Source: Acetobacter musti (GTDB lineage Bacteria > Pseudomonadota > Alphaproteobacteria > Acetobacterales > Acetobacteraceae). From it: a stretch of 64,000 nucleotides of DNA. A program made the position numbers and the translations under genes. The stretch is taken from NCBI RefSeq assembly GCF_011516835.1, contig NZ_WOTB01000006.1, positions 62,001-126,000 of the forward strand. Direction: 5' to 3'. Position 1 is the first letter of the stretch. Each line of letters opens with the position of its first letter. A model generated the notes under the pieces. It did no database searches and was not told the origin of the DNA. It saw only the letters and a list, made by a program, of their open reading frames with translations. This document shows positions 1-64,000 of this stretch, piece by piece.

Positions 1-2
1 GC

Positions 3-386
3 GCGGACACCACAGCACAGAAAATCGGCTCGGCTGTGATGTCGGCGGCAACGCTCGAACGCCCGTTCGCCCTCAACCAGGCCATTCTCGGATGCCGTCC
101 CGGCGGAATTGTCTCAATGCCAGGCGTTTACGCCGGCGCCCTGGGACCGGTGATGATCGGCGCTCTCATGAACAAGGGCCTGACCCTGCGCACAGGACAG
201 ACGCGCGTCCAGAAATATCTCGCGCCTCTGCTCGAACGTATCCGGAAAGGCGAAATCGATCCTTCCTTTGTCATCAGCCACCGTTCCGCCAGTCTCGAAG
301 ACGGTCCTGAACTTTACAAAAAATTCCGCGACAAAACCGATTACTGCACAAAAGTCGTCTTCAGACCCCATGGTGTCGCAGCATAA
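3..386 (+). CDS. Zinc-dependent alcohol dehydrogenase, C-terminal part (5' truncated by window)
   Basis: The reading frame is already open at the left edge, so only the last ~127 codons are visible. The fragment resembles the C-terminal nucleotide-binding half of the zinc-dependent medium-chain dehydrogenases related to formaldehyde and alcohol dehydrogenase. Family-like stretches are [20 protein letters not shown], then [17 protein letters not shown], then the end pattern [10 protein letters not shown]. Catalytic zinc ligands would lie upstream and cannot be checked. Substrate is unknown; this branch includes many broad alcohol and aldehyde oxidoreductases. No other gene follows closely. A candidate hairpin with a T run lies about 165 bases downstream. 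Confidence 0.8.
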
Positions 387-821
387 GATAATCGTCCCCG
401 TACCCGGCAAAATGCAGCGACCACGTTCCGTCCGGAAATAAAAGAATTCAGAAATATTCTGTTCTCAGAAGAAAAACCTGTCCACTTTCCTGAAATAAAC
501 AATCCGGCTCGCCCGGACCGGTTGCGGGTCAGACAATCAGTCAGCCCGCGCCGGAATAAGCCTCATCATTTCCTATCCGGCTTTTTCTTATCAGCATGAT
601 CTGAAACCCGCCATGAAATTTCCGGTGGAAAACCGATCAGCGAATTACCTGCCTGACGGGAAGACGCCTTCAGGCTCCATCTTCTCCCGTCCGGGCCACC
701 GAAGAAATCCCTCACACAGGTCGTCCCGTCACATCACCCTGAAAAAACAAAACCTTTTTCAAAACTTCCGAACACGGTGCGGCGTTGGGACAGCATCGAA
801 TAAGCAAAGGAAAAATATATC
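387..821. other. Intergenic stretch, no convincing gene
   Basis: No open frame here has plausible codon use, and no tRNA-like cloverleaf was noticed. It holds a candidate terminator (550-587). The last bases carry a purine-rich Shine-Dalgarno stretch (GCAAAGGAAAA, near 804-814) for the 23-codon gene at 822. The stretch from 730 to 770 is A/T-rich compared with its surroundings and could carry a promoter, but no clear -35/-10 pair was found. Confidence 0.5.
550..587 (+). terminator. Possible intrinsic terminator
   Basis: GCCGGA (550-555) can pair with TCCGGC (576-581), followed directly by TTTTTCTT. The loop is long (about 20 bases) and the stem short, so this is only a candidate. It would end transcription from the dehydrogenase gene upstream. 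Confidence 0.35.
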
Positions 822-893
822 ATGCCAATTCTGCTCTGGCTTCTCGGGGTGCCACTCCCCCTGATCCTCATCATCTTCCTCTTTTTCCGATGA
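822..893 (+). CDS. 23-residue hydrophobic membrane peptide
   Basis: An ATG preceded by an AAAGGA Shine-Dalgarno stretch opens a 23-codon frame starting MPILLWLLGVPLPLI and ending in FLFFR. It is almost entirely hydrophobic with a Pro-rich middle, consistent with one short membrane span. Its stop codon TGA overlaps the ATG at 890 of the next gene in the pattern ATGA, a classic translational-coupling arrangement. I recall similar MPILLWLLG-type small proteins in proteobacteria, without known function. The good ribosome site, the hydrophobic composition and the overlap support it being translated, although it is very short. Confidence 0.6.
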   Translation: MPILLWLLGVPLPLILIIFLFFR

Positions 894-1759
894 TCGGACC
901 CGCTATGACAAAAGATATTGAGACACCGGCGCTTTTGCGCGCCGGCATATCCTGGCCCGCTGTTTCAGGAGGCGCCTTCGTCGCGGCGGCCGTATCCATT
1001 ATGCTGATCAGCCTCGGAGCCGGCTTCGGCTTCTCCGCTGTCTCCCCGGAAGCAGGGAATAATCCGTCAGCATTCACATTCACCGTGTGGGCGGCAATCT
1101 GGCTGATCGTCGTCCAGTGGATCTCATCGTTTTTCGGCGGCTATCTCGCCGGACGGCTCCGCGCACCACTCCTCTCAGCCCATTCGCGCGAAGTCATGTT
1201 CCGCGACACCGCCGGCGGCTTCGTCGCATGGGCCGTCGCCGTCGTCTTTACGGCTGCCATCATCGGCTCCGGCGCTTTTTCCCTCGCGGGAAGCGCCGGC
1301 AAAGCCTCAGGACATATCGCTGCGGCTGCCGTTTCAAAAAATACGGATATGCCATCAGGCTATATGCTCGATGCCCTGTTCCGTCCGGCCCAGCCCGACA
1401 ACGTCACCGGCAATGCCTCAGAAGGCAAAAACCCGGCCCCGGAAGCCGCGCGTATCCTGGCGACAGCAGCCACCGGAAGCATCAGCCCTCAGGACCGCGA
1501 CTATCTGACAAAACTCGTGGCCGCCCGCACCGGAACCTCCGCGGAGGATGCCGGACAACGTGTCGACCGGGCCATCGCAATGGAAAACGAAGCCATCAGT
1601 AAAGCGAAACACGCCGCCGAGCTCGCACGGAAAGCAGCCGCGTCGCTCGCTTTCTACACTTTCTTCTCCATGCTGGTCGGCGCGTTCATCGCCTGTGTCG
1701 CAGGCGCCATCGGCGGCCGGCAGCGCGACGCCCTGCAGAGAACTGAAGCGGAGTTCTGA
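890..1759 (+). CDS. Polytopic membrane protein of unknown function
   Basis: A 289-residue protein. Predicted membrane segments lie near residues 18-45 (begins ISWPAVSGGAFVAAAVS), 60-85, 100-130 and 255-283 (FYTFFSMLVGAFIACVAGAIGG, split by glycines). A polar stretch of about 120 residues rich in Ala, Glu and Lys lies between the third and fourth segments. I chose the ATG at 890 because it overlaps the stop of the upstream micro-gene; the ATG at 905 (MTKDIETPALLRAG) is an equally possible start. The N-terminal pattern recurs in uncharacterised alphaproteobacterial membrane proteins. No catalytic motif is visible. The final GGRQRDALQR tail should be cytoplasmic. Confidence 0.75.
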   Translation: MIGPAMTKDIETPALLRAGISWPAVSGGAFVAAAVSIMLISLGAGFGFSAVSPEAGNNPSAFTFTVWAAIWLIVVQWISSFFGGYLAGRLRAPLLSAHSREVMFRDTAGGFVAWAVAVVFTAAIIGSGAFSLAGSAGKASGHIAAAAVSKNTDMPSGYMLDALFRPAQPDNVTGNASEGKNPAPEAARILATAATGSISPQDRDYLTKLVAARTGTSAEDAGQRVDRAIAMENEAISKAKHAAELARKAAASLAFYTFFSMLVGAFIACVAGAIGGRQRDALQRTEAEF

Positions 1760-1868
1760 AATCCGAAAAACCCTGACTCTGAAAACCCTGGCGACAGCGG
1801 CAACATCCGCTCCGCCAGGTCAGACTCCCGGACCGGATGCAGAGAGCTTTCGCCAGCAGGAGAGCATA

Positions 1869-2369
1869 GTGGACAGGCCGGTCACCAGCGATATGTCCGC
1901 ACAGAGTCCGTATCAGAATACCGACCTGCTCCACTTCTGCCGCTCGGAAATAAGATTCGAAAGTGAGATGGTGGGCGTCCGGCTGAGCGCCCTCGTCAAC
2001 TCACAGTCCTTTCTCGTCATTGCATACGCAACCTCAATGACAACCTCCGCATCCCGCTGGGGAAACGCCCTGTTCCTCCTCATTCCGCCTCTCCTCTCCG
2101 CGCTCGGTTTCGTCCTTGCACTCCTCGCCTGGCCTGGAATTCGCGCGGCTTACGCGGCGATCGGGAAATGGGAAGAAAAGGAAGCTGAACTCCACCGCCA
2201 AAGTCAGCATCTGTCGGCCTTCTCTCTGGCGTCCAGCGACCCCGACGCCCGGGCAACGCTCCGCCGCGGCCAGGAAGGCGCCCGGTTTGCCCTTTGCGCA
2301 CCCGGCATCTTCCTCGCCACCTGGTGTCTGTTCGGGTATCTCCCTTTTTATCTCTGTTATTTTCATTAA
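1869..2369 (+). CDS. Small two-span membrane protein of unknown function
   Basis: A 166-residue protein if the GTG at 1869 is used, which has AGGAG six bases upstream; an ATG at 1893 (MSAQSPYQNTDLL) is the alternative. It shows a polar N-terminus, a membrane segment from the mid-80s (NALFLLIPPLLSALGFVL), a charged Glu/Lys-rich loop (IGKWEEKEAELHRQSQ), and a final hydrophobic hairpin (ATWCLFGYLPFYLCYFH) reaching the C-terminus. No family is recognised. It sits 109 bases downstream of the preceding membrane-protein gene on the same strand and may be co-transcribed with it. The frame stays open upstream through the previous gene, but that part reads as a shadow of it. Confidence 0.6.
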   Translation: MDRPVTSDMSAQSPYQNTDLLHFCRSEIRFESEMVGVRLSALVNSQSFLVIAYATSMTTSASRWGNALFLLIPPLLSALGFVLALLAWPGIRAAYAAIGKWEEKEAELHRQSQHLSAFSLASSDPDARATLRRGQEGARFALCAPGIFLATWCLFGYLPFYLCYFH

Positions 2370-2634
2370 CAGACGCGCCGCTCGTTCACGCCCCCGCAAT
2401 ACATCGCCGTGCACGATCAGCGAATACACCGCCTCATCCGCAAAAAGACCTTTACCCATTCCACTCCAGGTCGCCTCAGATCCAGGCACAAAAAAACCAT
2501 ACTCCCGCCCGGCACAGGGTCCGCGCCATCCCGTTTGCAGAACGCCGCTCCCACCCATAAAAAGAACCCCCACCAAAAGAACCTCACGCCACCTGCACCC
2601 GGCCGCCAGCAGAAAAGCCCCCGTTCCGCCCCGC

Positions 2635-4491
2635 ATGAGCACCATCGACGCCGCCTTCCTCGACGAACTCCGGGCCCGCACCCCGATCGCCCCCCTGATC
2701 GGCCGCCGCGTGAAGCTCACCCGCTCGGGCCGGAACTGGAAAGGCTGCTGCCCCTTCCACGGCGAAAAAACACCGTCCTTCTACGTCTATGACGACCACT
2801 ATCACTGCTTCGGCTGCGGCGTGCATGGCGACGTCATCAGCTTCGTCATGCAGCTTGAGGGAAAATCTTTCCCGGAAGCCGTCGAAAACCTCGCCGCCGA
2901 AGCCGGCCTCGAAGTCCCGAAAGCCACCCCGCAGGCCCGCGCCCAGGCCGTCCGGGCGAAAACCCTCGGCGACGTGCTCGACGCCGCCCAGCAGCTCTGG
3001 ACCCACGCCCTTCACGAGCCGGAAGGCCGCCCCGGTCTCGATTACCTCCGCAAACGCGGCCTGACCGACGAGACCATCGCCACCTTCGGTCTCGGCTGGG
3101 CCAGCGACCGGCGCGGCGCCCTCGTTTCCGCCATGCGCGAACAGAACATCACCCCGGAAGCCCTCGCCGAAGCCGGCCTGATGAGCACCGATGAGGAAGG
3201 CCGCCCGAAAGGCGAACTCTTCTGGGGCCGCGTCACCTTCCCGATCCGCGACCGGAGAGGCGATATCGTCTCCTTCGGCGGCCGCATCCTCGGTGACCGC
3301 CAGCCCAAATACCTCAACGGCCCCGAAACCGCGCTCTTCTCCAAACGCCGCCTGCTCTTCGGCCTCGACCGCGCCCGCGCCGCCATCCGCGCCCCCCGCC
3401 CGAAAGGCGCCGCCCCCGTCGAAGCCGTCGTCGTCGAAGGCTACATGGACGTCATCGCCCTGCATCAGGCAGGCTTTCCCGGCGCCGTCGCCCCGCTCGG
3501 CACCGCCCTGACACCCGAGCAGCTCGAAATCCTCTGGCAGGTCGCCCCCAGCCCCATCCTCTGCTTCGACGGCGACGCCGCCGGCCGCCGCGCCGCCATC
3601 AAAGCCGCCGAAACCACCCTCCCGCTGCTCTCCACCGAACGCGGCCTGCGCTTCTGCATGCTTCCGGAAGGCGAGGACCCCGACAGCCTCAGCCGCACAA
3701 AAGGCCGCGCCGCCGTCGAACAGCTCTTCGCCGGCGCCCGCCCGCTCGCAGACGTCCTGTTCGACCTCCTCGCCGAGGGCACCCCGCAAAACCCCACCCC
3801 CGAACAGCGCGCCACTCTCCGCTCCCGCCTCGTCGAGGCCGCCGGGAAAATCGCCGACAAATCGCTCGCCGGCGAATACCGCTCCTCTCTGCTCGACCGT
3901 TTCTTCCAGACCTACCGGGGCAGGAAAGGGGGCAGGCCCGGCAAAAACGGCAACTCCTTCACCCCCTCCGCAGGTCCGTCAGTTCCCTTCGTTCCCCTCG
4001 ACGCCGGCGCCGCCAAACTCGCTCTGCTCACCGCCCTGGTCCTGCGCTACCCCCGCCTGACCGGCAGCGTCGCCGACGCCTGGTGCCAGCTCGATCTTCC
4101 GCAGGACCTCGCCGAACTCCGCAGCGCCATCCTCGACAGCACCGCCTCCGGCACCATGCTCGACGACCATCCCGACGAGGAAACCGCCTTCACCCGCATG
4201 ATGGACGCCCTCGGCGAGCAGGGCCTCGGAGCCCGGGCCGAAGCCCTGCTCCGTACCGCCTGCCTGAGAAAACCCGGCAGGCAGGTCGATGACGGGCTGA
4301 TGGAGTCGCCGCCGGAAGTCCGGTGGTGGCATTTCTATGCCGCAACGAATCGCGCCGCCTTCGAGGCCGACATCGCCCGCGATACCGAAGCCTGGACGCG
4401 CGAAGGACTGGACCCGGCGCAATGGGACAGGTTGAAACTCCGTCTCGAAGCCCTCGCATCGCTGCGCCGCCTGGAGGACGGCTCTTACTGA
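2635..4491 (+). CDS. dnaG: DNA primase DnaG
   Basis: Makes the RNA primers for lagging-strand synthesis at the replication fork, working with the DnaB helicase. It is 618 residues, usual for the family. The N-terminal zinc-ribbon shows CPFH then CFGCGVHGD (residues ~40-65), the CHC2-type fingerprint. The catalytic core has the GWASDRRGAL region. The Toprim domain (from ~residue 260) carries VVVEGYMDVIAL and the acidic motif CFDGDAAGRRA that binds metal. The rest is the helicase-interaction domain. The ATG at 2635 (MSTIDAAFLDELRART) is chosen by family start; no clear Shine-Dalgarno sequence precedes it, and the frame is open for about 500 bases upstream without family similarity. It precedes rpoD as in many proteobacteria. 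Confidence 0.97.
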   Translation: MSTIDAAFLDELRARTPIAPLIGRRVKLTRSGRNWKGCCPFHGEKTPSFYVYDDHYHCFGCGVHGDVISFVMQLEGKSFPEAVENLAAEAGLEVPKATPQARAQAVRAKTLGDVLDAAQQLWTHALHEPEGRPGLDYLRKRGLTDETIATFGLGWASDRRGALVSAMREQNITPEALAEAGLMSTDEEGRPKGELFWGRVTFPIRDRRGDIVSFGGRILGDRQPKYLNGPETALFSKRRLLFGLDRARAAIRAPRPKGAAPVEAVVVEGYMDVIALHQAGFPGAVAPLGTALTPEQLEILWQVAPSPILCFDGDAAGRRAAIKAAETTLPLLSTERGLRFCMLPEGEDPDSLSRTKGRAAVEQLFAGARPLADVLFDLLAEGTPQNPTPEQRATLRSRLVEAAGKIADKSLAGEYRSSLLDRFFQTYRGRKGGRPGKNGNSFTPSAGPSVPFVPLDAGAAKLALLTALVLRYPRLTGSVADAWCQLDLPQDLAELRSAILDSTASGTMLDDHPDEETAFTRMMDALGEQGLGARAEALLRTACLRKPGRQVDDGLMESPPEVRWWHFYAATNRAAFEADIARDTEAWTREGLDPAQWDRLKLRLEALASLRRLEDGSY

Positions 4492-4669
4492 AAACCGGCC
4501 GGAAACCCGGTGTCGGAAATACGCACGGAAACCGGAACGAAAAGCCGGACAAAAATCTGGTGCGGAAAAAAACCACGGACAGCGCGGAAACGTTTGGCCG
4601 TAACGGAACCAGGTCTTGACTTCCGGGCCCGGATCGACCACCTCCACGCTATCAAATTCAAATTGAGTG

Positions 4670-4675
4670 TATAAT
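4670..4675 (+). promoter_or_regulatory. Candidate -10 box (TATAAT) upstream of rpoD
   Basis: A perfect TATAAT lies 53 bases before the chosen rpoD start in a locally A/T-rich pocket. No good -35 box lies 16-18 bases upstream. A TTGACT (4616-4621) exists but is about 48 bases from this -10 box, too far to pair with it, so the promoter is only partly supported. Confidence 0.4.
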
Positions 4676-4727
4676 TGTACTGCGTTCTCACTTCGGAGAA
4701 ATGCGGACACGGGGAGATATTCCGGGA

Positions 4728-6719
4728 ATGGCGACAAAGACTGCTGCTGGCACTGCCGCGACATCCGGGGATCAGGACGGCGATACCGCGCTCCTCGATA
4801 CCCAGTCCGGCGCCGTCAAACGCCTGATCGCCAAAGGTCGTGAGCGCGGTTACATCACCTTCGACGAGCTCAACGCCGTCCTCCCGCAGGACCAGATGTC
4901 CTCCGAACAGATCGAGGACGTGATGGCCGTGCTGTCCGAAATGGGCATCCAGGTCGTCGAGAACGAAGACAACGAAGACTCGGACAGCACCGAGGAAAAG
5001 GCCGCCGAAACCGAGGACGAGGAAGAAGAGGCCGAAGCCGAGGCGGAAGCCGGCCCGGAAGGCGCGCCGACCCGCGGAAATGTGAGCGAGAACGCCGGCC
5101 GCACCGATGATCCCGTCCGCATGTATCTGCGCGAAATGGGCTCGGTCGAACTGCTGTCCCGCGAAGGCGAAATCGCCATCGCCAAGCGCATCGAGGCCGG
5201 CCGCGACGAAATGATCGGCGGCCTCTGCGAGAGCCCGCTCACCTTCCGCGCCATCATCTCCTGGCATGAACGCCTCAAGGTCGGCGACATGCTCCTGCGT
5301 GACATCGTCGATCTGGAAGCCATGCAGGCCGAAGCCAACGGCCTCGAAGGCGTGCCGGGCGAAGGCGACGACCCGGATGCCGCGGACGCCAAGGCGGACG
5401 ACACGGACGACACCGAGGAAGCCGAAGGCGGCGAAGGGGAGGGCAGCGGCCTGTCCCTTTCCGCCCTGGAAGAAAAACTCAAGCCCGACATCCTCATCCA
5501 GTTCGACGAAATCGAGCCGCTCTACGACCGGCTGCAGAAAATGCAGAACAGCCGTATCGAAGCGCTCGTCGCCGGTGAAGAGACAACCGACAAGATCGAG
5601 AAAGCCTATCTCCAGCTCCGCTCCGAACTGGTCGCGAAGGTCGAGCAGGTCCATCTGCACAACAACCGTATCGAGGAACTGGTTATGCAGCTCAAGGAGC
5701 TGTTCCAGAACCTCAACATGCTCGAAGGGCGGATGCTTCGCCTCGCGGAAAGCTGCAAGGTGTCGCGCGAAGACTTCCTGATCAAATACCGCCATAACGA
5801 AATCGATCCCGGCTGGATGGACATGATCGCCACCCTGCCGGGCAAAGGCTGGAAGAACCTCGTCGCGAAACACGCCGACACCATGGCCGACCTCCGCAGC
5901 CAGGTCGCGGAACTCGCCCAGGACACCGGCCTCTCGGTCAGCGAATTCCGCCGCGTCTACGCCACCGTCGCCCGCGGCGAACGCGATTCCGCCCGCGCCA
6001 AGAAAGAGATGATCGAGGCCAACCTGCGTCTCGTGATCTCGATCGCCAAGAAATACACCAATCGCGGCCTGCAGTTCCTCGACCTCATCCAGGAAGGCAA
6101 TATCGGCCTGATGAAGGCGGTCGATAAGTTCGAATACCGGCGCGGCTACAAATTCTCGACCTACGCCACCTGGTGGATCAGACAGGCCATCACCCGCTCG
6201 ATCGCCGATCAGGCCCGCACCATCCGTATCCCAGTGCACATGATCGAAACGATCAACAAGCTGGTCCGCACCTCGCGCCAGATGCTGCACGAAATCGGAC
6301 GCGAGCCCGCGCCGGAAGAACTGGCCGAAAAACTTGGCATGCCGCTGGAAAAGGTCCGCAAGGTCCTCAAGATCGCCAAGGAGCCGATCTCCCTCGAAAC
6401 CCCGATCGGTGACGAGGAAGACAGCCATCTCGGTGACTTCATCGAGGACAAGAGCGCCGTCATCCCGCTCGACGCCGCGATCCAGACCAATCTGCGCGAA
6501 GCCACCACCCGCGTCCTCGCCTCCCTCACTCCCCGTGAGGAACGCGTCCTGCGCATGCGCTTCGGCATCGGCATGAACACCGATCACACGCTTGAGGAAG
6601 TCGGGCAGCAGTTCAACGTCACCCGCGAACGTATCCGCCAGATCGAAGCCAAGGCCCTGCGCAAACTCAAACACCCGAGCCGCAGCCGTAAACTCCGCTC
6701 CTTCCTCGACGACAGCTGA
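4728..6719 (+). CDS. rpoD: RNA polymerase primary sigma factor RpoD (sigma-70)
   Basis: Directs RNA polymerase to housekeeping promoters. It is 663 residues. Region 1.1 is near the N-terminus ([20 protein letters not shown]), followed by an acidic Glu-rich linker. Region 1.2 starts at [21 protein letters not shown] large non-conserved region carries another acidic patch. Regions 2.1-2.4 contain [40 protein letters not shown] and [20 protein letters not shown]. Region 4 ends with the helix-turn-helix [20 protein letters not shown]. The ATG at 4728 is chosen because GGGGAG lies 11 bases upstream; an earlier ATG at 4701 would add nine residues but has its purine run too close. It is 236 bases downstream of dnaG. 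Confidence 0.97.
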
Positions 6720-6723
6720 GCCC

Positions 6724-7302
6724 ATGTCAGCCCGGATGACGCCGGCGAACACAACCACCCGGGCAATCGTGGACGTCACCTTCATGGAGATGCGCCATCC
6801 GCCCGCCACGCCGGCGCCGCACCTGCCGGCCGGATGGAGCATCACCCACGAGCCCCGTCCGTCCGTCGCGTTCTACCGTGAACTCTATGACCGCGTCGGC
6901 CGGGATTACTGCTGGTGGATGCGCCAGGTCCTCCCGGACGCCGAACTCGCCGGCATTCTCGCCGAACCCGGCCGCCGCGTCTTCCTGCTAAGGGAAGGCA
7001 AGGATCTCCGGGGTTTCTTCGAACTCGAAAACCAGCCGTGGAACATCATCAACCTGGCCTATTTCGGCCTGTTCCCGGACGCCATCGGACACGGAACCGG
7101 CCGCATATTCCTGAGCAACGCCATCGAAATTGCCTGGGCCAGCCGCCCGGCCCGCGTCACGGTCAACACCTGCAACGCCGATCATCCCCGCGCGCTGCCG
7201 GCTTATCTCAAAGCCGGGTTCGAAATCCGGAATGTCGTCCGCGAAATCTGGGACATCCCCGACCGCCTCGGTCTCACCATCCCCGATCGCCTGCGCGCCT
7301 GA
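6724..7302 (+). CDS. GNAT family N-acetyltransferase
   Basis: About 192 residues from the ATG at 6724, which is four bases after the rpoD stop, so it is probably read through from rpoD. Later ATGs at 6736 and 6784 are possible. The layout is GNAT-like: FYRELYDRVGRDYCWWMRQV near the N-terminus, a beta strand run RRVFLLREGKDLRGFFEL, then INLAYFGLFPDAIGHGTGR, which resembles the acetyl-CoA-binding loop with G-x-G-x-G/R. The end has TVNTCNADHPRALPAYLKAG, the usual late GNAT motif (peptide turned by a Pro-Ala-Leu helix). Acceptor substrate unknown. Confidence 0.75.
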   Translation: MSARMTPANTTTRAIVDVTFMEMRHPPATPAPHLPAGWSITHEPRPSVAFYRELYDRVGRDYCWWMRQVLPDAELAGILAEPGRRVFLLREGKDLRGFFELENQPWNIINLAYFGLFPDAIGHGTGRIFLSNAIEIAWASRPARVTVNTCNADHPRALPAYLKAGFEIRNVVREIWDIPDRLGLTIPDRLRA

Positions 7303-7370
7303 CATAGCCGGACCGGAACAAAGGCACTCCCGGACAAGGCTGTTTATGCGCTTTGCAGACACGTCTGGAG

Positions 7371-7438
7371 CAGGTTTTCGGGGCTTTGCCCCAAACCCCA
7401 CAAAAGGGCACAGCCCCTTTGATCCTGATCTGTAAAAT
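7371..7438 (+). repeat. GC-rich hairpin repeat (family B), copy 1
   Basis: GGGGCTTTGCCCCAAACCCC followed by AAAAGGGCACAGCCCCTTTG and then GATCCTGATCTGT. It matches elements near 11816-11890, 46850-46905 and 59432-59494 (reverse). Two small G/C hairpins (GGGGCTTTGCCCC; AAAGGGGC-like arms) make it a likely RNA-structured or terminator-like unit. It lies 68 bases after the acetyltransferase stop, in a 464-base gap that also holds the MITE-like copy next door. Confidence 0.65.
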
Positions 7439-7577
7439 CAGGCGAGACAGAGCAGGCGTCATGCGCGCAGCACGCCTTATGCGTGCCGACCACCATCAAG
7501 GTGGAAGGCAGAGCCCGAAATAGATAAACACCAGAAAAAGCCAGTCGCCATCGCCCTATGCGGAATTCTCAGAGGCT

Positions 7578-7760
7578 GTTTATAAGCCTTAAATGCACAA
7601 AAATTCTTACGTCAAACTGATAATGTTATGTTTTTTAAGACCCACTTACCTCGCCATTCCAGTTTTCAAAAAGACGGCATTCCCTGAATCTCTCCCAAAA
7701 AAGCGTCACCAGAAACATCTTTATAATTTAAAGGATATTTCACAAGCAGGCCTTTGAAAC
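7578..7760 (-). repeat. MITE-like element (family A), degenerate copy
   Basis: Terminal inverted repeats are GTTTATAAGCCT (7578-7589) and AGGCCTTTGAAAC (7748-7760). Inside the left end, TAAATGCACAAAAATTCT matches, in reverse, the right end of the copy at 21830-22072. Inside the right end, TTTATAATTTAAAGG and GCGTCACCAGAAAC match the copy at 57588-57705. The hairpin core seen in the other copies is decayed here (AAAAAGACGGCATTCCCTGA). It ends seven bases from the stop of the methyltransferase gene. Confidence 0.6.
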
Positions 7761-7766
7761 AGACAC

Positions 7767-8492
7767 TTATTTCTGAACGGCGATCAGCGCCATCATCGGC
7801 CGGTCCATCTCATCACACAGCGCCGGCATCTCCTCCAGCTGCGCCGCCGTCGGCGACCATTCCTGAAGCTCGCGAAACGTAAACCCCGACGCCACCAGCG
7901 TGTTCAGCGTCGTGGCCAGAGTCCGGTGCTGCTTGACGACACCCTTCGCCAGCCAGTCCGTCCTGCGCTCCCCCTCCACCGCGTAATGATCGACAGGCCA
8001 GCTCCGCCCGTCCTCCCGCATCACCCAGTCCAGTCTTCGGGACGCCATGTAAATGGGATGCTCAATAGTGAATACAAAATGAGCCCCCGGCGTGAGAGCC
8101 CGGAACACCATGCGAACCAGCCTGCCGAAATCGACAATGTAGTGAAAAACCAGAGAACTGTAGGCAAAGTCGAACGCCCCCGCCGGCAGCTCCAGCGATT
8201 CAAGATCAGCCGTCACATATTCAACCGCTGCATCGCGTGTCTCCGCCTTCGCCCGCGCCAGCATGTTCTCCGACAGATCCACGCCAAGCACATGCGCCGC
8301 TCCATGCGTCCGCGCCCATCGGGAAAACCATCCAAACCCGCACCCCAGATCAGCGACACGCCGCCCCGCCAGATCCGGAAGCATCGCCCGGATCGCCGCC
8401 CATTCCGGCGCCCCGTCAAGCCCGTGAACCGAACGGCCAAGCTGGCTGTACCCCGCAAAGAATTCAGCCGTATCATAAATGTTCTGCGCCAT
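7767..8492 (-). CDS. Class I SAM-dependent methyltransferase
   Basis: A 241-residue soluble methyltransferase. The start (MAQNIYDTAEFFAGYSQLGR) has GGAGAGAGAA immediately upstream; the longer open frame beyond it is low-complexity and unlikely to be coding. Motif I is VADLGCGFGWFSRWA (residues ~45-60), with the acidic motif II LGVDLSENML and motif post-I/III region EYVTADLESLELPAGAFD. FTIEHPIYM and the C-terminal GFTFRELQEWSPTAAQL suit the Methyltransf_11/UbiE-like group. The acceptor is not evident, and the neighbours give no pathway clue. Confidence 0.85.
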   Translation of the reverse strand: MAQNIYDTAEFFAGYSQLGRSVHGLDGAPEWAAIRAMLPDLAGRRVADLGCGFGWFSRWARTHGAAHVLGVDLSENMLARAKAETRDAAVEYVTADLESLELPAGAFDFAYSSLVFHYIVDFGRLVRMVFRALTPGAHFVFTIEHPIYMASRRLDWVMREDGRSWPVDHYAVEGERRTDWLAKGVVKQHRTLATTLNTLVASGFTFRELQEWSPTAAQLEEMPALCDEMDRPMMALIAVQK

Positions 8493-8955
8493 TTCTCTCT
8501 CCGTCGGAGCACCGGTGAACAGGGCAGGGAAGGAACAGGGAAGGAACAGGACAGAAAAGCAGCCCGGCCGGAACCCATATCCGCCACGATCCGGGATGCT
8601 ATGCGCGGCCGCTCCGCCATTCAATGCCGGTCCGCAACAAACCGGCACATCACCACTTCATCAGCCTCTCCGGTCCGGACCGTTCCGTTCTCCAAAGAAA
8701 CGAAAAAAGCTTTTATCAGAATAAATAATTCCCATTACAGACAGACCACGCGACCCGCCCGGACAAAAGCGTTCAGCCGGATTCAGAATGTAAAACACCT
8801 CCGGCCGGCCTGAAGACGCACCCGCAACCACACCGGCAAAAATATATTCCGGAACAGGAAAAAATCAGGACAGCAAGAGCATCTCCGCTGTTCCCTCACT
8901 CCCGGCCGTACTCTATCCGTCATCCCGGCACACTGGCCGTGCGTAAGAAGAGATC
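8493..8955. other. Intergenic stretch between divergent genes
   Basis: No convincing gene. It lies between the methyltransferase start (minus strand) and the membrane-protein start (plus strand), so promoters for both should be here. Close to 8514-8552 there is a short tandem array of GGGAAGGAACAGG-type units that includes one GGGCAGGG octamer (8522-8529). An A/T-rich patch at 8685-8735 is the best place for a promoter, but no clear boxes were identified. Confidence 0.5.
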
Positions 8956-10212
8956 ATGACCCGATTTGCTATGAAAACCCCGCTCAGTAATCGCAAAGCC
9001 GTCATCATCGCCATAGCGGCCTGTGTCCTGATCAGTTTTCTGCGCTGGCCCGAGCTTCTGCTCGACGCTCAGTTCTGGGGCGAGGACGGCTGGTACTGGT
9101 GGCCCGAAGCGCGTGCATTCGGTTTTAGCAGCCTCCTGCTGCCCCATACAGGATACTTCCAGACAGACGCCCGCATGGTCGCCCTGCTGGCCAGCCCGTT
9201 TCCCCTTTCCCGGGGACCAACACTCTTCGCGCTGGCCGCTCTGATATTTGACGTCATGCCAGCCGCCTTCCTCATCTCAGGCCGCTGCGCCAGTCTCTGT
9301 CCGTCGCTCCCGCTCCGTATATTCATCGGATTTCTCTGGTGCGCCATGCCCAACACATGGGAGGTCCACGGCAATCTTACGAACAGCCAGTGGCATCTCG
9401 CGGTCCTTTCTCTCCTCATTCTCATGTCCGCAACTCCCGCAACAAAAGCCGGACTGACGTTCGATACGGTCATGCTCGCACTCGGCTGCGTCAGCGGACC
9501 ATTCTGTATCTTCCTGGCGCCTGTCAGCGCAATCCTGGCATGGCGGCACCCCTCCGGCACCAGACTGGCAAGACTTGCCATCGTCATGGCGGGCGCGCTC
9601 ATCCAGATCAGCGCACTTTCCATGGGCGCGCGCAGCGCCATGCCCAGTCTTGGAGCGACGCCGATCAGTTTCATCAGACTGATGGCCGGACAGGTTTTCC
9701 TGGCTCCCCTCGTCGGGCACCGGCATCTGCCACAGTGGTACGCCACCGGACCATGGCGAAGCGGTCTTCTGCCCTGGATCGCAGCCCTCACCGGTTTCTG
9801 GCTGTGTATCGACGCCGCGCGGCGCTGGCCCGTCATCCGTCTGGCCGGACTGTTCACCCTTCTGACGCTGTGCGCCAGCCTGTCGCACCCGGTTCCCGGC
9901 GACGATGGCAGCCCCGTCTGGGTCAGCATGCGCAACCTTGACAGCAATATGCGCTATCTTTTTCTGCCGCTCGTCTTCTGGATGACAGTCCTCGCCGTAA
10001 CGACCTTCGCCGCACCACGCGGATGGGCAAAAGGCGTCGCCACCGGCGCCCTGCTGGTCAGCCTGTTCTCCGGTATCCCGAGAGACTGGCGCTTCCCGGC
10101 CGTTCCCGACCGTCATTTCTATGATATTGCCCGCGAATACGATAAAGCCCCGCCGGGAACCCGGTTCGTTATTCCGGTCCGTCCGGGCAGGCAGGCCGTT
10201 TACATAAAGTAA
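8956..10212 (+). CDS. Polytopic membrane protein, possible GT-C type glycosyltransferase
   Basis: A 418-residue hydrophobic protein with about ten predicted membrane segments. The first (AVIIAIAACVLISFL) is followed by an acidic loop QFWGEDGWYWWPEARAF. An early periplasmic loop with acidic residues after the first span is typical of GT-C fold sugar transferases, but no assigned family motif is seen, so this is inference. Later loops hold EVHGNLTNSQWHLAVL and DDGSPVWVSMRNLDSNMRYL. The start has AAGAAGAG upstream. It stands alone between the methyltransferase and the ribosomal operon; a role in surface glycan assembly is possible but unproven. Confidence 0.6.
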   Translation: MTRFAMKTPLSNRKAVIIAIAACVLISFLRWPELLLDAQFWGEDGWYWWPEARAFGFSSLLLPHTGYFQTDARMVALLASPFPLSRGPTLFALAALIFDVMPAAFLISGRCASLCPSLPLRIFIGFLWCAMPNTWEVHGNLTNSQWHLAVLSLLILMSATPATKAGLTFDTVMLALGCVSGPFCIFLAPVSAILAWRHPSGTRLARLAIVMAGALIQISALSMGARSAMPSLGATPISFIRLMAGQVFLAPLVGHRHLPQWYATGPWRSGLLPWIAALTGFWLCIDAARRWPVIRLAGLFTLLTLCASLSHPVPGDDGSPVWVSMRNLDSNMRYLFLPLVFWMTVLAVTTFAAPRGWAKGVATGALLVSLFSGIPRDWRFPAVPDRHFYDIAREYDKAPPGTRFVIPVRPGRQAVYIK

Positions 10213-10397
10213 AACCCATCCTCTGCTTGCTTTCCCGCTCCATTCGTGCTTGATGCCGCTTCTTCCCTGCCGGGCGCGCGGCATCGCTCCCGGCTATACC
10301 CGTCGCGCAACATGGTTCCGGCTCAGCCGCCAGAACAGCGCACCATCGCGGAACGGTCCGCAATGGTCTGGGTTGAAGCAATCCGGAGGGACACACA

Positions 10398-10868
10398 GTG
10401 CCACTGTACGAAACCGTGCTCATCGCACGTAACGATATCAACCAGCAGCAGGTTGAAGCCATCGCCGAAGGTATCAAAACGTACCTCGAAGGCGAGAACG
10501 GCTCCATCAAAAAGCAGGAATACTGGGGCCTTCGCTCCCTGGCATACCGCATCAAGAAGAACCGCAAGGGCCATTACATGCTCCTCGGTCTCGATGCGTC
10601 CGCGCCGGCCCTGAAGGAAGTCGAGCGTCAGCTCGCCCTGAACGAAGACGTGCTCCGCGTCCTCACTCTGCGCGTCGAGGAAATCGACGAGGCTCCGTCT
10701 CCGGTTCTGTCCCGCAAGGGCGATGACCGCGGCGACCGTGGCGATCGCGGCAACTTCCGTGGCCCGAAGCCGTCCGGCCGGTTCGAGAGCGGCCGTTCGC
10801 GCCGTTCCTATGACGACCGCGAGGAATATCGCGCTCGTGACGAAAACCCCGAGCCGAAAGCGGAGTAA
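10398..10868 (+). CDS. rpsF: 30S ribosomal protein S6
   Basis: Binds S18 and 16S rRNA in the platform of the small subunit. A GTG start is used, with GGAGGG eight bases upstream. [20 protein letters not shown] and [19 protein letters not shown] are the family core, ending around residue 100. The remaining ~50 residues form a charged tail with repeated Arg-Gly-Asp units ([14 protein letters not shown]) and an acidic end; many alphaproteobacterial S6 proteins carry such tails. It is the first gene of the rpsF-rpsR-rplI operon, six bases before rpsR. The sequence from 10213 to 10397 is the only leader space. Confidence 0.97.
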
Positions 10869-10874
10869 GGTCAG

Positions 10875-11150
10875 ATGTCCGACACAACCGAAGTCAATCC
10901 AGCCGGCCGCCGCACCGCCGTCGGCGCGCGTCGTCCGTTCTACCGTCGTCGCAAGGCATGCCCGTTCTCCGGTCCCAACGCGCCGAAGATCGATTACAAG
11001 GACGTCCGTCTGCTCAGCCGGTTCCTGTCCGAGCGCGGCAAGATCGTCCCGAGCCGTATCACCGCGGTATCCGCGAAGAAGCAGCGCGAACTAGCCCAGG
11101 CCATCAAGCGCGCCCGTTTCCTCGCCCTGCTGCCCTACGTCGTAGGCTGA
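10875..11150 (+). CDS. rpsR: 30S ribosomal protein S18
   Basis: A 91-residue basic protein of the small subunit platform that forms a heterodimer with S6. The family signature is clear: [20 protein letters not shown], then [20 protein letters not shown] and [20 protein letters not shown]. It sits in the middle of the rpsF-rpsR-rplI operon, with 13 bases between it and rplI. Confidence 0.98.
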
Positions 11151-11163
11151 GGAGAGGCATATC

Positions 11164-11748
11164 ATGGCTGCTACAGAAGTAATCCTCCTTCAGCGCGTTG
11201 AGCATCTGGGCCAGATGGGCGACCTCGTGAAGGTGAAACCGGGCTATGCCCGTAACTTCCTCCTGCCCCAGGGCAAGGCCATCCGCGCGAACGCCGCCAA
11301 CCGCGAGCGTTTCGAGCGTGAGCGCGCCCAGCTCGAGGCCACCAACATCAAGCGTCGCGAGGAGGCCGAGCGTCTCTCCGAGCGTATGGAAGGCCTCACC
11401 GTCGTCCTGATCCGTCAGGCCGGCGACGCAGGCAACCTCTACGGCTCGGTGTCCACCCGCGACATCGCCCTGGCCACCACGGAAGCCGGTCTGACCGTCA
11501 CCCGTAACCAGGTGTTCCTGCCGCACCCGATCAAGAGCCTGGGGCTGTACGACGTCCGCGTCGACCTGCACCCGGAAGTCTCGATCCATGTGCGCGTCAA
11601 CGTGGCCCGCTCGGCTGAAGAAGCCGAGCGTCAGGCCAAAGGCGAAGTCATCGGCACCGAAGAAGACGAATACGAGCTTCCCGTTCCCGACGACGCGGAA
11701 GACGCCGGGGCGGAAGCCACGGCCGAAGGCGAGACAGCCGCCGTCTGA
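11164..11748 (+). CDS. rplI: 50S ribosomal protein L9
   Basis: Binds 23S rRNA near the L1 stalk base. Residues 1-50 hold the family motif [20 protein letters not shown], then [15 protein letters not shown] long helix follows, then the C-terminal domain ([19 protein letters not shown]). A Glu/Asp/Ala-rich tail of about 40 residues extends beyond the usual ~150. GGAGAGG precedes the ATG. It closes the operon and is followed by a strong terminator. A decayed copy of its 3' half lies at 13521-13785. Confidence 0.98.
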
Positions 11749-11775
11749 CGGCAGCTTTCCTCCGCAAAGTTACAG

Positions 11776-11809
11776 AAAACCCCGGAAGAACACTTCCGGG
11801 GTTTTTTTA
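11776..11809 (+). terminator. Intrinsic terminator of the rpsF-rpsR-rplI operon
   Basis: AACCCCGGAAG pairs perfectly with CTTCCGGGGTT around a four-base loop (AACA), and the right arm runs into a T tract. It starts 28 bases after the rplI stop. Confidence 0.92.
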
Positions 11810-11815
11810 TTATCC

Positions 11816-11890
11816 GGCTTTCCTCCGGGACTTTGCCCCGAACCCCATAAAGGGGCGCGCCCCTTTGATCCCGATTTGTCAAATAACGGA
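11816..11890 (+). repeat. GC-rich hairpin repeat (family B), copy 2
   Basis: GGGACTTTGCCCCGAACCCC followed by the perfect palindrome AAAGGGGCGCGCCCCTTT, then GATCCCGATTTGTCAAAT. Same order of parts as the copies at 7371-7438 and 59432-59494. It lies just beyond the ribosomal terminator. Confidence 0.7.
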
Positions 11891-11992
11891 GCCTGTCATG
11901 CACAGCACGCTCCCGCGTGAGGCAGGATGGACCCCAGCTCTGAAACCCGCATAACCCGCGGTTCCCCGATAAAATCCGGGTACCGCACCCGG

Positions 11993-13441
11993 TTACCGCG
12001 CCAGCGCCAGCACGCCGTCCAGATCGATACTCCGCTCCAGCACCTCCGCGATCTCATCCAGCGCAGCATTCACCATGATCTCATGATCGACGGCATCGCT
12101 CCGCACTCCCATCTGCGCCATCAGCGCGGACCGAAACCCAGGCGCCCCCAGCAGTCCGTGACAATACGTCCCCATCACCCGCCCGTTCCCGCTGACCGCC
12201 CCGTCGCTCCGTCCGTCATCCAGCCGCGCAAACGGACGAACATCCCCACGCCACGTCTCTTTCCCCACATGAATTTCATAGCCCAAGAAATCCGCGCCCA
12301 GCGCCACACCGGAAACCCGCGTCAGCACCTTATGCCCCGCCAGCTCCGTATCAGTCTCCAGCAATCCCAGCCCCGCCATTTCCTCCGCATCACCCTCAAG
12401 CCCCTGCGGATCGGCAATCCGCCGCCCGAGCATCTGATAGCCGCCGCAAATCCCCAGTATCCGGCCACCCTGCCGGTAATGAGCCAGAATATCGACATCC
12501 CAGCCCTCCCGGCGCAAAAACTTCATGTCGGTAACAACAGCTTTCGAGCCCGGCAGGACAATCAGCGCCGCATCGGCCGGGATCGGCCGCCCCGGCGGCA
12601 CCATCGCCACCTCAATCTCAGCTTCATGCCGAAGCGGATCGAGATCGTCGAAATTCGCGATATGCGGCAGGACAGGACACGCCACAATCCGCCGCCGCTC
12701 CGATAAAACCGCATCCTTTTCCAGAACAACCGCATCCTCGGCCGGAAGCCGCCGCGCAGCCCCCATCCACGGCACAAGCCCCAGCCCCGTCCAGCCGGTC
12801 AGTTCCTCAATCGCCCGATACCCGTCCTGAAAAAGCGCTGCATCCCCACGAAATTTATTGATGATAAACCCACATATCTGCCGGCTGTCCTCCCCGGACA
12901 GCACCGCCTTCGTCCCGACCACCGACGCAATAACGCCGCCCCGGTCGATGTCTCCGACAAGGATCACCGGCACATCCGCCGCAAGCGCAAACCCCATATT
13001 GGCAATATCGCCATCCCGCAGATTGATCTCCGCCGGAGATCCCGCACCCTCCACGACAACAAGATCGGCATTGTCCCGCAAACGCCTGAAACTGCCGAGC
13101 ACCTCAGGCAAAAGCGAGCGTCTGTCCTCACGGAAACGGTCCGAATGCAGCATCCCGCACATCTGGCCATGCACGATCAGCTGCGACGACCTGTCACTCT
13201 GCGGCTTCAGCAATACCGGATTCATGTCCACAACCGGCTCAGCCCGCGCCGCCACAGCCTGAAGCGCCTGCGCCCGCCCGATCTCCCCGCCATCCGCCGT
13301 CACCGCCGCATTGTTCGACATGTTCTGAGGCTTGAACGGCGCCACCCGCAGCCCCCGGTTCGCAAACGCCCGGCACAGCCCGGCAACAAGAACCGACTTG
13401 CCAACATCAGAACCCGTGCCCTGAACCATGATCGCAACCAT
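11993..13441 (-). CDS. cobQ: Cobyric acid synthase CobQ
   Basis: Amidates four carboxyl groups of adenosylcobyrinic a,c-diamide using glutamine and ATP, in late cobalamin synthesis. The N-terminal half is a dethiobiotin-synthetase-like NTPase: MVQGTGSDVGKSVLVAGLCR (P-loop), PFKPQNMSNNAAVTADGGEI and LVVVEGAGSPAEINLRDGDI. The C-terminal half is a class I glutamine amidotransferase with GGRILGICGGYQMLGR (nucleophile Cys) and a late His in MGTYCHGLLGAPGFR. The ATG at 13441 (MVAIMVQG) fits the family; a GTG at 13450 has its purine run too close. It is the only cobalamin gene here, and no cobalamin riboswitch was recognised upstream. It runs opposite to rplI and lies between rplI and the rplI remnant. 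Confidence 0.96.
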   Translation of the reverse strand: MVAIMVQGTGSDVGKSVLVAGLCRAFANRGLRVAPFKPQNMSNNAAVTADGGEIGRAQALQAVAARAEPVVDMNPVLLKPQSDRSSQLIVHGQMCGMLHSDRFREDRRSLLPEVLGSFRRLRDNADLVVVEGAGSPAEINLRDGDIANMGFALAADVPVILVGDIDRGGVIASVVGTKAVLSGEDSRQICGFIINKFRGDAALFQDGYRAIEELTGWTGLGLVPWMGAARRLPAEDAVVLEKDAVLSERRRIVACPVLPHIANFDDLDPLRHEAEIEVAMVPPGRPIPADAALIVLPGSKAVVTDMKFLRREGWDVDILAHYRQGGRILGICGGYQMLGRRIADPQGLEGDAEEMAGLGLLETDTELAGHKVLTRVSGVALGADFLGYEIHVGKETWRGDVRPFARLDDGRSDGAVSGNGRVMGTYCHGLLGAPGFRSALMAQMGVRSDAVDHEIMVNAALDEIAEVLERSIDLDGVLALAR

Positions 13442-13520
13442 CGATCCCACATCTCCGTCTCATCGCGATGGCAGCTTTTTGTCTGCAATCTTCTTCCGCG
13501 GGTCTCCTGTGGACCCCACC

Positions 13521-13785
13521 AGGCTGTTCACCCTGATCCGCCAGCCGGGCGAAGCAGATAATGCCTGCGACCCAATGTCCACCCGCGACATCGCCCTGAC
13601 CATCACGAAAGCCGCCTCATCACCGTTCGGGACAGGAGTTCCTGCCACACCCGATCATAAGCCTGGGTCCGGATAACCTCCGCGCCGATCTGCACCCGGA
13701 AGTCCCGATCTGCATACGCGTGAACGTCGTTCACTCGGCTGAAGAAACCGGACGCCAGACCAAAGGCGAAACAGCCACCATCTGA
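13521..13785 (+). pseudogene. Decayed partial copy of rplI (3' half)
   Basis: The plus strand here aligns with the last ~350 bases of the intact rplI. The shared stretch GTCCACCCGCGACATCGCCC is identical, as are CTGCACCCGGAAGTC, CACTCGGCTGAAGAA-like sequence and CAAAGGCGAA. The offset between the copies is 2126 bases before and 2124 bases after the middle, so a net two-base change breaks the frame. Relative to rplI, 87 bases encoding the acidic tail are missing, exactly between two AAGGCGA repeats. Similarity continues past the stop (CTGCAAAGTAAAAAACC against CCGCAAAGTTACAGAAAACC), but the terminator hairpin is lost. There is no start or ribosome site. Confidence 0.85.
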
Positions 13786-13931
13786 CGCCATCTCACCTCT
13801 GCAAAGTAAAAAACCATCGCATCGTCATCAGCAGGGCAGGGGAGCCAGAGCAAGAACCAGGCATAATCGTTTGCCCCGGTGTCAGGAACCGGGACGTCTC
13901 TCAACCAGCCCGGATAACACCCTGCGAACCG

Positions 13932-15029
13932 TCAGGACCGCTGTACGGCAATCCTGGCTCCGACAGCATTCAGACAGGCAGAAATTTTCGTCCTTGACCA
14001 TTTCTGCAAAGGCATTTCGAGAAGTCTGTAACTCAGAGCAGACATCATTACGGTTACCACCGCCGCCAGGAAGGTTCCGGAATAAGGCCCCACCGCATGC
14101 AGAACACCGGATTTTCCGAGCCAGTAATAAACAGGGATATGCAGAAGATACACAGAGAAACTTATCGCTCCCAGAAAAACCATTGCCCGATTTCCGAAAA
14201 CAAAATCCCCAAATCTGCTTTCATATGACAGACACATCACAATGAACCCTGTCACCAGAACGCGCAGGATATTCCCATAAAATACCGAATACGATGGATC
14301 CAGCGCCCGGTTAAATGTGGTTCGTCCAAAAAGATCACCGTAATGATAGTTAAACAATATAACCAGTAACAACAAAAATCCCACACAACCAACAATGTTT
14401 ACCGAAAGGTTATTTAAATTTTTTAGTTTTCCGAATCTTAAAAATGAAAATAAAATCCCTGTTGAAAATATATGAAATTTTGATGTGAAAATAACTCCGG
14501 GGATATGCCGCATTGTCATAATCCCAAAACACGAAACGATAAAAAGAAACGAAAAACATATTATTTTATTTTCGAATCTATTGAACAGGAACCATATAAA
14601 TATAAAAACAAAATAGAACTGAAACTCAGGCCCTATGGACCAGAAAACGGAAGCGCTCCCGTTAAATGTTAATAATCTCACAAGCTGAACATCTGTAATA
14701 TTATAGATAAAATCATGATCAATTGTTTTATATATAAAAAACCCGCATAGAACTATTATATAATAAATAGGAACAATTCGCGCAATTCGCGCTGATATGT
14801 ATCTGGAAACCGTATGCCCGTTAAAAGGCTGCGCAAGATACAGTGTGCCCATCAGAAATCCGCTCAGCGCGAAAAAAATCAGCACACCATAATGACTGAC
14901 AGAAGGCGCAAGAAACGACGCACACCCGAATTCAGGCGCATGCCCCGACAGGACCATCAGCGCCGCGAGGCCACGCAAACCATCCAGAGCAGGCATATGT
15001 TTTCGCGTCGGAGAAAAACTGTCTGCCAT
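13932..15029 (-). CDS. Acyltransferase family 3 (OafA/YrhL-like) membrane protein
   Basis: A 365-residue polytopic membrane O-acyltransferase, probably modifying surface polysaccharide or lipid. Family marks are MPALDGLRGLAALMVLSGH at the N-terminus (with the conserved His) and YGVLIFFALSGFLMG. About ten spans follow, ending in LGAISFSVYLLHIPVYYWLG and ALSYRLLEMPLQKW. The gene is much richer in A and T (especially 14340-14790) than everything around it, with many Phe/Ile/Lys/Asn codons; this suggests recent transfer, as is common for surface-antigen genes. It is divergent from cfa. The acceptor molecule is unknown. Confidence 0.9.
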   Translation of the reverse strand: MADSFSPTRKHMPALDGLRGLAALMVLSGHAPEFGCASFLAPSVSHYGVLIFFALSGFLMGTLYLAQPFNGHTVSRYISARIARIVPIYYIIVLCGFFIYKTIDHDFIYNITDVQLVRLLTFNGSASVFWSIGPEFQFYFVFIFIWFLFNRFENKIICFSFLFIVSCFGIMTMRHIPGVIFTSKFHIFSTGILFSFLRFGKLKNLNNLSVNIVGCVGFLLLLVILFNYHYGDLFGRTTFNRALDPSYSVFYGNILRVLVTGFIVMCLSYESRFGDFVFGNRAMVFLGAISFSVYLLHIPVYYWLGKSGVLHAVGPYSGTFLAAVVTVMMSALSYRLLEMPLQKWSRTKISACLNAVGARIAVQRS

Positions 15030-15162
15030 AATTCACTCATCTTTTTTTAAAATGCCATTTCCCTTATGTCATCTTAACGACTGATCCGGAACCTTGTTTA
15101 CCGTCCGGTACCATGAAATATCCGGCGCAGATGAGTAAAGTATCGATGAGGAAAATAAAATT

Positions 15163-16377
15163 ATGAACAAGCCACTCGATTACATCCTCAGAAAGTTCAT
15201 CTCAGCCGGATCTCTGGACGTCACCTTCGCCAACGGAAAAACGTCACATTATCAGGGCACCACACCCGGCCCCCACGCCGCCATGCGTCTGACAACACCC
15301 GCCGCCGAGCGCAGCCTTCTCCTCAATCCCGGCCTCGGCTTCGGTGAATCCTGGATGGACGGCAGCATCACCCCCCTGAACTGCACCCTCTACGACCTGC
15401 TCCACGTCCTCATGCTCAACGCCATGAATCCAGCCGGCCATATCGGTGAATCTCTCGCCGCCGCCGCCCGCTATCTCCGCCGGAAAAAAATCCAGTTCAA
15501 CCCGGAATCCCGCTCCCGCAAAAACGTCGCCCACCATTACGATCTCGGCGAACCGCTCTACGATCTCTTCCTCGATAAAGACCGCCAGTATTCCTGCGCA
15601 TATTTCCGAACCGGCAATGAAACCCTCGACGAAGCCCAGGAAGCCAAGAAACACCACATCGCCGCCAAACTCCTGCTCAACCGGCCAGATCTTTCCGTCC
15701 TCGATATCGGCTGCGGCTGGGGCGGCATGGCGCTTACACTGGCAAAAGATTACGGCGCCACCGTCACCGGCGTCACTCTCTCCACCGAACAGCTCCGCAC
15801 CGCCCGCGCCCGCGCCGAAGCCGCCGCCCTCTCAGACCGCGTCCGCTTCGAACTGATGGATTACCGCCACGTCAGCACCCAATACGACCGCATCGTCTCC
15901 GTCGGCATGTTCGAACATGTCGGTATCGCCCATTACCGGACCTTCTTCGAAAAAATCCGCGACTGCCTCACCGAAGACGGCGTCGCCCTGATCCACTCCA
16001 TCGGCCGCAACGACGGCCCCGGAACCACCAACCCCTGGATCGACAAATACATCTTCCCCGGCGGTTACTCGCCCTGTCTCAGCGAAACCTTCGCCGCCAT
16101 CGAACCCACCGGCCTGTGGGTCACGGACTGCGAAATCCTCCGCCTCCATTACGCGAAAACCATCGCCATCTGGCGCGACCGCTTCGCAAAAAACCGCGAC
16201 AAAGCCAAAGCCCTCTACGACGAACGCTTCTGCCGCATGTTCGAGTTCTACCTCGCCGGCGCCGAACTCTCCTTCCGCGTCCAGGGCCACATGAACTTCC
16301 AGCTTCAGCTCACCCGCAGCCAGACCGCCGTCCCTCTGACCCGCGACTACATCACCGGGGCCGAAAACCGCGCCTGA
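15163..16377 (+). CDS. cfa: Cyclopropane-fatty-acyl-phospholipid synthase
   Basis: Transfers a methylene group from SAM to cis double bonds of membrane phospholipid acyl chains, usually in stationary phase or acid stress. It is 404 residues. The N-terminal lipid-binding region is followed by YSCAYFRTGNETLDEAQEAK, where the Cys matches the family's conserved position. The SAM motif is VLDIGCGWGGMALTLAKDYG, then GVTLSTEQL. Later come SVGMFEHVGIAHYRTFF and PWIDKYIFPGGYSPCLSE. A GAGGAAAAT purine run precedes the ATG. It stands alone; the 310-base gap that follows holds only an inverted repeat and repeat-like debris. Confidence 0.93.
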   Translation: MNKPLDYILRKFISAGSLDVTFANGKTSHYQGTTPGPHAAMRLTTPAAERSLLLNPGLGFGESWMDGSITPLNCTLYDLLHVLMLNAMNPAGHIGESLAAAARYLRRKKIQFNPESRSRKNVAHHYDLGEPLYDLFLDKDRQYSCAYFRTGNETLDEAQEAKKHHIAAKLLLNRPDLSVLDIGCGWGGMALTLAKDYGATVTGVTLSTEQLRTARARAEAAALSDRVRFELMDYRHVSTQYDRIVSVGMFEHVGIAHYRTFFEKIRDCLTEDGVALIHSIGRNDGPGTTNPWIDKYIFPGGYSPCLSETFAAIEPTGLWVTDCEILRLHYAKTIAIWRDRFAKNRDKAKALYDERFCRMFEFYLAGAELSFRVQGHMNFQLQLTRSQTAVPLTRDYITGAENRA

Positions 16378-16487
16378 CCCCGAACAGGCGAAACAGTTTT
16401 TCGGACCCTTATCCCGAAACCCATGAAGGATCGTGCTCCGAAATCAAAAAGAGACGCTCCCAAAAGGATCACCTGCGGACAGAAACC

Positions 16488-16507
16488 CCGCCGGAAAATT
16501 CCGGCGG
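16488..16507. repeat. Perfect inverted repeat after cfa
   Basis: CCGCCGGAA and TTCCGGCGG are separated by two bases (AA). There is no T run, so it is not a typical intrinsic terminator, although it could stall polymerase or stabilise the cfa transcript end. The rest of the gap 16378-16687 holds a weak match to repeat family B (CGGACCCTTATCCCGAAACC near 16402) and no gene. Confidence 0.5.
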
Positions 16508-16687
16508 ACCTCCCGTAAACCCGAAAAAAATCAGCTAAACGAAAGCTTATTTCAGCCAGGAAGCATCCCAGGCGCCGTATAACCGGCAGAACCAAATCCC
16601 CCGGCCTCTTACGCTGTCAGAACTCCGCCCTCTGCCGTGCCTTCCCCATCAATCCATTTCCCCACGGCAGCAAAAGCCCCGCCGCAG

Positions 16688-18196
16688 TCACACGGCTTCA
16701 TGCGGCAGCCCGAAAACCTCCACCTGATCGAAATGCAGATAAGTCCGGCTCAGGATCGTAATCCTGACAAAGCGACCACACACCGGGACAGACGCCACCC
16801 AGCGATAAGGCGTTCCGTCAGCCCCGCCGGGCGGCACACCCCCGAAATCATGCCGATGAACCTCGGAAAACCTGACACCGTCATCCGAGACCGTAATCGA
16901 AATCGCGCTGCAGCGCGCCGCGACCGCCGGATGGTCGATCCTGTTGTAAATCCTGACCTCGTTAATATCGCACAGGCCGCCAAAATCCGTCTGCCACCAC
17001 GGATTGTCCTCCTCTGCCGTATGACACTGATAAATCCCGGTCAGATACCCGCTCACAGCCCCTTCCGCCGTGCGCGTCCTGCCTTCGTCGTGCGGATACA
17101 CCGAACTCTGCGAAGCCTGTCCCGTCCGCGACAGATTCACCCCGAAACCCTCATCCCGGAAAATCAACGGCGAAACAGTCCGGCCCATATCCGGAATCAC
17201 CGTCGGACTTAACGCCCCGCTCTCGAATTTCCCGATGCAGGACAAAATGGAGCGCCCGAACGCCTCCACATCCCGTATCCGGCAGACCAGCGAAAAAGAG
17301 TCAGTCCGCCCGGTCTGCTCCAGATCATCGCTGAACAGATGCAGCACCCGGTTCGAACCGTAAGCATCCAGCAGCAGCTGATTGCTCGACGCATAACAGT
17401 CCCGGTTGATCAGGATAATATCCCTGCCGTCAAAAAAATTGCAGAGATGAAAAGAAGAACTCGAAAACCCGATAAACTTTCCATGCGTGGCCCAGAATTG
17501 CAGCTGCTCCTCAAACTGGAACTGCTCCGGCGCCACGCATTTCACACCGTTCTTTTCCAGAAACTCACACAGCGCATCCTCGTTTTCGACAGAGAACACA
17601 CCCCGTCTCACCAGATGCTTCGTAATATAAACAAAAGATTCGGAAGCCTCGTCGGAAAAAGGGTAAATACTCCTCACCGACTGGTTATAGCGCTCGCTGA
17701 CCGAGTAATTCTCATTCAGTGCACGCTCGGCAATATAAATCGAAGAAAACACACACGGAGCGTCCACGCGGATCAGCCGGTCCGGCGTCAGACCCAGACG
17801 GCCGAAAATCTTCGCGATAAACTCCTGCTGAAACAGGTCTTCAGCCGGCGGCCCGTAATAAGCAATCCTCACAGAAGCGGGGACCCGATCCAGCGCCCAG
17901 ATACGGCTCAGTGAACTCAGAAGAAAATGCCCGAAATGTCCGAAAATCTCCCCGAGCCAGAAACACATTTCCTCAACGCGACGCACACGACTGACATTCA
18001 CCGTCGCCGTCACATCAGACCCGAGAAGACGATACCCGTCAGCCCCTCTGAAGAACGCCGAGTCAGAAATGATCTGCCCGTTCTCCTTATAAAGAGCATT
18101 CTGCTGCATCAGAACATTTCTGTATAAAGCGAAACTCAGGTCAGACCCCGTGGGAACAGCATATCCATAAAGTCTGGTCGTTTTCCTGAGCGCCAT
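16688..18196 (-). CDS. GT61-like glycosyltransferase fused to a discoidin (F5/8 type C)-like domain
   Basis: A 502-residue protein. Residues ~1-330 resemble the DUF563/GT61 glycosyltransferases of capsule and LPS loci: CFWLGEIFGHFGHFLLSSLS, RIAYYGPPAEDLFQQEFIAK, then FVYITKHLVRRGVFSVENED and KFIGFSSSSFHLCNFF near the acceptor or donor site. Residues ~350-500 look like a galactose-binding jelly roll: SRTGQASQSSVYPHDEGRTR, WWQTDFGGLCDINEVRIYNR, ISITVSDDGVRFSEV, and GRFVRITILSRTYLHFDQVE. In discoidin domains this module binds carbohydrate or lipid. The fusion suggests a transferase that docks on its glycan. It is divergent from the flavin reductase gene downstream in coordinate order. No signal peptide or membrane span is seen. 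Confidence 0.75.
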   Translation of the reverse strand: MALRKTTRLYGYAVPTGSDLSFALYRNVLMQQNALYKENGQIISDSAFFRGADGYRLLGSDVTATVNVSRVRRVEEMCFWLGEIFGHFGHFLLSSLSRIWALDRVPASVRIAYYGPPAEDLFQQEFIAKIFGRLGLTPDRLIRVDAPCVFSSIYIAERALNENYSVSERYNQSVRSIYPFSDEASESFVYITKHLVRRGVFSVENEDALCEFLEKNGVKCVAPEQFQFEEQLQFWATHGKFIGFSSSSFHLCNFFDGRDIILINRDCYASSNQLLLDAYGSNRVLHLFSDDLEQTGRTDSFSLVCRIRDVEAFGRSILSCIGKFESGALSPTVIPDMGRTVSPLIFRDEGFGVNLSRTGQASQSSVYPHDEGRTRTAEGAVSGYLTGIYQCHTAEEDNPWWQTDFGGLCDINEVRIYNRIDHPAVAARCSAISITVSDDGVRFSEVHRHDFGGVPPGGADGTPYRWVASVPVCGRFVRITILSRTYLHFDQVEVFGLPHEAV

Positions 18197-18368
18197 GACC
18201 CGTTCCCTGATAAAACAAACTCAGATCCGGCGTGACCGCGGACGGAAAACAGTCCGCGCTCCGGCTCACCGCACCCCGATCCTGCGAACGATGTTCATAT
18301 CCACATCCCGCCCACCACGAAAGACCACCCGGTCACAGACCGAAACCATGCCCGGAAGGCGCTGTCTC

Positions 18369-18926
18369 ATGCGAAAATACCCCGTCTCAAAAGTGTATCG
18401 CCTCCTTGAGCCCGGCCCCGTCGTCCTGGTCACAACCCGCCCGAAAAACGGCCCGCCCAATGTCATGACCATGGGCTTTCACATGGTCATTCAGCACGAC
18501 AGGCCGCCTCTGATCGGCTGCATCATCGGACCATGGGATCACAGCTACACAGCACTGAGGGACACCGGCGAATGCGTCATCGCCATCCCCGGCGCCGATC
18601 TTGCGGAAAAAATGGTCGATATCGGCAACTGCTCCGGTCAGAACACCGATAAATTCACCCGCTTCGGCTTCACGCAGTCAAAGGCGAAAACCGTCAGCGC
18701 ACCCCTCATCGCGGACTGCCTCGCCAACATCGAATGCCACGTATCCGACACAACAATGGTCGAACGCCTCAGTCTCTGGATACTCGAACCCCGCGCCGCC
18801 TGGATCAGCCCCGACCGTCCCGAACAGCGCACACTCCATCACCGGGGCGACGGCACCTTCACCATCGACGGCCCGGTCATCAACCTCCAGGATCGCATGA
18901 TCCTGTGGAAACAGTTCCAGGACTAA
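18369..18926 (+). CDS. Flavin reductase family (FMN-binding split barrel) protein
   Basis: A 185-residue FMN-binding protein from the ATG at 18369 (GGAAGG nine bases upstream); an ATG 21 bases earlier is possible. Residues ~12-45 read PGPVVLVTTRPKNGPPNVMT, the conserved first FMN contact, followed by RPPLIGCIIGPWDHSY and CVIAIPGADLAEKMVDIG. Such proteins supply reduced flavin or act as NAD(P)H:FMN reductases, or as bare flavoproteins of unknown role. No partner monooxygenase is adjacent. The gene ends with four bases overlapping the end of the convergent AI-2E transporter gene. Confidence 0.85.
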   Translation: MRKYPVSKVYRLLEPGPVVLVTTRPKNGPPNVMTMGFHMVIQHDRPPLIGCIIGPWDHSYTALRDTGECVIAIPGADLAEKMVDIGNCSGQNTDKFTRFGFTQSKAKTVSAPLIADCLANIECHVSDTTMVERLSLWILEPRAAWISPDRPEQRTLHHRGDGTFTIDGPVINLQDRMILWKQFQD

Positions 18927-20080
18927 AGAGACCCGCCGCCAGCCCGCTCTCCCCGCAGCCGCGCCATCCCCCGCGACGACCCGAAGCGCCACATCAGATG
19001 CGCCACCGCCATCAGCACCGGCCCGGCGAACAGACCCACCAGTCCCCAGGTCTCCAGCCCGCCCAGAATCCCCAGCAGAACCCAGACAAACGGCAGCCGG
19101 ATCGACCCGCCAATCAGCACCGGCCGGATAAAATGATCCGCCAGGAACAGAACCAGCATCCCGAACACACCCACAGCCACCGCCGCGCCCACACTGCCCT
19201 TCATCAGGATCAGAAGCACCGCGATCAGCACCGCAAACCCGCCCAGCATCGGAATCATCGAGGCCACCGCCGTCAGAATCCCAAGCAGAACCGGCTGCGG
19301 CGCCCCGGCGATCACATAGGAGACACCGATCAGCAGGCCCTCGCCAAGCCCGACCAGCACCAGCCCCGCCATCGAGCCGCGCACCGCCCCGACAACCTGC
19401 TTCAGAACCATCCCGCCCCGCACGCCCAGCAGCCGGTCCGTCAGAACCGTAATCCGGTCCGTCACCTCACGCCCGCTCCGCAGCAGAAAAAACAGCACCA
19501 GCAGCGAGAAGGCGAGCAGAACCGTGCCATTCGCCGCTCCGTGGCCGACATGCTCCGCCGCGTCCAGCGCCTGCTCCGGCCTGAGACGATGCATCAGATC
19601 CTGAACACCCTGCGGGTCCGCCAGATTGTCCGCCCACCATTGCCGGGCCTGAGCCCTGCCAAACGGCAGCTCGCCCAGCCAGCCCGGCGCCGCAATCCCG
19701 TTCTGACGCACCTGACCGAACCACTGCGTCGCGTCATGCGTCTCCTTCGCCACCTCGGTGCCGATCAGAAGAACCGGCGCCGCAAACGCCACCGCGATCG
19801 CCACCACCACTGCCGCCGGAATCAGCGTGTCCGCATGGCGCGGCGACCACCGCCTGCGAACCCACGCCATCATCGGCCAGCACACAATCGCCAGAATCCC
19901 GCCCCAGGCCACCGCCAGCCGGAACCGCCCGAGCGTATACAGGGTCAGCACAACAACCAGAACGGCCAGAACACCCTGCGCCCGGACCTGAAACCCTCTC
20001 CGGGACGGTTTCACCGGATTGTCAGCCTCATCCGGTGTCTCAGAAAACGCGCCCTCACGGGAAACAGTATCGTCGTGCAT
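18923..20080 (-). CDS. AI-2E family transporter (PerM/TqsA-like permease)
   Basis: A 385-residue membrane protein of the PF01594 family. Some members export autoinducer-2 or act as ion antiporters, so the substrate is open. Spans include GVLAVLVVVLTLYTLG, VAWGGILAIVCWPMMAWV and AAVVVAIAVAFAAPVLLIGT. A long periplasmic or cytoplasmic stretch follows. The family core is AVRGSMAGLVLVGLGEGLLIG, then GILTAVASMIPMLGG and LFLADHFIRPVLIGGSIRLP. I chose the ATG of MHDDTVSREGAF; 19 further in-frame codons upstream are low in support. Convergent with and overlapping the flavin reductase by four bases. Confidence 0.9.
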   Translation of the reverse strand: MHDDTVSREGAFSETPDEADNPVKPSRRGFQVRAQGVLAVLVVVLTLYTLGRFRLAVAWGGILAIVCWPMMAWVRRRWSPRHADTLIPAAVVVAIAVAFAAPVLLIGTEVAKETHDATQWFGQVRQNGIAAPGWLGELPFGRAQARQWWADNLADPQGVQDLMHRLRPEQALDAAEHVGHGAANGTVLLAFSLLVLFFLLRSGREVTDRITVLTDRLLGVRGGMVLKQVVGAVRGSMAGLVLVGLGEGLLIGVSYVIAGAPQPVLLGILTAVASMIPMLGGFAVLIAVLLILMKGSVGAAVAVGVFGMLVLFLADHFIRPVLIGGSIRLPFVWVLLGILGGLETWGLVGLFAGPVLMAVAHLMWRFGSSRGMARLRGERAGGGSL

Positions 20081-20329
20081 ATGGCCTTCAGAACAGGAAG
20101 AAAGAAAAACCGGAACCCGTCGCGAACAGCAGTCCACGCGAACAGAACCACGACCCGGTCATAACAGGACAGGGCAGGGGACTTCACACCGGATACTTCA
20201 TCCCGAACGCCTCCGGCCAGAAATCGTTTCCTTCCTTTACCAGACTGGCATCACGACACATCAGGTATTTATTCACACCACGCCCGTCATGACCGCACAC
20301 AACCAGACCCCTCAGACCCACCCGGCAAA

Positions 20330-21730
20330 TCAGTGCGACAGCGCCGGTATCACCGACAGAAAATAGTCCACCGCCGGCGAAATGGCCGCAACCGGCGTCC
20401 GCTCGTTCAGACCATGCGAGAAATTTTCCGACAGCCTGATGAACAGCGGGCTGGCGCCATAGGACGGCACGCCATGCGCGCGAAACCACATGCTGTCCGT
20501 CGCGCCGGATTTCATCGCCGGTATCACCGGCAGCCCCGGATAAATCCCGTCAATCGCCTGCGTGATCGCCCCGACCACGTCCGGCCGCATCGGCGAGGCC
20601 GGCGTCTCAACAGCACCCTCCGTCACATCCGTCACCCGGACCTGCGGATCGGCCACTACCCGCTCCAGCTCATGCAGAATCTCCTGCCGGGAATGTCCCG
20701 GAAACACCCGGCAGTTGATATTCGCCACCGCCCGCTGCGGCAGGGCATTGAGCGCATGACCGCCCCCGATCGTCGTCACCACACAGGTCGTCCCGATCCG
20801 CCCCGCCATCGCCGGATCGGCCCTCAGCACCGCAACCGCCTTCGCGTCCGCCGGATCGGCCGCGAAAGCCTTCATCGCCGCGCCCTGCGCCCCCGGCTCC
20901 AGCTTCGCCGCCTCCGTGAAATAGGCCCGCGTAATGTCATTCAGCTCCGGCCTGAAATGATACGCCTGAATCCGCAGCAGCGCCGCCGCCAGCCGGTCGA
21001 TCGCATTGTCCGCCCGCGGCTCGGAGGAATGTCCGCCCGGATTTGTCACCGTCAGCTGAAAATCCAGACAGGTCTTCTCCGCGCCCGCCCAGGCAAAATA
21101 CTCAGGCTTCCCGCTCCGCTCACCGGTCACGCCGCCCGTGCCGTCGACATTGATCACCAGTTCCGCGTTCGCCAGCCTGTCCGCCAGCGCCGCGCCGGTC
21201 CGCATCTCCGTTTCCTCATCGCCGGAAAACGCCAGAACGATCGACCGCTTCGGCCGGTATCCCTGACGCTTCAGCTCCAGAACCGACGCAATCAGCAGCG
21301 TGTCATCCAGCTTCATGTCCGTCGCCCCGCGCCCGAACAGATAGCCATCCTCCACCACCGGCGTGAACGGATCGCGCTTCCAGTCCGCCGGCTTCGCCTC
21401 CACCACATCCATATGGCCCAGAAACACCAGCGGCTTCAGCGACGGATCGCTCCCGGGCCACGTCGCCGTCATGTAAACCGTGCCACCCAGCGGCGTGATC
21501 GCAATGTCCTTCGCCTGAAACCCGCCCGCCAGGAGCGCCGACCGGAACAGTGCCGCCACATCCGCCGTCCTGTTGCCAGGTCCCGCCACAGAGCGCAGCG
21601 CAATCGCCTTCTCCGCCAGATCCAGAGCCTGCCCGTCCGCCTGCGGATGAGCCACGACCTCCGCCCGGACCGGAGAGCCGGTCATCACCGGCGCCGCCGT
21701 CAGAGCAAGCAAAGTCAGGATTTTACGCAT
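20330..21730 (-). CDS. Secreted M20 family metallopeptidase
   Basis: A 466-residue zinc peptidase of the M20/M25/M40 group. A signal peptide is clear (LTLLALTAAPVMTGSPVRAE), so it should act in the periplasm. Metal-site motifs run in order: LVFLGHMDVVEAKPADWKRD (His and Asp), GRGATDMKLDDTLLIASV (bridging Asp), AFSGDEETEMRTGAALADRL (Glu pair), and VINVDGTGGVTGERSGKPEY (Asp). Late TDSMWFRAHGVPSYGASPLF suits the final His region, with FSHGLNERTPV. Substrates are likely small peptides or acylated amino acids. Monocistronic, with the MITE-like element upstream. Confidence 0.9.
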   Translation of the reverse strand: MRKILTLLALTAAPVMTGSPVRAEVVAHPQADGQALDLAEKAIALRSVAGPGNRTADVAALFRSALLAGGFQAKDIAITPLGGTVYMTATWPGSDPSLKPLVFLGHMDVVEAKPADWKRDPFTPVVEDGYLFGRGATDMKLDDTLLIASVLELKRQGYRPKRSIVLAFSGDEETEMRTGAALADRLANAELVINVDGTGGVTGERSGKPEYFAWAGAEKTCLDFQLTVTNPGGHSSEPRADNAIDRLAAALLRIQAYHFRPELNDITRAYFTEAAKLEPGAQGAAMKAFAADPADAKAVAVLRADPAMAGRIGTTCVVTTIGGGHALNALPQRAVANINCRVFPGHSRQEILHELERVVADPQVRVTDVTEGAVETPASPMRPDVVGAITQAIDGIYPGLPVIPAMKSGATDSMWFRAHGVPSYGASPLFIRLSENFSHGLNERTPVAAISPAVDYFLSVIPALSH

Positions 21731-21829
21731 CAGCCCGTCACTCCCGGAACACCATCGGCACCATCCGACGTTTCTTATCAGAAATAATCCGGAAATAAAC
21801 GCACCCGCCGGCCGCCCCGTCAGGAGACT

Positions 21830-22072
21830 GTTTCAAATGCCTGTTCGTGAAATGTCCTGTAAATTATAAGGACGTTTCTGGTGAAGCTTTTTCCGGAAAG
21901 CTTCAGAAGACGCCGCCTTTTTGAAAAAAGGCGGCACCCAAAAACTTTTTCAAAGATTTATCGCGACAGTGCGCTCTGATCCTGACTGCAGCAAACAGCT
22001 GATCGGGACCAGAAAAAACAAAGCAAAATCAGCCTGTTATGAGAATTTCTGTGCATTAAAGGCTTTTGAAAC
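21830..22072 (+). repeat. MITE-like element (family A), most complete copy
   Basis: 243 bases bounded by GTTTCAAATGCCT (left) and AGGCTTTTGAAAC (right), inverted repeats that agree at 12 of 13 positions. The core holds two hairpins: GAAGCTTT...AAAGCTTC (21882-21904) and CCGCCTTTTT..AAAAAGGCGG (21913-21934). They sit inside an imperfect outer stem (GTTTCTGGTG with CACCCAAAAAC). The element carries no coding capacity for a transposase. It occupies almost the whole gap between the M20 peptidase and ubiG. No target-site duplication is obvious. Confidence 0.7.
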
Positions 22073-22096
22073 CGTTTCCAAAGTCCGGCCCCTTAA

Positions 22097-22927
22097 TCAG
22101 CCTCGTGAAAACGCCGCGATATAATTGACACCGGTATCCCGGCTCTCGCGCCAGTGGTTCCCGAACAGATCCGGCGTCATCCCCGCCATGTCCTGCAGCC
22201 GCAATCCGGCCCGCCGCCCGAACCCCGCCAGTTCCGCCGGCGTCACGAACTTCCGCCAGTCATGCGTCCCGACCGGCAACAGACGCATGACATATTCCGC
22301 CCCGATCTTGGCAAAGGCAAACGCCCGCGCCGTGCGGTTCATCGTCGAGACAAACACATGCCCCTCCGGCCGGACCAGCACCGCCAGCATCGCCATGAAA
22401 GCCGCCGGGTCCGTCACATGCTCGATAATCTCCAGCGCCACCACCGCATCGAACGTCTCTCCCTCAGCCACCAGCGTCTCCGCGCTGCCGACCCGATAGG
22501 TGAGGGAACCCGCCGACGCCGGCAGCGGGTTTTCCTTCAGATGCTGCCGCGCGGCCGCAATCCCCTCCGCCGAGGCATCCAGCCCCAGCACGTCATGCCC
22601 GGCGGCCGCCAGAGCCTCACTGGCCAGCCCCGCGCCACAGCCCAGATCGAGAACCCGCAGACGCGGCTGCTTCCTGCTCCGCAGCGGCAGATGCCGGTCG
22701 ATCCAGCCGATCCGCAGCGGATTCATCGCATGCAGCGGCCGCATCGGCCCCGCCGGGTCCCACCATTCCCGCGCAATCGCCCCGAAGCGCGCGATCTCCT
22801 CCGCCGAGACGGACCCGCCCCGCGCATCCTGTCCGGCCAGAGCGACATCGTTTCCGGCGACATCACCACCGGCAACACCACCGGCAACAGCGTTTTCACC
22901 TGAGGCAGAGTTATAGTCGGGATGCAT
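22097..22927 (-). CDS. ubiG: Ubiquinone biosynthesis O-methyltransferase UbiG
   Basis: Methylates two hydroxyl groups during ubiquinone synthesis (the polyprenyl catechol and demethylubiquinone steps). The protein is 276 residues. Family marks are ARFGAIAREWWDPAGPMRPL and LHAMNPLRIGWID, then motif I RVLDLGCGAGLASEALAAAG, LGLDASAEGIAAARQH, and VVALEIIEHVTDPAAFM. The end SRDTGVNYIAAF is typical. The first ~40 residues are an Ala/Gly/Val-rich low-complexity extension (AVAGGVAGGDVAGNDV) that is not part of the fold, so the true start may be further in. It is divergent from lysC, with 276 bases between them. Confidence 0.93.
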   Translation of the reverse strand: MHPDYNSASGENAVAGGVAGGDVAGNDVALAGQDARGGSVSAEEIARFGAIAREWWDPAGPMRPLHAMNPLRIGWIDRHLPLRSRKQPRLRVLDLGCGAGLASEALAAAGHDVLGLDASAEGIAAARQHLKENPLPASAGSLTYRVGSAETLVAEGETFDAVVALEIIEHVTDPAAFMAMLAVLVRPEGHVFVSTMNRTARAFAFAKIGAEYVMRLLPVGTHDWRKFVTPAELAGFGRRAGLRLQDMAGMTPDLFGNHWRESRDTGVNYIAAFSRG

Positions 22928-23203
22928 AAAACGAGGCCTTTCTTCTGCAGTCGCCGCTGGACGTAAGCCGGGCCGAAGGTTATGTCACGCCGCTTGCACG
23001 CCTTCGCAATGGCCCGTCCTGCCGAACGCCGCGCCTGTCCGCAACCCCGGACGGACAGAAACCGGCCCGGATGACCTTCCTCCGCCAGGGCTGGCCTGCA
23101 TGAATTCGGGAACATCCGGCGCACGCAGCAGTCGCGGAGCCCGGATGTGAAGCAACAGGATAAAGGTCGCAGCCAGCGGCCCGGACGGAGTCAGAATAAG
23201 ACC

Positions 23204-24457
23204 ATGGAGCGTACCGCACCCCGGATCGTCATGAAGTTCGGCGGCACATCCGTCGCCGATCTGGACCGTATCCGCGCCGTAGCCAGAAGGGTTCGCGCCC
23301 AGGTCGACGCAGGTTCCGAAGTCACCGTCGTCGTCTCCGCCATGGCCGGCGTCACAAACCGGCTGGTCGGTTACTGCGAGGCCCTGTCGCCCCTGCACGA
23401 TCCGCGTGAATATGACGCCGTCGTGGCGGCCGGCGAGCAGATCACCAGCGGCCTGCTCGCCATCGCCCTGCAGAGCCTCGGCGTCGCATCCCGCTCCTGG
23501 CAGGGCTGGCAGGTTCCAATCCGCACGGATGACGCGCATGGAAAAGCCCGCATCTGTTCGATCGACGGAGAAGGCCTGATCGCCTGCATGCAGTCAGGCC
23601 AGGTCCCCGTCATCGCCGGCTTCCAGGGCGTCGACGCCGAAGGGCGCGTCGCAACGCTGGGGCGGGGCGGCTCGGACACCTCCGCCGTCGCCATCGCCGC
23701 GGCGGTAAAGGCCGATCGCTGCGACATCTACACGGACGTGGACGGGATCTACACCACCGATCCGCGTATCGTTGCGAAGGCCCGCAAGCTGGATAAAATT
23801 ACCTACGAGGAAATGCTCGAACTGGCCTCCGTCGGCGCTAAAGTGCTGCAGACACGCAGCGTCGAACTGGCGATGAAAGAACGCGTGCGCGTGCAGGTGC
23901 TGTCGAGCTTTTCAGATAACGCCGCGGCACCGGACGGCAGCCTGCCAGGATCGCTGGTGGTGGATGAGGACGAGATTTTGGAACAGGAACTGGTCACCGG
24001 CATCGCGTATTCCCGCGACGAGGCAAAGATATCGATGCGCCGCATCCCCGACCGGCCGGGCATCGCCGCCGCGATCTTCGGCCCCCTCGCGGACGCGAAT
24101 ATCAATGTCGACATGATCGTCCAGAGCACGGGCGAGGACGGCATGACCAACATGACCTTCACCACCGGAAAGGCCGATCTGCAACGCGCGATCGCCCTGG
24201 TCGAGGCCGCGCGCGAAGTCACGCAGTACGGCGAACTTCTGACCGACGACAGCGTGGTCAAGATCAGCGTCGTGGGCGTCGGAATGCGCTCTCACGCAGG
24301 CGTAGCCAGCACCATGTTCCGCACTTTGTCGGACCGCGGAATCAATGTGCAGGTTATCTCCACCAGTGAAATCAAGGTTTCGGTCCTGATCGCCGCGGAT
24401 TATGCTGAGCTCGCCATCCGCGCGCTGCACACCGCCTACGGCCTTGATGCCGCCTGA
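23204..24457 (+). CDS. lysC: Aspartate kinase
   Basis: Phosphorylates aspartate, the first step to lysine, threonine and methionine, and to diaminopimelate for the cell wall. It is 417 residues. The kinase core begins VMKFGGTSVADLDRIRAVAR, with VVVSAMAGVTNRL, GRGGSDTSAVAIAAAVKADR and DIYTDVDGIYTTDPRIV. Two C-terminal ACT domains follow (RRIPDRPGIAAAIFGPLADA and VGVGMRSHAGVASTMFRTLS), which normally give feedback inhibition by lysine and/or threonine. The ATG at 23204 fits the family. It is upstream of the nitronate monooxygenase gene (22-base gap), and the two are probably co-transcribed. Confidence 0.96.
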   Translation: MERTAPRIVMKFGGTSVADLDRIRAVARRVRAQVDAGSEVTVVVSAMAGVTNRLVGYCEALSPLHDPREYDAVVAAGEQITSGLLAIALQSLGVASRSWQGWQVPIRTDDAHGKARICSIDGEGLIACMQSGQVPVIAGFQGVDAEGRVATLGRGGSDTSAVAIAAAVKADRCDIYTDVDGIYTTDPRIVAKARKLDKITYEEMLELASVGAKVLQTRSVELAMKERVRVQVLSSFSDNAAAPDGSLPGSLVVDEDEILEQELVTGIAYSRDEAKISMRRIPDRPGIAAAIFGPLADANINVDMIVQSTGEDGMTNMTFTTGKADLQRAIALVEAAREVTQYGELLTDDSVVKISVVGVGMRSHAGVASTMFRTLSDRGINVQVISTSEIKVSVLIAADYAELAIRALHTAYGLDAA

Positions 24458-24479
24458 TCCGGAGGTCGCCGAGTTTCGT

Positions 24480-25565
24480 ATGAAAGATACCTCCACGTCC
24501 CCCGCCGGGACCAGCACCCCCGCCGCCGATCGGGCCAGAACCGCCGCCCGACATGAACTCGACCGCCTCTGGGCGGCGGGAACAGATTTTCTCGGAACCG
24601 AATATGCGATCCTGGGCGGCGCAATGTCGTGGGTCAGCGAAAGACATCTTGTTTCCGCGATCTCGAACGCCGGCGGCTTCGGCGTCATCGCCTGCGGCGC
24701 AATGTCCCCCGAACTTCTGGAAACCGAAATCGCCGCCACCCAGGCGCTTACGACGAAACCTTTCGGCGTCAATCTGATCACCATGCATCCGCAGCTTGAA
24801 GACCTCGTCCAGGTCTGTCTGCGCGCCGGCGTCGGCCACATCGTCCTGGCAGGCGGCATCCCGCCGTCATCGGCCATCCGCGCCATCAGAGAAGGCGGCG
24901 CCAGAGTGATCGCCTTCGCCCCGGCCCTCGTGCTGGCGAAGCGCCTGATCCGGATGGGCGTGGACGCCCTCGTCATCGAAGGCGCGGAAGCCGGCGGCCA
25001 TGTCGGCCCGGTATCGCTCACGGTTCTGGCACAGGAAATCCTGCCGCATATCACGGAAGTCCCGGTCTTCGTGGCAGGCGGCATCGCCCGGGGAGACGCC
25101 ATCGTGGGCTTCCTGGAACAGGGAGCCGCCGGCGCCCAGCTCGGAACCCGCTTTGCCGCGGCCGCCGAAAGTATCGCGCATCCCCGTTTCAAGGAGGCGT
25201 TTATCAGGGCAAACGCCCGCGACGCACTGACCTCCGTCCAGCTCGATCCCCGCTTCCCCGTCATCCCGGTCCGGGGACTGGTCAACGACGGAAGCCAGCG
25301 CTTCCTCACCCACCAGGCCGAAACGCTGCGCCGTTTTCAGGCCGGCGAACTCAGCAAGGACGAGGCCCAGCTCGAAATCGAACATTTCTGGGCAGGCGCC
25401 CTGCGCCGCGCGGTCATTGACGGCGACGTGGAGACAGGCTCCGTGATGGCCGGACAGTCCGTCGGCATGGTCAGATCCGTGCAGTCCGTCGAAGATATTA
25501 TCGCCGAACTGGTCGACCAGGCCGTTGAAGCCCTGATACGCCGAAGCGACCGGCGGGAGCACTGA
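24480..25565 (+). CDS. Nitronate monooxygenase family flavoprotein
   Basis: A TIM-barrel FMN enzyme of the former 2-nitropropane dioxygenase family, 361 residues from the ATG at 24480 with GGAGG 14 bases upstream. Family features: TEYAILGGAMSWVSERHLVS, ISNAGGFGVIACGAMSPELL, then FGVNLITMHPQLEDLV, GHIVLAGGIPPSSAIRAI, VIEGAEAGGHVGPVSL and VFVAGGIARGDAIVGFLEQG. These enzymes oxidise nitronates such as propionate-3-nitronate; some members serve other oxidations or enoyl reduction, so the substrate is not certain. It starts just after lysC and is followed within 31 bases by the RodZ-like gene. Confidence 0.9.
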   Translation: MKDTSTSPAGTSTPAADRARTAARHELDRLWAAGTDFLGTEYAILGGAMSWVSERHLVSAISNAGGFGVIACGAMSPELLETEIAATQALTTKPFGVNLITMHPQLEDLVQVCLRAGVGHIVLAGGIPPSSAIRAIREGGARVIAFAPALVLAKRLIRMGVDALVIEGAEAGGHVGPVSLTVLAQEILPHITEVPVFVAGGIARGDAIVGFLEQGAAGAQLGTRFAAAAESIAHPRFKEAFIRANARDALTSVQLDPRFPVIPVRGLVNDGSQRFLTHQAETLRRFQAGELSKDEAQLEIEHFWAGALRRAVIDGDVETGSVMAGQSVGMVRSVQSVEDIIAELVDQAVEALIRRSDRREH

Positions 25566-25596
25566 ATTGGGTGTCGACTCCAGGGAGCTGATCGAA

Positions 25597-26925
25597 TTGA
25601 GCACCGGACGTCACGAGGACGACCTGCGCGCCCGTCATGCGGGAGAATCAGGAGCCGCGCCGGACTCACCGCAGGGTGACGGAGGGCAGGGAAGCCACGC
25701 CGATGCCGCGCAGCAACCCCTGCCTGACTTCACGACCCTCGGCGTCGCCACTGCCCTGCGCATCCGGCGCGAATCTCTGGGCTGGTCCCTTCCCGATGTC
25801 GCCGCCTGGCTTAGAATACGCCTCCCTTATCTGGAAGCGCTCGAACACGGACACCCCGGCCAGCTTCCCGGCAACGCCTATGCCGTCGGATTCCTGCGGA
25901 CATACGCAGCAGCCCTTGGCTTCCCGGCCGAACAGGTCGTGTCACGCTTCAAACGCGAAACCCGTGGCGTCGAGCGGAAACCGGAACTCGAATTTCCCGC
26001 GCCTGTGCAGGAAAGGACCGTGCCGGCCGGAGCGATCGTGCTGACCGGCATCGTCGTCATCATCGGCGCCTATATCGGCTGGTATCGTATGGTCGGACAC
26101 GACCCGGTGCCGCCGGAGCGTATCCCGCCCGTCGCAAGCGTTATGCCAGGCGTCAGATCCGGCCCGCTGCCCTCGCCGCAGATCGCATCGATGATGCCGG
26201 GCGCAGGCCCGTCGCAGACCCCGGGTCAGCAAAGACCCTCGCCAGCCGCCACTGACATGACCACCGGCACGACCACTGGCATGACCACCGCCCTGAACAT
26301 GCCCTCATCCGCTGACACATCAGCGGATTCGCCGGCTCCTTCAGTCATGCACACCGACCCGCCCACCGCTCCGAACCCTTCAGACAGCACAGAAGCGGCC
26401 ATTCCGGCCCCGACAGCCGTGCCCGTACACGAACCCCCGGCAATCAGGGCCATCGCAACCAGCTGGATTCAGGTCAAAGCCGGTGACGGAAAAGTCCTGT
26501 GGGACCACATCATGCAGCCCGGCGAAAGCTGGCCTCTGCCCGCTGACGGAGCGCCTTTCACCCTGACCGTAGGAAACGCCGGCGGAATCACCCTGGCCGC
26601 AGACGGCGTGACCACCGTTCCGCTCGGCCGCAACGGAGCCGTGCGGCGCAATATCGTCCTTTCACCCGACACAATACGGGACGGAAGCATCGCCGCCCCG
26701 GCATCACCATCGCCCGCCTCTCCAGGCCCGCAGACGCCAGCCGGGACCGGAGAAGACGCGGATGCCAGCGCAGCCGGCGCGCCGGTCCCCCTTCCGCCCC
26801 CACCGGTTATCAGACCCCGCGTGCGACCGGTTCAGCCACCCGCTCATGAGCCGTCAGCGGATGATCTGAATGCAGTGCAGCTTCAGTCAATGCGCGGCTC
26901 AGGCGGGGTTTCCGGACAACATTAA
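25597..26925 (+). CDS. RodZ-like HTH-transmembrane protein
   Basis: Expected to link the MreB cytoskeleton to the membrane and shape cells. The order is: an N-terminal HTH domain (residues ~45-115, GVATALRIRRESLGWSLPDV, LEALEHGHPGQLPGNAYAVG), a positively charged juxtamembrane stretch, one membrane span (IVLTGIVVIIGAYIGWY, near 150-167), a long Pro/Thr/Ser/Met-rich linker of about 130 residues, and a C-terminal beta domain (DUF4115 type: SWIQVKAGDGKVLWDHIMQP, then LTVGNAGGITLAADG). TTG at 25597 has GGGAG upstream; a TTG at 25567 adds ten residues. It precedes ispG, an arrangement common among proteobacteria. Confidence 0.85.
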   Translation: MSTGRHEDDLRARHAGESGAAPDSPQGDGGQGSHADAAQQPLPDFTTLGVATALRIRRESLGWSLPDVAAWLRIRLPYLEALEHGHPGQLPGNAYAVGFLRTYAAALGFPAEQVVSRFKRETRGVERKPELEFPAPVQERTVPAGAIVLTGIVVIIGAYIGWYRMVGHDPVPPERIPPVASVMPGVRSGPLPSPQIASMMPGAGPSQTPGQQRPSPAATDMTTGTTTGMTTALNMPSSADTSADSPAPSVMHTDPPTAPNPSDSTEAAIPAPTAVPVHEPPAIRAIATSWIQVKAGDGKVLWDHIMQPGESWPLPADGAPFTLTVGNAGGITLAADGVTTVPLGRNGAVRRNIVLSPDTIRDGSIAAPASPSPASPGPQTPAGTGEDADASAAGAPVPLPPPPVIRPRVRPVQPPAHEPSADDLNAVQLQSMRGSGGVSGQH

Positions 26926-27106
26926 GCTGCGTAAAGACATGACAGACCGCGTCCTGTCAGTTTTCCCGGTTTCGCGAACCGCACAACGCTCTTCCCCTAT
27001 GGCCATCGGCTTCCAGATTTGGCAGGAAGAGCCCCAAACAGTATGTGCGTCCAGCACCTATATCCAGCCAGGGCTTCGGCCTTCGCCTCGACAGGAGGAT
27101 TGAACG

Positions 27107-28267
27107 ATGAGTGGCTACCGCCCCTACCAGCATATCGAACGTCGCAAGTCGCGGCAGATTCATGTCGGCAAGGTCGCCGTCGGCGGCGATGCGCCGGTCT
27201 CCGTTCAGACGATGACCAACACGCTGACAAGCGACGCCCAGGCGACAATCGAACAGATCCGCCGCTCCGAACTCGCCGGCGTGGATATCGTCCGGGTCTC
27301 CTGTCCCGATGAGGAAAGCACGGCCGCGCTCGCCGAGATCGTTCGTGAAGTCAACGTCCCGATCGTGGCCGATATCCACTTCCACTATAAACGCGCCATC
27401 GAGGCGGCAAAAGCCGGCGCGGCCTGCCTGCGCATCAACCCCGGCAACATCGGCAGCGCTGAGCGCGTCCGCGAAGTCGTTAACGCCGCGAAGGATTACA
27501 ACTGCTCCATCCGAATCGGTGTGAACGCCGGCTCGCTCGAAAAGCATCTTCTGGAAAAATACGGAGAGCCCAATCCGGACGCGCTGGTCGAGAGCGCTCT
27601 GGAACACGCCAGAATTCTGGAAGATCACGACTTCCACGAATTTAAAATCAGCGTAAAGGCCTCGGACGTCTTCCTCGCGGTCGCCGCCTATCAGCAGCTC
27701 GCCGACGTGTGCGACCACCCGCTGCATATCGGCATCACCGAGGCCGGCAGCCGGCGGGCCGGCACGGTCAAATCGTCGATCGGCCTCGGCAACCTCCTCT
27801 GGGCCGGTGTCGGCGATACGATGCGCGTCTCCCTCTCGGCGGAGCCGGAAGAAGAGGTCCTGGTCGGCTGGGATATCCTGAAATCCCTGGGGCTCCGTCA
27901 CCGGGGCGTCAAGATCATCTCGTGCCCGTCCTGCGCACGCCAGGGCTTCAACGTCATCCAGACCGTCCAGACCCTCGAAGACCGGCTGGCCCACATCAAG
28001 ACGCCCCTGACGCTCTCGATCATCGGATGCGTGGTGAACGGCCCCGGCGAAGCGCTGATGACCGATCTCGGCGTCACCGGCGGCGGCTCCGGCCGCCATA
28101 TGGTCTATTCCGCGGGCAAGCAGGATCACACCGTCCCCGCCGCGTCCATGATCGAGCATATCGTGGATCTGGTCGAGGAACGCGTCGCCAGCATCCAGGC
28201 GGAAGAAGCCCGCCAGGAAGCGGAAGGGATCGCACCGTCGCTTCCCGATCTGGAGACAGCGAAATAA
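27107..28267 (+). CDS. ispG: 4-hydroxy-3-methylbut-2-enyl diphosphate synthase (IspG/GcpE)
   Basis: Reduces methylerythritol cyclodiphosphate to HMBPP, the penultimate step of the MEP isoprenoid pathway, using a 4Fe-4S cluster. It is 386 residues. [16 protein letters not shown] and [14 protein letters not shown] open the TIM barrel; [15 protein letters not shown] and [20 protein letters not shown] follow. The cluster cysteines are in [14 protein letters not shown] and [21 protein letters not shown] lies shortly before the ATG. It is followed by hisS after 110 bases, the same order as in other Acetobacteraceae and many proteobacteria. Confidence 0.97.
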
Positions 28268-28377
28268 CGGCCCGGACGGTCAGCCGCCGTTTTCCGGTAT
28301 TCTGTTAACTGATCTGAACGTCTGCCGGCGAACGCAAGCTGCCCCCGGCCAGACGTTGTTTTGTGGAGAGACCATCT

Positions 28378-29640
28378 GTGAACGCCGCTCAGCCCGTCCG
28401 TGGAACGCATGATCTCATTGGCGAGCAGCAGCGGCGTCACGCCCATGTCACCGAGACCGCGCGCCGGGTGACCGGCCTTTACGGCTTCGACGAATGGGCG
28501 ACACCCGTTTTTGAGAACACATCCGTCTTCGCCCGCTCGCTGGGCGACACGTCGGACGTGGTGTCAAAAGAGATGTACACCTTTACGGACCGCGGCGGCG
28601 AGTCACTCACCCTGCGCCCGGAAGGGACCGCCGCAATCTGCCGCGCACTCGTCACCAACGGGCTGACACAGTCGCTGCCGCAGAAAGTCTTCTACGCCGG
28701 CCCGATGTTCCGGTACGAGCGCCCCCAGAAAGGCCGTTACCGGCAGTTCCATCAGATCGGCGCTGAACTGATCGGTCCCTCCGAACCCCTCGCCGACGCG
28801 GAAGTCATCGCAATGGGCCGGGACGTGCTTGGCGCCCTCGGTATCGCGGACGAGGTGGTCCTTGAGCTGAACACACTCGGAGATACTGAAAGCCGGACAG
28901 CCTGGCGCACCGCCCTCGTGGAATATTTTTCCGCTCACCGTGAAAAACTGTCGGAAGACAGCCAGGTCAGGCTCGAACATAACCCGCTCCGTATCCTCGA
29001 CAGCAAAGCACAGGCCGACCGGCTGCTGATCGAAGACGCCCCCCTTCTCGATCAGTTTCTCAACGACGCATCAAGGCGTTTCTGGGATGATCTGCGCAAC
29101 GGCCTTAACGCTTTCGGCGTAAGTTATACCGTCAACCCAAGGATCGTGCGCGGACTGGACTATTATAGCCACACCACATTCGAATTCGTCACCACACGCC
29201 TGGGATCGCAGGGAACCGTGCTCGCCGGAGGACGATATGACGGCCTCGTGGAGGAAATGGGCGGCCCGGCGACACCCGCCATAGGCTGGGCCGGCGGCAT
29301 CGAACGGCTCGGAATGCTGCTCGAAGCCCCCCCGGAAGTGGTCGCGCCGGTCGCCGTCATCCCACAGGGAAACGAGGCGGAACACCGCGCCGTTCAGGTG
29401 CTGACTCTGCTTCGTTCAGCCGGCGTGCGCGCGGAGATGGCCTGGCGGGGCAATCTGAAAAAACGCATGGAGCGCGCAAACAAGGCCGGAGCTTCCCATG
29501 CGGTCATCATCGGCGAAACCGAGCTTGCAAAGGGCACTGTCCAGCTGCGCAATCTCTCTGACGGCCTGCAGCAGGAAGTCAGACCGGACGATCTCGCCTC
29601 CCTCCTGAGCCACAGCAAGAAAGCAGAGCAGAACACGTGA
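28378..29640 (+). CDS. hisS: Histidyl-tRNA synthetase
   Basis: Charges tRNA-His; a class II synthetase of about 420 residues. The GTG at 28378 ([20 protein letters not shown]) has GGAGAG seven bases upstream and is preferred over a GTG 15 bases earlier. Motif 2 is [20 protein letters not shown]; the HisRS-specific stretch [20 protein letters not shown] and motif 3 [17 protein letters not shown] are clear. The C-terminal anticodon-binding domain holds [20 protein letters not shown]. Its stop overlaps the start of prfA by four bases (GTGA), so translation of the two is probably coupled. Confidence 0.97.
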
Positions 29641-30695
29641 GCCTTGATGATCGCCTCGACCGGATCGTCGGACGGGCGGAGGAAATTGAAGCGCTTCTGG
29701 CCAGCGGCATAACCGGAGAGGACTTCACCCGGGCATCACGTGAATATGCCGAACTGGAACCTCTCGTACAGCGCATTAACGAATTACGTACCGCGCAGAC
29801 GGAGGAACGGGAAGCCGAGCATCTGCTTGCCGATCCCGAAATGAAACTTCTCGCCGAAGCCGAGCTCCGGGCGCTCCGGGAACGGATTCCGCTTTTGCGG
29901 CAGGAAGTCCGCATGGCCATGCTGCCGCATGACGCAGCGGATGACCGCAGCGCAATTCTTGAAATCCGCCCCGCGGCCGGAGGCGACGAAGCGGCCCTGT
30001 TCGCGGCCGAACTGTTCAACGTCTACCGCCGCTATGCCGATCTGCACGGCTGGCGATTCGAGTTAATGGAATACGACGAAAGTGAACTGGGCGGACTCCG
30101 TGAAGGAATCGCCACAATCACCGGACGCGGCGTGTTTGCGAGACTCAAATATGAATCCGGCGTTCATCGCGTTCAGCGTGTTCCGACGACAGAAAGCCAG
30201 GGACGCATCCACACCTCGACGGTGACAGTCGCCGTGCTGCCGGAAGCGGAAGAAGTCGATGTCCAGATTGATGAGGGCGATCTGAGAATAGACGTCTATC
30301 GCGCCTCCGGAGCCGGAGGGCAGCATGTCAACAAGACAGAAAGCGCCGTACGGATAACGCATCTCCCAACCGGCGTCATGGTGGCCATGCAGGAAGAGAA
30401 AAGCCAGCACAAGAATCGCGCCAAAGCCATGAAGATCCTGCGCGCCCGGCTCTTCGAGCAGAAACGGGCAAGCCTGCATGCGACCCGCGCCGCCGACAGG
30501 AAATCACAGGTCGGCACCGGAGACCGGTCAGAAAGAATTCGCACTTATAATTTTCCGCAGGGACGTGTCACGGATCACAGGATCGGCCTGACCCTCCACA
30601 AGCTGGACCGGATCATGCTCGGCGAGATCGACGATATCGTCGACGCCCTGATCCAGGACGACCTGGCCGCCCGGCTTGCGTCGGAAGGCATTTAA
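29637..30695 (+). CDS. prfA: Peptide chain release factor 1
   Basis: Recognises UAA and UAG and releases the finished protein. It is 352 residues, with a GTG start overlapping the hisS stop. The tripeptide decoding motif appears as PTT in [17 protein letters not shown] (usually P-A/V-T), and the catalytic GGQ is in [25 protein letters not shown]-type helices and the C-terminal domain are complete ([20 protein letters not shown]). In many genomes prmC, which methylates this GGQ glutamine, follows directly; here it does not. The next gene is a diguanylate cyclase. Confidence 0.96.
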
Positions 30696-30768
30696 TCCAC
30701 GCGACCGGTATTGCGGCCCCGCGTGGAATGCGTTTTCTGCAATTAATAATCTGATAACAGGGCCTCTT

Positions 30769-30774
30769 TATAAT
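30769..30774 (+). promoter_or_regulatory. Candidate -10 box upstream of the diguanylate cyclase gene
   Basis: TATAAT in the A/T-rich gap between prfA and the next gene, 38 bases before its GTG. The region 16-18 bases upstream (ATTAATAATC) has no clear -35 match, so the call is weak. Confidence 0.35.
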
Positions 30775-30811
30775 AACGACTGCATTTCATTAAAGGCAGT
30801 CCGAAGACGTC

Positions 30812-33787
30812 GTGCGAAATTCAGATAAAAATCGCTGTCATTTTCAGTATTTTATAAAAAATAAAGAAGAAATTAATCGCTTCTCCGCCCGCACGCACCT
30901 GTTTCCGGCTTCATCGAAGTTTTCTTCTTTTCTGTCTCTCTGCCTTATCGGCTCAGTTCTCTTTTTCTCCGACCTTCACGCGCAGACAATGCGCCTGTTC
31001 GATGGTCAGGCCGGCGCGGGCAGCGCCTCAGTCAACGCATTCGCCCAGGACAGTAACGGCTTTTTTTATGCCGGCACGGAAACCGGTCTGTATGTCAGCT
31101 CCGGCGGCGAATTTACCCGCGCAGACAGCGGAAGTGAGACGCCTTTTTCGCACGTCACCGCTCTCGCGGGCGGAGCCGACGGAAATCTGCTTGTTCAGGC
31201 CGGACAGACCCTGTGGCTGCGTTCCGGTCTTTCCTTCCGGAAAGTCCCGCTGCAAATCCAGGGAAACCCGCAATTTTCCCTGTCAGGTAAAGATTTCATC
31301 GTTCTGGCAGGGGAGGGACCCGCCCAGGGCGGAGGTCTGTGGCGCATCCATCCCGAAGGCGAAAAGCCGCCCGTCACGGAGCGGTTTGTCGATGAAAGAA
31401 AAGACGGACCGGTTCCTCCGGGCGACCCGCTTACGACGCAGCCTCTTCACGCTCTCGCATCCGCCGGTGATATGCTGTGGGCCGCGTGCGGCTCAGCGCT
31501 TTGCCGCCACAAAGACGGCGCCACGACCAGATTTGGAACTCATGAAGGTGTGCCGGCAGACACATGGCTGGCTCTCGCGGTCGCTCCGGACGGAACGCTG
31601 TTCGCGCGCAGCGCGGATCGCCTCGTACAGATTCACGCCGACAATGAAATTAACGCCGAAACCATTCCCGGCACATTTTCCACATCCCCGGCGTCCCGAA
31701 TTTTTCTCGTGGCGACACGCAACGGCACAATCCTGACGCAGGGTGAAAATACATTACTGATCCGCACCCCCGCAGGACAATGGAAACCGGCTGAATTTTT
31801 ATCGAAGTATAACAACAGTCAGATTTCAGCCGCTTTCGTTGACCGGGAGGAAGGGGTCTGGCTTGCGCGCCCCGAACAGGGAATCATGCGGCTTGCGGGT
31901 TTTCCCTCCTGGGAAAGCTACGGATCTGACCGCGGATTTCCTTCCGGCCGGATTTCAGCAGTCCGGCGCGACAGCTCTGGCGCATTATGGCTCGCCACCT
32001 CAAAGGGCTTATTTCGCTACAACGCCTTTCGTAATAACGAAACCGCAGGCGAAAAGCCGGAACACTACGATATCGACGCCAGATCCCTCCTTCGCACGGG
32101 AGACGGAGCAATCTGGGCGGCCGGCAAAGGGTCCGCCCTTTTCCGCATTGATCCGGGAACAGGAAAATCAGTCAGCCTGCCGTCTCAGGCCCCGCTGACC
32201 GGAGCGCTGGCGCTGGACAGCGGCGGACGATTATGGATTGGCACGGCTCAGGGCATCGTCCGCCTGGATGAACCTCTTCACCCGACAGCCCGTCTGCCCA
32301 AAGCCATTGCGCTGAACGACCGCCGGGTCAACGACCTTCAGTTCGACCAGTTCGGCAGACTTCTGGCGCTGACCGACAATGTGCTGTTCCGTCAGAAATC
32401 GGGAGAAGATTACTTTGAACCAAAACTGAATCTCCCTGACCTGGGAATAGGGGAGGGACGATCCGTTGCGGTAACCATGACAAATGACGTCTGGATTGCC
32501 GGCGTAAGAGGCGGCCTCCGGAAAATCGAGATTTCAGAAAACGGGACTCTCTCAGCATCTTCACCAGATGACCTCCACGACACCGACGAGATAACGTCGC
32601 TGTTTCGGGACAGCCGGGGCTGGCTGTGGGCAGGCAGCACGAAGGGACTTGATGTCTTAACCTCCGGCGGCTGGCGTCATTTCGATGTCGCCTCGGGACT
32701 TATATCGAATCAGATCTCATACGGAGCAATAAGCGAAGATGATGACGGCTCCATGTGGTTTGGCACCGATAACGGGTTTTCCCGCTTTACCGGCGCGTAT
32801 GCGCTGCCTCCTTTGCCTGAATTACATACCTGTATAATATCAGCTTATCTTGGCTCAGCAGACATCCGGGGCATTCCAGAAGTCTGGCCTGAAAATGAAA
32901 GAGACTTAAATATCAGGTTTGCGTCTCCTACGTTTTTAGACAATGAATATATCAGATATAAGTATATTTTATACGGAATCGACAAAGAACCACACACAGT
33001 CAATTCATCAGAAGCGAAATATTTAAACTTCGATAAAAATAAAATCTCCTTTGACGTTCAGGCCATAGATCCGGTCAACAACAGAGTTTCCAGCCCGGCT
33101 CATCTCGTCGCTCACCCGGCAGGAAACACGGGGCGTTCCTCAGGGCTCCTGAGCTGGCTTTCAATCGGGAGTATCATCGTATTTATCGCAGCCGGCGCGA
33201 CATACAGGTGGTACATTTCCGTAAGAAAAAAGAATATAGACAAGGCCGTTCGGGACAGAACGCGCGTCATGGAAGAAGTTCAGACTCAGTTACGCCAGCA
33301 ATCCCGAATTGACAGCTTAACCGGGCTGTTAAACCGCAGGACAATATTCGACGAATTGTCCTATCTGGTCTCCGCTCTTTCTCCGAACGAGATCCTGGCG
33401 GTCGCTCTTATCGATATCGACCATTTCAAATTAATAAACGATACCTATGGCCACCAGGCAGGTGACTTCGTTCTGGAACAATACGGATTACGTCTGCGCC
33501 AGACATCGTCCGCAGGCGTCATTACGGGACGTTACGGCGGGGAAGAACTGATCGTCGTGTTTCCCGTCGTTCGCACTATGGAAGATATTATTGAAGAGAC
33601 CAATGCTATCCATCGTATCCTGTGCTTACCCATCAAATTCGATTCAAATACAATCATTGCCACCAGTAGTATCGGACTGGCGTTCCTGTCCCCGGGAGAC
33701 ACTCCCGCAAGTCTGGTCGGACGCGCAGATCGCGCCCTCTACAAAGGAAAACGAGCCGGAAGAAATCGTGTAGTCGTTTCTGATTAA
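30812..33787 (+). CDS. Two-component-regulator-propeller sensor diguanylate cyclase
   Basis: A 991-residue membrane sensor. A GTG start gives a long basic leader, then a signal sequence (FLSLCLIGSVLFFSDLHAQ). Residues ~60-690 are repeated seven-stranded-propeller blades with the motif D-x-x-G-x-L/W-x-G (GLWLATSKGLFRYN, RLWIGTAQGIVRLD, WLWAGSTKGLDVL, SMWFGTDNGFSRF), followed by a Y_Y_Y-like domain. One span (LSWLSIGSIIVFIAAGATYR) leads to a coiled coil and a GGDEF domain (SRIDSLTGLLNRRTIFDELS, ALIDIDHFKLINDTYGHQAG, GRYGGEELIVVF). GGEEL is an active variant, so it should make cyclic di-GMP. The RxxD inhibitory site is absent (RQTS). The ligand is unknown. Confidence 0.88.
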   Translation: MRNSDKNRCHFQYFIKNKEEINRFSARTHLFPASSKFSSFLSLCLIGSVLFFSDLHAQTMRLFDGQAGAGSASVNAFAQDSNGFFYAGTETGLYVSSGGEFTRADSGSETPFSHVTALAGGADGNLLVQAGQTLWLRSGLSFRKVPLQIQGNPQFSLSGKDFIVLAGEGPAQGGGLWRIHPEGEKPPVTERFVDERKDGPVPPGDPLTTQPLHALASAGDMLWAACGSALCRHKDGATTRFGTHEGVPADTWLALAVAPDGTLFARSADRLVQIHADNEINAETIPGTFSTSPASRIFLVATRNGTILTQGENTLLIRTPAGQWKPAEFLSKYNNSQISAAFVDREEGVWLARPEQGIMRLAGFPSWESYGSDRGFPSGRISAVRRDSSGALWLATSKGLFRYNAFRNNETAGEKPEHYDIDARSLLRTGDGAIWAAGKGSALFRIDPGTGKSVSLPSQAPLTGALALDSGGRLWIGTAQGIVRLDEPLHPTARLPKAIALNDRRVNDLQFDQFGRLLALTDNVLFRQKSGEDYFEPKLNLPDLGIGEGRSVAVTMTNDVWIAGVRGGLRKIEISENGTLSASSPDDLHDTDEITSLFRDSRGWLWAGSTKGLDVLTSGGWRHFDVASGLISNQISYGAISEDDDGSMWFGTDNGFSRFTGAYALPPLPELHTCIISAYLGSADIRGIPEVWPENERDLNIRFASPTFLDNEYIRYKYILYGIDKEPHTVNSSEAKYLNFDKNKISFDVQAIDPVNNRVSSPAHLVAHPAGNTGRSSGLLSWLSIGSIIVFIAAGATYRWYISVRKKNIDKAVRDRTRVMEEVQTQLRQQSRIDSLTGLLNRRTIFDELSYLVSALSPNEILAVALIDIDHFKLINDTYGHQAGDFVLEQYGLRLRQTSSAGVITGRYGGEELIVVFPVVRTMEDIIEETNAIHRILCLPIKFDSNTIIATSSIGLAFLSPGDTPASLVGRADRALYKGKRAGRNRVVVSD

Positions 33788-33793
33788 AGCTGA

Positions 33794-33961
33794 TTTTATA
33801 CACCCGGAGTTATTTACGGTGACCCTCTGATCCACATTGATTCTGCGCCGGGATATCAGAACGTACGGAAGAATTTCGATCAGATCACAGCATTTCACGT
33901 TCCCGACCACGTGACAATCCCGGATGCCGGCAAACGACAATCTGCACACCATATTCCTTAA
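33794..33961 (+). pseudogene. Coding-like remnant after the diguanylate cyclase gene
   Basis: Fifty-five sense codons then a stop, without a start codon or ribosome site at the 5' end. The translation has balanced, protein-like composition (TPGVIYGDPLIHIDSAPG, YQNVRKNFDQITAFHVPDH, VTIPDAGKRQSAHHIP). It is bounded on the left by an in-frame TGA at 33791, three bases before it. This could be the tail of a lost gene, or chance. I do not recognise the family. Confidence 0.3.
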
Positions 33962-34074
33962 AACCAGCAACGGCGCTGCTCTCCGGAAATTCCACCAGAG
34001 CGGCCGCCACGTTCTTATCCTGACATCGGGACAGACCCCGCCCCCCGCAGCGCCAGATCACAGAAAGCCCCCGC

Positions 34075-34827
34075 TCACCCCGGCAGAAAATGCAAAAGCA
34101 CCGGAACCAGAATCGCCGTCACCAGCCCGTTCAGCCCAATCCCCAGCGCAGCAAACGCGGCCCCCACCGGATCTCTCTGCGCCACCTGCGCCGCCGCGAT
34201 GCCACTTCCCGCAATGCCGGCGGCCAGCCCGTGCGCGCGCCAGTCCGTAATGCCAAGACGGCGTAACGTCGTTTCACCGGTCATCGCCGCGATAATCCCG
34301 CCAAGAATGGCAAATGCCGCCGTCAAAGCCGGAATGCCGCCAGCCTGAACCGTAATGGCGATAGCAATCGGCGTCGTCACCGCTTTCGGCGCCATCGACA
34401 GCGCAACCTCGTGACTGCCGCCAAAGAGCAGCACAAGAGCAACACCGCTCACAACCGAGGTCACAGATCCCGCAAGCAGAGCAAGCGTCATCGACGGCAG
34501 ACTTCTCGTCACCAGCCTGATCGAGTCCGCCAGAGGAATAGCAAGCGCAACCGTCGCCGGCCCCAGCAGGAAATTGATGATATGAACGCTCTGAAAATAG
34601 GTGCTGTAAGGCGTTCCGGTCACAAACAGCCCCGCCGCAACCAGAACAATCGAAAACAACACCGGATTAGCCCACGGAGCCCGCCCCAGACGGATCTGCA
34701 GCCTCATGCCCAGCCCGAACACCGCCAGCGTAACACAAAGCCAGAACAGGGATTCAGTCCCCGGCGTCCCGAACGTATGAACATAAAGCCGATGAACCGG
34801 CCCGGAAATCCAGTCGCCCGCCATCAC
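34075..34827 (-). CDS. lrgB: LrgB family membrane protein
   Basis: A 250-residue polytopic partner of the LrgA/CidA holin-like proteins; members affect murein hydrolase export and, in plants and bacteria, glycolate or pyruvate movement. Typical blocks are PVLFSIVLVAAGLFVTGTPY, NFLLGPATVALAIPLADSIR, SMAPKAVTTPIAIAITVQAG and AFAILGGIIAAMTGETTLRR. ITDWRAHGLAAGIAGSGIAA gives the C-terminal region. Its start overlaps lrgA by four bases, so the pair is one operon. Confidence 0.9.
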   Translation of the reverse strand: MMAGDWISGPVHRLYVHTFGTPGTESLFWLCVTLAVFGLGMRLQIRLGRAPWANPVLFSIVLVAAGLFVTGTPYSTYFQSVHIINFLLGPATVALAIPLADSIRLVTRSLPSMTLALLAGSVTSVVSGVALVLLFGGSHEVALSMAPKAVTTPIAIAITVQAGGIPALTAAFAILGGIIAAMTGETTLRRLGITDWRAHGLAAGIAGSGIAAAQVAQRDPVGAAFAALGIGLNGLVTAILVPVLLHFLPG

Positions 34828-35267
34828 AGCACCTGTCCGCCGGTATCAGGCAGTTTTTCAGCAGCGCCACCACCACTGGCCGCGCGATGCATGACAAAAG
34901 CCGTCACCAGAAGACCGAGAATGGTCGAACCGAACAACGCCACCGCAATCGGCACAGCATTTTCCGACAGCACAGGCAGTTCCGTCACAATCCCCACACC
35001 CGCCGGCACAAACAAAAGCCCGAGACAGGCGATCAGCGTCCGCGACAGAGCCGTAAGCGCCGGAGAGGCCGATGTCTCTCCGGCCTCCACAGCCCCGGAA
35101 AGCGAACCGGCACCGCCTTTACGAAGCCCCCGCCCTTTGCGCCAGATCAGCAGGGCCGCAAGCAGAAACATCCCGATGACCGGCCCCGGCACGGGAAGGT
35201 TCAGCGCCGCCTGCACCGCCGTTCCGATGAGCTGAAAAACCAGCAGAGTAAAAAACGCTTCCGGCAT
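34824..35267 (-). CDS. lrgA: LrgA/CidA family holin-like protein
   Basis: A 147-residue membrane protein with four expected spans. The family start is PEAFFTLLVFQLIGTAVQAA, followed by LPVPGPVIGMFLLAALLIW. LLFVPAGVGIVTELPVLSEN is the hallmark mid-region, and IVTELP-like sequence is highly conserved. It lies upstream of lrgB in the same operon. With lrgB it may be involved in pyruvate or short acid transport and cell lysis control; this is inference from the family. Downstream of aceA-glcB, it is a plausible but unproven partner in organic-acid handling. Confidence 0.88.
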   Translation of the reverse strand: MPEAFFTLLVFQLIGTAVQAALNLPVPGPVIGMFLLAALLIWRKGRGLRKGGAGSLSGAVEAGETSASPALTALSRTLIACLGLLFVPAGVGIVTELPVLSENAVPIAVALFGSTILGLLVTAFVMHRAASGGGAAEKLPDTGGQVL

Positions 35268-35394
35268 AGGTCATTTTCACTGAATCTGAACAGAAACGCC
35301 CATCTGGCCCTCAGACCAGACAGGACGCAAACCACTATCACGCGACTGACAGAATCCCGGCCGGCACAAACGGCCGGCCGGAACGCATCCCCTC

Positions 35395-37614
35395 TCAGCC
35401 CTCCGCGAGTTCGAGTTCAGGATACGAAACATCCTCGAGATTATGACGAACCTTCGCCTCGCGCCGCCGCTTGTGCAGAATGCTCTCCGTGTAGCCATTC
35501 GCCTGCAACGCACCCCCGAACACCAGATCATGCGCCGCCATGAAAGCCGGCCCGTCCTGATGCGTGGACAACGCCACATAGCCCGGCTCGTCCCGGTTCT
35601 GCTCGTCCACAACCCGCGCCATCCGCGCCAGCGCCATCTCAACCTGCGTCTCGCTGACAATGCCATGCATCAGCCAGTTCGCCACATGCTGCGACGAAAT
35701 CCGCAACGTCGCCCGGTCCTCCATCAGCCCGACATTGTTCAGATCCGGCACCTTCGAGCAGCCAACCCCCATATCCACCCAGCGCGCCACATAACCGAGA
35801 ATGCTCTGAAGATTCGTGTCCAGCTCGGCCGCGATCTCCTCCTCCGACCAGTGCCCGTCAGGCGCCAGCGGCATGGTCAGCAGCTCATCCAGCGGCGCCG
35901 GCGCCCGGTGACTCAGATCCTGCTGCACCTGGCCGACATCCACCACGTGGTAATGCAGCGCATGCAGCGTCGCGGCGGTCGGGGAGGGGACCCACGCCGT
36001 GCTCGCCCCGGCCCGCGGCTGAGCGCCCTTCTGGTCGAGCATGTCGGCCATCCGGTCCGGCATCGCCCACATGCCCTTGCCGATCTGACCATGCCCGTCC
36101 GGCCCGATCCTCAGCCCGCAGGCCAGCCCGATCGCAACATTGCGCTGCTCATAAGCCCGGATCCACGCCGTGTTCTTCATGTCGCCCTTGCGAACCACCG
36201 GCCCCGCCTTCATGCAGGTGTGAATCTCGTCGCCCGTCCGGTCGAGGAACCCGGTGTTGATGAAGAACGCCCGCTCCCGCGCCGCGTGAATACATGCCGC
36301 CAGATTGACGCTCGTGCGCCGCTCCTCATCCATGATCCCCATCTTGATCGTGTTGCGCTCAAGCGAAAGCATGTCCTCGATCCGCGCGAAAATCGCATCG
36401 GACAGCGCCACTTCCCGCGATCCGTGCATCTTCGGCCGCACAATGTAGACCGAACCCGTCCGGCTGTTCCGCACCGGGCTGTTGCCCCGCAGATCATGCA
36501 GCGCCGTCACCGCCAGAATCGCCGCGTCCAGAATCCCCTCCGGAATGTCGCGCCCGTCCGCATCGACCACCGCATCCGTGAACATGTGATGCCCGACCGT
36601 CCGCACCAGCAGCAGGCTTCGCCCCGGCACCGTCACGGCGGACCCGTCCGGCGCCGTGTAACGCCGGTCCTTCGCAAGCTGCCGCGTCGTCACCGTCCCG
36701 GCCCGCGGAATCGCCGCCGTCAGCGTGCCCCGCATCAGACCGAGCCAGTTGCGGTAAACAAGAATCTTGTCCGCCACATCCACGGCCGCAACGCTGTCCT
36801 CACAATCCATGATCGTGCTCAGCGCGGACTCCATCAGCACATCGCTGATCCCGGCCAGATCGGCGCCCCCAACCACACTCTCCCGGTCGAACCGAAGCTC
36901 GATATGCAGCCCCCGGTTGCTCAGCAGAACCGCCCGCGGGTCGCGCGGCGCCCCCTGGAACCCGGCGAACTGAGTCGGATGCCGCAGTCCCGTCGTCCGC
37001 CCGCATTCCAGCTTCGCGTGCAGTTCGCCGTGATGCACATAATACTGCGTGACATCCATATGACTGCCGATCAGCAGCGGCACCGTCTCATCGAGAAACA
37101 GCCGCACCCGCCGCACCACAGCCCGTCCGCGCATCGCGTTATAGCCCGTCCCCGGCGCGAACGGATCAACCTGCGAAATCGCATCCGTACCGTAGAACGC
37201 GTCATACAGACTGCCCCAGCGCGCGTTCGCCGCGTTCAGCGCATAACGCGCATTGTTGACCGGCACCACAAGCTGCGGCCCCGCCACCTGCGCGATCTCC
37301 GGGTCCACATCCGGCGACGTCACACCGAAAGCGGAAGGCACGTCCTCAATATATCCGATATCCCGCAGAAACCGCGTCTGCGTCTCCGCGTCCGGATTGC
37401 CATTCTCAAGCAGAAAACCATCGATCGCCGCCTGCAGCCGGTTCCGCTGCTCCAGCGCATGACCGACCTTCGGCCCGAACTCCTCCACCAGCGCGGACAG
37501 CCCGCTCCAGAATGTCAGAGGAGAAATGTCCGTCCCCGGCAGAATCTCGGAATTGACGAAATGATGCAGTGTGCGATCGACGCCGATGGACTCGATCTGG
37601 ATACGCGATGTCAT
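35395..37614 (-). CDS. glcB: Malate synthase G
   Basis: Condenses glyoxylate with acetyl-CoA to malate, the second step of the glyoxylate bypass. It is 739 residues, the length of the monomeric G form. Characteristic stretches: RTVGHHMFTDAVVDADG, IVRPKMHGSREVALSDAIF (near the active site), KMGIMDEERRTSVNLAACIH, RAFFINTGFLDRTGDEIHTC, and GVGCSKVPDLNNVGLMEDRA (active-site Cys or loop). AGGAG precedes the ATG. It lies 132 bases downstream of aceA on the same strand, making an aceA-glcB operon. Confidence 0.97.
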   Translation of the reverse strand: MTSRIQIESIGVDRTLHHFVNSEILPGTDISPLTFWSGLSALVEEFGPKVGHALEQRNRLQAAIDGFLLENGNPDAETQTRFLRDIGYIEDVPSAFGVTSPDVDPEIAQVAGPQLVVPVNNARYALNAANARWGSLYDAFYGTDAISQVDPFAPGTGYNAMRGRAVVRRVRLFLDETVPLLIGSHMDVTQYYVHHGELHAKLECGRTTGLRHPTQFAGFQGAPRDPRAVLLSNRGLHIELRFDRESVVGGADLAGISDVLMESALSTIMDCEDSVAAVDVADKILVYRNWLGLMRGTLTAAIPRAGTVTTRQLAKDRRYTAPDGSAVTVPGRSLLLVRTVGHHMFTDAVVDADGRDIPEGILDAAILAVTALHDLRGNSPVRNSRTGSVYIVRPKMHGSREVALSDAIFARIEDMLSLERNTIKMGIMDEERRTSVNLAACIHAARERAFFINTGFLDRTGDEIHTCMKAGPVVRKGDMKNTAWIRAYEQRNVAIGLACGLRIGPDGHGQIGKGMWAMPDRMADMLDQKGAQPRAGASTAWVPSPTAATLHALHYHVVDVGQVQQDLSHRAPAPLDELLTMPLAPDGHWSEEEIAAELDTNLQSILGYVARWVDMGVGCSKVPDLNNVGLMEDRATLRISSQHVANWLMHGIVSETQVEMALARMARVVDEQNRDEPGYVALSTHQDGPAFMAAHDLVFGGALQANGYTESILHKRRREAKVRHNLEDVSYPELELAEG

Positions 37615-37746
37615 GTCGTGTCTCCTGGGTCAGAGCGCCGTCCCGGTGCGGAAACCGGAGAGAGCGATAAAGGAAAGGGTATCCGGCCCGCCCGAAGGCA
37701 GACCGGTTCCCGGATGCACAGAGAAGAATGAAGAATGTCGGAAACT

Positions 37747-39057
37747 TTACGCCGGCGCCTTGTCCTTGCCGAACGCAATGCTGTCGTCGTGGAACTGATC
37801 GTGCTCCGTCGAACCATGCATCGCCGTCGTCGAGGACTGACCGCCGCTCGCAATCGTCGCCACCGCGTCGAACCAGCCCGTGCCGACCTCCCGCTGATGC
37901 CGCGTCGCCGTGTAGCCATCGACCTCCGCCGCGAACTCCGCCTGCTGCAGCTCGGAATAAGCCGCCATGCCCCGCTCGGCATACCCGTGCGCCAGTCTGA
38001 ACATCGAGTAGTTCAGCGCATGGAAGCCCGCCAGCGTGACGAACTGGAACTTGTAGCCAAGTTCGCCAAGCTTCTTCTGGTAACTGGCGATTTCCGACTC
38101 AGACAGTTTCTTCTTCCAGTTGAAGGACGGCGAGCAGTTATAGGCCAGCAGCTTGCCCGGAAACTCCTTGTGAATGGCCTCCGCGAACTGCGTCGCCTCC
38201 TCAAGGTTCGGCTCGGACGTCTCCCACCACAGAAGATCGGCATAAGGCGCATAGGCGAGAGACCGCGCAATCGCATACTCCACGCCCAGACCTTCCTTAA
38301 TCCGGAAAAAGCCCTCCGAAGTCCGCTCCCCCGAAAGGAACGGACGATCCCGCTCATCCACATCCGCCGTCAGCAGCTGCGCCGAATGCGCGTCCGTGCG
38401 ACAGACCAGAACCGTCGGAACCCCCTCCACATCCGCCGCCAGCCGCGCCGCGTTCAGCGAACGGATATGCTGCGAAATCGGAATCAGAACCTTCCCGCCC
38501 AGATGCCCGCACTTTTTCTCGGACGCGAGCTGATCCTCATAGTGAACCCCGGCCGCTCCCGCCGCAATCATCGCCCGCATCAGCTCGAACACGTTCAGCG
38601 ATCCGCCGAAACCCGCCTCCGCATCCGCCACGATCGGCGCCATCCAGTACTGGTTGCGGTCCCCTTCAAGAGTCGCAATCTCATCACAGCGGCGCAGCGC
38701 GTTGTTGATCCGCTTCACAACGTTCGGAACCGAATTCGCCGGATAAAGCGACTGATCGGGATACATCTCGCCCGCCAGGTTCGCATCCGCCGCCACCTGC
38801 CAGCCGGAGAGATAAATCGCCTTCAGCCCCGCCTTGACCTGCTGCATCGCCTGGTTGCCGGTCAGCGCGCCGAGCGAATTGATATAAGGCTCCTCATGCA
38901 AAAGCTTCCAGAGACGTTCGGAACCCATCCGTGCAATGGTGTGTTCAATCGTGAACGACCCCGCCAGCCGCGCCACATCGCGGGCGGTGTAGTCGCGGCG
39001 AATACCGGCGAAACGCGCCTGATCGTTCATCCGGTCTTCAATGGCCTGAAGTGACAT
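37747..39057 (-). CDS. aceA: Isocitrate lyase
   Basis: Splits isocitrate into glyoxylate and succinate, bypassing the CO2-losing steps of the TCA cycle. It is 436 residues from the ATG at 39057 (AAGGGAG just upstream); further in-frame starts up to 39120 have no support. The catalytic signature is [14 protein letters not shown] (KKCGH, active-site Cys), with [20 protein letters not shown] at the N-terminus, [20 protein letters not shown], and CNSCGS-like [19 protein letters not shown]. It is divergent from a dedicated regulator, with a palindromic operator candidate between them, and is the first gene of the aceA-glcB operon. Confidence 0.97.
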
Positions 39058-39146
39058 GGTGAAGTCTCCCTTCTGATTCGTCATGTTCTCAGTTAAGATG
39101 ACAACCGGAATTACTTCCACATAAAAGGAATAACCTCAGATGAATG

Positions 39147-39164
39147 TTGTAAACAGCTTTACAA
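39147..39164. promoter_or_regulatory. Candidate operator between aceA and its divergent regulator
   Basis: TTGTAAA-CAGC-TTTACAA: perfect seven-base arms around a four-base spacer. It lies about 90 bases from the aceA start and 28 bases from the start of the regulator gene. RamB, a relative of this regulator, is known in Corynebacterium to bind TTTGCAAA-like sequences. A further matching half-site, TTTGTAAA (39178-39185), falls just seven bases before the regulator ATG, consistent with self-regulation. Confidence 0.6.
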
Positions 39165-39192
39165 AAATTCCGCTTTATTTGTAAATCCTGTC

Positions 39193-40635
39193 ATGACCAC
39201 ATCGTCCGCCACGCGGATCGGCCGCGTCGTCCGCAGGCTCCGGCAGGAGAGAAACCTGTCCCAGCAGACCCTGGCCGCCCGCCTCGGCATTTCCGCCAGC
39301 TACCTCAACCTCATCGAACACGATCAGCGCAGCGTCACCGCCGCGCTGCTGATCAAATTCACCCAGACCCTCGATGTCAGCATCGAAGCCCTGTCCGGCA
39401 CCCAAGAACAGAAACTCGAAGCCCTGCTGCGCGAAGCCCTGTCCGACCCCGAACTCGGCACGGATATGGATAACGCCGCCCAGGAAATCACCGTCCTCGC
39501 CGCCCAGCCCGCCGTGGCCCGCGCCGTCCTGACCCTGCACCAGGCCTGGCGCGCCGCCCGCCACGACGCCGAAGGCATGGTCCTGCCAGGCGGCCGCCGC
39601 CTCATCCTGCCGCAGGACGAAGTCCGCCGCATCTACGACGAGCGGATGAACCACTTCCCCGTTCTCGAAGAGATCGCCGACACCATCCGCCGCGACATCG
39701 CCCGCGACATCGGCTTCCGCCCCGGCGAAACGCTGCCCCAGTCCGAGGTCAACCACGCCCTCGCCACCCGCCTGCGCCAGCGCCACGGCGTCATCGTCCA
39801 GGTCCTGCCCGTGGACGACGTGCTGCGCCGTTACGATCCTTCCTCGAAAACACTCGTCCTTTCCGATCTCCTGCCCCGCGGCAGCCGCGGCTTCCAGATG
39901 GCCTTCCAGCTCATGCTGTTCGAGGCGCGGGACACCATCGAAAACCTCATCCGCGAGGAAGACCCCAGCTCGGAAGAAGCCCGGACCTTCCTGCATATCG
40001 GCCTGACCAACTACACCGCCGCCGCCCTGCTGATGCCCTATACCGCGTTCCTGAACGCCGCCACCGCCTGCCGCTACGATCTGGAACTTCTCAGCTTCCG
40101 CTTCGGTGTTTCCTTTCAGCAGGCCGCCCAGCGCGTCGCCAGCCTGCAACGCCCCGGCGAACGCGGCGTCCCGTTCTTCTTCGTCCGCAACGACCCCGCC
40201 GGCAACATCACCAAAAGCTTCTCCGCCTGCGGCTTCCCCATCCCGAGACAGGGCAACCCCTGCCCGCAGTGGAACGCCTGCACCGCCTTTTCCGGACCCG
40301 GCGAAATCCACACCCAGGTCGCCGCCTTCGCCAGCGGCATGACCTTCCTCTCCGTCGCCCGCACCCAGGCCGGCACCGTCTCCCGCTGGGGCGACGCCCG
40401 CCCCGTCCACGTCGTCGCCATCGGCTGCGCCATCGAAAGGGCAGGGGAGGTCGTCTATTCCGACCGCCTCAACCTGAACGCACGGCCCACCCCGATCGGT
40501 ATCTCCTGCCACCTCTGCGACTGGACCGAATGCCGCTCCCGGGCCTTCCCACCCGTCTCCCACCGTCTTACACCCGACATCAACCAGCGCGTCGCCCGTC
40601 CCATTCCGTTCGAGGACCTGCATAATCATGAATAA
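39193..40635 (+). CDS. RamB/ScfR-type XRE regulator of the glyoxylate shunt
   Basis: A 480-residue transcription factor. Residues ~8-62 are an XRE helix-turn-helix (LRQERNLSQQTLAARLGISA, then SYLNLIEHDQR). The middle region resembles an IrrE/M78-like domain (GLTNYTAAALLMPYTAFLNA, FGVSFQQAAQRVASL) where a metal or acyl-CoA ligand may sit. The C-terminal ~150 residues are DUF2083-like, with conserved cysteines in QGNPCPQWNACTAF and GISCHLCDWTECRSRAFPPV. Members such as RamB control aceA and aceB in response to acetate or acyl-CoA. The divergent position beside aceA supports that role here. Whether it represses or activates cannot be read from the sequence. Confidence 0.85.
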   Translation: MTTSSATRIGRVVRRLRQERNLSQQTLAARLGISASYLNLIEHDQRSVTAALLIKFTQTLDVSIEALSGTQEQKLEALLREALSDPELGTDMDNAAQEITVLAAQPAVARAVLTLHQAWRAARHDAEGMVLPGGRRLILPQDEVRRIYDERMNHFPVLEEIADTIRRDIARDIGFRPGETLPQSEVNHALATRLRQRHGVIVQVLPVDDVLRRYDPSSKTLVLSDLLPRGSRGFQMAFQLMLFEARDTIENLIREEDPSSEEARTFLHIGLTNYTAAALLMPYTAFLNAATACRYDLELLSFRFGVSFQQAAQRVASLQRPGERGVPFFFVRNDPAGNITKSFSACGFPIPRQGNPCPQWNACTAFSGPGEIHTQVAAFASGMTFLSVARTQAGTVSRWGDARPVHVVAIGCAIERAGEVVYSDRLNLNARPTPIGISCHLCDWTECRSRAFPPVSHRLTPDINQRVARPIPFEDLHNHE

Positions 40636-40653
40636 TCAGAAAGCCGTGCCGGA

Positions 40654-40989
40654 ATGACCTCAGCCGAAACCCCCGAAATCCGCGAGGCCGAACGCGAGCG
40701 ACGGATCGAACTCCTCATCCGCCGCCTGCCCGGCACCAGAGCCCCCGCCACAATCCGCTTGCTCCGCCGCCCCGGCTCCCGCCTCGCCCGCATCCCCGCC
40801 GGAGCCGCCCTGACAATCGGCGGAATTTTCTCCTTCCTGCCCGTCCTGGGCCTGTGGATGCTCCCTCTCGGCCTGCTCCTGCTCGCGGAGGACATCCCGC
40901 CGCTGAGACGAGCCTGCAACCACGCCCTGTCCTGGGTCGAACACAGGCACCCCCGATGGATGGGCCTGCCCGACGACAATAAGCGCTGA
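40654..40989 (+). CDS. Small membrane protein, function unknown
   Basis: A 111-residue protein immediately downstream of the regulator gene (18 bases). The N-terminal half is basic (RERRIELLIRRLPGTRAPA) and likely cytoplasmic. A hydrophobic hairpin follows (GAALTIGGIFSFLPVLGLWM, then LPLGLLLLAEDIPPLRRA), and the end is basic with Trp and His residues (ALSWVEHRHPRWMGLP). I recall the LPVLGLWMLPLGLLLLA pattern from uncharacterised alphaproteobacterial proteins. No role can be assigned from its position. Confidence 0.7.
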   Translation: MTSAETPEIREAERERRIELLIRRLPGTRAPATIRLLRRPGSRLARIPAGAALTIGGIFSFLPVLGLWMLPLGLLLLAEDIPPLRRACNHALSWVEHRHPRWMGLPDDNKR

Positions 40990-41073
40990 ATTTCACCCGT
41001 CCTGAACTGCACTCAATCAGTTCGGGCAGCCGAAATTCAGGCAGACCACACCCGGCCCCGCCTCACTTCCGCC

Positions 41074-41101
41074 GCCGCCACAGAAGGGCCGCCACAGAAG
41101 G
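41074..41101. repeat. Two tandem 14-base repeats upstream of the RND operon
   Basis: GCCGCCACAGAAGG occurs twice back to back with no gap. It lies about 95 bases before the first efflux gene, in the likely promoter region. It could be a paired regulator site or a replication slippage product. Confidence 0.45.
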
Positions 41102-41194
41102 AGAGCGGACATCTCCCATGCTCCGTTCCGCCGTTCAGGGTGCTGTAAGCTAAATCTGCTACCCCGGTCCGGCGTCAGTAAGTCAGGGCAGCAG

Positions 41195-42598
41195 TTGACG
41201 ATAATGAAACGAATCAGACAGGGAGCAGCACTTTTCCGGCGCCACAGATCCGCTCCCGACATGCCGGCCCGCCGCCTCTCCGCATCCGCCCGCCAGACCC
41301 CATCCACTGGTCAGGCCCCGTCCATCGGCCAGACAGCGCAGCCCGTGTCACCGCAGCGCCACCGTATCGCACACGGACTCCGCCTCCTCCTGCTGTCCGC
41401 CACGCTGATCTGCCCGACAGCCGCCAGCGCCGCCTCCTGGTCGTTCCACGACGCCGTCCGCGCCGCATGGACCCGCGATCCCGCACGGCAGGCCATCCAC
41501 GTCGCCGAAAAATCCGCCGCCTCCGAAGCTGAGGCCGCCCGCGCCTGGTTCCCGGCCGGCGCCATCATCAACGCCCAGTATCTCGATGACCACTTCATCG
41601 GCAGCAACCAGGGCTACACCACCTATCAGGGACAGCTCTCCGTCCCTTTCTGGCTGCCGGGACAGGGAACCGCGACCGAACGCAACGCCCTCGCCGACAT
41701 GGACGTCGCCCGCGCCAATCTCACAATGGAACGCATGGCCCTCGCCATGCAGCTCCTCGACATCGCAACCCGCGCCGCGAACGAGCAGTATCAGCTCGCA
41801 ACCCTGGACGCTGAACAGCAGGCCGCGAACGACATGCTGTCCCAGTCCACCCGCGCCCTCGCCGCCGGAGAGGAAGGACGCGCCGATCACGACGCGGTTC
41901 TGGGCTTCTTCAACGATGTCAGCCAGAGGCGCGCCGAATCCGAAGAGCGGATCGCCGGACTGCGCGCTGATCTCGTCAGAATGACCGGAGTGGAAACACT
42001 GCCCGATCTCGAAAGCATCGACGGCCGCGATCTCGCCCGGGCAGGCAGACCCCAGGCGGAACTCGCGGCTGCGCGCGACCCACGGGTTCTTTACGCCGAT
42101 GCAGTCGAAAAAGCCGCCGGCGCGTCCCTCGAAGTCACGCGCCGTTCCTGGATGCCCCAGCCCACAGCCGGCATCCAGGTCATCCGCCAGAAGCAGTACG
42201 AAGCGCTGTGGGACACATCCGTCGGCGTCCAGATGACCGTGCAGCTTCCCAGCGAAGCCCAGTACACGCCACAGCTCATGCAGAAAGTCCGCGTGCAGGC
42301 CAACGCGGAACGCGATCTCCTCCAGGCGCGCCGGATCGTGACCGACGAATATACCCACACGCTCAATCGCCTCAGGACATCCGTCACCGTCCTGAACGAT
42401 GCGCGGATGCAGTGCGCGTCCCAGTCCGACCGCGAGCACCAGCTGATGCGCGCCTGGCAGATCGGAGAAACAGCCGTCCCGGAACTTCTCCGCGCGCGCC
42501 AGGCCGCACTCACCGCCTGCCAGGCCCGCGACGCCGCCGGCATCGCCTGGCACAGCGCGGTGATCCGGCTGCTCATCTCCAGCGGAGCCACACCATGA
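41195..42598 (+). CDS. TolC/CzcC-like outer-membrane efflux protein
   Basis: A 467-residue outer-membrane channel subunit of a heavy-metal RND pump. A long basic leader, rich in Ser, Thr and Gln, precedes the signal sequence LRLLLLSATLICPTAASA. The mature part shows two repeated alpha-hairpin halves (AVRAAWTRDPARQAIHVAEK, AEEGRADHDAVLGFFNDVSQ, AEAARAWFPAGAIINAQYL), ending in ELLRARQAALTACQARDAAG. Overall it resembles the CzcC group. It is the first gene of a three-gene operon, and its stop overlaps the start of the adaptor gene by four bases. Confidence 0.85.
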   Translation: MTIMKRIRQGAALFRRHRSAPDMPARRLSASARQTPSTGQAPSIGQTAQPVSPQRHRIAHGLRLLLLSATLICPTAASAASWSFHDAVRAAWTRDPARQAIHVAEKSAASEAEAARAWFPAGAIINAQYLDDHFIGSNQGYTTYQGQLSVPFWLPGQGTATERNALADMDVARANLTMERMALAMQLLDIATRAANEQYQLATLDAEQQAANDMLSQSTRALAAGEEGRADHDAVLGFFNDVSQRRAESEERIAGLRADLVRMTGVETLPDLESIDGRDLARAGRPQAELAAARDPRVLYADAVEKAAGASLEVTRRSWMPQPTAGIQVIRQKQYEALWDTSVGVQMTVQLPSEAQYTPQLMQKVRVQANAERDLLQARRIVTDEYTHTLNRLRTSVTVLNDARMQCASQSDREHQLMRAWQIGETAVPELLRARQAALTACQARDAAGIAWHSAVIRLLISSGATP

Positions 42599-43767
42599 GA
42601 AACAGCGGACCGATGCGCCTGGCCTGGCTGCTCCCCGCAACGTTCCTGGCCATCGGCTCCGCCCGCGCGGCCCTGCCGGACAGCATCCATATGAGCGCCA
42701 CCGCTCAGGCCAACGAAAATGTCCGGACCGTCACGGCGCAGACAGGCCGCCTGCGCGAAACGCTCTCCGCCATGGCCCGCGTGGATGTCGATACCGCCCG
42801 GTCGGTCGCCATCCGCCCGGCCGGAGAAGGCAAGGTCCTGAGCGTGCTGGTCACGCCAGGCCAGATGGTGCGGCGCAACCAGACCCTGATGACCTATGTC
42901 GATCACTCCCTCCATATCCTGGCTATGCAGGAACAGCAGGCCCGCGCCGGCCTCAGCGCCGCTCAGGCCGCACAGGCGGATGCGCGTCTGGCCCTGCAGC
43001 GCGGACGCGTCCTGTCCGGCGGCGCGCTCTCCACCGGCGAGGTCCGGCGCCGGCAGGCCGTCGCCTCGCAGGCCGGAGAGACCGTGCTCGCGCGCGAGGC
43101 CGATATCGGAATGATCACCCATCGTCTGCAGGAGGAGTTCAACTCCCCGACGGAGCGGGTCGAACATGAGGAAGATTCGGCGCTGATCTCGCCCGTGGAC
43201 GGCGTGGTCCGGTCAGTCACAGCCGGTATCGCAACCGATATCGGGCCGCAGACCGTGGTCCTCGAAGTCGTCGATCTGTCCTCGGTCTGGGTCGTCGCCG
43301 ATATCCCCCCCGAAGACGCGTCGCGGATCGCCGTCGGCAACCTGATGCGCCTGCGACGGTCCGGAGATACGGAAAGCGCCCCGGTCGTGACCAGGATTAC
43401 AACCATCGACGCCATCGCAAACCCGGCGACCGGCCTCATCCACGTCATCGGCGTCGCAAACTCCGGCACTGAGTCCGATCCGGCCATCCTGCGCCTGGGC
43501 ACGATGCTGGACGCCACACTCGATACCACACGGGAAGCGGAAGGCCTCCGCGTTCCCGCCGCCGCCCTCGGACATATGGGCAGTCAGGACGTCATCTTTG
43601 TCCGGACAGGCCCGGAAACCTTCGTGCCCCGCACCGTGAAGATCCTCCTGCAAACCGATGACGCCGCAATCGTGCAGGGCGCGGTCGCCCCCGGCGATCA
43701 CGTGGTCACGGACGGCAGCTTCGCCCTGAAATCCATCGCCCTGATGGCCGACAGCGACCAGAACTGA
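42595..43767 (+). CDS. RND efflux periplasmic adaptor (CzcB-like)
   Basis: A 390-residue membrane-fusion protein. A signal sequence (LAWLLPATFLAIGSARAA) leads to the lipoyl and barrel parts: AIRPAGEGKVLSVLVTPGQM, a coiled-coil hairpin (QARAGLSAAQAAQADARLAL, GEVRRRQAVASQAGETVLAR), then LISPVDGVVRSVTAGIATDI and LEVVDLSSVWVVADIPPEDA. The last domain is PAAALGHMGSQDVIFVRTGP. It has the CzcB-type layout, but no extra metal-binding C-terminal domain is seen. It bridges the inner-membrane pump and the outer-membrane channel. Confidence 0.88.
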   Translation: MRNSGPMRLAWLLPATFLAIGSARAALPDSIHMSATAQANENVRTVTAQTGRLRETLSAMARVDVDTARSVAIRPAGEGKVLSVLVTPGQMVRRNQTLMTYVDHSLHILAMQEQQARAGLSAAQAAQADARLALQRGRVLSGGALSTGEVRRRQAVASQAGETVLAREADIGMITHRLQEEFNSPTERVEHEEDSALISPVDGVVRSVTAGIATDIGPQTVVLEVVDLSSVWVVADIPPEDASRIAVGNLMRLRRSGDTESAPVVTRITTIDAIANPATGLIHVIGVANSGTESDPAILRLGTMLDATLDTTREAEGLRVPAAALGHMGSQDVIFVRTGPETFVPRTVKILLQTDDAAIVQGAVAPGDHVVTDGSFALKSIALMADSDQN

Positions 43768-43778
43768 CCGCGCGCCAT

Positions 43779-46700
43779 ATGCTCGAGACAATCCGCCAGA
43801 ACCGGTTCGTCGTCCTCGCCCTCATCCTTGCCCTGATGATCGTCGGAATCACCCTCATCCCGGGCCTGCCGGTGGAGCCGGTGCCCGATATTTCACCGAA
43901 GCAGGTAATGATCTCGGTTTCCACACCAGGACTGGCGACGGAGGAAGTCGAGAAACTCATCACATTGCCCCTCGAGGCCGCTCTGGCCGGAATACCCGGC
44001 ACGCTCGATCTGCGCTCCGTCTCGCGAACCGGCATCTCGGCCATCTATATGCAGTTCGCCGACAGCACCGACATCGATCTCGACCGGACCCGCGTGGCCG
44101 AGCGGCTGCCGGCCGCCCGGGCGGCCATCTCCGTTCCGGATGCCACAGTCCTGATGGGACCGCGCGCGACCGGAATGGGCGAAATCATGCAGATGGAGAT
44201 CAGAGGACCGGGATACTCCCCCACGGCCCTGAACCGCCTCATGACATGGACCGTCGCCCCCATGCTCCGCCTCGTGCCGGGAGTCGCCGACGTCAACGTC
44301 AATGGCGGCGCCGAGGAAACCTTCCGGATCTCCCTCAACCCCGCCCGTCTGCGCGCCTATGACGTCACAATCGAGGAAATCGACCGCGCGATCACCGACA
44401 ACAACGCAGCCTCCGGCGGCGGGTGGATCACCCATCAGGCCGAAAGCCAGGTCGTCGTCGGCCGGGCGCTGGTCGAAACGCTCGACGAATTCGGCGCCGT
44501 TCCGGTGAAATTCGGCCAGGACGGCCACGTCGTGCGCCTGCGCGACCTCGGAACCGTCTCACGGGCCGCACGGATGCGGCTCGGCGCCGTCACGCGGGAC
44601 GGAAAAGGCGAGATCGTCAACGGCGCCGTGCTGATGCAGATCGGCGCAAGCTCAAACGCCACCCTCGCCGGCATCCGCGCGGCACTCCCCGCAATCCGTC
44701 AGGCGCTCCCGGCCGGAATCACCCTCGACCCGTTCTACAGCCGCTCGACACTGACCGACGAGACCGTCGCAACAATCAGGGAAAACCTGCTCATCGGCGC
44801 CGCCCTGGTGCTGCTCGTGCTGGTGGTCGTCCTGGGCGACTGGCGAGCCGCGCTGGCCATCGTGAGCGTCATCCCCGTCTCCCTCGTCGCGGCGATGGCC
44901 GGCATGAGACTGTTCGGCGTATCGGCCAATCTCCTGAGCCTCGGCGCCATCGATTTCGGCATGATCGTCGACAGCTCGCTCGTGATCGTCGAACATCTGA
45001 TGACGGAGCGCAAAGACAACCGCGATCCCCACTCGCTGCAGATGCTCGCCTCCGCAACCGTGCGCACCGTCGCACGGCCCGTCACATTCGCCATCGCCGT
45101 CATCATCATGGTCTACCTGCCCATCCTCACCCTGCAGGGCGTCGAAGGCAGGATGTTCCGCCCGATGGCCCAGACCGTCATCATGGCGCTGCTGGCCTCG
45201 CTGGCTTACGGATTTGTCGGCGTGCCGCTTGTCGCCGCGCTGCTGCTCCGCCGCAGCCCGCCAGACCGGGAAACCCGGCCGGTCCGCTTCCTCCGGCGAT
45301 ATTACGAACGGGCGCTGGAATGGAGCCGCCCGCACAGCACGCGTCTGGCGATCGTCATGGCCATAACCGTCCTCGTCGCCGGCATCCTCGCCAGCCGTCT
45401 GGGCGGCGAGTTCGTGCCCCAGCTCGAGGAAGGCTCGCTGGTGGCGACATCCGTGCGTCTGCCCGCCGCCTCCCTGGACACGGTCCTGAAAGACGTAACA
45501 CAGGAAGAACGGATCATCCGCCGCTTTCCGGAAGTCGCCACCATCGTCAGCAACACAGGCACCGCCGCCATCCCGACCGACCCCATGGGGACCTACGAAA
45601 CCGACAGCTTCATTCTGCTGAAACCCCGGAGCGAATGGCGCACCGCATCCAGCCAGGCAGCTCTGGTCAAAGCAATGAACGCGGCCCTGACCAGCGAACT
45701 GCCCGACGCCGATTACTCATGGTCCCAGCCGATCCAGATGCGGATGGACGATCTGCTCTCAGGCGTGCGCACGCAGCTCGCCGTGTCGATCTATGGCGAC
45801 GATCTGACGGAACTTTCCCGTCTGGCCACAAAAACCGCCAGCGTGCTGCGCGGCGTCCCCGGAGCCGCCGACGTCCAGGTCCAGGGCGACGGAACCATGC
45901 CCTTTCTCCGCATCGACATTAACCGCGACGCCGCCGCCCGCCTCGGCGTGGCCGTGCCGTCGATCCTGGCGGAGATCGAGGCCGTGGGCGGCCATATCGG
46001 CCGGCCGGTCATCGTGGACAACGCCATCATCCCGACCGAAGTCCGTCTCGATCCGGCGTCAGTCTCGTCCCCGGATCGTATCGGACACCTCCAGATCCGC
46101 AGAATGGACGGACGCGGCTGGGTGCTGCTGTCCCAGGTCGCAACGATCGCCAGCATAGACGGCCCGCCACGCATCGACCGGGACGCGCTGCGGCGACGCA
46201 TCACGGTCCAGGCCAATGTCCGCGGCCGCGATGTCAGCTCCTTCGTCGCCGACGCGCAGAAAGCCGTCACCCGCGCCGTGGCGATCCCGCACGGCTACCG
46301 CACCGTCTGGGCCGGCCAGTTCCGCAACCTGCAATCCGCGATGGCCCGGCTCGAAATCGTCGTCCCGGTCGCGCTCGGCCTGATCTTCGGCCTCCTCGTG
46401 ATCGCGCTCGGCTCCGCCAGAGCCGCCGCGCTCGTCTTCGTCAACCTCCCCGCCGCCGCGACCGGCGGCGTGTTCATGCTCTTCATCCGAGGCCTGCCGT
46501 TCAGCATCGCCGCCGGCATCGGATTTATCGCCCTGTTCGGCGTCGCCATCCTGAACGGCGTCGTGCTGCTGAGTCAGACCAGCCTGTACCACCGTGGCGG
46601 CATGGACGCCGCGGAAGCCGCCTTTGCCGCCGCCCGCTCCCGCTTCCGCCCCGTCATCGCCACCGCCTCAGTCGCAACACTCGGCTTCTTCCCCATGGCC

Positions 46701-46838
46701 TTCTCCGCCAGCGCCGGCGCCGAAGTCGAACGACCACTGGCCAGCGTCGTCATCGGCGGCCTGGTCTCCTCAACCCTCCTGACCCTGCTGCTCCTGCCCA
46801 CATTCTACGCCCGCCTGTCCGGCGAAAAGCGCACATGA
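43779..46838 (+). CDS. Heavy-metal efflux RND pump (CzcA/CusA-like)
   Basis: A 1019-residue proton-driven pump. VLALILALMIVGITLIPGLP is the first span; VEPVPDISPKQVMISVSTPG is the typical HME-RND periplasmic entry. The fourth span carries DFGMIVDSSLVIVEHL (residues ~392-407), the acidic HME motif (DFGxxxD) that separates divalent-cation exporters from the copper/silver subgroup. ARLGVAVPSILAEIEAVGGH and the second half mirror the first. The gene ends at PTFYARLSGEKRT. It is 11 bases after the adaptor gene. The metal is probably Zn, Co, Cd or Ni; sequence alone does not decide. Confidence 0.94.
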   Translation: MLETIRQNRFVVLALILALMIVGITLIPGLPVEPVPDISPKQVMISVSTPGLATEEVEKLITLPLEAALAGIPGTLDLRSVSRTGISAIYMQFADSTDIDLDRTRVAERLPAARAAISVPDATVLMGPRATGMGEIMQMEIRGPGYSPTALNRLMTWTVAPMLRLVPGVADVNVNGGAEETFRISLNPARLRAYDVTIEEIDRAITDNNAASGGGWITHQAESQVVVGRALVETLDEFGAVPVKFGQDGHVVRLRDLGTVSRAARMRLGAVTRDGKGEIVNGAVLMQIGASSNATLAGIRAALPAIRQALPAGITLDPFYSRSTLTDETVATIRENLLIGAALVLLVLVVVLGDWRAALAIVSVIPVSLVAAMAGMRLFGVSANLLSLGAIDFGMIVDSSLVIVEHLMTERKDNRDPHSLQMLASATVRTVARPVTFAIAVIIMVYLPILTLQGVEGRMFRPMAQTVIMALLASLAYGFVGVPLVAALLLRRSPPDRETRPVRFLRRYYERALEWSRPHSTRLAIVMAITVLVAGILASRLGGEFVPQLEEGSLVATSVRLPAASLDTVLKDVTQEERIIRRFPEVATIVSNTGTAAIPTDPMGTYETDSFILLKPRSEWRTASSQAALVKAMNAALTSELPDADYSWSQPIQMRMDDLLSGVRTQLAVSIYGDDLTELSRLATKTASVLRGVPGAADVQVQGDGTMPFLRIDINRDAAARLGVAVPSILAEIEAVGGHIGRPVIVDNAIIPTEVRLDPASVSSPDRIGHLQIRRMDGRGWVLLSQVATIASIDGPPRIDRDALRRRITVQANVRGRDVSSFVADAQKAVTRAVAIPHGYRTVWAGQFRNLQSAMARLEIVVPVALGLIFGLLVIALGSARAAALVFVNLPAAATGGVFMLFIRGLPFSIAAGIGFIALFGVAILNGVVLLSQTSLYHRGGMDAAEAAFAAARSRFRPVIATASVATLGFFPMAFSASAGAEVERPLASVVIGGLVSSTLLTLLLLPTFYARLSGEKRT

Positions 46839-46849
46839 CGCACCCACCG

Positions 46850-46905
46850 GCCTCATGAAGGGACACAATTCCTTTGATCCCGGCCTGTTAAGATGGGGGC
46901 TATAC
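46850..46905 (+). repeat. Fragment of repeat family B
   Basis: CCTCATGAAGGGACACAATT then CCTTTGATCCCGGCCTGTTA, matching the right half of the copy at 11816-11890. The leading GGGCTTTGCCCC part is missing. It lies between czcA and argC. Confidence 0.5.
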
Positions 46906-47007
46906 CGTTTGCAAATACGGCTGCTACCGCCTTCTTCCAAGCCACTCACAGGTCCGGTGAGGCCGCCACTCTAACCGGACATTTCGCAGCGGCCTGATGG
47001 TGAGACC

Positions 47008-47985
47008 TCAAGGCCAAACAGGAGCGCCATCCAGCCCGGCAGTTTCCGGCAGGCCGCAAATCAGGTTCGCATTTTGGACTGCCTGACCGGCCGCTCCCTT
47101 TCCAAGATTATCGATGACGCTCATCGCGATGACCAAATTCCGCTCCGGATCGGCTGCATAGCTCAGGAAGGCAAGGTTCGAGCCGGTGGCCCATTTGGTC
47201 TGGGGTGGCCTCTCCGTCACCCGGATGAATGGCCGTTTGGCATAAAAGCGCCGAGCCGAAGCAAAGCACTGGTCCGTTGTCGCCCCGCCACGACAATAGA
47301 TGGTGGCCAGAACGCCCCGGGTCATCGGCACCAGATGCGGCGTGAAGACGAGCCCTGCCGCACTTCCCCCGCTTAGCTTTTCAATGGTTTTCGCGATTTC
47401 AGGCATGTGGACATGTTTCAGCAGGCCGTAAGGCTGCAGGTTCTCGTTGGTGTCCGCATAACTAAACTGGCTGTTTGCGCCACCTCTGCCTGCGCCGGAG
47501 ATCCCTGTCTTAACATCGATCACGATGTTGCCCGGCTCGATCAGCTTGTCGGCAAGCAATGGAGCCAGCGCGTTGAGCGTCGCTGCCGGGAAGCAGCCGG
47601 GGTTTGCAACGCGCACCTGGTCAGCAATCTGCTGCGGCCAAACATCGGCCAAACCATAAGCCCAGCCATCGACATAGCGGTGATCGCCGCCAATATCGAC
47701 GATCTTCATGTCCTTGGGGACGCATGAAAGCGCTTCAGCCGAGATGCCTGTGGGAAGAGAGGCGAACAGGACATCGAGCTGCGGCAGGGTTGCGGGGTTC
47801 CACTCCTGGATTACCAGTTCTGCCAGCGTGGACGGCACACCGGGGAAGCGGTCCACCAGGCGGCTGCCCGCGCTGCCCTCGCCAGCAGCATAGACCAGAT
47901 CAAACGATGGGTGGCTCGCAATCAGCCGCAGCGCCTCGCCTCCGCCGAAGCCGCTAATTCCGACAATGCCAACGCGAATCCCCAT
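47008..47985 (-). CDS. argC: N-acetyl-gamma-glutamyl-phosphate reductase
   Basis: Makes N-acetylglutamate semialdehyde in arginine synthesis (NADPH-dependent). It is 325 residues, slightly short for the type I family (~340). The Rossmann start is GIVGISGFGGGEALRLIASH; the catalytic Cys is in VRVANPGCFPAATLNALAPL; TGISGAGRGGANSQFSY and LVFTPHLVPMTRGVLATIY are clear family motifs. Base composition and codon use differ from the neighbours (lower GC, more A and T at third positions). It lies between the RND operon and the two-component system, with no arginine genes nearby; argH is 13 kb away. Probably acquired horizontally. Confidence 0.93.
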   Translation of the reverse strand: MGIRVGIVGISGFGGGEALRLIASHPSFDLVYAAGEGSAGSRLVDRFPGVPSTLAELVIQEWNPATLPQLDVLFASLPTGISAEALSCVPKDMKIVDIGGDHRYVDGWAYGLADVWPQQIADQVRVANPGCFPAATLNALAPLLADKLIEPGNIVIDVKTGISGAGRGGANSQFSYADTNENLQPYGLLKHVHMPEIAKTIEKLSGGSAAGLVFTPHLVPMTRGVLATIYCRGGATTDQCFASARRFYAKRPFIRVTERPPQTKWATGSNLAFLSYAADPERNLVIAMSVIDNLGKGAAGQAVQNANLICGLPETAGLDGAPVWP

Positions 47986-48172
47986 GGTGCTGTCCCGCCG
48001 CTTGAGTGAGCAAACAGGGGCATTTAGGGGGCCATTCAGCTCGCGGACAAGTCAGGTTCCGCCTCTTTGGAGAGGCTACCCATAGGGTTTGATTTAATGT
48101 CTGGTCCTTAAATAACCATTCTGTCACAAGACATTCGGCTATCCCCCGCATAGCAGCCGTGTCTGCAAACTG

Positions 48173-48178
48173 TATAAT
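48173..48178 (+). promoter_or_regulatory. Candidate -10 box upstream of the response regulator gene
   Basis: TATAAT, 36 bases before the ATG, in an A/T-rich patch; the bases just before it are TG, as at the rpoD candidate. No convincing -35 box. Confidence 0.35.
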
Positions 48179-48214
48179 CATCCTGCCAAAAACTGACTTA
48201 GTGAATTCCGGCTC

Positions 48215-48883
48215 ATGAAAATTCTGGTCGTCGAGGACGAAAAAGTACTCGGAGCCGCCGTCGCCGAGCGGGTCCGTCAGGCAGGACACGCAGTGGACTG
48301 GTTCACCACACTGAGCGACGCCCGGGCCGCGCTCGCCACATCCGCCTACGATTTCGTACTGCTGGATCTGGGCCTGCGCGACGGAAACGGCAGGACCCTG
48401 CTGCGCGAAATCCGCGCCACACCGTCCCCGGTCGCCGTGCTGATCACAACAGCGCTCGATCAGATCAGCGACCGGATCGCCGGCCTCTCGGACGGCGCCG
48501 ACGATTACATCGTCAAACCCTACGACCTGGACGAACTGATCGCCCGGATCGACGCGGTCGCGCGGCGCTATCTCGCGCTGCCGGAAAATATCATTCGCCG
48601 GGGCGGGACGGAAATCGACCTGACCCGCCGCCGCGTCATCTGCGCCGGCCAGGAAGCCGACCTGACAGCGCGGGAATGGGCCGTCGTCGAACTGCTCGCC
48701 CGCAGGCCAGGCGCCGTCTGCTCCCGCGAGCGGATCGAGGACGCGCTCTACGGCATGGGCGAGACAATCGGCAGCAACGCCATCGAGGTCTTCATCAGCC
48801 GCGTGCGGAAAAAGATCGGCCCCGGCGTCATCCGGACGGTGCGCGGACGCGGATACTCCCTGTCAGCGGCAGCCGATCCTTGA
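48215..48883 (+). CDS. OmpR-family response regulator
   Basis: A 222-residue DNA-binding response regulator. Receiver: KILVVEDEKVLGAAVAERVR (acidic pocket), FVLLDLGLRDGNGRTLLREI (phosphoacceptor Asp) and GADDYIVKPYDLDELIARID (conserved Lys). Winged-helix output: ADLTAREWAVVELLARRPGA, EVFISRVRKKIGPGVIRTVR and GRGYSLSA. It is paired with the downstream kinase (stop overlaps a TTG alternative start). The nearest efflux operon is 1.4 kb upstream, separated by argC, so control of that operon is plausible by analogy with CzcR/CusR systems. Confidence 0.93.
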   Translation: MKILVVEDEKVLGAAVAERVRQAGHAVDWFTTLSDARAALATSAYDFVLLDLGLRDGNGRTLLREIRATPSPVAVLITTALDQISDRIAGLSDGADDYIVKPYDLDELIARIDAVARRYLALPENIIRRGGTEIDLTRRRVICAGQEADLTAREWAVVELLARRPGAVCSRERIEDALYGMGETIGSNAIEVFISRVRKKIGPGVIRTVRGRGYSLSAAADP

Positions 48884-48894
48884 AAATCCCGCGC

Positions 48895-50343
48895 ATGAAG
48901 TCCTGGAGCCTCGCCTCACGCATTGTCGCGAGCGTCCTGGTCGTCGTGGTCGGCGCCCTGACCGTCCTCAGCCTGCTGCTGGCGTCGTTCACCCGGTTCG
49001 AGGTGACGGAACGTCTCGACAATTCATTGCAGGAAGTCGCCGAGCGGCTGGAATTCGTCGTCTCCGACATAGAACGGCAGGGAAGCGGGCAACAGGGAAG
49101 CGGCCAGCCGGGCGACGCCTCCGGCCAGGAAGCCGCCATCGTCGCCCGGCTGCCGCATGTCGACCGCCGCACGCTCGCCTACCAGATCGCCACCCGTGAC
49201 GGCCATCTGGGCCTGCGCTCGCAGAACGCGCCGGACCACCTTTTCGACGTTCCGCTGACCGCCGGCTTTTACGACCGGCAGGATTTCCGGGTCTACGTCA
49301 CACCCTCCCAGTCAGGCCGCCACGTCATCCTCGTCGGCGAACCAGTCTTCCACCGTCAGGAAGCCGTCCAGCGCGCCGTCCTGATCTCCGTCCTGCCCAC
49401 CCTCATCTTTCTGCCGGTCATCTGGCTCCTCGTGAACTGGATCGTCCGCCGCTCGCTGCGGTCGATGGAACAGTTGCAGACCGAAATCCGCACCCGGAGC
49501 GGAAGCAATCTCTCCCCGGTCCCACCGCTCGACCTGCCGCCGGAACTCCTCACGATTCACACCGCCGTCAACTCGCTGCTTGAACGCCTGACCATGGCGC
49601 TGGCCACCGAACGCGCATTCGCCGCCAACGCCGCCCATGAACTGCGCAACCCCATCGCCTCGCTCATGGCGCAGGCCCAGCTTCTGCGCGCCAGACTGAT
49701 CGAAACAAGCGACTTTGAAAGCGCCGACACCATCGTCCGCCAGGCGCGCCGCATCGCGCGCACAACAGAAAAGCTCCTGCAACTGTCGCGGGCCGCGTCC
49801 GGCGTCGCCCTCCAGGGACAGGCCGTCAGCCTCCGGTCCCTCATCCGGCTTCTCTCCGACGAAATGAATCAGAGCAGCCGGCTCATCTTCACGGAAGAGG
49901 GAACCAGCCCCGGGCCGGTCCGCGGCGACGTCGACGCCGTCGGAATCCTGCTCCGCAATCTGCTCGAAAACGCCCTCAGCCACAGCCCGCCCGGATCGCC
50001 CGTCCGGATCGTGCTGCGAAGAGGCTCCGAAATCCTGATCGAAAACGACTGCCCGGCAATCGACCCGTCCCTCCTGACACGCCTCCGGGAACCCTTCGTG
50101 CGCGGCGAAACCGACAGCGAGGGAAGCGGTCTCGGCCTCGCAATCGTCACCGGAATCGCTCAGCAGTCGGGCGCGAAAATGACCTTTCATTCTCCCGTTC
50201 CCGGAACATCGCGCGGCGTCCAGGTGATCGTCGGATTTCCACCCGGCCCGACCGCCGCCGGCGAAACCGTCCGGACAGACGCCACCCCGGCAAAACCAGA
50301 TTACGGCACGGAGAAGGGCAGGGACCAGCCGCATCCGGCATAA
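48895..50343 (+). CDS. Sensor histidine kinase
   Basis: A 482-residue membrane kinase. The first span is SLASRIVASVLVVVVGALTV; a periplasmic loop of about 130 residues follows, Gln/Gly-rich around SDIERQGSGQQGSGQP. The second span is VLPTLIFLPVIWLLVNWIV with a HAMP-like linker. The dimerisation helix has AFAANAAHELRNPIASLM (phosphorylated His), and the ATPase domain shows NLLENALSHSPPGSPV and GSGLGLAIVTGIAQQSG. The D-box equivalent reads IENDCPAIDPSLL, without the canonical DxGxG. The ATG at 48895 is used; TTG at 48880 overlaps the response regulator stop. Partner of that regulator. Confidence 0.9.
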   Translation: MKSWSLASRIVASVLVVVVGALTVLSLLLASFTRFEVTERLDNSLQEVAERLEFVVSDIERQGSGQQGSGQPGDASGQEAAIVARLPHVDRRTLAYQIATRDGHLGLRSQNAPDHLFDVPLTAGFYDRQDFRVYVTPSQSGRHVILVGEPVFHRQEAVQRAVLISVLPTLIFLPVIWLLVNWIVRRSLRSMEQLQTEIRTRSGSNLSPVPPLDLPPELLTIHTAVNSLLERLTMALATERAFAANAAHELRNPIASLMAQAQLLRARLIETSDFESADTIVRQARRIARTTEKLLQLSRAASGVALQGQAVSLRSLIRLLSDEMNQSSRLIFTEEGTSPGPVRGDVDAVGILLRNLLENALSHSPPGSPVRIVLRRGSEILIENDCPAIDPSLLTRLREPFVRGETDSEGSGLGLAIVTGIAQQSGAKMTFHSPVPGTSRGVQVIVGFPPGPTAAGETVRTDATPAKPDYGTEKGRDQPHPA

Positions 50344-50456
50344 CCACACAGAGCCCGGACGGCCCGATGTGCTCATAACCGCGTCATGACACCGGCACAG
50401 ACGGGACAGATCCCCCGCGTCCTGCGATAGTGCGAACACACAACCGGATATGGATC

Positions 50457-51161
50457 ATGACCCGGCATAGACCGCCCGTCACCTTCGCCTCCTCAGTCCC
50501 ATGCGACCTTCACGAAAAGACCCTGCAAGCCCGCCATTTTCAGAGCTGGCTGGAAAAAACCGGCACGGATTTCGACCTGCGCTCGGTCCTCATCCGGGAT
50601 GTCCTGATGTTCGGCTCCCGTGTCGGCTTCATCGTCGTCGAAGCGGACGCCTGCCATGACGGCGCGCAGATGCCTGGTTTCGCCGTGCTGAGAGGCCCGA
50701 CCGTCTCCATCATGCCCGTCATCACCGTGCGCGAAACCCCGGCCGAAAAATACGTCGTTCTGGTCAGCGAAGCCCGGCTTCCGGCCGGACGCATGGTCAC
50801 AGCCATGCCCGCCGGCATGGTCGATAACGGAACAGTCGACACCGCCGCGCTGCATGAACTGCAGGAAGAAACGGGTATCGATCTTCAGCATACCAGGAGC
50901 GCCCCCTGGAAACTGAAAGACACCCCGGTTCTCCTGTCCCCAGGCGGAAGCGACGAGGAAATGACGCTCTACGCCGTCGACATCACCCTGACGCGCGCGG
51001 ACATGAACCGTCTGTCAGGCAGAAAACGGGGCCTTTCCGGCGAACATGAGCACACGACCGTTCTGGTCGTCCCGCTGGAGGACCTGCCGCAACACACACC
51101 GAACGCGCATTGCCTCCTGAGCTGGTTCCTTTACCGGCAGCGGACGCCTGAAAGCCGCTGA
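50457..51161 (+). CDS. Nudix-fold protein with a degenerate Nudix box
   Basis: A 234-residue protein from the ATG at 50457; a GTG at 50430 is alternative. The middle resembles ADP-sugar pyrophosphatase-like Nudix proteins: VSEARLPAGRMVTAMPAGMV, then GMVDNGTVDTAALHELQEET. Compared with the Nudix consensus GX5EX7REUXEEXGU, the first Glu is replaced and the Arg is His, but ELQEETGI keeps the metal-binding Glu pair. So hydrolysis is uncertain. The N-terminal ~90 residues (HFQSWLEKTGTDFDLRSVLI) form the usual beta/dimerisation part. Not obviously linked to neighbours. Confidence 0.75.
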   Translation: MTRHRPPVTFASSVPCDLHEKTLQARHFQSWLEKTGTDFDLRSVLIRDVLMFGSRVGFIVVEADACHDGAQMPGFAVLRGPTVSIMPVITVRETPAEKYVVLVSEARLPAGRMVTAMPAGMVDNGTVDTAALHELQEETGIDLQHTRSAPWKLKDTPVLLSPGGSDEEMTLYAVDITLTRADMNRLSGRKRGLSGEHEHTTVLVVPLEDLPQHTPNAHCLLSWFLYRQRTPESR

Positions 51162-51269
51162 TAAGCTGTCCATAAAGGTCCGCCCCGTAGCCTCGCCCCG
51201 CCAGGCCCGTTAAATGCTCACCGGCAGCCGAAACAGACAACAAAAACTGGCAGCAGAAAGGAAAACCCC

Positions 51270-51671
51270 ATGGCGAAGATGATTCATTCCATGATCCGCG
51301 TCCGTGACGAACAGGCGTCGCTGGCGTTCTATGAAAAGGCGTTCGGCCTGAAAATCGCCGACCGCATCGCATTCGACACCTTCATCCTGATCTATCTCGT
51401 CAATGACGAGCAGACCTTCGAACTCGAACTGACCATCAATAACGACCGCGACCGCCCCTACGACCTGGGCGACGGCTACGGCCATCTCGCCGTCTCCGTG
51501 GATGACATCGAAGCCGAACACGCCCGCTTCGAACGCGAAGGCCTGAACCCGCAGCCGGTAAAGGAACTGTCGCGGGAGGGCAGGGTGGTCGGCCGGTTCT
51601 TCTTCGTCACCGACCCCGACGGATACAAAATCGAAGTCCTCCAGCGCGGCGCCCCCGGACGCTTCCTCTGA
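51270..51671 (+). CDS. gloA: Lactoylglutathione lyase (glyoxalase I)
   Basis: Converts the hemithioacetal of methylglyoxal and glutathione to lactoylglutathione. It is 133 residues; two VOC repeats carry the metal ligands: MAKMIHSMIRVRDEQASLAF (His), LVNDEQTFELELTINND (Glu), YGHLAVSVDDIEAEHARFER (His) and DPDGYKIEVLQRGAPG (Glu). AAAGGAAAA precedes the ATG. Standing alone; a MITE-like copy lies directly downstream and its hairpins could end the transcript. Confidence 0.95.
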   Translation: MAKMIHSMIRVRDEQASLAFYEKAFGLKIADRIAFDTFILIYLVNDEQTFELELTINNDRDRPYDLGDGYGHLAVSVDDIEAEHARFEREGLNPQPVKELSREGRVVGRFFFVTDPDGYKIEVLQRGAPGRFL

Positions 51672-51674
51672 TCC

Positions 51675-51802
51675 GCTAAATTACAAAGAAGTTTTTGGTG
51701 AAGCTTTTTTCAAAAAGCTTCAGAAGACGCCGCCTTTCTGAAAAAGGCGGCACCCGGAAACTTTTATCAGAGACTGATCGCAATCAGCTCTCTGATCCGG
51801 GC
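51675..51802 (+). repeat. MITE-like element (family A), left-truncated copy
   Basis: Starts with TAAATTACAAAG (matches TAAATTATAAGG of the 21830 copy) and goes on to hairpins GAAGCTTTTT/AAAAAGCTTC (51700-51721) and CCGCCTTT/AAAGGCGG (51730-51750). These lie inside an outer stem AAGTTTTTGGTG with CACCCGGAAACTT. Similarity with the 21830 copy continues through CTCTCTGATCCGGGC. The left terminal repeat is lost, and the right one is weak (AGCCCCATGAAAC). Confidence 0.65.
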
Positions 51803-51895
51803 GAGGCTATAAAAAAAAGCCCCATGAAACGCTCCCCACGGGAAGCGCCTCACAGGGCCGGAACACCACCGGACCGGAACCCGGCCCGCTCAGCC

Positions 51896-52438
51896 TCAGA
51901 AAATACCGAGAACTTTGGACTTCTTCGCCTTGACCGTCGGTGTCGCCCCCTTCGTCGGCGGATTCCCCAGCGCGGCATTGGATTTCAGGCGACGGTTCTC
52001 CGCATCGCCATCCACAACCGAGCCGGCCCCGCCGCCTTTCCAGAACAGCAGCGCATCGACATAGCCTTCACCCGCCTTGCCCAGCTCGCCCTGATCCGGC
52101 TCCGCCGCCGCCTCGGACGCCTCCGTGATCAGCATGTTCTGGGCCTCGCTCCCCGAACCCGCCGTGCCATGCAACGCAACATCAGGAGAAAGCGTCTCAA
52201 GCGCCTGCATCCGCTCGCTCTCATTTTCCGCAATCGGCGTCGTCGCTCCCGAATGCGGAGCGGAAAGCTCGGAGGTCGGGGGCATGGAAAGCGGCGCCCT
52301 GGTCGTCACGGTATATTCATCCGGCACACTGCGCTGAAGCCCGAACGCACGATTCAGGTCCTCACCGGAGCATCCCGTGAGCAGGACACTGAGCCCGGCA
52401 CCAAGAACCACATGCCGAAATCCGACAATCACTCGCAT
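51896..52438 (-). CDS. BamF-type (DUF3035) outer-membrane lipoprotein
   Basis: A 180-residue lipoprotein. The ATG at 52438 has GGAGAGA just upstream. The lipobox LGAGLSVLLTGCSGEDLNRA ends at the Cys near residue 22. Right after it comes the family pattern RSVPDEYTVTTRAPLSMPPT, shared with BamC-like proteins. The rest is low-complexity (acidic and Gly-rich) with a basic end PTVKAKKSKVLGIF. In alphaproteobacteria such proteins belong to the outer-membrane assembly (BAM) complex. The gene follows lspA on the same strand (11-base gap), in the order ileS-lspA-lipoprotein typical of the group. Confidence 0.85.
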   Translation of the reverse strand: MRVIVGFRHVVLGAGLSVLLTGCSGEDLNRAFGLQRSVPDEYTVTTRAPLSMPPTSELSAPHSGATTPIAENESERMQALETLSPDVALHGTAGSGSEAQNMLITEASEAAAEPDQGELGKAGEGYVDALLFWKGGGAGSVVDGDAENRRLKSNAALGNPPTKGATPTVKAKKSKVLGIF

Positions 52439-52448
52439 TCTCTCCGCC

Positions 52449-53021
52449 TCATCTGTCACCGGCGTCCGGCCCGACCACAGCCCCGGAGCCCTGAACCTTA
52501 TTCCCCTGAGCCTCATGCCCCCGGGTCCCGTGCCCCCGGTCATGATACAGACTGTCCAGTATCAACCCGGTTACACTACATACTATCGCAGCATCGGCCA
52601 CGTTGAATACATACCACGACCAGCCAAATGCGTGAGCATGGATAAAATCCACCACCGCCCCGTAGCGCAGCCGGTCCAGCACATTCCCGATCGCCCCGCC
52701 CGTGATCGCCCCGATCAGAAGCGCAATGAAAATCCGCGACGTCCGCGCCATCCATACGAGCAGCCCCGAGACAATGGCAAGAGACACCGCCGAAAAGATC
52801 ACCCGCCCCGCGGCGCCCGCGCCACCGAACATCCCGAAGGTAATGGCGTGATTCCACACCATCGTGAAATTCAGCCCCGGAAAGATCGCCACCGACCCCT
52901 TCTCAGGCAGCCGGTAGTCAAACAAAATCCAGTATTTCGACAGCTGATCGAGCAGAAACACGACACACGCGCTCAGCAGCCCAAAGCTCAGCGAGCGATA
53001 ATACACCGCTTTCCGGCTCAT
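52449..53021 (-). CDS. lspA: Lipoprotein signal peptidase (signal peptidase II)
   Basis: Cuts the signal peptide from lipidated prolipoproteins in the inner membrane. It is 190 residues with four spans; SFGLLSACVVFLLDQLSKYW is the first. Catalytic aspartates are in GNVLDRLRYGAVVDFIHAHA and WYVFNVADAAIVCSVTGLIL. The C-terminal ~25 residues are a polar tail. The gene overlaps ileS by four bases, so the two are translationally coupled, as in many bacteria. Confidence 0.96.
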   Translation of the reverse strand: MSRKAVYYRSLSFGLLSACVVFLLDQLSKYWILFDYRLPEKGSVAIFPGLNFTMVWNHAITFGMFGGAGAAGRVIFSAVSLAIVSGLLVWMARTSRIFIALLIGAITGGAIGNVLDRLRYGAVVDFIHAHAFGWSWYVFNVADAAIVCSVTGLILDSLYHDRGHGTRGHEAQGNKVQGSGAVVGPDAGDR

Positions 53022-55957
53022 TCCGAAGCCGGCTCACAGGACAGAGCCGCAACCACGCCCGCGCAACGACCGCACAGCGTCGGATAAGCCGCGTTCGCGC
53101 CCACCTCGGGCAGAACCCGCCAGCACCGCTCGCACTTCCCGCCCTCAGCGACCGTCACCACCGGAACCCCGCAAGGCAGCGCCACACCACCCGGCGCCCC
53201 GGCTTCAGTTCCTTCCACCTTCGGCGCCTCCGCCGGAATGACGCTCAGCTCCGCATGCGACACAATCGCCAGCTCAGCCCAGTCCACATCCGCCACCAGA
53301 GCCGTCTGATCCTCGAACACAGGCAGTTCGATCGCCGCCTGCAAGGACGACCCGACCTGCCCCGAACGCCGCGCCGCCTCGATCTCCGTCGTGATGATGC
53401 GCCGCACCGCCCGCAACGTCACCCAGCGATCCGCCAGCTCCGGATCGTGCCACTCCTCCGGCAGCACCGGAAACGCCTCCAGATGCACCGACGTGCCCTC
53501 GCCAAACCGCGCCGTCCACGCATCGTCCGCCGTAAAGACCAGCACCGGCGCCAGCCACGTCGTCAGACAGCGATGCAGAATATCCAGCACCGTCCGCGCC
53601 GAACGCCGCTTCAGACTGTCCTTCCCGTCGCAGTAGATCGCATCCTTGCGTACATCGAAATAGAACGCCGAAAGATCCGTCGTGCAGAACCCGTGCAGGG
53701 CAGGGTAGACGCCAACCCATTCATGCGTCTCAACCGCGTCCGAAATCAGCCGCCCGAACTCGGTCAGACGATGCAGAACCCACTTCTCCAGCTCCGGCAG
53801 TTCCGCATAAGGAACCGCCTCCTCAGCCGTGAACCCGTCCAGCGCTCCGAGCAGCCAGCGCAGCGTATTCCGCAACCGCCGGTAAAGCTCGCCCTGCTGT
53901 TTGAGAATCTCCTTGCCGATCCGCAGATCCTCGCTGGTGTCGGAGTTCATCACCCACAGCCGCAGAATATCCGCGCCCAGCGTATCGTTCACATCCTGCG
54001 GCGCAATCACATTGCCCAGAGACTTGGACATCTTCCGCCCGGCCTCATCCAGCACAAACCCGTTTGTGACCAGCGTCCGGAACGGCGCAACCCCGCGCGT
54101 CCCCACACTCTCCAGCAACGAGGCCTGGAACCACCCGCGATGCTGGTCCGACCCCTCCAGATACAGATCGGCCGGGAACCGCAGCTCCGGCCGGTTCAGC
54201 ACAAAGGCATGAGTCGAACCGCTCTCGAACCACACATCGACAACATCGAAAACCTGCTCGTAATCCGCAGCATCATACTGATTGCCCAGGAAACGCGCCG
54301 GATCGCTGTCATACCACGCATCCGAGCTCTCCTCGCGGAACGCATCCACAATCCGCTTCATCACCTCCGGATCGCGCAGAACCTCGCCCGTCTCCTTATG
54401 CACGAACACCGCGATCGGCACGCCCCAGGCCCGCTGCCGCGAAATACACCAGTCCGGACGCCCCTCAACCATGGAGGTCAGGCGATTCCGGGACTGCTCC
54501 GGCACGAAGGTCACATCGTCCAGCGCCGTCAGGGCCTTGTCCCGGATGGCGTTGCCGTCATCCATCGCAATGAACCATTGCGGCGTCGCCCGGTAAATGA
54601 CCGGCTTCCGGGATCGCCAGGAGTGCGGATAGGAGTGAACGAGCGACCCGCGCGACACCAGCCCGGCCGGCGCCTCATCGTCGGCAATGCTGCGCTCCAT
54701 CGCCGCGGCCAGCGCCTCACAGACCGGATCAGCCGCTTTGAACACATGCGTCCCGCCAAACAGCGGCACCCGGTCGAAATACTTCCCGTCATCCGCGACC
54801 AGCTCCGGAACCTCGATCCCGTTCGCCCGCCCGACCGCGAAATCGTCCTCGCCATGCGACGGCGCAATATGCACCAGCCCGGTGCCCGCATCCGCCGTCA
54901 CAAACTCCGCCGGCAGCAGCGGCACATCGAAATCAAAACCCTGACGCCGCAGCGGATGCGCCGCAACAGCCCCCTCCAGCGCCGACCCCGGCATCGTGTA
55001 GAGAACATGATGCGCCAGCACCCCGGCGTCAGCACAGACCTTCTCAGTCAGCGATTCCGCCAGCAGGATCTTCGCCCCCGGCGCCAGCAGCGCCTCGGGA
55101 GACGTCTCATCCACCCGCACCACGCAGTAGGTGATCTCCGGATTGAACGCGATTGCCCGGTTCGCCGGAATCGTCCACGGCGTCGTCGTCCAGATCACCG
55201 CCGAAACCCCGTCCAGCGCCCCCGCCGGCGTCGGGTCCTCAATGAACGGAAACGCCACGTAAATCGTCGTCGAGGTGTGATCGTGATACTCGATCTCCGC
55301 CTCGGCCAGCGCCGTCTTCTCAACCGGACTCCACATCACCGGCCGAAGCCCGCGATACAGACTCCCGTTCAGCAGAAACCGCCCAATCTCCTCAGCAATG
55401 GCCGCCTCGGAGCTGTAATCCATCGTCGAATAACGCTGCGACCACTCGCCCTGCACACCCAGACGCTGAAACTCGCCCATCTGCACATCGAGCCACCGCG
55501 CCGCCCAGGCCCGGCATTCGCCACGGAACTGCAGAACCGGAATGGAATCCTTGTCCCGCTTCGCCTTGCGGAACTCCTCCTCAACCTTCCACTCGATCGG
55601 CAGCCCGTGACAGTCCCAGCCCGGCACGTAATGCACCGCATACCCCGCCATACGATGGCTGCGGTTGATGACATCCTTCAGAATCTTGTTCAGCGCGTGC
55701 CCGATATGCAGATGCCCGTTCGCATAGGGCGGCCCGTCATGCAGCACAAAAAGCGGCCGGCCCTCAGCCGCGTCCTTCATCTTCCCGTCAGCGTCCAGCG
55801 CCGCCCAGCGCGCCAGCAGCTCCGGCTCCCGCTTCGGCAGATTGCCCCGCATCGGAAAAGACGTCCTCGGCAGAAACACCGTATCGCGATAACCGTCAGC
55901 CACGGCGCTCTCCTGCCCTGCAGGGGCACTGGTCTTGCTGTTTTCCGTTCCGGTCAT
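53018..55957 (-). CDS. ileS: Isoleucyl-tRNA synthetase
   Basis: Charges tRNA-Ile with editing of misactivated valine. It is 979 residues. HIGH motif: PYANGHLHIGHALNKILKDV; editing domain (CP1): VIWTTTPWTIPANRAIAFNP; KMSKS motif: AGRKMSKSLGNVIAPQDVND. The C-terminal end has the zinc-finger cysteines (GGKCERCWRVL...PTLCGRCAG). The ATG at 55957 has GAGAG five bases upstream; a GTG at 55972 is possible. It heads the ileS-lspA-BamF-type operon. Confidence 0.97.
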   Translation of the reverse strand: MTGTENSKTSAPAGQESAVADGYRDTVFLPRTSFPMRGNLPKREPELLARWAALDADGKMKDAAEGRPLFVLHDGPPYANGHLHIGHALNKILKDVINRSHRMAGYAVHYVPGWDCHGLPIEWKVEEEFRKAKRDKDSIPVLQFRGECRAWAARWLDVQMGEFQRLGVQGEWSQRYSTMDYSSEAAIAEEIGRFLLNGSLYRGLRPVMWSPVEKTALAEAEIEYHDHTSTTIYVAFPFIEDPTPAGALDGVSAVIWTTTPWTIPANRAIAFNPEITYCVVRVDETSPEALLAPGAKILLAESLTEKVCADAGVLAHHVLYTMPGSALEGAVAAHPLRRQGFDFDVPLLPAEFVTADAGTGLVHIAPSHGEDDFAVGRANGIEVPELVADDGKYFDRVPLFGGTHVFKAADPVCEALAAAMERSIADDEAPAGLVSRGSLVHSYPHSWRSRKPVIYRATPQWFIAMDDGNAIRDKALTALDDVTFVPEQSRNRLTSMVEGRPDWCISRQRAWGVPIAVFVHKETGEVLRDPEVMKRIVDAFREESSDAWYDSDPARFLGNQYDAADYEQVFDVVDVWFESGSTHAFVLNRPELRFPADLYLEGSDQHRGWFQASLLESVGTRGVAPFRTLVTNGFVLDEAGRKMSKSLGNVIAPQDVNDTLGADILRLWVMNSDTSEDLRIGKEILKQQGELYRRLRNTLRWLLGALDGFTAEEAVPYAELPELEKWVLHRLTEFGRLISDAVETHEWVGVYPALHGFCTTDLSAFYFDVRKDAIYCDGKDSLKRRSARTVLDILHRCLTTWLAPVLVFTADDAWTARFGEGTSVHLEAFPVLPEEWHDPELADRWVTLRAVRRIITTEIEAARRSGQVGSSLQAAIELPVFEDQTALVADVDWAELAIVSHAELSVIPAEAPKVEGTEAGAPGGVALPCGVPVVTVAEGGKCERCWRVLPEVGANAAYPTLCGRCAGVVAALSCEPASE

Positions 55958-56181
55958 CGTGCTCTCGGCCACCCTCTGGGAAAGAATTTCGGGCTGGTGT
56001 TATGCGGAGGTCCAGGTCATGCGGTCAAGCCATCGTGACCAGACGAACGCAGCGGAAACCCGCGCCGCAATTCCGTTCTGTTCCGCACCCGGACTAAAAC
56101 AGGTGGTGAGCCCGAAGCCATCATGCCATGGTCCCTCCGCACTCCCGGTTCCCCGGCTGCCTGGAAAGAAGCGTCTTCGAT

Positions 56182-57540
56182 ATGATCAGTCTTTTTGATC
56201 TGTTTAAACCGGGGATCGGCCCCTCATCCTCCCACACGGTCGGCCCCATGCGGGCCGCGCACCGCTTCCTCTCCCGCCTGGAAAAAATCCCCGCGGCAGC
56301 CCGCGTGCGCGTGACTCTGTACGGCTCCCTCGCCTGGACGGCCACCGGCCACGCAACCGACAAGGCCGTCATCCTCGGCCTGGCCGGTCAGACTCCGGAA
56401 CATGTCGATCCGGACCAGGCCGACAGTCTCGTCCGCCGCGTCCGCGAAAATAAAGCAATCCGCATCGCCGGCCGCTCCGTTGCGTTCGACCCGGAAACCG
56501 ACATCATCACCGATCTCGAAACAGTGCCGCCCGTTCACCCGAACACAGTGCAGTTTCAGGCGCTGGACGCCGACGGAGCCGTCCTGACAACGGAGCGGTT
56601 CTGCTCGGTGGGCGGCGGGTTCATCGTGCCGGAGCAGGCGACGGAACACGCCAGCTACAGACTGCCCGACATGCCGTACGATTTCAGCAGCGGCGCAGAA
56701 CTGCTCGAACGCACGCGGGAGACCGGAACCAGCATCGCGGCCGTCGTGCTCGCCAATGAATGCGCGCTCCGGCCAGAAACAGACATCACCGCCTACCTGG
56801 ACCGTATTATCGACATCATGATGGCCTGCATCGAACGCGGCCTGACGCAGCGCGGACCGCTCCCCGGACGGCTGAAGGTGGAGCGCCGGGCAGCGGCGCT
56901 CTATGAGCGGCTGCAGGCCAGTGAGCGCCGCAATCAGCGCTCCGCCCACGAGATCATGGACTGGGTCAGCCTGTTCGCCATGGCCGTCAACGAAGAAAAC
57001 GCAGCCGGCGGCCGCGTCGTCACCGCCCCCACAAACGGAGCCGCCGGCGTCCTCCCCTCCGTCCTGCGATATTATCGTGACTTCTGTTACGATTCCTCCC
57101 GCGCCGGCATGCACGAATTTCTCCTCACGGCCGCGGCGATCGGCGGGCTGTTCAAGCTGAACGCCTCCATCTCAGGTGCGGAAGTCGGCTGTCAGGGCGA
57201 GGTAGGCGTCGCATCGTCGATGGCCGCCGCAGGACTGGCCGCCGCCCTCGGCGCGACCCCGCTGCAGATCGAAAACGCCGCGGAAATCGCCATGGAGCAC
57301 CATCTCGGCATGACCTGCGACCCGGTCGCCGGCCTCGTCCAGATCCCCTGCATCGAGCGAAACGCATTCGGCGCGGTCAAGGCGATCAACGCGGCATCAC
57401 TGGCCATGCACGGCAACGGCGAGCACCGCGTGTCCCTGGATCAGGTCATCCGGACAATGGCCGAAACCGGACGGGATATGAATCACCGCTACAAGGAAAC
57501 CTCCCTCGGCGGCCTCGCCGTCAACTTTCCGGAATGCTGA
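56182..57540 (+). CDS. sdaA: L-serine dehydratase (4Fe-4S)
   Basis: Deaminates serine to pyruvate and ammonia. It is 452 residues from the ATG at 56182 (GGAAAGAAG upstream). The N-terminal domain begins [20 protein letters not shown], the hallmark SSSHT stretch. The C-terminal catalytic domain holds [39 protein letters not shown] and [20 protein letters not shown], the three cysteines that would hold the iron-sulfur cluster. The region is divergent from ileS and its transcript ends at a MITE-like copy. Confidence 0.96.
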
Positions 57541-57587
57541 CCCGCACCGCCTCAGAAACACCCCGCGACACCCCATCGATAAAAAAC

Positions 57588-57705
57588 AAAAGTTTTTGGG
57601 TGCCGGCTTTTTTCAAAAAGGCGGCGTCTTCTGAAGCTTTTTGAAAAAAGCTTCACCAAAAACTTTTATAATTTAAAGGCCCCTCCACAGGCAGGCTCCT
57701 GAAAC
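57588..57705 (-). repeat. MITE-like element (family A), left-truncated copy, reverse orientation
   Basis: Reverse of the core seen at 21871-21950 and 51689-51766: AAGTTTTTGGGTGCCGGCTT, then TTTTTCAAAAAGGCGGCGTC and TTCTGAAGCTTTTTGAAAAA, followed by AGCTTCACCAAAAACTTTTA. The right end has TATAATTTAAAGG and the terminal repeat AGGCTCCTGAAAC (57693-57705). The other end is missing. Its hairpins probably terminate sdaA and/or the convergent PepSY gene. Confidence 0.65.
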
Positions 57706-57729
57706 ATCTCCCCCGGCTCAGCCGCCCCG

Positions 57730-58914
57730 TCAGTCCGCCTCCGAAGTCTGACGCGACATCGCGACAGACACCCTAGCGCTGCGTCGCGCAACGTCGCGCC
57801 GGCGCAGGCTCCACATCACAAAACCCGACACGGAGAAGAACGTCAGCGCCGCTCCGGTCACGAACACCGCCGCCTTCCAGACCGGCGCAACAACGGCAGG
57901 CGCAACAAGTTTCGCCTCATGCAGCGTATGCAGCCACTGGAACGTCCATTCGCCGGTCCGCTGCTGTCCCGGATCGCGCGTAAGACGCAGCACGTCGCTC
58001 TTCGCATCATACTGCACCGACGCCGGACGATTGGGTCCATAAGCCGGCAGCGCAACCTCAAGCGACTGCTGCGACGGTGACGCGCCCAGCCGCACAGCCA
58101 TCAGCTTCGCCTCAGGCATCTTCGCGCTCAGCGTCCGCAGCGCCGCATCCAGTCCCTGTTCGCCCGTCACCGTCTCAGTCACCTGAGCCTCGTGATGACC
58201 ATGACGCTCACCACGACCGCCGCCGCCAGGCCCGCCACCCGGTCCGCCACGATGAACGCCAAAAAGCGTGGCACCAAATGGGAAGGCCAGAATCATGCCG
58301 CTGACAGCAAGAAACAGCAGCATCGCCGACATCCAGAACCCGATGCTGATATGCGCCTCACGCCACAGCCGCAGCCCCCGCGCGCGGGATGAAATGACAA
58401 TCGTTTTACGCCACTTCCCGGATGCCCACAGCGCCGGATGCGGCCACCAGAGGATAAGCCCCGTCACAGCCATGCCCGTGAGAAGCAGCCCCATGATCCC
58501 CGTCAGGTTCTGGCCGTAAGGCAGCAGAAACAGATCGGCGTGCAGATTGTGAAGGAAGCGGAAAAACGCCGGAAAAACATGCGTCCGGATCACCGCCGGC
58601 GCGCCCGGGTCCATCAGAACCTCAAAGGTCGGATGCCGCTCACCCGGCGGCCCGAACGTCACAACCGCGCTGTCCCCGGCCCAGCGCGCCGGATCGAACC
58701 GCAGCGGGATCATCCCCCCCGGAGCCGCCGGCCGCGCCGCCGCGATAATCGCCTCCACACCAGGCGCTCCCATATCGGCCGCCACCCGTGGGACAACCTG
58801 AGGACGGGCCGGCATCAGCAGCGGGATCAGGATCAGCAACGTCCCGGTCAGACCCTGAAGCGCGAACGGAAGCACCAGAATGAGCCCGATCCAGCGATGA
58901 ATTTTGCGCAGCAC
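57730..58914 (-). CDS. PepSY-associated transmembrane protein
   Basis: A 394-residue membrane protein of the PepSY_TM family, often found with siderophore receptors or as flavin-linked reductases. The GTG at 58914 is chosen (AGGA nearby, family start VLRKIHRWIGLILVLPFALQ); the frame is open to 59079, which adds 55 unlikely residues. Spans include GLTGTLLILIPLLMP, LTGIMGLLLTGMAVTGLILW and ISIGFWMSAMLLFLAVSGMI; FFSVSGFVMWSLRRRD is the last. A Gly/His-rich loop (GVHRGGPGGGPGGGGRGERH, then GHHE) sits mid-protein and might bind metal. Monocistronic. No iron gene is adjacent. Confidence 0.85.
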   Translation of the reverse strand: MLRKIHRWIGLILVLPFALQGLTGTLLILIPLLMPARPQVVPRVAADMGAPGVEAIIAAARPAAPGGMIPLRFDPARWAGDSAVVTFGPPGERHPTFEVLMDPGAPAVIRTHVFPAFFRFLHNLHADLFLLPYGQNLTGIMGLLLTGMAVTGLILWWPHPALWASGKWRKTIVISSRARGLRLWREAHISIGFWMSAMLLFLAVSGMILAFPFGATLFGVHRGGPGGGPGGGGRGERHGHHEAQVTETVTGEQGLDAALRTLSAKMPEAKLMAVRLGASPSQQSLEVALPAYGPNRPASVQYDAKSDVLRLTRDPGQQRTGEWTFQWLHTLHEAKLVAPAVVAPVWKAAVFVTGAALTFFSVSGFVMWSLRRRDVARRSARVSVAMSRQTSEAD

Positions 58915-58931
58915 GCCACAGTTCCTGTTGT

Positions 58932-58946
58932 TGCGAAACGTTCGCA
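58932..58946. promoter_or_regulatory. Inverted repeat just upstream of the PepSY gene
   Basis: TGCGAA-ACG-TTCGCA: six-base arms around three bases, 18 bases upstream of the chosen GTG. Possible operator. The remaining part of the gap to 59244 (about 300 bases) shows no gene and no other clear signal. Confidence 0.35.
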
Positions 58947-59244
58947 CCTTTACAGGAGCCACAGATACGCCGCAAGCCTCGTTACGACAACGCAGCATCC
59001 GTTTCCGGACCGGCCCCCGCTGCAATTTCGCCTTTGATTTCCAGCATATTACCGCCCCGTTACCGCCCGTAACATCCATCCGCCCGACGCGCCGGAAAGC
59101 CCCGGCCTGACAGCAACCCCGGACAATGCCGGACGAACGAGGGAACCTTCCGCGCCCGGCGGCGTTCTGTCAGAAGGACGCAGCAAAAGCGGCTCGCCGC
59201 GCCATGCGTCCTCCTCGCCGTTTTTTTCTGAAAGGAGTGTCGCC

Positions 59245-59382
59245 ATGAGCGCGGATCAGAAGGACAAATCTCAGACGAAATCTGAGAAGAAAGAGGATAA
59301 GGCTCTCGATAAATCCCTGGACGAAAGCTTTCCCGCCAGCGACCCGCCGTCGCAGACCGATCCCGACCGTCCTGAAAAATAA
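59245..59382 (+). CDS. 45-residue hydrophilic protein with SFPASDPPS motif
   Basis: An ATG with AAAGGAG seven bases upstream opens a 45-codon frame: MSADQKDKSQTKSEKKEDKA at the start, then DESFPASDPPSQTDPDRPEK. It is almost entirely Lys, Asp, Glu and Ser, followed by the motif DESFPASDPPS. The D-E-S-F-P-A-S-D motif occurs in many small uncharacterised alphaproteobacterial proteins. Likely disordered and soluble. Good ribosome site and motif argue for a real gene. Confidence 0.75.
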   Translation: MSADQKDKSQTKSEKKEDKALDKSLDESFPASDPPSQTDPDRPEK

Positions 59383-59431
59383 TTTCGCACCCGGGGAAAC
59401 AGGGCAGGGCGTTCCTCCTTGCCCCCGATTT

Positions 59432-59494
59432 TAACCCGCCGGGATCAAAGGGACCGCGTCCCTTTGCGAGGTTCGGGGCAGAGCCCTGAAAACT
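59432..59494 (-). repeat. GC-rich hairpin repeat (family B), reverse copy
   Basis: On the minus strand: CAGGGCTCTGCCCCGAACC, CGCAAAGGGACGCGGTCCCTTT, GATCCCGGCGGG. It repeats the order of parts found at 7371-7438 and 11816-11890 in the opposite orientation. Confidence 0.65.
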
Positions 59495-59527
59495 CCCTCA
59501 CGCCTGTCTCCCCAAAGCACACAACCG

Positions 59528-59556
59528 AAAAAAGCCCGGCACTGGCCGGGCTTTTT
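59528..59556. terminator. Bidirectional intrinsic terminator
   Basis: AAAAAAGCCCGGC and GCCGGGCTTTTT form a strong stem with a short loop and a T run on both strands. It would end transcription of the 45-residue gene (plus) and of the molbindin gene (minus). Confidence 0.85.
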
Positions 59557-59606
59557 GCTGCAAATACGACCACCTGCCGGCCGCCAGCCATACGGGAAAA
59601 CCCGGT

Positions 59607-59816
59607 TCAGTCGTCCGTCCCGACCATCACATCAGACGCCTTGATCACAGCATAGGCCTGCTTCCCAATCTCAAGCTTCAGATCCGCCACCGCCTCATTG
59701 GTGATCGAAGCCATGAGGACAGTGCCTCCGGTGTCGATGCTCACATGGGACGTGGTCGCGCCCTTCGCGATGCGTGTAATGGTGCCTTTAACCTGATTAC
59801 GGGCACTCAGCTTCAT
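59607..59816 (-). CDS. Molbindin (Mop/TOBE domain) protein
   Basis: A 69-residue single TOBE domain: MKLSARNQVKGTITRIAKGA, TTSHVSIDTGGTVLMASITN, then EIGKQAYAVIKASDVMVGTD. Such proteins assemble into rings that store or buffer molybdate. GGAGA precedes the ATG. No molybdate transporter or molybdoenzyme is adjacent. A bidirectional terminator follows. Confidence 0.92.
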   Translation of the reverse strand: MKLSARNQVKGTITRIAKGATTSHVSIDTGGTVLMASITNEAVADLKLEIGKQAYAVIKASDVMVGTDD

Positions 59817-59856
59817 GTTCTGTCTCCGTGTTAAATGAACTAACGCGTCAGTGACA

Positions 59857-60447
59857 TTACGTCAGCAAACGCTTCAGACTGTTCTCCGCCCCCGGCTCCC
59901 CCCATCGCACCGGACCGGAATGCCGCGCCACTTCCTGCGCCTCGCGGTTCAGAAACAGCGTCAGAGGAAGCGCCGGCTCCTCCAGAGCCGCAACAGCCGC
60001 CGCCCGCGTATCGTAGAACGACCGGAAGCCGCCGAGGTTCAGACGCCCCAGAAACGGCAACACCTTTTCCGGACCGAGATGATCAGTCGCGACCGGCAGA
60101 ACCGCGATTCCATCCTGCGCAAGAGCAGGCGTCAGAGCAGCGAGGGCAGGCAGCTCCGTGACACAGGGACCGCACCACGTCGCCCAGAAATGAAGAACAG
60201 CAGGCTGCCCCCGAAAACTCGCGAGATCCCTTTCGGTCCCGTCCGCGTCCGTGAAACTCAGCGCAGGCAGAACCAGCGGCGGATGCGCCGCAATCTCCGC
60301 CAGAGAAACCGGAGCATCCGTCGCCGTCGCGGCGTGAAGCGGTTTGCGCGTCACAGGGGCTGCGATTAGGGTGCCGGCCATCAGAAGAACGGTACGCCGG
60401 CGCAGCGATGGGGCTGTGTGCCGGAACCGGATGTCACGTTGAGGCAT
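59857..60447 (-). CDS. TlpA-like thioredoxin-fold protein, exported
   Basis: A 196-residue periplasmic redox protein. The N-terminus has a twin-arginine-like signal ([19 protein letters not shown]). The thioredoxin fold starts at [20 protein letters not shown], and the redox motif is [20 protein letters not shown]. Later parts ([34 protein letters not shown]) are typical of TlpA/ResA proteins, which reduce apocytochrome c or copper-site thiols. The gene is head-to-head with argH, with three bases between the start codons. Frame is open far upstream inside argH, which is a shadow. Confidence 0.9.
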
Positions 60448-60450
60448 ACG

Positions 60451-61899
60451 ATGAGTGTGGACGAGCAGAGCGAAGCGGGCAAGTCGGGCGCGGTGACGGC
60501 CAATGCACAGTGGGGCGGCCGGTTCGCCGGCGGCCCGTCGGCGATCATGCGGGAAATCAACGCGTCGATCGGCTTCGACAAGGCCATGTGGCGTCAGGAC
60601 ATCGCCGGCTCGCTCGCCCATGCCGCCATGCTCGCAAAGGTCGGTATCATCAGCGCCACCGACGAAACGAAGATCCGCAACGGCCTGACAGAAATCGGCC
60701 GCGAAATCGAAGCCGGCACATTCATCTTCGATGACGCCCTCGAAGACATCCACATGAATATCGAGGCCCGGCTGAGCGAACGCATCGGGGAAGCCGGCAA
60801 ACGCCTGCATACCGCGCGCTCCAGGAACGACCAGGTCGCAACCGATTTCCGCCTCTGGGTGCGCGACGCAGCCGACGGAATTTCAGCGCAGATCGCAGCC
60901 CTGATGCTGTCGCTCGCCACGCGGGCACTCGAATACGCCGACACGGCCATGCCCGGCTTCACCCATCTGCAGACAGCCCAGCCCGTAACCTTCGGCCATC
61001 ACCTCCTCGCCTATGTGGAAATGCTGTCCCGAGACAGGGGACGGCTGGCCGATGCGCGCAGACGCCTCAACGAGTGCCCCCTCGGCTCCGCCGCCCTGGC
61101 CGGAACCTCCTTCCCGATCGACCGGAAAATGACAGCCGCCGCGCTCGGGTTCGACCGCCCGACCGCCAATTCGCTGGACGCCGTGTCCGACCGCGACTTC
61201 GCCCTGGAATATCTCTCCGCGCTGTCCATCCTGGCCATGCACCTGTCACGTTTCGCGGAGGAAATCGTGATCTGGTGTTCCGCGCCCTTCAGTTTCATCC
61301 GGCTCTCGGACGCCTTCACAACCGGCTCGTCCATCATGCCCCAGAAACGCAACCCGGACGCCGCCGAACTGGCACGGGCCAAAATCGGCCGCGTGGCCGG
61401 CTCCCTGATCAGCCTTCTGACCGTCATGAAAGGCCTGCCGCTCGCCTACGCCAAGGATATGCAGGAAGACAAAGTCCCGGTCTTCGAGGCCACGGAAGCC
61501 GTCTCGCTCACCCTGGCCGCCTGTGACGGCATGGTCCGCGACCTGAAAGCCAGCGAACGGCAGATGAGAACATTCGCCGGCTCCGGCTTTTCAACAGCGA
61601 CCGATCTCGCGGACTGGCTCGTGCGCGTGCTGAAACTCCCGTTCCGCACCGCCCACCACGTGACAGGCCGCCTCGTCGCCCTCGCCGAGGCAAAAGGAAC
61701 CGATCTGGCCGAACTCAGCCTGGCCGATATGCAGTCCGTCGAACCCGGAATCACAAACGACGTCTTCTCCGTGCTCTCGGTCGAAGCCTCGATCGCGTCC
61801 CGCACCAGCGAGGGCGGCACAGCAGGCGCCAATGTCCGGCAGCAGGCGGAAGCATGGCTGAAAAAACTCGCACCCGGCGCCACAGGAGCGGCAGCATGA
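60451..61899 (+). CDS. argH: Argininosuccinate lyase
   Basis: Final arginine step: splits argininosuccinate into arginine and fumarate. It is 482 residues from the ATG at 60451. Family signatures: [80 protein letters not shown] and the active-site loop [20 protein letters not shown] (catalytic Ser). Its last bases overlap the start of the lptM-like gene (ATGA). An in-frame GTG at 60418 would lie inside the divergent thioredoxin gene. Confidence 0.97.
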
Positions 61900-62033
61900 A
61901 ACGTCTCGTTATTCTGCTGACACTCTCAGCCATCCTGCTGCCACTCGCCGCATGCGGAAAAAAAGGCTCCCCCACCACGCCCGGCCCGGCAAACAAAATC
62001 ACATTCCCCCGCACATACCCGGCCCCGGACTGA
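61896..62033 (+). CDS. LptM-like (YifL) small lipoprotein
   Basis: A 45-residue lipoprotein starting within the argH stop (ATGA). A signal peptide with lipobox [16 protein letters not shown] and the family pattern CGKKG-x-P is followed by a Pro-rich end (FPRTYPAPD). Members modulate the LptD lipopolysaccharide export machinery. In many genomes it is followed by lysA (diaminopimelate decarboxylase); here no gene follows in the same direction. Confidence 0.85.
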
Positions 62034-62114
62034 TCCCCGGCCCGATCCTCCGGACTGATCTCCCGATGCGAGACGAACAGGCGAGGGCAGGGGACAGACC
62101 CGTTCCCGGGATGC

Positions 62115-63686
62115 CTACCTGACCGCCGACAGTTCAGCATCGCTGTCATGGAGGACACTCTCTGCCCGATGCTGCCAGGCGTCCGGCGGATCGTCCGCCG
62201 AGGAAGGCGGAGAGGGATCAGTCCGGAAATTGCTCACCAGCCTGGTCAGATTCAGGGAACTCGATTCCATGCCCTGACCCTTTTGCGCCGTCTGGTTCAC
62301 AGCATCCGCGTTTCTGCGCGTCTCATCCTCCAGCCTGGCCACACGCTGACTGATCTCGTCGACACGGGACGCCTGAACATCCGAACCCTGCGCGATCTGC
62401 TCCGCCCGCTCTCCGACAGCGCGGATCGAGGTCCTGATATTGGTGATCGCGACCCCTGCCGCATTCGCCAGCTCAACCCCGCTTTCCACCTCGCGGGCAC
62501 CCCGGTCGATCAGAGCCCTGATACGCTTCGTCGCCTCGGCGGACCGCACCGCGAGATTGCGCACCTCCTGCGCCACAACCGCAAATCCCTTGCCGGCATC
62601 CCCGGCGCGGGCAGCCTCAACCCCGGCATTCAGCGCAAGCAGATTGGTCTGCAGCGAAAGCTCGTTGATCAGACCGACAATCTGAGAAATCTCACCCGAT
62701 GAGTCCGAAATTCTGCCGATCGCATCCGTGACATCCATCACAATTTTTTCGCCCTGGCCCGCCTCCACCTCACATTCGGCGACACTGCCATTCACCTCCG
62801 CCGTCTGCCCGGCAATCATCCGCGTGGCCTCGGCAATGTTCCCGATCGTATCGGAAACGCTCTCAAGATCGCTGACCTGAGCCGCCATCCCGGAAGCGAT
62901 GTTCTGGCTCTCCCGGTTGATGGTCCGCGCATCCGTCTCCACCCGCTCCGCGTTTTCCCGGACGGAACGGGTAATCGCCGTAAGACCGCTGATCAGCGTT
63001 TCAAACGCGGTCGCCAGACGCGGCGATTTCTCCCCGAGCTGCGCATCGACCCTGATGGACAGATCGCCCTCCGCCACCTGCTCCAGAGCGTTCGCCAGCA
63101 TGTCGAGAGCGGCCTCCTGCTCCCGCGCCTCAGCCTGCCGCTGCCGCTCCGCCGTATCGAGCGCGGATGTCACGGCCAGCTCCATATCCAGCATCGTCGC
63201 CTTGATGAGCAGACCGACACGCGTGACGAGATCATCGCAGGACATCTCTCCGGTCTGCTGCGGCCCGAACAGCCAGCCAGCCCTGGCCTTCCGCTCCTCC
63301 GGCCAGCACTTCCTGATCAGATCACCGACAATCGCTTCAATCAGCAGAGAGTTTCCGGCGATATACCAGCGCGGGGAGAGCCCGATCCGCGCATGGGTGC
63401 TGCCGATCTTCGCAACCCGCCTGAGATAATGCTCCTGGAAACGCTCGGTGACGATCGCATGCCAGTGCTTCACCTGTTCGGACCGCGCATGGTCCGCCTG
63501 CGCGCGATTTGAAAAAAAATGCGATAATTCAGGATTTTTTTCTATTCGTGCATAGAAATCATCGAGAGCCTTCGGAAGGCTCCGCGCAATGTCATCGCTC
63601 GTGCTTTGAAGAATATCGAGCTGCTTCGGGCCAATGTCGAGAAATCGCACCCGTCCTTCGATATCGAAGGCTTCACTGTTCTTCAC
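62115..63686 (-). CDS. Globin-coupled methyl-accepting chemotaxis sensor
   Basis: A soluble 523-residue aerotaxis-type receptor (HemAT-like). Residues ~1-160 form a globin sensor: SLPKALDDFYARIEKNPELS and HARIGLSPRWYIAGNSLLIE (proximal His in STHARIG region). A short HAMP-like linker (LANALEQVAEGDLSIRVDAQ) leads to the coiled-coil signalling domain, whose hairpin tip is INELSLQTNLLALNAGVEAA with GFAVVAQEVRNLAVRSAEAT. No transmembrane segment is seen. A GTG start is used. It should sense oxygen or nitric oxide and drive the flagellar kinase CheA. No other chemotaxis gene is in the window. Confidence 0.92.
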   Translation of the reverse strand: MKNSEAFDIEGRVRFLDIGPKQLDILQSTSDDIARSLPKALDDFYARIEKNPELSHFFSNRAQADHARSEQVKHWHAIVTERFQEHYLRRVAKIGSTHARIGLSPRWYIAGNSLLIEAIVGDLIRKCWPEERKARAGWLFGPQQTGEMSCDDLVTRVGLLIKATMLDMELAVTSALDTAERQRQAEAREQEAALDMLANALEQVAEGDLSIRVDAQLGEKSPRLATAFETLISGLTAITRSVRENAERVETDARTINRESQNIASGMAAQVSDLESVSDTIGNIAEATRMIAGQTAEVNGSVAECEVEAGQGEKIVMDVTDAIGRISDSSGEISQIVGLINELSLQTNLLALNAGVEAARAGDAGKGFAVVAQEVRNLAVRSAEATKRIRALIDRGAREVESGVELANAAGVAITNIRTSIRAVGERAEQIAQGSDVQASRVDEISQRVARLEDETRRNADAVNQTAQKGQGMESSSLNLTRLVSNFRTDPSPPSSADDPPDAWQHRAESVLHDSDAELSAVR

Positions 63687-63894
63687 GACCAGTATCTTTC
63701 CATTCTGGGGCGGGATATGGACCCCCAGACTTACGGAAAACTGGCTAAATAAGTCTTAATTCCCGGACGCAACTGACAGCGCCCGTCCGCCGCGCTCTCC
63801 GCACCCGCCACGGAACACCCGCGAAAACATGGCCTTACCCCCGATCCCCGCCGCCATCCGGCCGAACCGTCACAACCGCGCGAGCAGCGGACCG

Positions 63895-64000
63895 TCAGAA
63901 CCGGCCGATGAACCGCGACGGCAGCCGCCACAACTCGTCCCCGGAAATATGCAGATCCAGCCTGTAAAGTTCATCCCGGCGAAAGACCGTGCTCTCCATC
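63895..64000 (-). CDS. Partial gene at the right edge (C-terminus only)
   Basis: A minus-strand frame enters from the right edge and ends in TGA at 63895: ESTVFRRDELYRLDLHISGD then ELWRLPSRFIGRF. The composition is protein-like, and the residues are probably a C-terminus. No family recognised; only 34 residues are visible, so the call is tentative. Confidence 0.35.
   Translation of the reverse strand, partial: MESTVFRRDELYRLDLHISGDELWRLPSRFIGRF

Follow-up and report, generated by a model that had tools for sequence, protein, structure and literature searches.

In Acetobacter musti (genome G000), a predicted cobyric acid synthase gene (cobQ) of foreign, Sphingomonadales origin lies antisense between the intact gene of ribosomal protein L9 (rplI) and a decayed duplicate of the 3' end of rplI. 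With a probability of roughly 60%, we attribute this arrangement to the insertion of cobQ and the doubling of the rplI end by recombination near the time at which A. musti and the sister species G026 separated. The scar itself is ordinary and of a known kind, and amounts to a roughly dated record of the arrival of a foreign gene next to a ribosomal operon. Of more use is the observation that one foreign cobQ has met opposite fates, i.e., it is dead in G026, which has a native B12 cluster, and intact in A. musti, which is without the tested B12 genes.

Layout of the locus and the second rplI end

The window, i.e., the whole 64-kb stretch of DNA that was analysed, is G000:C6:62001-126000, from an assembly of 4.71 Mb in 138 contigs with a stated completeness of 99.95%. 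The features of the region are given in Table 1. The terminator was recognized by its folding energy and z score and is missing from the pattern-scan list.

Table 1. Features around rplI and cobQ (window positions), with the loci of cobQ on Acetobacter plasmids
Feature	Position	Strand	Evidence or remark
rpsF, ribosomal protein S6, at the start of the ribosomal operon	10398..10868	+	PF01250, 97.6 bits
ORF presumed to be rpsR (ribosomal protein S18)	10875..11150	+	94.5-100% identity to the genes that precede rplI in L154, L155, L159 and L160
rplI, intact, ribosomal protein L9, 194 aa	11164..11748	+	TIGR00158, 136.3 bits (cut-off 58.6); PF01281; PF03948
Predicted intrinsic terminator of the rpsF-rpsR-rplI operon	11774..11807	+	Hairpin of -23.4 kcal/mol with T run, z -6.5
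cobQ, intact, predicted cobyric acid synthase, 485 aa, Sphingomonadales type	11993..13450	-	TIGR00313, trees, motifs
Remnant, decayed second copy of the rplI 3' end	13532..13815	+	blastn, local alignment against shuffles, tree
AAGGCGA, repeat left by the 87-nt deletion	13763..13769	+	Repeat positions
Acyltransferase-3 gene, 41.5% G+C	13932..15029	-	PF01757, 97.7 bits
CMAS-type methyltransferase gene	15163..16377	+	PF02353, 285.6 bits; usual gene after rplI in relatives
Plasmid cobQ loci	L197 8001-9464, L198 8001-9464, L199 8001-9464		

The initial annotation had placed a broken copy of the rplI end at 13521-13808, in the direction of rplI and with the oppositely directed cobQ between the two. 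The coordinates bear out this layout, and the copy is real: blastn of 13532-13770 against its own genome gives a significant match to the end of rplI at 77% identity (E 9.5e-44), and the local alignment with rplI scores 195, compared with a maximum of 28 in 300 dinucleotide-preserving shuffles, which leaves a vanishingly small probability that the resemblance is due to chance. The limits, on the other hand, differ from those first given. Positions 13771-13815 correspond to the rplI end and about 30 nt beyond its stop codon (score 51; 200 shuffles at or below 24), so that the preservation of sequence past the stop, noted earlier, holds. At the left joint, similarity of 13500-13531 to rplI does not rise above that of shuffles, and the remnant is therefore taken to cover 13532-13815. 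The motif AAGGCGA occurs twice in rplI, with starts at 11639 and 11726, but only once, at 13763, in the remnant, which makes the deletion previously suggested between these direct repeats exactly 87 nt long. The terminator hairpin has indeed been lost: no counterpart was found behind the remnant, where 13800-13845 folds at -2.7 kcal/mol (z +1.7), versus the hairpin after rplI listed in Table 1.

The reading frame of the remnant is broken by frame-shifting indels, its 5' part and start are absent, and a protein search reads only residues 115-162 of rplI, in one frame. When the rplI protein was searched against 49 genomes of the genus, rplI was present in 48, and a second rplI-like place was found in A. 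musti only; a weak match in G070 (31%) falls within an ORF of 503 aa and appears to be unrelated. In the plasmid collection, nothing matched the remnant at the DNA level. The stretch behind the remnant has a 33-nt match to G026:C4 (E 1.4e-4), which lies inside a regulator-like 476-aa ORF and was taken as chance, and also a 25-nt match to G008.

The gene order after rplI was counted in 30 loci out of the 48 rplI places. CMAS follows within about 1.5 kb in 25 of these 30, which answers the question of whether rplI directly precedes another gene in relatives. In G011 and G069 an antiporter-like gene stands directly after rplI and is followed by CMAS, and in G019 and G030 neither CMAS nor an antiporter-like gene was seen after rplI. 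A. musti is the sole case of the 30 in which cobQ is the next gene. Since CMAS is the usual gene at this place, the genes and the remnant that separate it from rplI in A. musti, namely cobQ, the rplI remnant, and the acyltransferase gene, were added. The acyltransferase gene has no counterpart in G026, the other sister species G063, or G011, and only weak partial matches (30-34%) in G069; among the matches listed, its plasmid matches are all from Xanthomonas, at 33% identity.

Origin of cobQ and its relatives

The product of the window cobQ passes the cut-offs of TIGR00313 (426.7 bits against 309.9, residues 7-478) and PRK00784 and carries conserved P-loop and GATase Cys and His motifs; like CobQ/CbiP, it is thus predicted to be an intact cobyric acid synthase (EC 6.3.5.10). 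Unlike the usual CobQ/CbiP gene it stands alone, whereas in Sphingomonadales cbiB is found in the DNA around cobQ in 25 of 30 loci. Its identity to the full-length cobQ products of the genus is 53-57%, except for a type of 38-39% in G011 and G069. This divergent second CobQ-like gene is located at L162 (G011:C7:43081-44607; about 39% identical) and also occurs in G069 (C133). Among the best 80 cobQ loci, 31 are from Sphingomonadales, 28 of which are 61-69% identical to the window CobQ and the other three 54-59%. The window cobQ falls inside the main Sphingomonadales clade both in a quick tree of 123 rows (99*) and in a careful tree (100/99*; LG+G4; 61 rows, of which 59 were hand-picked from 124 loci and two are from plasmids). 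The phylogeny of cobQ that had been proposed as a check hence places the gene away from the usual cobQ of the genus and shows it to be foreign, of Sphingomonadales origin. The cobQ of G256, from the same family as A. musti, is identical to that of Acidocella facilis, which makes Acetobacteraceae in the GTDB sense the likely family. When the spacers flanking the window cobQ were compared with the cobQ loci (122 with the cobQ protein), nothing matched at E 0.01, i.e., no donor flanks were found.

The same gene is seen in G026. Between rplI and CMAS, this species has a truncated cobQ with three stops and 78% DNA identity to the window cobQ over 584 nt. At third positions the two differ at 53 of 190, which is close to the value of 0.25 for CMAS of the same pair; the rplI-linked cobQ of the two species is thus shared by descent, and it arrived before they split. 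The stretch in which the remnant would stand is lost from G026, otherwise the most informative species for its history. This species also has a full-length cobQ beside cbiB and bluB-, cobW-, and cobN-like genes, for which CbiB and CobN were confirmed by family and the bluB- and cobW-like names were assigned by eye. When the changes were polarised with six hand-chosen Sphingomonadales loci, 7 changes at positions 1 and 2 fell on the A. musti cobQ and 20 on the G026 pseudogene (p 0.019), which suggests selective constraint on the A. musti gene; the third positions, however, lean in the same direction (3 and 11 changes), so that this falls short of proof.

In G063, rplI and CMAS are separated by 577 bp, and no trace of cobQ was found in this spacer. 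The branching of A. musti, G026, and G063 relative to one another has weak support (bootstrap 50, sites 61/58/51); the insert may thus have been lost from G063 or may never have been present there. The cobQ of G063 is elsewhere, and it is the sister of the window cobQ in the careful tree (98/95*). Vertical descent of this gene from the same event was considered and is unlikely, because the two differ at 180 of 278 third positions compared with a CMAS value of 0.24 for this pair of genomes, and because the rplI place of G063 has no cobQ trace. The G063 gene (L156 end, L157 start; C25/C27) adjoins a trpB-like gene and is interrupted by an insertion sequence, presumably IS1182-like, with terminal repeats alike at 16 of 17 positions and CTAG on both sides.

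Lone cobQ genes are also carried by the Acetobacter plasmids NZ_CP022700, NZ_CP149629, and NZ_CP149626, in which no B12 neighbours are listed in gene tables that are themselves incomplete. Two of these plasmids are typed conjugative and have cobQ between a WD40-repeat gene and a mobF relaxase gene; the third is typed non-mobilizable and has it between a WD40 gene and an AAA ATPase gene. By these records, plasmids carry lone cobQ genes from place to place within Acetobacteraceae. The plasmid genes resemble the window cobQ in standing alone and in their Sphingomonadales affinity; however, two of them form a separate branch within the Sphingomonadales clade of the careful tree (the third is identical to one of them) and are 59-60% identical to the window cobQ, and these plasmids are therefore not its direct source. 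At E 1e-60, cobQ was found in 149 plasmid records from many groups.

Age and formation of the scar

Mismatches between the remnant and the living rplI are spread over codon positions 1, 2, and 3 at 14/77, 12/79, and 19/78, respectively, and the excess at position 3 can be due to substitutions in the living rplI. At codon positions 1 and 2, the difference between functional ribosomal genes in the sister species is 1-2%. The near-even spread is the pattern of a neutral pseudogene, as which, judged by these mismatches, the remnant is best described. Codon positions 1 and 2 give the remnant a branch length of 0.188 ± 0.038 per site. The fourfold distance of CMAS to A. musti, when halved, is 0.204 ± 0.029 for G026 and 0.165 ± 0.024 for G063, and half of the ribosomal fourfold distance is 0.104 ± 0.016 and 0.164 ± 0.022, respectively. 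The remnant branch is thus about half of the species distances, which places the copying near the species split or slightly earlier; the ribosomal value for G026, which is only 0.104, would put it before the split of A. musti and G026. A tree of 15 rows groups the remnant with rplI of A. musti, G026, and G063 (100/98*). Its neighbour in the best tree is G026, at an unstarred 83/67; the alternatives that were tested gave AU p values of 0.106-0.275, so both an earlier and a later duplication are compatible with the tree. By eye, the tail past the stop codon is most similar to that of the A. musti rplI. The suggestion of the initial annotation that the remnant records the arrival of cobQ agrees with this age, although the estimate is too imprecise to prove a single event.

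The reading that we prefer is the following. The ancestor had rplI followed by CMAS, and a lone Sphingomonadales cobQ was placed antisense between them before A. musti and G026 separated. At about the same time, the rplI 3' end would have been doubled, so that it came to be present on both sides of cobQ. The likeliest route would be homologous recombination at the rplI end, either by one crossover with a circle carrying cobQ and a 3' piece of rplI or by tandem duplication of the rplI 3' end together with cobQ, the second cobQ being lost later. The distal copy has since decayed neutrally, with the deletion at AAGGCGA and the loss of the terminator, and the acyltransferase gene entered behind it. 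G026 kept its native B12 cluster and its foreign cobQ died; in A. musti the tested B12 genes would have been lost, rather than lacking from the beginning, whereas the cobQ from outside has stayed intact.

The two mechanisms named at the outset, tandem duplication and insertion through homologous recombination, both fit the anatomy equally, in which a true rplI duplicate flanks a foreign, inserted cobQ. Single-crossover (Campbell-type) integration gives a partial gene duplication flanking an insertion, and the locus resembles its product in the order of a full rplI, an insert, and a direct-repeat, 5'-truncated piece of rplI, with the usual neighbour CMAS beyond. It differs in that no vector backbone or mobility gene was recognized here and no recognizable rplI-CMAS spacer follows the distal copy, since neither the G063 nor the G026 spacer left a trace behind the remnant. 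Pseudogenes formed by partial tandem duplication are a known kind in bacteria, and the broken frame, the about equal decay of the codon positions, and the small deletion between short repeats are in keeping with them; on the other hand, a foreign gene stands between rplI and its copy, and a single cobQ remains. A tandem duplication could have left a second cobQ behind the remnant, where no trace above shuffles was found.

This absence also speaks against the alternative of two separate events, in which cobQ came first and, later and in the A. musti line only, the rplI 3' end and cobQ were tandemly duplicated and one cobQ was deleted. The resemblance of the tail to the A. musti rplI and a tree joining the remnant to A. 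musti that is not rejected (p-AU 0.275) speak for such a history, whereas the decay of the remnant corresponds to about the whole time since the split, and the best tree, without support, has the remnant beside G026; we regard it as rather unlikely. Repeats of a gene's 3' end around an insert are the usual footprint of site-specific integrative elements, and the remnant could accordingly be the second attachment site of an element that has decayed to cobQ. However, the repeat consists of about 284 nt of spread, approximately 80% identity instead of a short, perfect att core, no integrase was found by a family scan of the seven main genes at 8956-18196 (one of which has no family match), and no other rplI 3' fragment was found in the 49 genus genomes, which makes this origin very improbable. 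Equally little favours a piece of rplI imported with cobQ from its donor. The cobQ itself is foreign, but its affinity is with Sphingomonadales, whereas the remnant groups with rplI of A. musti and its sister species and matches A. musti even past the stop; such an import is highly improbable unless the vehicle first passed through a near sister species.

Retention of a lone cobQ

The B12 pathway genes looked for in A. musti besides cobQ were CobD, CobS, and CobN. The whole genome has no match to CobD/CbiB, CobS, or CobN, compared with matches in 8, 10, and 5 of 14 control genomes for CobD, CobS, and CobN, respectively, and the intact cobQ is therefore an orphan. Of a B12 cluster of the G026 type, A. 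musti matches nothing beyond cobQ itself and two short stretches, 24 and 47 nt long. No B12 riboswitch was matched by Rfam at the gathering threshold within the 64-kb window. Across the genus, cobQ is matched in 43 of 49 genomes and CobD in 40; a cobQ match without one to CobD is seen in three, A. musti, G063, and G010, the last of which is 91% complete, so that a gap is possible. G063 also has no CobS or CobN match, and together with the disruption of its cobQ by the insertion sequence, this speaks for a relic. The intact cobQ of A. musti is most likely a late relic as well. To our knowledge, no route leads onward from the CobQ product when CobD is missing. Two matches to B12-binding domains above the cut-off, one of them in a 1223-aa ORF, suggest that A. 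musti is likely to use imported B12. Many genomes hold partial B12 pathways, and some have been suggested to be losing them, as reported in one study (PMC6461909).

A different explanation of the intact gene is that a lone CobQ, moved repeatedly from Sphingomonadales to Acetobacteraceae, has a use beyond de novo B12 synthesis. Such lone genes are placed at rplI in A. musti, beside trpB in G063, perhaps in G035, and on the Acetobacter plasmids. This explanation, for which retention is seen in one genome, is improbable in our judgment. A deacetylase called CobQ in Aeromonas was considered as a precedent and set aside, as it is described as a ParA-like protein of about 254-264 aa (PMC11856932). 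Among the literature titles and abstract openings listed, none mentioned an rplI remnant, or a cobQ without its pathway, for acetic acid bacteria. Given the opposite fates of the gene in the two species and the lone plasmid genes, one can test whether a cobyric acid synthase that stands alone is no more than a relic or has an action of its own. In G035, the usual cobQ is on C154, and a second, lone, long-branch cobQ (L045 1471-2952; G035:C194) was observed beside genes that by eye are RidA-like and ABC-transporter-like.
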